Positions 1 through 20,318 of a DNA stretch of 20,318 bases are shown one piece after another. The first letter of the stretch is position 1, and each line of letters starts with the position of its first letter. The stretch is from a virus. Under the pieces are notes generated by a model. It searched no databases. It was not told the DNA's origin and saw only the letters and a list, made by a program, of their open reading frames with translations. The DNA lies in IMG/VR virus record IMGVR_UViG_3300006484_000076, positions 1 through 20,318 of that record; one strand, 5' to 3'. Both the position numbers and the translations under genes were made by a program.

Positions 1-264
1 GTAGAAGAAAGCGTAGAATATACCAGAGATATAAAGAATGGCCTAAAGGACGATATACTACGCATAGAGCAACAGACAGATCGCATTGAGGATATGGTGC
101 GTAAATCTGAAGACAAAGTTAGGGACATGATAGATGGTGCGGAGGTACGCTTTGAAAATCAGCGTGAACGTGTTAGAGTTTCCCAAAGTGGTGCAATGAA
201 AGAACTTGAAGAAACTTTGATGGATAAGTTGCAACGCGCATTGGACAACCCGTTAGCAGATTAG
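1..264 (+). CDS. C-terminal part of a coiled-coil protein (cut by window edge)
   Basis: An open frame runs from base 1 to a TAG at 262-264, giving 87 residues with no start in view. It is highly charged and nearly free of Pro and Gly, with heptad-like spacing of I/L/V/M residues (for example DILRIEQQTDRIEDMV and LEETLMDKLQRALDN), so a long helical coiled coil is likely. No membrane segment or enzymatic motif is visible. It ends nine bases before the EF-hand gene and so belongs to the same rightward late block as the lysis genes. In related marine phages a coiled-coil protein often precedes the lysis module, but its job is not known; a structural or lysis-accessory role is only a guess. The reading frame is well supported by the absence of stops and by spacing to the next gene. 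Confidence 0.75.
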   Translation, partial: VEESVEYTRDIKNGLKDDILRIEQQTDRIEDMVRKSEDKVRDMIDGAEVRFENQRERVRVSQSGAMKELEETLMDKLQRALDNPLAD

Positions 265-273
265 GATTATAAC

Positions 274-606
274 ATGGATGAGTTTAAAAAATTTGACGTA
301 GATGGCAATGGTAGCATAGACCAAGCCGAGTGGGATCGCATGGCTTTGGAAGATAGGCGTTTGCGAATGCAGGATGAAGACGCCCAACGTGATGCACAAC
401 GTAAGATGACATGGTACGCCCTGTCAGGGATGCTCCTATACCCCTTTGCGGTCATTCTAGCAGATGTATTTAGTTTAACTGAAGCCGCCAGAATATTAGG
501 CTCAATGGCTTCAATTTACTTTGTATCTGTTGCTGGCATAGTGTCAGTATTCTTTGGTGCAAACGCATTAGCGAAAGGTAAACAAAATGATGAGTCTCGT
601 AAGTAA
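274..606 (+). CDS. EF-hand membrane protein, possibly lysis-associated
   Basis: This 110-residue protein opens with one canonical EF-hand calcium loop at residues 8-19 (D8, D10, N12, G13, I15, E19), all consensus ligand positions filled. A charged helix follows (about 22-44), then two hydrophobic spans at about 47-66 and 75-98 that look like transmembrane helices, and a short basic tail. Known for EF-hands: such a loop binds Ca2+. Inferred: the calcium loop sits on a soluble N-terminal head of a small inner-membrane protein. It overlaps the start of the 3-TM holin by 20 bases and lies two genes before the endolysin, so a holin partner, antiholin or calcium-responsive lysis factor is plausible but unproven. 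A single EF-hand is unusual because they normally pair, so dimerisation would be expected. The start has no strong ribosome-binding site (GATTATAAC precedes it). Confidence 0.8.
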   Translation: MDEFKKFDVDGNGSIDQAEWDRMALEDRRLRMQDEDAQRDAQRKMTWYALSGMLLYPFAVILADVFSLTEAARILGSMASIYFVSVAGIVSVFFGANALAKGKQNDESRK

Positions 607-991
607 TTTAATAGGCCCTGTTTCTGGCCTGTTAGACAAAGTTATAGAAGATAAAGATCAGAAAGCACAGTTGGCTCACGAAATAGCCACCATGTCTGAT
701 AACCATGCCCAACAAGCATTGATGGGTCAGTTAGAAATAAACAAAGCTGAAGCTGCATCTGGCTCTATATTTAAGGGCGGATGGCGTCCATTTATCGGTT
801 GGGTATGTGGTGTAGCCTTTGCTTACCACTTTGTATTACAGCCATTGATCGTGTTTGGTGTAACTGCTGCTGGCGTTGATATACCAGAGCTACCAGAGTT
901 TGATATGGGTTCACTTATGACTGTGATGATGGGTATGCTCGGATTGGGCGGCATGAGGTCGATAGAAAAACTGAAGAAAATTGAGAAATAG
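587..991 (+). CDS. Holin of the 3-TM family
   Basis: This 134-residue protein matches what I know of the phage/GTA 3-TM holin family: an amphipathic N-terminal half (residues 10-58), the signature stretch G-W-R-P-F-I-G-W at about 65-72, and hydrophobic spans at about 68-96 and 107-124, then a basic tail. Holins of this type insert in the inner membrane and form lesions that let the endolysin reach peptidoglycan. It overlaps the EF-hand gene by 20 bases, and tandem ATGs at 587 and 590 could give two products differing by one Met, a weak echo of dual-start holin control. There is no strong ribosome-binding site, so translation is probably coupled to the gene before it. The endolysin lies two genes downstream. 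Confidence 0.85.
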   Translation: MMSLVSNLIGPVSGLLDKVIEDKDQKAQLAHEIATMSDNHAQQALMGQLEINKAEAASGSIFKGGWRPFIGWVCGVAFAYHFVLQPLIVFGVTAAGVDIPELPEFDMGSLMTVMMGMLGLGGMRSIEKLKKIEK

Positions 992-1001
992 GAGATAGAT
1001 A

Positions 1002-1154
1002 ATGGCAAATTCATTATATGGAAACATTGCAAAGAAACGTAAGCGCATTGCGGCTGGTAGTGGCGAGAAGATGCGTAAGCCCGGTACAAAAGGCGCGCCA
1101 ACTGCAAGTGCATTTAAAAAAGCAGCTAAAACTGCCAAGAAAAAGAAGAAATAA
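1002..1154 (+). CDS. Small very basic protein (50 residues)
   Basis: An ATG at 1002 preceded by GGAGATAGATA gives a 50-residue protein ending in TAA at 1152-1154, one base before the endolysin ATG. It is strongly basic, with KKRKR near residue 11, a G-S-G-E-K-M-R-K-P-G core at about 19-28 and a C-terminal run of five lysines. Short proteins of this kind, with the same G-S-G-E-K-M-R-K-P motif, are common in marine phages and are usually left as hypothetical. Nucleic-acid binding or association with packaged DNA is possible from charge alone; no function is known to me. Good Shine-Dalgarno sequence, tight spacing on both sides and a recognisable motif make it a real gene despite its size. Confidence 0.75.
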   Translation: MANSLYGNIAKKRKRIAAGSGEKMRKPGTKGAPTASAFKKAAKTAKKKKK

Positions 1155-1155
1155 C

Positions 1156-1770
1156 ATGAGTGAAGCAATGAAGATACTCCAAGGTAAAATTGGAGTTGGT
1201 GCTGATGGGGCGTTTGGCCCTAATACAGCACGCGCAATATGTAAACATTATGAACTTAAACCAGAACGTGGCGCGCACTTACTTGGTCAAGCATCACATG
1301 AAAGTGCTAGATTTAAATTAACTCAAGAAAATTTAAACTATTCAGCAGATAGTATGATGCGTGTATGGCCTAGTCGTTTCCCAGATTTAGCCTCATGTGA
1401 ACCATACGCACGCAACCCAAAGGCATTAGCCGATAAGGTATACTCAAACAGAATGGGTAATGGTGAAGGTGAAGGAAGCCTATATATTGGTAGGGGCTTT
1501 CTGCAACTTACGGGTAAATCAAATTACAGATCATTTGCAAGCGATATGGAATTGCCAGAGATTATGACAGACCCCGAATTGGTATCATCTAATTATGCGT
1601 TTGAAACAGCATTATGGTTCTTTAATAAAAACAAGTTATTCGACATTGCAGATAAAGGTGTGAATGAAGAAATAATTAAAAAGATAACCAAAAGGGTAAA
1701 TGGTGGTTATCATGGTTTAGATGATCGCATAGAGCAAACAAATAAAATCTATGAATGGCTCACATCATAA
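1156..1770 (+). CDS. GH19-type endolysin with N-terminal peptidoglycan-binding motif
   Basis: The 204-residue protein starts with a short peptidoglycan-binding-like motif (about residues 7-30, with G-A-D-G-A-F-G-P-N-T). This is followed by a glycoside hydrolase family 19 chitinase-like domain: S-H-E-S at 47-50, where E49 fits the catalytic acid, Y-S-N-R-M-G-N-G-E-G-E-G at about 96-107, and I-G-R-G-F-L-Q-L-T-G at about 111-120, the family's substrate-cleft signature. Enzymes of this family cut the glycan strand of peptidoglycan. There is no signal peptide, so export would depend on the holin. The frame is open upstream to 1018, but that extension overlaps the 50-residue gene in another frame; 1156 gives the natural N-terminus and follows the previous stop by one base. 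It overlaps the next gene by 20 bases. Confidence 0.88.
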   Translation: MSEAMKILQGKIGVGADGAFGPNTARAICKHYELKPERGAHLLGQASHESARFKLTQENLNYSADSMMRVWPSRFPDLASCEPYARNPKALADKVYSNRMGNGEGEGSLYIGRGFLQLTGKSNYRSFASDMELPEIMTDPELVSSNYAFETALWFFNKNKLFDIADKGVNEEIIKKITKRVNGGYHGLDDRIEQTNKIYEWLTS

Positions 1771-2143
1771 TAATAACATTGGTAGAGCTGGTGAATTTCT
1801 AGCTCTATCTAAGTTAGCTTTCGTTGGTATTTCATGCACTCTAGTTCAACACGATATAGATGATGCATATATTAAAACGCCAAGCGGTAAGCTGCTGACC
1901 CTGCAAATCAAAACAGCAAATACAAAATCAGGAAATCGCAATCAATATAGATGGCATACGAGTTCTGTAGAAGGTAAGAAAAAATCAGACATATATGCGC
2001 TGGTGGCTTACGAGATAAACAAAGTTTACTGGGTGCGTGGCGATGATAAGATGATTAAAAAAACATCAACTCGCTTACACCCAGAAGCATTTGGCAATGA
2101 AAACGAATTATTAAAGCAAGTTATAAACAGCTTTGAAATTTAA
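1751..2143 (+). CDS. PD-(D/E)XK endonuclease-like protein
   Basis: This 130-residue protein has the layout of small PD-(D/E)XK nucleases of the group-I-intron-associated type: N-terminal G-R-A-G-E-F (E15), an aspartate-rich strand D-I-D-D-A-Y-I (D37/D38, the metal-binding position), a beta-hairpin, then L-Q-I-K-T with Q52 and K54 of the QxK form of the motif. A role in DNA cleavage (resolvase, homing or restriction-like) follows from the family; the substrate is unknown. It overlaps the endolysin by 20 bases, lacks a clear ribosome-binding site and is the last gene before the convergent intergenic hairpins. A nuclease at the end of a lysis block suggests a free-standing mobile gene or moron, which is inference. 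Confidence 0.65.
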   Translation: MNGSHHNNNIGRAGEFLALSKLAFVGISCTLVQHDIDDAYIKTPSGKLLTLQIKTANTKSGNRNQYRWHTSSVEGKKKSDIYALVAYEINKVYWVRGDDKMIKKTSTRLHPEAFGNENELLKQVINSFEI

Positions 2144-2160
2144 ATAAACTGCTTGAATAT

Positions 2161-2218
2161 ATTATGTGTAGAACATAATGAGATGTGTGGGTAGCGTCGG
2201 GCATGAAGCTACCCACAC
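2161..2218. terminator. Tandem hairpins between convergent genes (bidirectional terminator candidate)
   Basis: Two inverted repeats lie in the 81-base gap between convergent genes. The first is ATTATGT (2161-2167) with ACATAAT (2173-2179), a 7-bp stem and 5-base loop. The second is GTGTGGGTAGC (2185-2195) with GCTACCCACAC (2208-2218), a perfect 11-bp stem with a 12-base loop. The location fits a terminator serving both strands. Neither side has a clean U-tract (TATATTATTTC follows on the plus strand), so efficiency is uncertain. Confidence 0.6.
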
Positions 2219-2224
2219 GATATA

Positions 2225-2644
2225 TTATTTCTTCTTAAAGTAAACGTACCGCCAAGACTTAGCGCCGGGGTTGCCGATGATTGGCGTGGTTCGCTTGCTT
2301 ACACGATCCACAAGCTTGCCTTTATACATGACATTCAGCGTCCACGCTAAATCTGAAACAGATAGACCAATGCCATTCGAAACCATAGTTGTAGTAAATT
2401 CGCCGCCACGATTGATGTACTTCAATATCTGATCATATTTTTTTTGCGGTATTGGCTTGATGTTTCTCACATCATTGGCGGTCACAAAATTTTTATGAGT
2501 TGATTTATTAGCAATGACCTGACGCGGCCTATCACTTTTATTTAAATTATTTCTGAGGCCAAGCTTGATTTGCTTTTTCTCAAACGTGTAGAGCAAGTGA
2601 CCATACATCATCTCATAGCGAACGCTCTTTGATTGGCCTTTCAT
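2225..2644 (-). CDS. Winged-helix-like small protein, last gene of leftward operon
   Basis: A 139-residue protein beginning M-K-G-Q-S-K-S-V-R-Y. The frame is open as far upstream as 2902, but that extension overlaps the convincing 68-residue gene; the ATG at 2644 overlaps that gene's stop as ATGA, the usual coupled arrangement. The first half is basic. The last 75 residues (helix K-Y-D-Q-I-L-K-Y-I, helix S-V-S-D-L-A-W-T-L-N-V-M-Y-K, then a K-L-V-D-R turn and two beta strands) look like a winged helix-turn-helix, so DNA binding is likely. It is the promoter-distal gene of the leftward operon and could be a transcription regulator or a host-directed protein. No specific family is recognised. 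Confidence 0.65.
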   Translation of the reverse strand: MKGQSKSVRYEMMYGHLLYTFEKKQIKLGLRNNLNKSDRPRQVIANKSTHKNFVTANDVRNIKPIPQKKYDQILKYINRGGEFTTTMVSNGIGLSVSDLAWTLNVMYKGKLVDRVSKRTTPIIGNPGAKSWRYVYFKKK

Positions 2645-2847
2645 GGCTTCTCTGGTTTTTTCGAACGTCGCATAAGCGTAAGGCGTTGCTCTAGATTGTC
2701 CAATATCCCCTGCTGCTCTTGCATGAACCAAAGGTAGTAGCCACGATTTCGTGTGGGGTCTGGCGTCTTCATGTCTTTGATTATTTCGCGGTTCATCTTT
2801 TGCAGACGCCTCACATATTGATGTACTTCTTTCGAACCCATTGCCAT
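2641..2847 (-). CDS. Small helical protein of unknown function (68 residues)
   Basis: The ATG at 2847 (M-A-M-G-S-K-E-V-H-Q) is preceded on the minus strand by GAGGAG seven bases upstream, a strong ribosome-binding site that fixes this start over a possible TTG at 2862. The 68-residue product is basic and helical (Y-V-R-R-L-Q-K-M-N-R-E-I-I-K-D-M), with a central T-P-D-P-T-R-N-R-G-Y-Y-L-W turn and a second helix rich in Q and L. It has a two-helix hairpin look but no recognisable domain. Its stop overlaps the next ATG (ATGA), indicating translational coupling within the leftward operon. Confidence 0.7.
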   Translation of the reverse strand: MAMGSKEVHQYVRRLQKMNREIIKDMKTPDPTRNRGYYLWFMQEQQGILDNLEQRLTLMRRSKKPEKP

Positions 2848-2858
2848 TTGTATTCTCC

Positions 2859-3086
2859 TCAATCATTTTTATTCCAATCTTCAAATTTGCCAGCCTTATC
2901 AAGCGCTGGGATTTTTGTGCGTTTGCTGATTTCTTCTGGCGTAATTAAGCCAGTACCAGCGCAATTTTTGCATTCACTTTTTTCATACATATAACTTTGA
3001 TGAAAAATATCAAAATCCTTTTCATACAATGTAGTGCCATTACCTGCGCATTCAGGGCATGGGATATATATTTCTTTACCCGCCAT
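2859..3086 (-). CDS. DnaJ-type zinc-knuckle protein (75 residues)
   Basis: The product carries two C-x-x-C-x-G-x-G knuckles, C-P-E-C-A-G-N-G at about residues 10-17 and C-K-N-C-A-G-T-G at about 39-46. This is the repeat unit of the DnaJ central domain, and four cysteines could bind one zinc ion. There is no J domain. Standalone knuckles of this sort occur in phages and in small chaperone-like or RNA-binding proteins; here a zinc-stabilised adaptor for protein or nucleic acid is the safest reading. The start at 3086 follows AAAGGA on the minus strand. It overlaps the upstream gene by 11 bases, and its TGA (2861-2859) abuts the GAGGAG used by the next gene. Confidence 0.75.
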   Translation of the reverse strand: MAGKEIYIPCPECAGNGTTLYEKDFDIFHQSYMYEKSECKNCAGTGLITPEEISKRTKIPALDKAGKFEDWNKND

Positions 3087-3306
3087 TGTTTAATCCTTTC
3101 GGTCTGAGCGTTGGCTTGATTGATATTGATGCAGAGCTGACATAGTTTGTCTCAATGCATTGCGCCATGCTATCTAAATGTGCATATGGCTGATACGCTG
3201 CTGGCAATGCATCGCCGCACTCCATTGCGCTGCGATACATTGTGTCATTGCTCAACTCTACGCCGCCAATGACGTATGTGATAATGAGTGTTGTGTAGAA
3301 TGTCAT
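3076..3306 (-). CDS. Small protein with hydrophobic N-terminus, possibly exported
   Basis: The 76-residue product starts with a short hydrophobic stretch (M-T-F-Y-T-T-L-I-I-T-Y-V-I-G-G) that could be a signal or membrane anchor. A small domain follows with two cysteines (A-M-E-C-G and A-Q-C-I-E) that might form a disulfide if exported, then a basic C-terminal tail. GAGGAG lies six bases upstream of the ATG on the minus strand, giving a firm start. Small exported two-cysteine proteins of this style are common in marine phages and have no assigned function. It is the second gene of the leftward operon. Confidence 0.65.
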   Translation of the reverse strand: MTFYTTLIITYVIGGVELSNDTMYRSAMECGDALPAAYQPYAHLDSMAQCIETNYVSSASISIKPTLRPKGLNNGG

Positions 3307-3316
3307 TTTATTCTCC

Positions 3317-3427
3317 TCATTTTGCGTTAATAAATTGATCCAGAAAAACTATAATCTCTGGCAAGTGTACGGCAGCTACAGCAAATAATGCCATAGCCAA
3401 TCCGTCGATTATCATTGTGGTGTTCAT
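3317..3427 (-). CDS. Very small membrane peptide (36 residues), first gene of leftward operon
   Basis: An ATG at 3427, preceded on the minus strand by GAGGA ten bases upstream, opens a 36-residue frame ending in TGA at 3319-3317. The product has a nearly continuous hydrophobic span (I-I-D-G-L-A-M-A-L-F-A-V-A-A-V) followed by L-P-E-I-I-V-F-L-D, so a single membrane helix is likely. It sits directly downstream of a good sigma70-like promoter and directly upstream of the next gene's ribosome-binding site, the usual place for a real first gene. Its function is unknown; small membrane peptides early in infection often act on host membrane processes, which is only an inference here. Confidence 0.6.
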   Translation of the reverse strand: MNTTMIIDGLAMALFAVAAVHLPEIIVFLDQFINAK

Positions 3428-3460
3428 AATTTATTTCCTCATTTTTGCATTTATACAGCC

Positions 3461-3488
3461 ATTATAAGCATTTTTGCGTAGCGGTCAA
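3461..3488 (-). promoter_or_regulatory. Leftward sigma70-like promoter
   Basis: On the minus strand TTGACC (3488-3483) and a perfect TATAAT (3466-3461) are separated by 16 bases. Transcription would start near 3454, about 25-30 bases before the first leftward ATG at 3427. This is the best promoter match seen in the window. It shares the 3428-3580 gap with the rightward regulator gene. Confidence 0.7.
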
Positions 3489-3496
3489 ACACTTTA

Positions 3497-3515
3497 TATA
3501 TCATTTTTATATCAT
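3497..3515. promoter_or_regulatory. Direct-repeat operator candidate (TATATCAT x2, 11-bp period)
   Basis: The octamer TATATCAT occurs at 3497-3504 and again at 3508-3515, one helical turn apart. It lies just upstream of the leftward -35 box and about 65 bases before the ribbon-helix-helix gene. Regulators of that fold (Arc, MetJ, CopG) bind tandem short sites on one DNA face, so autoregulation by the neighbouring protein is a reasonable inference. A possible rightward -10 (CATAAT, 3513-3518) overlaps the second copy, but no good -35 goes with it. Confidence 0.5.
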
Positions 3516-3580
3516 AATGTACTTGTGCATCTATTTGCATTGCTTTATTGCTGGTTTTATCAGACCCAAGGAGATTTAAA

Positions 3581-3781
3581 ATGGTTGATAAAAGAGTATT
3601 AATTAATTTTAGCGAGCAGCAATATGATGCTGTGGCAAAGGCTGCGCATAAATCTGCATTGCCTTTCAGTTCGTTTGTTCGCATGGCTTCATATATGGAA
3701 GCAACTAAAGCTGGCGTGGAAGTTGCAAAGCCAGACAATGAGGCTGAAGCTGAAATAATTGCGTCGGATATTGTAGAATGA
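3581..3781 (+). CDS. Ribbon-helix-helix DNA-binding protein
   Basis: A 66-residue protein with the Arc/CopG-like plan: a short N-terminal strand (R-V-L-I-N-F, residues 5-10), helix one (S-E-Q-Q-Y-D-A-V-A-K-A-A, about 11-22), a turn, and helix two (F-S-S-F-V-R-M-A-S-Y-M-E, about 29-40), then an acidic tail. Such proteins dimerise and put the paired strands into the major groove. AAGGAG seven bases before the ATG at 3581 fixes this start rather than an upstream in-frame codon at 3548. The stop overlaps the resolvase ATG as ATGA. As first gene of the rightward replication operon, facing the leftward promoter across a repeat-bearing gap, it is the natural candidate for the local switch or autorepressor. 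Confidence 0.75.
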   Translation: MVDKRVLINFSEQQYDAVAKAAHKSALPFSSFVRMASYMEATKAGVEVAKPDNEAEAEIIASDIVE

Positions 3782-4248
3782 TTATTGTTGGCGTTGATCC
3801 GGGTTTCTCTGGGGCAATTGCACATTATTGTACGCGCACTAAAGATTTAGACGTGCAAGACATGCCCACCATTTTAAATAATCGCGGTAAAATTGAGATA
3901 GATATACATTCGTTACTGCATATGCTTGAGCCAGAAGCGAAGGATCGTATGGCTGTGCTTGAGCAAGTTGCGTCACGTCCCGGTCAATCTTCAGTTGCTA
4001 CATTTAGGTTTGGCATGGGGTACGGCGCGTTAATTGCGTGTGTGGCAGCTAATAAAACGCCCATGCACTTAGTTACACCTAGCAAGTGGAAGAAACACTT
4101 TAATTTATCATCTGATAAAGACACTAGCCGCCAACTTGCAATTCAAAGATTTCCAGACCATTATGAGAGGTTCGCACGCAAAAAAGATGATGGGCGTGCC
4201 GAAGCTAGTTTAATTGCTCTATATGGAGCAGAAGTTTTAAATAAATAA
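3778..4248 (+). CDS. RuvC-like Holliday junction resolvase
   Basis: The 156-residue protein has the RNase H fold signature of RuvC-type resolvases: V-G-V-D-P-G-F-S-G at residues 4-12 (catalytic D7), A-V-L-E-Q-V at 59-64 (E62), and K-K-D-D-G-R-A-E-A at 135-143 (D137/D138 with E142). The length is close to that of bacterial RuvC. It would cut four-way junctions symmetrically and so resolve recombination intermediates or branched concatemers before packaging. It is coupled to the ribbon-helix-helix gene by an ATGA overlap and precedes the PP-loop gene by a few bases. All expected acidic residues are present, so it should be active. Confidence 0.85.
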   Translation: MIIVGVDPGFSGAIAHYCTRTKDLDVQDMPTILNNRGKIEIDIHSLLHMLEPEAKDRMAVLEQVASRPGQSSVATFRFGMGYGALIACVAANKTPMHLVTPSKWKKHFNLSSDKDTSRQLAIQRFPDHYERFARKKDDGRAEASLIALYGAEVLNK

Positions 4249-4261
4249 AATGAGGGAAAAA

Positions 4262-5023
4262 ATGCAAAATACTAACATAGTCAAAAGCAGTGATAAAATA
4301 GCTGTATGGTTTTCATGTGGGGCTGCATCTGCTGTTGCGCTGAAGCTAACTGTTGATAAATATGGACTAGATAACGTCTATGCGGTTAATAACCCTGTTA
4401 TTGAAGAGCATGACGACAACTTACGTTTTCTTGATGATGTAGCTGAATGGGTTGGTATTGAAATACAATCAGCTATTAACTCAAAATTTCCTACAGCTTC
4501 AGCAGTTGATGTTTTTAATAAAAAGAAAGGCATGTCATTTATACACGGCGCACCATGCACTGTTGAGTTAAAGAAAAGAGCAAGACAAGAATGGGAAAAA
4601 AATAATAAAGTAGACTGGCATGTTTTTGGTTTTACTGTTGATGAGATAAAAAGACATGAAAGATTTGTTTTATCTGAGCGTAGTAATGTGCTGCCAGTAT
4701 TAATTGATGCAAAAATGAATAAAAATGACTGTGCAGACTTATTGCGTAGTAATGGTTTAGCTTTGCCAGAAGTATATAATTTAGGATTTCCAAACGCTAA
4801 TTGCATAGGTTGCGTAAAAGCCACAAGCCCTACATATTGGAACTTAGTTAGGTCGGAGTTTCCAAAGGTTTTTGAAGAAAGAGCAATACAATCAAGAGAA
4901 CTTGGGTCTAAGTTGACCAGAGTAAAAGGCGAAAGAATATTTCTTGATGAGCTTGACCCTAATACCAAAGGTAGACCTCTAAAAAGTATGCCTGACTGCG
5001 GTTTATTTTGTGAAGAAACTTAA
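4262..5023 (+). CDS. PP-loop / PAPS-reductase-like protein
   Basis: The 253-residue product has a PP-loop variant, W-F-S-C-G-A-A-S-A (about residues 16-24), in place of S-G-G-x-D-S. This motif holds the phosphates of ATP or an adenylyl-sulfate in the PAPS reductase/ATP-pyrophosphatase superfamily. Five cysteines stand out: one in H-G-A-P-C-T (about 99), a C-I-G-C pair (181, 184) and C-G-L-F-C near the end (246, 250). The last four could hold a metal or iron-sulfur cluster. Phage members of this family are widespread but of unsettled role; assimilatory sulfate reduction, tRNA thiolation and DNA phosphorothioation (DndC-like) have all been suggested. I chose the ATG at 4262, which GAGGG precedes, rather than 4250. 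AT-rich codon use resembles the methyltransferase gene more than the primase gene. Confidence 0.75.
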   Translation: MQNTNIVKSSDKIAVWFSCGAASAVALKLTVDKYGLDNVYAVNNPVIEEHDDNLRFLDDVAEWVGIEIQSAINSKFPTASAVDVFNKKKGMSFIHGAPCTVELKKRARQEWEKNNKVDWHVFGFTVDEIKRHERFVLSERSNVLPVLIDAKMNKNDCADLLRSNGLALPEVYNLGFPNANCIGCVKATSPTYWNLVRSEFPKVFEERAIQSRELGSKLTRVKGERIFLDELDPNTKGRPLKSMPDCGLFCEET

Positions 5024-5050
5024 TATTAATTTTAACAAAGGAGAATACAA

Positions 5051-5845
5051 ATGCAGATAATACCAAGTGAAGAACTATCGAATAAGGCATACCACGAAAT
5101 GCCTGCAATATCGTCAAGCGCGGTGAAGACAGTCGCAACGTCATCGCTGTACCACTGGAAGAACACTACGTTCAATTCCACGCCAGCTATGATTCTTGGC
5201 TCGGCATTTCATGCGATGATGCTAGAACCAGAGAAGAACCTTGTGCATGATTCAGGTTTATCACGTCGTGGCAGCAAGGCTTGGAAGGAACAGGAAGAGT
5301 TCTTAACTGAAGACGAGATACTACTTCCAAGTGGTGAGTACGAACAGTGCAAGAAAATGGTTGATGGTTGCTTGCAAAATAAAATGGCGAAAAATTTATT
5401 GACCAACAAAGACATGCTTGCTGAATACAGCTTCATCGCAGAATGTTCCGAAACGGGGCTTGAGCTTAAATGCCGCCCGGATGGATTGTTAAAAGAGGCA
5501 GGCATTGTGATTGATCTGAAGTCTTGTTTGGATGCATCGCAGCGTGGCTTTGATAAGTCGGTGCGTAATTATAGATATGATTTGCAGGCGTGCTTCTATC
5601 GATATGTATTAAAGTTATGCGGTTATGAAACTACAAATTTTATTTTTATCGCAACTGAGAAGAACAGCTATGCCACAGCTTGCTATGAATTATCAGATAA
5701 ATATAACAAGTATGCCGAAGATGAGATGTTTAAAACATTGCGTAAAATTAAAGTGGCACAAGATACAAACACGTTTGATACCGGGTGGCCTGAACTTGAA
5801 ACATTACATTTGCCAGCTTATCTCGACGAAAATCACGGCTTATGA
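5051..5845 (+). CDS. RecE-like PD-(D/E)XK exonuclease
   Basis: The 264-residue protein matches the C-terminal nuclease of exonuclease VIII (RecE) in order and spacing: G-S-A-F-H-A-M-M-L at 50-58 (H54), E125 in L-A-E-Y-S-F, C-R-P-D-G-L at 141-146 (D144), V-I-D-L-K-S at 153-158 (D155, K157) and Y-D-L-Q-A at 176-180 (Q179). These are the metal-binding and catalytic residues of the PD-(D/E)XK fold. The enzyme would resect double-stranded ends 5' to 3' for recombination or concatemer formation. GGAG precedes the ATG. It is followed by the SSB gene; no recognisable RecT/Beta annealase lies in the window, so the SSB-like protein may be its partner. Confidence 0.85.
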   Translation: MQIIPSEELSNKAYHEMPAISSSAVKTVATSSLYHWKNTTFNSTPAMILGSAFHAMMLEPEKNLVHDSGLSRRGSKAWKEQEEFLTEDEILLPSGEYEQCKKMVDGCLQNKMAKNLLTNKDMLAEYSFIAECSETGLELKCRPDGLLKEAGIVIDLKSCLDASQRGFDKSVRNYRYDLQACFYRYVLKLCGYETTNFIFIATEKNSYATACYELSDKYNKYAEDEMFKTLRKIKVAQDTNTFDTGWPELETLHLPAYLDENHGL

Positions 5846-5854
5846 GAAATCCCA

Positions 5855-5871
5855 GTGCAGGGGTGCTGCAC
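5855..5871 (+). other. Short hairpin between exonuclease and SSB genes
   Basis: GTGCAG (5855-5860) and CTGCAC (5866-5871) form a perfect 6-bp stem with a GGGTG loop in the 46-base gap, about 10 bases before the SSB ribosome-binding site AAAGGAG. No U-tract follows, so this is more likely an mRNA processing or stability element than a terminator. Confidence 0.35.
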
Positions 5872-5891
5872 ACATTTAAAGGAGTTGTAAA

Positions 5892-6539
5892 ATGCAACAC
5901 ATAATAAGCGGCGTGAAAGCGCTATACCCAAGACTAAATGCTACTTACAGGTTTGATCAGGAAGAATATAAGAGCCAAAAATGCTCGCCTGATGCCGAGG
6001 GTGCAGCCTACGAAATGTCATTTAATTTGACAGGTGAGCAATGTAAGGAGCTGAACGCCATTTGTATGCAGGCATATAAAAATGCGGCGGCAATGGATGC
6101 TAACAGCAAACGCAAGTGGCCTGAACAGCCACTAAGCTTGCCTTACAAGCGAGATGACGCGAAGCAAGGTGATTGGATTGGAAAGGCTAAGTTAAAAGGC
6201 GCATATTCAGGCGAAGTTACGAATCCGCCACGCCAAGTAGATGCATCACGAAAGAAGCTGCCAGAAGGCTTTGAGCTTACTACTGGTTCTACTGTGAATA
6301 TCGCATGCACTGTAGTGCCATATAATACGGGAACGCTCAATGGAGTCTCATTAAGATTACGTGCAGTGCAGGTGTTAGAGTTAGCTGAAAAACAAGAGGC
6401 AGATGACCCGTTCACTGAAGTGTCTGGCGGATACTCTGGCGGCGCTTCACCTGTTAATGGTGTTGAGCATGACCCATTTGGATTGCCACCAGCTACGCCA
6501 ACAGCGTCAAATGATCTGGAAGATGACATTCCATTTTAA
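5892..6539 (+). CDS. ssb: Single-stranded DNA-binding protein (phage OB-fold type)
   Basis: The 215-residue product has a beta-rich body (about residues 1-170) containing basic and aromatic residues and the segment K-A-K-L-K-G-A-Y-S-G. A Gly/Pro/Ser-rich linker follows (about 175-205), then the acidic tip D-L-E-D-D-I-P-F. That last motif is nearly identical to the C-terminal tip of bacterial SSB, which recruits replication and repair proteins. The body resembles phage DUF2815/gp2.5-like SSBs rather than E. coli SSB. It would coat ssDNA behind the RecE-like nuclease and ahead of the primase-helicase. AAAGGAG precedes the ATG at 5892. An annealing activity, as in T7 gp2.5, is possible but not shown by sequence alone. 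Confidence 0.8.
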   Translation: MQHIISGVKALYPRLNATYRFDQEEYKSQKCSPDAEGAAYEMSFNLTGEQCKELNAICMQAYKNAAAMDANSKRKWPEQPLSLPYKRDDAKQGDWIGKAKLKGAYSGEVTNPPRQVDASRKKLPEGFELTTGSTVNIACTVVPYNTGTLNGVSLRLRAVQVLELAEKQEADDPFTEVSGGYSGGASPVNGVEHDPFGLPPATPTASNDLEDDIPF

Positions 6540-6548
6540 ATAAACATG

Positions 6549-6584
6549 CCGTTAGACAGAACTTAATGAGGTTTTGTCTAACGG
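6549..6584 (+). other. Strong intergenic hairpin before the methyltransferase gene
   Basis: CCGTTAGACA (6549-6558) is perfectly complementary to TGTCTAACGG (6575-6584). The stem extends inward by GAAC (6559-6562) against GTTT (6571-6574) with one G-U pair, making 14 bp around an 8-base loop. The following bases (ACACTAAAAG) are not a U-tract. It lies between the SSB stop and the methyltransferase ribosome-binding site, so an mRNA processing site, weak attenuator or insertion scar are the options. Confidence 0.6.
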
Positions 6585-6613
6585 ACACTAAAAGACAATT
6601 GTGGAGGGAAAAT

Positions 6614-7129
6614 ATGTCATCATTAGATTTAGTAAGGCGTTTAGGTAGAAATGAAGAAAGCGATGAATGCTACACGCCCGCAAATCAAATTGCGCCATTA
6701 TTTAATTATTTAGACAAGACAAAAACTTATTATGAAGCCACAAGCGGAAAATCTAGTTTAATTTTAGATGCGTTTAATACTAGTGAATATAATATTATTG
6801 GAAGCAATGGTGTAGATTTCTTTAACACAACAAAAGATGATGTTTATGATGGTGTAATTACAAATCCACCATATAGCAAAAAAGATGACTTCATTGAGCA
6901 TTGCTATAGCTTACAAAAGCCTTTTGCTTTATTTTTACCTGTTGCTGCCTTTCAGGGTAAAAGAAGAGGTAATTTATTTATGAGGTATGGCATGTCAGCT
7001 TTAGTTTATAATAATAGAGTTGATTTTACTGGTAAAGGTCAGCCTCACTTTGGCAACGCATGGTTTATGTGGGGCTTCATGCCAGATAACACAATACATT
7101 GGGTGAATAATCCATCAATAAAAAATTGA
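6614..7129 (+). CDS. NPPY-type DNA adenine methyltransferase-like protein
   Basis: The 171-residue protein contains T-N-P-P-Y-S at residues 83-88, the catalytic motif IV of N6-adenine methyltransferases. The upstream stretch Y-Y-E-A-T-S-G-K-S-S (39-48) stands where the AdoMet motif I would be but is degenerate, and V-D-F-F / D-V-Y-D-G leads into NPPY as in the family. It is short for a full enzyme and has no obvious target-recognition domain, so either it is a minimal phage Dam-like enzyme or it has another substrate. GAGG precedes the ATG at 6614; an upstream in-frame ATG at 6566 lies in the hairpin loop and is unlikely. AT-rich codon use and a flanking hairpin are consistent with a cargo gene inserted in the replication operon. 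Confidence 0.7.
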   Translation: MSSLDLVRRLGRNEESDECYTPANQIAPLFNYLDKTKTYYEATSGKSSLILDAFNTSEYNIIGSNGVDFFNTTKDDVYDGVITNPPYSKKDDFIEHCYSLQKPFALFLPVAAFQGKRRGNLFMRYGMSALVYNNRVDFTGKGQPHFGNAWFMWGFMPDNTIHWVNNPSIKN

Positions 7130-7141
7130 GGAAGGAATAAA

Positions 7142-9022
7142 ATGCAAAATACGAAATTTCCAAATGCAAGCTGGGATAGATACTCAGATAAAATTATAAG
7201 CGCACTATCATTGAAAAAGACGGCTATAGGTGAATATCATGGTGCTTGCCCGGTATGTCAGGGTGAAGATAGGTTTTGGATAAAGGAAACTGCTGAAAGT
7301 GAAGTCATGGTTAGCTGTCGTAAATGCTCAGATTTTGCCGGCATAAAAGATGCGCTGCGAAGGCAGAGGTTATGGCCTGACGAGAATGAGAAGCCTTTGA
7401 CAAAAGAATACAACATAAGTTGGCCTGAACCAGAGGCAGAAGCCACGCATCCATACTTGGTTAAGAAAAAGATTGGGCTTGGCAATGCATCTATAAAGGG
7501 TGACATATTGGTTATCCCTGTCATTAATGCCAAAGGTAAGCGTGTAGGCACGCAGAACATTAATCCGACAGGCGCAAAGAAATTTTCCACTGGTATGCCT
7601 GTCGTTGGTAATTTTAGCGTGATTGGCGGCAAATTAGACGATCTTGTTTACATATGTGAAGGGTGGGCAACTGCAATGTCGTGCCATATGGCGACGGGTA
7701 GGCCAGCAGTATTTGCATTATCTGCGGGCAATATGACTGCTGTGATAGGTGAGCTGCTAGAGGCACGCCCTAATCTGCGCTTAATTGTTGCGGGTGATAA
7801 TGACGAGGCAGGCCTAAAGGCCATAGAAAAATGCGTGGCTGATCATGGCGTGCAATCAATTGTGCCTGAGATTGGCGGCTGGGACTTCTCTGATATATGG
7901 ATTAATCAGGGCAAAGAGGCGACTGCCAAGGCATTAGAAGTGAAAAGCTTGTTAGATCAGGTGTTCTTTCCGGGTGACGCAGTACCACAGCTAGACAGGA
8001 GTTATCTTGTTAAGGGTTGGTTTGGCGCTGGGCAGCTATCAATGGTATATGGGCCAAGCAACGTGGGTAAGTCATTCTTTGTGCAAGATGTGGCTTGGCA
8101 TGTATCTGCGGGGCAAGATTGGCATGGAAACAAGGTGAAGGGCGGTGTGGTGCTGTTTTTAGCTCTTGAGGGCGGTATGACAACACATAATAGGATTGTG
8201 GCCTTACGCCAGCAATATCCAGAGCATGAGGCTAAATTAGCTATGCGTGCATTGCCAGTAAATTTACTTGAGGAAAACGCTGACGTGCAGCTTATCATTG
8301 ATTTGTGCGAAGAGGTGAAGCGTGCGCACGGCGATATTGCAATGATTATCGTTGATACGCTGTCGAGATCAATGCCGGGCGGCGATGAGAACTCGCCTGC
8401 ATCTTCAACGGCTGTTATATCTGCGTGTGATAAGATACGCGGCGAGACAGGCGCTCATTTGTTGCTTGTGCATCACTCTGGCAAGAACTTAGACGCAAAG
8501 GCTCGCGGGCATAGCTCACTGAGAGCTGCTGTAGAGACTGAGATAGAGCTATCATATGACGAGGCGACAGGCTTGCGCACTGCGTTATCCACCAAGCAGA
8601 GAGATTTAGAGGGTGGTCGTAAGTTTCACTTTAAGTTGAATGTCATTGAGCTTGGGCATGACGCCGACGGCGATCCAGTGACAACGTGCGTGATTGTGCC
8701 TGCAAGCAGTGATGATGTTGAGAAGGCCAACAAGAAAGCTATTAAGGGCAAGAATCAGATATTATTTAAGACATGCTTCCAGCAGCTAAGAGGCGAGGGC
8801 ATAGGAATGTCAAACCCTGCTGGCGTGGGTTGGCCTGAACCCAGCACGTTCTGGGTGATTAAAGAGGAGGATATTAAGAAGCATTTCATGGGCAAAGTAT
8901 CTGGCGTCGCCAACCCATCACAAACCTACAAGCAGTCAATTGCAGGCCTCACGAGTGCGGGTCATATTGTGCAAAATGAGGGCTATATATGGTTTTGCGA
9001 TGATTTCGGGAAAGTGAGCTAA
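7142..9022 (+). CDS. Primase-helicase (zinc ribbon, TOPRIM, RecA-like ATPase)
   Basis: The 626-residue protein has three parts in order. A zinc ribbon carries C36/C39 and C59/C62 with G-E-D-R-F-W between. A TOPRIM primase core has C-E-G-W-A-T-A (E173) and A-G-D-N-D-E-A-G (D219, D221). A RecA-like ATPase (AAA_25-type) has Walker A G-P-S-N-V-G-K-S (304-311), Walker B M-I-I-V-D-T-L (D405) and V-H-H-S-G-K (443-448). It should prime and unwind DNA at the phage fork. AGGAAGG precedes the ATG at 7142. No DNA polymerase gene is in the window, so it would load either a polymerase encoded elsewhere or the host's. The C-terminal 130 residues look like an added accessory domain. The TACTAAT repeat cluster begins eight bases after its stop. 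Confidence 0.88.
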   Translation: MQNTKFPNASWDRYSDKIISALSLKKTAIGEYHGACPVCQGEDRFWIKETAESEVMVSCRKCSDFAGIKDALRRQRLWPDENEKPLTKEYNISWPEPEAEATHPYLVKKKIGLGNASIKGDILVIPVINAKGKRVGTQNINPTGAKKFSTGMPVVGNFSVIGGKLDDLVYICEGWATAMSCHMATGRPAVFALSAGNMTAVIGELLEARPNLRLIVAGDNDEAGLKAIEKCVADHGVQSIVPEIGGWDFSDIWINQGKEATAKALEVKSLLDQVFFPGDAVPQLDRSYLVKGWFGAGQLSMVYGPSNVGKSFFVQDVAWHVSAGQDWHGNKVKGGVVLFLALEGGMTTHNRIVALRQQYPEHEAKLAMRALPVNLLEENADVQLIIDLCEEVKRAHGDIAMIIVDTLSRSMPGGDENSPASSTAVISACDKIRGETGAHLLLVHHSGKNLDAKARGHSSLRAAVETEIELSYDEATGLRTALSTKQRDLEGGRKFHFKLNVIELGHDADGDPVTTCVIVPASSDDVEKANKKAIKGKNQILFKTCFQQLRGEGIGMSNPAGVGWPEPSTFWVIKEEDIKKHFMGKVSGVANPSQTYKQSIAGLTSAGHIVQNEGYIWFCDDFGKVS

Positions 9023-9029
9023 AATGCAA

Positions 9030-9163
9030 CCTACTAATCACCTACTAATTAGCATTAGTAACAACAATATCAATGACTTAGCCAACCAACTACTAATTGC
9101 AATTAGTATATCGTAACCAATCTACTACTAATACTATATACCTTTAGGTATAGTATATTAGTA
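9030..9163. repeat. TACTAAT/ATTAGTA dyad cluster (origin or operator candidate)
   Basis: The heptamer TACTAAT occurs four times (9032, 9043, 9091, 9126) and its complement ATTAGTA three times (9054, 9102, 9157). Two inverted pairs share the same layout, heptamer-N4-heptamer: TACTAATTAGCATTAGTA (9043-9060) and TACTAATTGCAATTAGTA (9091-9108, a perfect 18-bp palindrome). The third pair (9126-9132 with 9157-9163) flanks an inner stem TATACC/GGTATA (9137-9142, 9147-9152) with loop TTTA. Starts at 9032, 9043 and 9054 are 11 bp apart, as are 9091 and 9102. The region is AT-rich and follows the primase-helicase gene, so an iteron-type replication origin or a multi-site operator is likely. Confidence 0.7.
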
Positions 9164-9211
9164 TGTAGTTAAGCGAATAGTATGAGATAGGTAAAATCGG
9201 GGTTAAAAATT

Positions 9212-9577
9212 ATGGAGCAAGAGATGAAGAAAAAGATAAACATTAGAACGGCTGGCGGCAAGACCGAGGCAAGCGAGGGCGAAGTGGATCGAGCGATGGT
9301 TGGACGGGGTAAGTCGAGGTCTGAGGTATTGGACACGGCTGATCTTTTGATTAACGGGGATAGGGCGAGGCAGTATGGAAGTGCTGCGGAAAACTTCACG
9401 ACAATTGCTCGCATGTGGAGCGCGTATCTTGGCAGGGATGTAGCTGCATCTGACGTGGCGAACATGATGGCGTTGCTGAAGATTGCGAGGCTGCGCAATG
9501 GTGTGCATGAGGATAGCAGCATTGATGGGTGCGGCTATCTTGCGCTGGCTCACGAGTTAGCAAATGAGGTTGGATAG
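9212..9577 (+). CDS. DUF6378-like phage protein
   Basis: The 121-residue protein contains a pattern I recognise from the DUF6378 phage family: D-T-A-D-L-L-I-N-G-D-R-A, Q-Y-G-S-A-A-E-N-F, then a helix with M-W-S-A-Y-L-G and M-M-A-L-L-K-I-A-R-L-R-N-G, ending near D-G-C-G-Y-L-A-L-A-H-E-L. The fold looks all-helical. Biochemical function is unknown to me. The ATG at 9212 has GGGG nine bases upstream; an in-frame ATG at 9224 has GGAG six bases upstream and may be the true start, removing four residues. The N-terminal 40 residues are charged and probably disordered. It lies directly after the dyad cluster and would be controlled by it if the cluster is an operator. Confidence 0.75.
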   Translation: MEQEMKKKINIRTAGGKTEASEGEVDRAMVGRGKSRSEVLDTADLLINGDRARQYGSAAENFTTIARMWSAYLGRDVAASDVANMMALLKIARLRNGVHEDSSIDGCGYLALAHELANEVG

Positions 9578-9589
9578 GCTTGAACAACA

Positions 9590-9707
9590 GCCCTTCATGG
9601 GGCATAGTATAGTTAGCGGGTTCTCCTCCTCCCGACGCATTGTTTTGCATTTCAATGCGACGCCCGCTTAACTAGGGCGTGCGGTTGCCTTTCCTCACTG
9701 CACGCCC
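9590..9707. other. Hairpin-rich intergenic stretch (structured RNA candidate)
   Basis: The 150-base gap holds nested and serial stems. AGCGGG (9615-9620) pairs with CCCGCT (9663-9668) and encloses CGCATTG (9636-9642) pairing with CAATGCG (9653-9659). GGGCGTGC (9675-9682) then pairs perfectly with GCACGCCC (9700-9707) around 17 bases. A shorter GCCC/GGGC pair sits at 9590-9603. It is more GC-rich than its neighbours. No tRNA cloverleaf fits and no long U-tract follows. The last hairpin ends ten bases before the GGAG of the next gene, so a leader or small-RNA role is possible. Confidence 0.45.
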
Positions 9708-9727
9708 ACATAACACGGAGCAAGACA

Positions 9728-9931
9728 TTGTCTGAGTTTATCATCAACTTAACATTAGATTTACATTGTGCTGACAGTGATGATGCAGACCATGAGCTTA
9801 ACGAGCTGTGCGATTACATAACGGATCGACTTACCATTGTGCCAGCGCAGACTGTACTACAATCATTGGCAGAGGCGCTCATAGAGCTGCATGAGCAAGT
9901 GCTAGAGGAAGCAGAGCAGACAGTGCATTGA
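9728..9931 (+). CDS. Small acidic protein, TTG start (67 residues)
   Basis: The frame starts with TTG at 9728, seven bases after a good GGAG at 9717-9720, and ends in TGA at 9929-9931. The 67-residue product is acidic, with a D/H-rich strand (H-C-A-D-S-D-D-A-D-H-E-L) and two helices (L-C-D-Y-I-T-D-R-L and L-A-E-A-L-I-E-L-H-E-Q-V-L-E-E-A). No family is recognised. It sits alone between the hairpin-rich stretch and the long non-coding region. The good ribosome-binding site and strongly helical composition support it as a real gene, although TTG starts are uncommon in this window. Confidence 0.55.
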   Translation: MSEFIINLTLDLHCADSDDADHELNELCDYITDRLTIVPAQTVLQSLAEALIELHEQVLEEAEQTVH

Positions 9932-10220
9932 CTTACTGGTGGCATAACAGCGTTGGTATTGCTTATAGATTGCGTGCGATACAACACATTGGCACGCCGT
10001 TGCAGGGGCGCGTCCGCGTAAACAAAAGCAAATCTTTAGTCAATACTTTCGGATAAACTGAAAGTTAACATAATATACATTATCGGACATACATAGGTAA
10101 ATCCACAGTATATCTAATGATTACAATGGGTTAGCCTAATATCAGTCAATATACGGCCAATGTGAGCTATGCGTTGTTCCATTTAGGCGAAACTACACAT
10201 CTGGCGAAGCGAGGAAGCCC

Positions 10221-10245
10221 CCCCCGTCAACGGATTCTACGGGGG
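10221..10245. terminator. GC-rich hairpin in the gene-free region (terminator or packaging element)
   Basis: CCCCCGT (10221-10227) pairs perfectly with ACGGGGG (10239-10245) around an 11-base loop. TAGTGTGTGT follows instead of a U-tract, so if it is a terminator it is not a typical Rho-independent one. It could equally be a terminase recognition element. Confidence 0.4.
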
Positions 10246-10247
10246 TA

Positions 10248-10273
10248 GTGTGTGTGTATAATCTCACGCACAC
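10248..10273. other. GT/AC hairpin enclosing a TATAAT box
   Basis: GTGTGTGTG (10248-10256) pairs with CACGCACAC (10265-10273), nine base pairs including one G-T, with the loop beginning TATAAT (10257-10262). The box has no convincing -35 at the right distance. Two bases separate it from the preceding C/G hairpin. Confidence 0.4.
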
Positions 10274-10313
10274 AATTGCCTATATTGCTTATCAAAAAAA
10301 AATAATTTAAAGT

Positions 10314-10352
10314 GTAATGGTGCATTACTCAGACTGCAAAAAGTAATGCACC
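10314..10352. other. Mutually exclusive GTAATG/CATTAC stems before the HNH gene
   Basis: GGTGCATTAC (10319-10328) is perfectly complementary to GTAATGCACC (10343-10352). The left arm can instead pair with an upstream GTAATG (10314-10319 with CATTAC 10323-10328, 3-base loop). The two structures exclude each other, as in an attenuator or a protein-binding dyad. The element ends 32 bases before the HNH start codon. Confidence 0.45.
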
Positions 10353-10384
10353 TACACGGCAACAATTACGAAAGGATAGCCGCG

Positions 10385-10942
10385 ATGAAAAAAGAATTAC
10401 CAACTGTAGAGTATTTACGCAAGACAATACGTTATGATGCAAAGACGGGCAAAATGTATTGGCTTAAGAGAACCAATGAGCATTACCCGCCTAAAACAGC
10501 AAACATTGAAAGATCAATTGAATATTGGAATAATAACTATGCTGGCAAAGAAACTGCAACCTACAAGGACGGCAGAGGTTATTTTAAATGCAGGGTCAAC
10601 AAGATAGCTTACGGCGCTCACAGAGTTGCTTGGGCATTATACCACGGCAAATGGCCTGATAAGCAAATTGATCATATTAATGGGAATCCATTGGATAACC
10701 GCATAAAAAATATGAGAGTTGTTAGTGTGTCTGAAAATGGTAAAAATAAAAAACGCCCTAGCACTAATACTAGCGGAATTATTGGTGTATATTGGAATAA
10801 AGCATCATCAAAGTGGGTAGCACAAATAGGCGTTAATCGAAAAACAATTTTTCTTGGAAGTTATGACAATATTACAGACGCAGCAAACGCACGTCAAACT
10901 GCCGAAAAAAAATATAATTTTCACCCTAATCACGGGAGATAG
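10385..10942 (+). CDS. HNH endonuclease with AP2 DNA-binding domain
   Basis: The 185-residue protein has an N-terminal region of phage HNH type, the nuclease core A-H-R-V-A-W-A-L-Y-H-G (H79) to Q-I-D-H-I-N-G-N (D96, H97, N100) and N-R-I-K-N-M-R, then an AP2-like domain from about residue 129 (S-G-I-I-G-V-Y-W-N-K, W-V-A-Q-I, F-L-G-S-Y-D). HNH-AP2 proteins are typically free-standing homing endonucleases; an HNH protein next to terminase can also take part in cos cleavage, as in HK97-type phages. AAAGGA precedes the ATG at 10385, which I prefer to 10346, where the frame starts inside a hairpin. It ends 10 bases before the terminase small subunit. Confidence 0.85.
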   Translation: MKKELPTVEYLRKTIRYDAKTGKMYWLKRTNEHYPPKTANIERSIEYWNNNYAGKETATYKDGRGYFKCRVNKIAYGAHRVAWALYHGKWPDKQIDHINGNPLDNRIKNMRVVSVSENGKNKKRPSTNTSGIIGVYWNKASSKWVAQIGVNRKTIFLGSYDNITDAANARQTAEKKYNFHPNHGR

Positions 10943-10952
10943 GAGAACACCA

Positions 10953-11453
10953 ATGGCAGGCAAAGCGTTACGCAGAAGAATACTTGCTGATGTACTAAGC
11001 AAAGGCGGTGCTGAATACTTGTTTGAGCAGATCGCCTCTGGCAATACCCTCACAGCCCTTGCGAAAGAATATGATTGCTCCCGGCAGTATCTCAGCACAT
11101 CCCTCAAGACTATCCCTGAGTATGGCAACGCCCTATCCAAAGCCCGCCAAGAGGCAGCGGATGCACTCGTAGAGCAAGGTCTAACAATGGTAGATGACTT
11201 GGATGGCGGCTCGACTAGCAGTGAAATAGCCGCCACGCGAGAGAAGGTGCAGTGGCGTAAATTCATGGCAGGCTCGTATAACCAAGAGCGATACGGCAAT
11301 AGACCTCAGACAAACGTGACAATATCTGTGGGTGACATGCATTTAGACGCACTGCGCAAAGTCAATTCCGATTTGGCGGCAATAGACCGCGAGGATCGTG
11401 AGCGTGAGGCAAAGACGATTGACGCAGATTACGAGGATGTATCCGATGAGTGA
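10953..11453 (+). CDS. terS: Terminase small subunit
   Basis: The 166-residue protein has an N-terminal helix-turn-helix (G-N-T-L-T-A-L-A-K-E-Y-D-C-S-R-Q-Y-L, about residues 28-45), a central helical segment with A-L-S-K-A-R-Q-E-A-A-D-A-L and M-A-G-S-Y-N-Q-E-R-Y-G, and a very acidic C-terminus. That order matches phage small terminases that recognise packaging sites and recruit the large subunit. AGGAG lies seven bases before the ATG at 10953; the longer frame from 10854 overlaps the HNH gene and is rejected. It overlaps the large subunit by eight bases. The assignment rests on architecture and position, as small terminases diverge quickly. Confidence 0.82.
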   Translation: MAGKALRRRILADVLSKGGAEYLFEQIASGNTLTALAKEYDCSRQYLSTSLKTIPEYGNALSKARQEAADALVEQGLTMVDDLDGGSTSSEIAATREKVQWRKFMAGSYNQERYGNRPQTNVTISVGDMHLDALRKVNSDLAAIDREDREREAKTIDADYEDVSDE

Positions 11454-12843
11454 CAATCCATTACAAGAGTTTGTCTTGCGTTACCGGGACGATCCAGTGT
11501 TATTCGTCAAAGAGGTGCTGGGCGCTACGCCATACGATTATCAGGAAGAGTTCCTGAATGCCATAGCATCTGGCGAGCGTAAAATGTCCGTCAGGTCTGG
11601 GCATGGTACAGGTAAGTCAACGTCAGCGTCTTGGGCTATGCTCTGGTTTCTCCTACTGCGTTTCCCAAATAAGGTTGTCGTCACAGCCCCCACGTCCAGC
11701 CAATTGTTTGACGCACTGTTTGCCGAGTTAAAACGCTGGATTAACGAGCTGCCACCCCACCTACAGCAATTGCTAACCACCAAATCAGACCGCGTCGAGC
11801 TAACGTCGGCAGCATCCGAGGCTTTCATATCAGCCAGAACGTCACGCGCAGAAACGCCAGAGGCACTAGCAGGTGTTCACTCTGAGAATGTTTTATTGGT
11901 GGTAGACGAGGCATCTGGTGTGCCTGAGAAAGTTTTTGAGGCTGCGGCTGGCTCAATGTCAGGCCACAGCGCAACCACGCTACTCTTGTCTAACCCCACA
12001 CGTTCATCAGGCACATTTTACGAGAGCCAAACACGCATGTCCAAGAGCTGGTGGACGCGCAGATGGTCGTGCGTCGATAGCCCGCTTGTATCGACAGAGT
12101 TTGTCGAGGAGATGCGTGAGAGATATGGCGAAGAATCAAATGCATTCCGCATACGTGTGCTTGGCGAGTTCCCATTAGCAGACGACGATACGATCATTCC
12201 GTTTCACCTTGCCGAAAGTGCAATACATCGTGACATTGAAATTACGCCTGACATTAGGCCAATATGGGGCTTGGATGTCGCAAGGTTTGGTACTGACAAA
12301 ACTGCGCTATGCAAAAGATATGGCAACGTCGTGACGGATATTGAGGCGTGGCAGGGATTAGACTTAATGCAGACTGTGGGTCGTGTTATGGCTGAATATG
12401 AAAATTTATCGCCAAGCCTACGCCCAAACGAAATACTTGTGGATAGTATCGGTGTTGGCGGCGGTGTAGTTGATCGGCTGCGTGAGCTGGGCGCTCCAGT
12501 GCGTGGAATTAATGTTGGCGAAGCGCCTGCTATGGGCAAGACTTACATGAACCTACGCAGCGAGTTGTGGTTTAAGACAAAAGCGTGGCTGGAAGACAGG
12601 TCATGCAAGCTGCCAAAAAATGATCAGCTCTTAGCCGAGCTAACTGGCATACGATACGCATTTACCAGCGCAGGCAAGATGAAAGCTGAGAGTAAAGACG
12701 CCATGCGCAAGCGTGGGCTAAAATCGCCTGACTTGGCAGATGCATTATGTTTAACTATGGCATCAGACGCAGCCACAGCATTGTCTGGCGCAAGCATGAG
12801 CTGGAATAGGTCTATCAAGCGCAATCTCAAAGGCATTGCATGA
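11446..12843 (+). CDS. terL: Terminase large subunit
   Basis: The 465-residue protein shows Walker A S-G-H-G-T-G-K-S-T (51-59), Walker B L-L-V-V-D-E-A-S-G (D154, E155), and a RuvC/RNase H nuclease with W-G-L-D-V-A-R-F-G-T-D (D277), I-L-V-D-S-I-G-V-G (D333) and S-P-D-L-A-D-A-L (D429, D432). It pumps DNA into the prohead and cuts it at the end of packaging. All catalytic acids are present. The ATG at 11446 overlaps the small-subunit stop and has GAGG nine bases upstream; a frame extension to 11398 is less likely. Its stop overlaps the next ATG as ATGA. Portal and capsid genes do not follow in this window. Confidence 0.93.
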   Translation: MSDNPLQEFVLRYRDDPVLFVKEVLGATPYDYQEEFLNAIASGERKMSVRSGHGTGKSTSASWAMLWFLLLRFPNKVVVTAPTSSQLFDALFAELKRWINELPPHLQQLLTTKSDRVELTSAASEAFISARTSRAETPEALAGVHSENVLLVVDEASGVPEKVFEAAAGSMSGHSATTLLLSNPTRSSGTFYESQTRMSKSWWTRRWSCVDSPLVSTEFVEEMRERYGEESNAFRIRVLGEFPLADDDTIIPFHLAESAIHRDIEITPDIRPIWGLDVARFGTDKTALCKRYGNVVTDIEAWQGLDLMQTVGRVMAEYENLSPSLRPNEILVDSIGVGGGVVDRLRELGAPVRGINVGEAPAMGKTYMNLRSELWFKTKAWLEDRSCKLPKNDQLLAELTGIRYAFTSAGKMKAESKDAMRKRGLKSPDLADALCLTMASDAATALSGASMSWNRSIKRNLKGIA

Positions 12844-13028
12844 ATAAAAAAAAATTCGACAATTTATCACCTAAGATGAAAAATTTAATGATGAACAAGT
12901 GGATTAAAAATTATATGAGCCGAGGCCTATCGTTGGAAGATGCACAATTTGCTGCTCGGTGGCGCGCTGGGACGTGGAAGCTATCAGATAGAATGCGTGT
13001 TGTACTAGCTAATATGGAAAAATTGTGA
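12840..13028 (+). CDS. Small basic helical protein after terminase (62 residues)
   Basis: The 62-residue product is coupled to the terminase by ATGA overlap and is basic and helical (S-P-K-M-K-N-L-M-M-N-K-W-I-K-N-Y-M, then G-L-S-L-E-D-A-Q-F-A-A-R-W-R). No family is recognised. The stop is followed by a 35-base gap with a promoter-like sequence. Tight coupling suggests a packaging or head-related helper, by position only. Confidence 0.65.
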   Translation: MNKKKFDNLSPKMKNLMMNKWIKNYMSRGLSLEDAQFAARWRAGTWKLSDRMRVVLANMEKL

Positions 13029-13032
13029 TAGT

Positions 13033-13062
13033 TTGTAAAAAATACAACACATAGGCTATAAT
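13033..13062 (+). promoter_or_regulatory. Promoter-like sequence abutting a start codon
   Basis: TTGTAA (13033-13038, four of six matches to TTGACA) and a perfect TATAAT (13057-13062) are 18 bases apart. The -10 box ends one base before the ATG at 13064, so transcription would start inside that frame. Either it serves the downstream adaptor gene, or it is a chance match. Confidence 0.3.
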
Positions 13063-13063
13063 T

Positions 13064-13573
13064 ATGGCACAAAATAAATTTTTAAGCTTTCTTAACTCGC
13101 TAGATAAAGGCGCAAGTGACAGGAATAGCATTACTGAGTTTCTAGCCAACGTCTTAACACCGGGCGACGAAATGGAATACGTTAATGGTCAACTTATGAC
13201 AACTGGCGGTCAACCTGTAGAAAACATTGGCGATAAAACATATTACGGCACGCTAGGCCAAGCTAACTTTGCTGGCAATGATCCAGTTAAAGATGGTTTA
13301 TTGTCAAAAATGACTGAAGCGCCTGATAAAGCAGCGAAAAAATTTGGATTGCTAAATAAAGACGTGCAAGTGCCAAGCAGTGATGTTTACAGCTTATTAT
13401 ACGGCGTACAGCCAGATAGTCCTATTATACAAACTACGTTGCCTGACATAACTGACGAGCAAGAGTTCTTTAACTTTGTAGAAAAATACAAGGATGATCC
13501 ATTGTTTGGTAAATATATGGGTGACATGGAAATGATGCGCAAAGTCTTTGATTTATCTAAGCAGCAGGAATAA
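13064..13573 (+). CDS. Uncharacterised protein (169 residues) before head-tail adaptor
   Basis: A well-formed 169-residue frame starting M-A-Q-N-K-F-L-S-F-L. The product is acidic to neutral, with Gly/Asp/Asn-rich middle segments (T-T-G-G-Q-P-V-E-N-I-G-D-K) and a helical C-terminal third (E-F-F-N-F-V-E-K-Y-K and M-E-M-M-R-K-V-F). There is no membrane span or known motif. The ribosome-binding site is poor (ATAGG about eight bases upstream). It lies between terminase and the adaptor, a place often taken by minor structural or internal virion proteins. No function can be claimed. Confidence 0.7.
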   Translation: MAQNKFLSFLNSLDKGASDRNSITEFLANVLTPGDEMEYVNGQLMTTGGQPVENIGDKTYYGTLGQANFAGNDPVKDGLLSKMTEAPDKAAKKFGLLNKDVQVPSSDVYSLLYGVQPDSPIIQTTLPDITDEQEFFNFVEKYKDDPLFGKYMGDMEMMRKVFDLSKQQE

Positions 13574-13577
13574 ACTA

Positions 13578-14198
13578 ATGCCAATTACAACATATGCAGA
13601 ATTAAAGACAAATATTGCAGATTTTCTTAACCGAGATGACCTAACATCTGTGTCTTCCACGTTTGTCTCACTCGCAGAAGCAGATTTAAACAGGCAAATC
13701 CGTCATTGGCGGCAAGAAAAGCGAAGCACAGCCGAGATTGACACGCAATATAGCGCAATACCCGCAGATATGCTCGAAGTTATACGATTTTACATCACAA
13801 GCGGAGATACACGCCCACTTGAGTTAATTTCGCAAGCAGAAATGCTTGATCGCAAGTTTAGAAACCTAAACACAAGCGGGCAACCAGCATATTACGCGGT
13901 TACGGCAGGTGAATTAGAGGTTTATCCAGTTCCAGACGGCACATATACGTCAGAATTGTATTATTTTGGCAAAACAGACGCATTATCTGACAGTAACACG
14001 TCAAATTGGATATTAGAGCATTACCCAGACGCATATTTGTATGGTTCACTCATACATTCTGCGCCATACCTAAAAGATGATGCTAGAATACAAGTATGGG
14101 CAGCTTTGTACCAAAATGCAATTGATGCTATAAATCAAGCAAGCGAAAAAGCTAAATTTGGCGGTTCTGGTCGTCGTATGAAAATAAGGGCATATTAA
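13578..14198 (+). CDS. Head-tail adaptor-like protein
   Basis: The 206-residue protein begins T-T-Y-A-E-L-K-T-N-I-A-D-F-L-N-R-D-D-L and continues with F-V-S-L-A-E-A-D-L-N-R-Q-I-R. These helices are typical of phage adaptor/connector proteins of SU10/gp6-like type that sit under the portal. A central beta-rich part holds P-A-D-M-L-E-V-I-R-F and G-E-L-E-V-Y-P-V-P-D-G-T-Y, and the C-terminal third is helical. AGGA lies eight bases before the ATG at 13578. It links portal to tail in the expected fold family. Confidence comes from recognised sequence style rather than from catalytic residues. Confidence 0.72.
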   Translation: MPITTYAELKTNIADFLNRDDLTSVSSTFVSLAEADLNRQIRHWRQEKRSTAEIDTQYSAIPADMLEVIRFYITSGDTRPLELISQAEMLDRKFRNLNTSGQPAYYAVTAGELEVYPVPDGTYTSELYYFGKTDALSDSNTSNWILEHYPDAYLYGSLIHSAPYLKDDARIQVWAALYQNAIDAINQASEKAKFGGSGRRMKIRAY

Positions 14199-14199
14199 A

Positions 14200-14580
14200 A
14201 TGAGTTTTTCTAATACATTCGAGACAACAGTTCTAACGTGGGTGTTTACGACAGGTAGTGCAACACGCCCCACAGCGTGGCATATAGCATTATACACATC
14301 AGCCCCAAGCGATACAGGCGGTGGCACAGAAGTGTCTGGCGGTGGATATGGTCGTAAAGCTGTAACATTCACAGTTTCAGGAAATACAGCGTCAAATAAC
14401 GCAGCTATCGAGTGGGATACAGCCACATCATCATTTGGCACAGTTACACACGTTGGCGTGTTTGATGCTGCATCTGGCGGCAATTTAATTGCGTATGCTG
14501 CATTAACAACAAGCAAAACAATTGATACAGGTGATGTTTTTCGCTTACCATCAGGCGATCTTGATATTACGCTAGACTAA
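14200..14580 (+). CDS. Small beta-rich tail protein
   Basis: The 126-residue protein is rich in Thr, Ser, Gly and Ala with alternating strands. It contains R-P-T-A-W-H-I-A-L-Y-T-S-A-P, Y-G-R-K-A-V-T-F-T and A-I-E-W-D-T-A, then V-T-H-V-G-V-F-D-A-A-S-G-G and a final G-D-V-F-R-L-P-S-G. This pattern is common in marine phage tail-fibre neighbourhoods (gp80-like small tail proteins) and suggests a beta-sandwich. It starts one base after the adaptor stop and its own stop overlaps the next start (TAATG). A structural tail or decoration role is likely. Confidence 0.65.
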   Translation: MSFSNTFETTVLTWVFTTGSATRPTAWHIALYTSAPSDTGGGTEVSGGGYGRKAVTFTVSGNTASNNAAIEWDTATSSFGTVTHVGVFDAASGGNLIAYAALTTSKTIDTGDVFRLPSGDLDITLD

Positions 14581-15299
14581 TGGCTGAATACCGCAGTGGA
14601 TATGGACGCAGTGCATATGGCTCATATAATTTTGGGCTAGATGGCTTCGTCACGGAAGGCGCTGGCGCAATTGTTACAGTTACGTCAACTGCTGCGGCTT
14701 CAGTGCGTGTTAGGTTAAGCGCATCTGACATAATCACAGTGTCCACTACAGCTACGCAAGCGCAAAGAGTACGTGAAGCATCTGCAAGTAGCACAACATC
14801 ATCAACAACGTCTGGTTCTGCCGAGCGTGTACGTGAAGTTGCATCAGCAATATCCACAATCTCATCTACATCTGCTGTAGGTGCAAGAACACGAACATCA
14901 AGCAGTGCAATAACAACAACATCCGCAACCAGCTCAGATATGGTGCGTGTAAGACATGCAATATCAAATATAGCACCATCATCTAGCACAACATCAAACG
15001 CAGTTGTTGTATTTAGCAGTGCATCACAAATTAATACAGCATTAAGCACAACTGCTACAGTTAATAGAGTACAATTTTCCGCGTCAGCAATTGCAACAGC
15101 ATTGTCTACGACATGCCGAGCAATTGAAAAGTGGGAAACAGAACAAAATACACCTGAAATATGGACACCCCTTGAAAAGACACCTGAAACATGGCAAGAT
15201 GTGTTTAACGCAGCCGATGATTGGTCTGCCACTCCCCCGACATCGAAGGAATGGACAACTGCATCGGCAACCAGTGAAACTTGGGCTAACGCCGCATAG
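14580..15299 (+). CDS. Ser/Thr-rich protein with eight 20-residue repeats and a Trp-rich tail
   Basis: After a Gly/Tyr-rich N-terminus (Y-R-S-G-Y-G-R-S-A-Y-G), residues of about 28-188 form eight tandem units of about 20 residues. The pattern is I-x-T-x-S-T-T-x-x-x-x-R-V-R-x-x-S-A-S, with R-V-R replaced by V-V-F or V-Q-F in later units. Such regular short units suggest a beta-solenoid or trimeric fibre shaft. The last 50 residues carry a tryptophan at intervals of roughly ten (E-I-W, E-T-W, D-D-W, K-E-W, E-T-W). The start overlaps the previous stop and lacks a clear ribosome-binding site, so it is translated by coupling. Located just before the large fibre, it is probably a fibre or tail-tip component. 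The long open frame on the opposite strand is a composition shadow. Confidence 0.7.
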   Translation: MAEYRSGYGRSAYGSYNFGLDGFVTEGAGAIVTVTSTAAASVRVRLSASDIITVSTTATQAQRVREASASSTTSSTTSGSAERVREVASAISTISSTSAVGARTRTSSSAITTTSATSSDMVRVRHAISNIAPSSSTTSNAVVVFSSASQINTALSTTATVNRVQFSASAIATALSTTCRAIEKWETEQNTPEIWTPLEKTPETWQDVFNAADDWSATPPTSKEWTTASATSETWANAA

Positions 15300-15308
15300 G
15301 AGATTAAC

Positions 15309-18272
15309 ATGGCTGATACTACAACAACGACATATAGCTTAGTGAAGCCAGAAGTTGGCGCGTCTGAAGATACTTGGGGTACAAAGATAAACACTAACTT
15401 AGATAATATTGATAACCTGCTAGACGGGACAACACCTGTCACGGGCATTGATATTAACTCTGGTACGATTGATGGTATTACCTCATTTAGCATGGCAAGT
15501 GGCAACGCTACCTTTGCGGACAACTCAAAAGCCATATTCGGTGCTGGGTCTGACCTACAGATTTACCACGATGGGACTAGCAACTCCTCTTACATTAAAG
15601 AAACTGGTGCGGGTAGTTTTAATATTGAAGCAACGAATTTATTTTTAAAACGTGAAGGTGGAACAGAAAGTTTTATTGATTGCATTACTAATGGAGCTGT
15701 GACTGCTTATTACAACGGCGCACCCAAACTATCCACAACATCAACAGGCATTGACGTAACAGGCACAGTGACCAGCGATGGTCTGACTGTGGATGGTGTT
15801 GCAAAAGTGCTTGGAACAGCGGGCAACACTTTTATAATTGCGGACGCTACTGAGACAAACGGTTATCAGCTAAAAGCTAATACAAGTGCTTCTGATGATT
15901 ATGGCTTTTTAATAGAAAACCTAGCAGGGAAAGACCTTTTTAGAGTTGAAAGTAACAACGACATCAGCTTCTACGAGGACACAGGTACAACTGCTAAGTT
16001 CTTCTGGGATGCTAGCGCTGAGAGCTTGGGGATTGGTACGGCGTCTCCTAGTGCGCCAATACAAGTTGTCTCAGCATCAGGGTCAATACCTGCACTAGGT
16101 GCGGCTTCGTCTCACGTTGCTATCGGTTCTAGTGGTTTTGGTACGATGATAGGAACTAAAAGCACAGGCGTTGGCTACATCCAACAACAACGGTTTGACG
16201 GTACAGCAACTGCTTATGACCTTTCGTTGCAACCTAACGGTGGCAATGTTGGTATTGGTACAGATTCTCCGAGTACATATAGCGGTGCATTGGTTGTTGC
16301 TGACGGTACTGCTGGAGGCACAACGCATGTCACCGTTACAAATAATAATGCGAATCAATTTCTTAAACTGGGTGTATCTGGTGATTTGGCGCAAATCGGC
16401 TATGATGATGGAGACGGCATAGCTTTTGGTCAGTTTACAAACTCAACTGGCACTTCGTTTTCCTCAGAAGCCATGCGCATCGACTCGTCAGGCAAAGTTG
16501 GTATTGGTACGAGTTCGCCTAGTGCTACGATTGATGTAGTTTCGTCAGGTACTAACAGTCAGAATCTTGCAGAGTTTTCTAGTGCTAGTGGGTTACGAGC
16601 TAAAATAGCTAGTGATGGTACTGATGACGGCTATATGTATTTGTATAATGCCAGCAATGCTAACACTGTTTCGTTCCGCACTGATGGTAATAATAGCTTT
16701 ATAAATGGTGGTGGTAATTTTGGTATTGGTACGAGTTCGCCAGCTACAGGTTTAGATGTTGCAACTAGTAATTATACTTATGGCGGCACAACTTATGATA
16801 TTTACGGAATTATAGGTTTAACAAGTGGTGGTGTACGCTTGGGAGGCGATAGCAGTAATTCTGATTCTGTTATAGGCACTACTGGCACAGGCGATATGCA
16901 GTTCGTTACCTACAATGGTTCTGCATGGGGAAGCCGAATGACGTTGGATAACACAGGCAATGTTGGTATTGGTACGAGTTCTCCTAGTTCTAAAATTGAT
17001 ATTGGTACTACTGACTCAACATTGTATTCAGCTAGTTCTTCCACTGGACAAGCTGGAATTGGGGCAACTCTTCAGCTTACAAATTTAGCAACACAAGGTA
17101 ATGCTGTATCTCAAATATTGTTCAAGATGAATAATGAGCGAGTCATAAATAGAATTGTGTCTAGCTATACAACAACTGCTGATGGGTATCTGGCTTTTGT
17201 AACGGAAGGTGCAGGAACTCCAGCAGAACGCATGCGAATCGACTCATCAGGTAACGTTGGTATTGGGACGAGTTCTATTGATCTCACCTCATCAGGAAGG
17301 ACTGTTGTGCAAGTTGAGGGTAGCAGTAACGCCCTGTTGAGCCTTACGGATGGCACTAGCCGACTCTATTTGCATCAAAAAGGTGGAACTTCTGGGGTTG
17401 ACATCTGGAACAGCGCAAATAGTTATATGCGTTTTGCAACAAACAACTCAGAAGCCATGCGCATCGACTCATCAGGCAACGTGTTGGTGGGTACTTCTGT
17501 GGTCAATCTACACAGCTCATCTACTGAATCAGGCGCAAGACTGTATGATGGCGGCATTGTTACAGCGGGTGCAGGTACTGTTGCATATTTTAATAGGAAT
17601 GGTGCTGGCGGGGACGGCACTATCATTGACCTCCGCAAAGACGGCGCATCTGTAGGTAGTATTGGGAACTCTGGCGGTGCTATCTATGTTTCTGCACCTT
17701 CTGCTGGTGGCTTGAAGTATACTTATCAGAACGGCACAAATGCCGCTATTCAGCCATGTACTACGACAGGAGTCGCAGTCGATGGGACACACGTCCTTGG
17801 TACATCAGGCGCTCGCTTCAAAGACCTATACCTATCAGGCGGTGTCTACCTCGGCGGCATTGGGTCGGCAAATGCGCTGGACGATTATGAGGAAGTAACC
17901 TTTACTGCAACTTTAAGAGGAAGTGGTTCTGAACCAAGTACGAAAACTACCACGGCAGCTAAAGCTACAAAGATTGGTCGTCTTGTTCATTATGCTATTG
18001 GCTTCGAGAATGTTAGCACCGCATCATATTCAGGACATTTAACAGTAGACGGTCTTCCTTATACTAACACTGGGCCAAGGGCGCAAGGAAACATCACAGG
18101 CTATAATCTGCTATCTTTTTCTGGGACGCAAGTATTTGCTAATATAGGGGCTTCCCAAACGAAAGTTGAAGCAATGACTATTTCCTCATCAGGCCCGTGG
18201 AGTCTTGGTAACCACGATGCTAGATCCTCTGGTGCATATTTATGGATTACTGGAACTTACATTACATCATAA
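15309..18272 (+). CDS. Large tail fibre protein with GIGTSSP repeats
   Basis: The 987-residue protein starts with the fibre-type module [20 protein letters not shown], followed by [15 protein letters not shown]. It then carries about seven spaced copies of a motif like [16 protein letters not shown] (near residues 240, 314, 397, 471, 552, 650 and 725). The C-terminal part (from about 855, A-L-D-D-Y-E-E) resembles beta-sandwich tips found on marine phage fibres. I see no peptidase_S74 chaperone signature, so the fibre either folds unaided or uses a separate chaperone. AGGAG precedes the ATG. It should form the trimeric receptor-binding fibre and so set host range. Confidence 0.88.
16249..17269 (+). 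repeat. Dispersed nucleotide repeats inside the tail fibre gene
   Basis: TTGGTATTGGTAC recurs at 16249, 16498, 16720 and 16963, with a one-base variant at 17257; three copies (16498, 16720, 16963) continue into ACGAGTTC. A second word, GCCATGCGCATCGACTC, occurs before 16488 and again at 17454-17470. The copies match at nucleotide level and encode the GIGTSSP units. Confidence 0.7.
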
Positions 18273-18333
18273 CCCTCTCAGAGATTGGGTCGGACAGGTG
18301 GCAATAACGCCACGATAAAAACAGGAGGCCAAT

Positions 18334-18612
18334 ATGGCACTTACAGAAACACAAATAGAAGATAAGATTGAAGTCGTTGGAGATCACAAGCATGTGCAAG
18401 TTCGTACAGCTACAGTGATAGCTAGAGATGGAACAGAAATCAGCCGATCATTCCATCGTCACGTCTTATCTTGCTCAACTAAATCAGATGACACATGGGC
18501 AGACACTGACATCAGTGATCAGTCTACCGAAGTGCAAGCTATCTGTAGCGCAGTTTGGACAAGTGCAGTGAAGACTGCATATCAAACAGCAATGGATGCA
18601 CAAGAAATATAA
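18334..18612 (+). CDS. Small conserved-type phage protein after tail fibre (92 residues)
   Basis: A 92-residue protein with AGGAGG eight bases before its ATG, one of the strongest ribosome-binding sites here. It opens with a helix (L-T-E-T-Q-I-E-D-K-I), then has strands (H-V-Q-V-R-T-A-T-V-I-A-R-D-G) and a helical C-terminus (W-T-S-A-V-K-T-A-Y-Q-T-A-M-D-A-Q). Proteins of this sort often follow tail fibre genes in marine phages, without assigned function. A weak stem GTGGC/GCCAC (18298-18313) lies in the 61-base gap before it. A tail-assembly or fibre-tip role is a guess. Confidence 0.65.
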   Translation: MALTETQIEDKIEVVGDHKHVQVRTATVIARDGTEISRSFHRHVLSCSTKSDDTWADTDISDQSTEVQAICSAVWTSAVKTAYQTAMDAQEI

Positions 18613-18624
18613 AAGGAGGCTATT

Positions 18625-18927
18625 ATGCCAAACACACACACATGGTCTATCGCTAACCTAGAGCGGAACACATCTGACAACTCAGTAACAATAGCACACT
18701 GGCGTTGCGAAAGCACAGATGGAACAAACACTGCATCAGCATACGGAACTACATCCCATACAGGTGTACCATCAGACGATGATTACATTCCTTACGCTGA
18801 TCTAACAGAAGCAAACGTATTAGAATGGGTACACGAACAAGTGGTACAAGCTGATACAGAAGCGGCAAATGATGCTAAGATAGCTGAACTTGCAAACCCA
18901 ACATCCTCAACTGGGATGCCTTGGTAA
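18625..18927 (+). CDS. DUF7936-like small phage protein (100 residues)
   Basis: The 100-residue protein begins T-W-S-I-A-N-L-E-R-N, has a strand with V-T-I-A-H-W-R-C, a Gly/Thr turn, the segment D-Y-I-P-Y-A-D-L-T-E-A-N-V-L-E-W-V, and ends near M-P-W. This matches my memory of the DUF7936 pattern, in which W-x-I, a central W-R and P-Y-x-D-L-T are conserved. It is probably a small virion or assembly protein. AGGAGG precedes the ATG. It lies between two other small genes in a run closed by the terminator. Confidence 0.65.
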   Translation: MPNTHTWSIANLERNTSDNSVTIAHWRCESTDGTNTASAYGTTSHTGVPSDDDYIPYADLTEANVLEWVHEQVVQADTEAANDAKIAELANPTSSTGMPW

Positions 18928-18955
18928 TTTTAACTTAAACATAAAGGAGATCAAA

Positions 18956-19183
18956 ATGGCTGAAGATAAAAAGGTTATTACGATTGATGATAAAGAATAC
19001 ACTGAAGATCAACTCACTGATGCACAGAAAGTTATGATTAATCATATCAATTCTTTGCAACAAAAGATTGGTTCGGCAGAATTTAACTTAGACCAACTTA
19101 AAGTTGGCAGAGATGCTTTCACAAAGATGCTACGTGTATCCTTAGATGAAGCAATAATTGAAGCTGAAGAAGCTGCAGAATAA
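18956..19183 (+). CDS. DUF6447-like small coiled-coil protein (75 residues)
   Basis: The 75-residue protein starts with a short strand pair (V-I-T-I-D-D-K-E-Y) and Y-T-E-D-Q-L-T-D. A long helix follows (A-Q-K-V-M-I-N-H-I-N-S-L-Q-Q-K-I, then F-N-L-D-Q-L-K-V-G-R-D-A-F), ending in an acidic tail. This matches the DUF6447 pattern seen in marine phages; function is unknown, but a coiled-coil assembly factor is plausible. AAAGGAG precedes the ATG at 18956, which I prefer to the longer frame starting at 18890 inside the previous gene. It is the last gene before the terminator. Confidence 0.72.
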   Translation: MAEDKKVITIDDKEYTEDQLTDAQKVMINHINSLQQKIGSAEFNLDQLKVGRDAFTKMLRVSLDEAIIEAEEAAE

Positions 19184-19193
19184 TAAATATACA

Positions 19194-19230
19194 CAACAGG
19201 GGCGACATGCATTGCCCCTGTTGTTATTTT
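19194..19230 (+). terminator. Rho-independent terminator
   Basis: CAACAGGGGC (19194-19203) pairs perfectly with GCCCCTGTTG (19214-19223), with one further A-T pair outside, around a 10-base loop, and TTATTTT follows. This is the clearest intrinsic terminator in the window and closes the tail-fibre block. Confidence 0.9.
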
Positions 19231-19250
19231 ACTACAAAATGTGTTATAGT
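19221..19250 (+). promoter_or_regulatory. Promoter candidate overlapping the terminator
   Basis: TTGTTA (19221-19226, four of six) and TATAGT (19245-19250, five of six) are 18 bases apart and lie 29 bases before the next ATG. The -35 would lie in the terminator's right arm and U-tract. The location, just after a terminator and before a gene, supports it more than the match itself. Confidence 0.45.
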
Positions 19251-19278
19251 CCCATAAGTTTAACGCCATGAGGTCTAT

Positions 19279-20318
19279 ATGCCACTTATTCCACTAGATA
19301 TTCCTTCTGGAGTTTACCGAAACGGAACTGACCTGCAATCTAATGGTCGTTGGCGTGATGCAAATTTAATTCGTTGGATAGATAATACCATGCGCCCAAT
19401 GGGTGGCTGGCGTGTTCGTTCAGATAATGCATCCACAGCCCCAATACGTGGAATGTTATCTTGGATAGACAATGACAATGATCGCTGGATTACTGGCGGC
19501 ACATATAATAAATTATATACTTGGAACGCAACAGGCGTAAGATTTGACATAACTCCAACGTCATTTACTGCGGGCAGAGAAGATGCATTAGCATTTACTG
19601 GATATAGCGGAAGCTTTTACGGAAGTTATGCTTATGGTATTGAGCGTCCAGACACAGTTAGAATACAGCCAGCAACATCATGGGCATTAGATACGTGGGG
19701 CGAAAACCTTGTAGGATGCACAGAAGATGATGGTAAAATATACGAGTGGGCATTGGCTACAGGTACACCAGCCGCAGTTATATCTAACGCTCCAACAAGC
19801 AATAGATCATTAGTCGTCACAGAAGAGCGTTTCTTATTTGCTCTTGGTGCGGGTGGAAACCCGCGCAAAGTGCAATGGTCTGATCGTGAAGACAATACAA
19901 CATGGACGCCCGCAGCGACAAATGAAGCTGGTGATTTAGAGTTAAACACAAGCGGTCAAATCATGGCGGGCATTAAAGTACGCGGTCAAACGCTTATCTT
20001 AACCAGCACAGACGCACACGTAGCAAATTATGTAGGCCCACCATATGTTTATGGTATTGAGCGTGTTGGTTCATCATGTGGTTTAGCAGCAAACCAAGCA
20101 ATAGCCGCAGTTGACGCTGGTGCATTCTGGATGGGCGCACACGCATTCTACAGTTATACAGGTGGAGCTGTGCAAGAGGTGCAAAGTGAAGTTGCGGATT
20201 ACGTGTTTAGCGATATGAACCGAGCGCAAGTAAGTAAAGCATTTGCTGTGACCAACAGTAACTTCGGAGAGATATTCTGGTTTTACCCGTCTGCTGCATC
20301 TACAGAAAATGATAGATA
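19279..20318 (+). CDS. Tail hub/nozzle-like protein, P22 gp10-like (cut by window edge)
   Basis: The frame starts at an ATG with GAGG five bases upstream and stays open to the window end, giving 346 residues so far. It begins P-L-I-P-L-D-I-P-S-G-V-Y-R-N-G-T, then G-R-W-R-D-A-N-L-I-R-W and M-R-P-M-G-G-W-R. This opening is common to a large beta-rich tail protein of podovirus-like marine phages that I relate to P22 gp10/tail nozzle proteins. Repeating W-x-T-G-G-T, W-G-E-N-L-V and G-I-K-V-R-G-Q-T-L-I-L blades suggest a beta-propeller. It would form part of the tail tube or hub. The start has its own promoter candidate after the terminator. The missing C-terminal part prevents a firmer assignment. 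Confidence 0.7.
   Translation, partial: MPLIPLDIPSGVYRNGTDLQSNGRWRDANLIRWIDNTMRPMGGWRVRSDNASTAPIRGMLSWIDNDNDRWITGGTYNKLYTWNATGVRFDITPTSFTAGREDALAFTGYSGSFYGSYAYGIERPDTVRIQPATSWALDTWGENLVGCTEDDGKIYEWALATGTPAAVISNAPTSNRSLVVTEERFLFALGAGGNPRKVQWSDREDNTTWTPAATNEAGDLELNTSGQIMAGIKVRGQTLILTSTDAHVANYVGPPYVYGIERVGSSCGLAANQAIAAVDAGAFWMGAHAFYSYTGGAVQEVQSEVADYVFSDMNRAQVSKAFAVTNSNFGEIFWFYPSAASTENDR

Follow-up and report, generated by a model that had tools for sequence, protein, structure and literature searches.

A heptamer array beside a phage primase-helicase gene: a probable replication origin and its apparent exchange together with the helicase C-terminal domain

The window analysed here is one strand of positions 1-20,318 of IMG/VR record IMGVR_UViG_3300006484_000076. 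In it seven exact copies of the heptamer TACTAAT crowd into the 189-bp gap that separates a primase-helicase gene from a gene for a DUF6378 protein (9212-9577, 121 aa, which also matches PHROG families labelled phosphofructokinase, a name that is doubtful for so short a protein). What is this array for, and which protein reads it? A first-pass annotation had offered a replication origin, a multi-site operator or the control region of the DUF6378-like gene. Comparison with homologous loci leads us to conclude that window positions 9023-9211 are very probably a phage replication origin, and that the primase-helicase encoded just upstream would be its initiator.

The heptamer array and its word alleles

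The seven copies are all present (Table 1) with start-to-start spacings of 11, 11, 37, 11, 24 and 31 bp, in which the 11-bp phasing inside the clusters is evident, and the two heptamer-N4-inverted heptamer pairs of identical layout (heptamers 2/3 and 4/5) and the third inverted pair (heptamers 6/7, 24 bp apart) are as the first-pass annotation had described them. One further TACTAAT occurs in the whole window, at 15686. The most frequent 7-mer in the 280 bp past the helicase stop has seven copies there and at most four in 60 dinucleotide shuffles; this cluster is the densest 7-mer repeat, and other windows within the 20 kb never exceed seven copies. The stretch 9031-9162 is 29% GC and among the most AT-rich parts of the window; in seven relatives of full or nearly full length the array is similarly AT-rich, and each of seven near-complete relatives has a single cluster.

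Table 1. Positions in the window of the genes, domains and sites discussed in the text
Feature	Position	Strand	Basis
Primase-helicase	7142..9022	+	Pfam, PHROGs, PDB relative RSF1010 RepA
C-terminal domain coding region (residues 538-626), putative origin-recognition domain	8753..9019	+	Allele-separating columns, tree, AF2 model
Predicted recognition helix (residues 592-605), PSQTYKQSIAGLTS	8915..8956	+	AF2 secondary structure; alignment
Whole intergenic array, putative replication origin	9023..9211	+	AT-richness; allele differentiation
Heptamer 1, TACTAAT	9032..9038	+	Position retained in all alleles
Heptamer 2, TACTAAT	9043..9049	+	Retained in 3 of 4 alleles, lost in L040/L048 type
Heptamer 3, inverted	9054..9060	-	Exact match; cross-allele alignment
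IHF-consensus site TATCAATGACTTA (WATCAANNNNTTR), between clusters 1 and 2	9068..9080	+	Exact match
Heptamer 4, TACTAAT	9091..9097	+	Exact match; cross-allele alignment
Heptamer 5, inverted	9102..9108	-	Exact match; cross-allele alignment
Heptamer 6, TACTAAT, left arm of terminal dyad	9126..9132	+	Exact match; cross-allele alignment
Palindrome TATACCTTTAGGTATA, centre of terminal dyad 9122-9168	9137..9152	.	Array alignments
Heptamer 7, inverted, right arm of terminal dyad	9157..9163	-	Exact match; cross-allele alignment

Homologous gaps were collected from related viral contigs and aligned. Among the 18 distinct gaps of the TACTAAT type none of the 49 heptamer columns varies, against 20 of 90 spacer columns (Fisher p 8.5e-5). 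Other relatives have TATTAAT or TAATAAT at nearly all sites with positions and layout unchanged. The annotation had counted the lack of the heptamer and its layout in relatives with the same flanking genes as evidence against its reading, and such relatives do exist in the literal sense that TACTAAT is gone, but they keep the same layout under another word. The third base of the word differs between alleles at about ten sites together, including the degenerate copies in the terminal dyad (TACTA at 9123, TACTATA at 9132 and TATAGTA at 9149), which switch in step with the heptamers; the recognised unit is probably TA[C/A/T]TA(AT). Departures from this concerted change are few: the L040/L048 type is without one copy, and in TATTAAT phages dyads 2 and 3 contain variants, TATTATT among them.

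A 30-codon frame does cross part of the array (9024-9116), but we rejected it as a coding signal: its ATG is absent in 5 of 29 distinct gaps, its length ranges from 30 to 44 codons and its peptide varies with the heptamer allele. At the protein level the frame is not conserved. In IMG/VR all 34 of 34 matches to the first three sites of the TACTAAT cluster abut the end of a primase-helicase gene, so the array was not found there on satellites without the helicase; four extra matches to the TATTAAT pattern, which lie in AT-rich DNA where no relative of the helicase could be detected, we read as chance. One 61,867-base contig (IMGVR_UViG_3300025570_000015; loci L015 and L057) carries two copies of the locus, TACTAAT at about 58.4 kb and TATTAAT at about 22.2 kb, and assembly has probably fused two phage genomes in it. 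On FZLS01000179.1 (L286), a 4-kb contig assigned to a Rhodobacteraceae metagenome bin, an 86% identical primase-helicase and a TACTAAT array are present, a hint at a Rhodobacteraceae host group that is in line with the Roseobacter-phage relatives described below.

Other signals in the gap were also sought. The fixed part of the IHF-type site is kept in nearly all alleles and its N4 part varies; the IHF consensus is enriched, at 40 of 102 arrays; among control windows it is found in 41 of 1898, and among AT-rich ones in 32 of 585. The 102 arrays are not independent, and the window's own family supplies much of the count. From the match to the consensus we infer that IHF may bind at 9068-9080. 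Past the array, close to where the allele-specific DNA ends on the right (below), nearly all alleles have a conserved block, GTAAAATCGGGGTTAA (9190-9206), which could be recombination homology or a translation or promoter signal of DUF6378. The array has no Rfam match, no terminator or promoter was found, and a search of 8900-9400 for sigma-70-like promoters found none. The GC-skew minimum that had been suggested as a check was not seen at the array; skew is monotone in all of the genomes and so uninformative.

The C-terminal domain and its exchange with the array

The primase-helicase contains a Zn-ribbon (residues 31-63), a Toprim domain (169-259) and a RepA/AAA_25 helicase domain (274-449), with Pfam matches to PF08273 Zn_Ribbon_Prim, Toprim and AAA_25 (E 3e-37) and none to D5 or DUF927, and a PDB sequence search relates the helicase domain to RSF1010 RepA (1g8y, E 2.4e-6 over residues 294-456). 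Its C-terminal part, at about residues 538-626, is a winged-helix-like domain: this domain finds no meaningful match among PDB chains by sequence, but its AlphaFold2 model has the helix-strand-helix-helix-strand-strand order of a winged helix (pLDDT 78; the full-length model, pLDDT 45, was set aside as too poor). The best Foldseek matches of the domain model in the PDB are winged helices of the CRP family (weak E of 0.019, probability 0.98), and P4 1KA8 is absent among the 50 matches listed.

In a comparison of 38 distinct primase-helicases, 13 alignment columns have no residue common to TACTAAT and TATTAAT phages and all 13 lie at residues 538-626, while over residues 1-520 identity within and between types is nearly equal and shows no association with the word. 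DNA differentiation between alleles is confined to 8699-9236, with background levels on both sides that mark the borders of the module; the primase-helicase gene contributes its 3' end to the feature. Trees were built from 45 distinct segments, with the first 1560 nt of the gene as its N part, and the word needs 12 changes on the N-part tree, 12 on the DUF6378 tree and only 3, the fewest possible, on the C-terminal domain tree; monophyly of the word types is rejected by AU tests for both flanks. Because the word changes so much less often on the domain tree than on either flank, the C-terminal domain and the array appear to have been swapped together several times, both flanks moving freely. 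The idea that the array is the control region of the DUF6378 gene gained no support from these trees, on which DUF6378 is as uncoupled from the word as the N part of the helicase, nor from the search for a sigma-70-like promoter.

Does the domain then read the sites, or does it only hitch-hike next door while something else does the reading, be it the ribbon-helix-helix protein, a small winged-helix protein or a factor of the host? The domain physically adjoins the array, and ribbon-helix-helix proteins do bind short repeats. Physical linkage of domain and array contributes to the association. Adjacency alone, however, would tie DUF6378, which begins 49 bp from the last heptamer, to the word just as tightly, and that equally near flank is uncoupled. 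Among the other shared genes none was seen to follow the allele. The candidate ribbon-helix-helix protein itself (3548-3781, a small protein so classed by eye, without a Pfam match, which starts the rightward gene block) was rejected as the reader since its sequence does not track the allele: between the TACTAAT window phage and the TATTAAT phage G002 it is 97% identical, and against another TATTAAT phage, G006, 67%.

The residues that do track the word, moreover, lie in the predicted recognition helix, at residues 594-595 (8921-8926), which are QT with TACTAAT, QI with TAATAAT and ST with TATTAAT. Two comparisons set this helix apart from general similarity of the domain. The A-type domain is 92% identical to the C-type, yet QI and TAATAAT are common to the A- and B-types, which are 84-86% identical. 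Likewise, domains that are only 47-66% identical but have SAY in common at this place also have CTACAAA in common, and the domain of phage CRP-831, 73% identical to that of CRP-811, has instead SSY and an array of GTATAAA. This is covariation seen in alignments and placed on a predicted structure, and perhaps reflects in part shared descent of word and residues, but it supports the view that the C-terminal domain sets repeat specificity. A different reader we consider very unlikely.

Arrays in cultured and distant phages

If the primase-helicase is the reader, does the same pairing hold in cultured and more distant phages? Over the first 633 aligned residues the helicases of Roseobacter phages CRP-821 and CRP-823 share 98.1% identity, and over the last 108 they share 66.7%; the former has an array of GTATAAA and the latter one of CTACAAA, and the two sequences diverge between about -377 and +200 relative to the stop codon. 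The pair is an independent replicate of the cassette swap. Their site layout, ++----++--, with spacings of 10, 46, 9, 9-10, 12, 19-20, 9, 19 and 7-8, is nearly the same under both words, and phages with GTATGAA, TGTAGAA or CGTACCA have a similar site geometry.

At least five copies of one 7-mer lie beside the helicase stop in 101 of 142 distinct sequences. Arrays of many other words are in the same place in distant phages, among them Idiomarinaceae phage 1N2-2 (CGGTACA), Alteromonas phages XX1924 and PB15 (TGGTTCA) and Rhizobium phage 16-3 (CGTGACA), and several distant arrays terminate in a palindrome whose centre is CCTNNAGG-like. Helicase relatives without such an array are those of Vibrio phage 1.210.O, Caulobacter phage GB2A, ct76p945 and some Idiomarina-like loci. 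In Rhizobium phage 16-3 (L168, 4015-4300) 11-12 CGTGACA copies and an exact IHF consensus follow gene p101, which makes this array a candidate origin in a long-studied phage. In Roseobacter phage CRP-406 (L160, 5700-5900) GCTGGAA words surround the helicase stop and are overlapped by an annotated gene, 5782-6108, whose annotation may be wrong. No descriptions of these arrays were found in the literature searched, and the paper on CRP-822-type roseophages (PMC12629253) makes no mention of origins or repeats.

These phages differ in gene order, and the position of the array is fixed to the helicase gene across them. This bears on the idea that the array is a packaging, partition or recombination site that a phage protein still binds. 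Complexes of the cos and att type also combine repeated sites with an IHF-type motif, but the partner domain here is on a primase-helicase and not on a terminase or recombinase, and the tie to the helicase gene persists despite the differing gene orders; we find such a site extremely improbable.

It also bears on the multi-site operator, by which the helicase C-terminal domain would repress transcription running into DUF6378 and the genes that follow it, or set its timing, with no origin at the site. The array is upstream of a co-oriented gene, its dyads resemble repressor sites, and arrays bound by the helicase could be autoregulatory. Against this, the array is retained where the next gene differs (CRP-831 and the phages of Alteromonas and Rhizobium are examples), DUF6378, where present, is not coupled to the allele, and 5-16 copies, an IHF-type site and AT-richness are more than an operator requires. 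The operators of phage repressors overlap promoters and lie at several loci, and here we find one cluster per genome and no promoter-like site. An immunity operator in particular is unlikely because CRP-822-type relatives are without integrase and are taken as lytic (PMC12629253). All told, an operator without an origin seems to us unlikely.

The proposed origin and known systems

The replication-origin reading, the first of those originally offered, gained from the comparisons: the array is single-copy, fixed in position and AT-rich, contains an IHF-type site and coevolves with the putative initiator domain. At the level of sequence they show conservation of the array, concerted change at nearly all of its sites, co-inheritance of domain and array, and the same anatomy in distant phages. 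A phage-borne origin is plausible also because related CRP-822-type phages have no integrase and in part no DNA polymerase (PMC12629253). How might such an origin work? Several subunits of the ring helicase would use their C-terminal winged-helix domains to bind the phased heptamers, and specificity would come from the first part of the recognition helix (residues 594-595 and neighbours), which would read base 3 of TA-N-TAAT; a host IHF-like protein would bend the DNA at 9068-9080, and the AT-rich DNA and terminal palindrome would melt or extrude. The helicase could then load itself at the opened DNA, and its own Zn-ribbon/Toprim part could prime.

This reading predicts where replication starts, and which protein reads the site, in a large group of phages, marine and other, that have no described origin in the literature searched. 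It also supplies dozens of naturally matched initiator-origin pairs whose words differ by as little as one base, makes testable the hard question of how specificity can shift jointly in an initiator and in all of its binding sites, and offers experimenters a natural swap between near-isogenic phages, the cultured CRP-821 and CRP-823. We suggest, tentatively and as rather less than an even prospect, that the cassette of C-terminal domain and array provides a large natural collection of orthogonal initiator-origin pairs, being an exchangeable unit of specificity under diversifying selection that avoids cross-talk with or hijack by co-infecting phages, satellites and origin-targeting defences; it would use a short recognition-helix code, and all of the approximately ten sites and their reader would change together by recombination rather than site by site through mutation.

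A close likeness in arrangement is to Rep of the staphylococcal pathogenicity islands (SaPI), which uses its C-terminal domain to recognise short repeats that lie just past the stop of the rep gene (PMC7581432). As in SaPI Rep/ori, and in Cch2 of SCCmec, an initiator helicase here has a short-repeat array directly 3' of its own gene, but those helicases are of the DUF927 or D5 (Primase_Cterm) type and this one is an RSF1010-RepA/AAA_25 helicase (by Pfam, AAA_25) fused to a Zn-ribbon/Toprim primase. Unlike SaPI Rep/ori, the system described here is in marine tailed phages and has many heptamer alleles exchanged as cassettes. RSF1010 has an iteron origin with 20-bp iterons, priming hairpins and three separate proteins, RepA, RepB' and RepC. 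The RepA-type hexameric helicase domain is shared with it, as the 1g8y and AAA_25 matches indicate, but here a single protein apparently does the work of all three and each repeat is 7 bp long. The alpha protein of P4 has a C-terminal winged helix that binds type I repeats, an SF3-type helicase and the primase motif EGYATA, which the EGWATA of our protein resembles. The Zn-ribbon and primase N-terminal part (PF08273 Zn_Ribbon_Prim, Toprim) is a further likeness to P4 alpha, but in place of its SF3/D5-type helicase there is AAA_25, a relative of RSF1010 RepA. According to the account of Ziegelin 1993 given in PMC8628076, P4 alpha unites primase, helicase and origin recognition in one protein. 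The RepA_N origin of PLE, satellites in Vibrio cholerae, is likewise a phage-associated iteron origin with a dedicated initiator (PMC7145576). The helicase-primase studied here most likely works like SaPI Rep and P4 alpha but belongs to neither helicase family.
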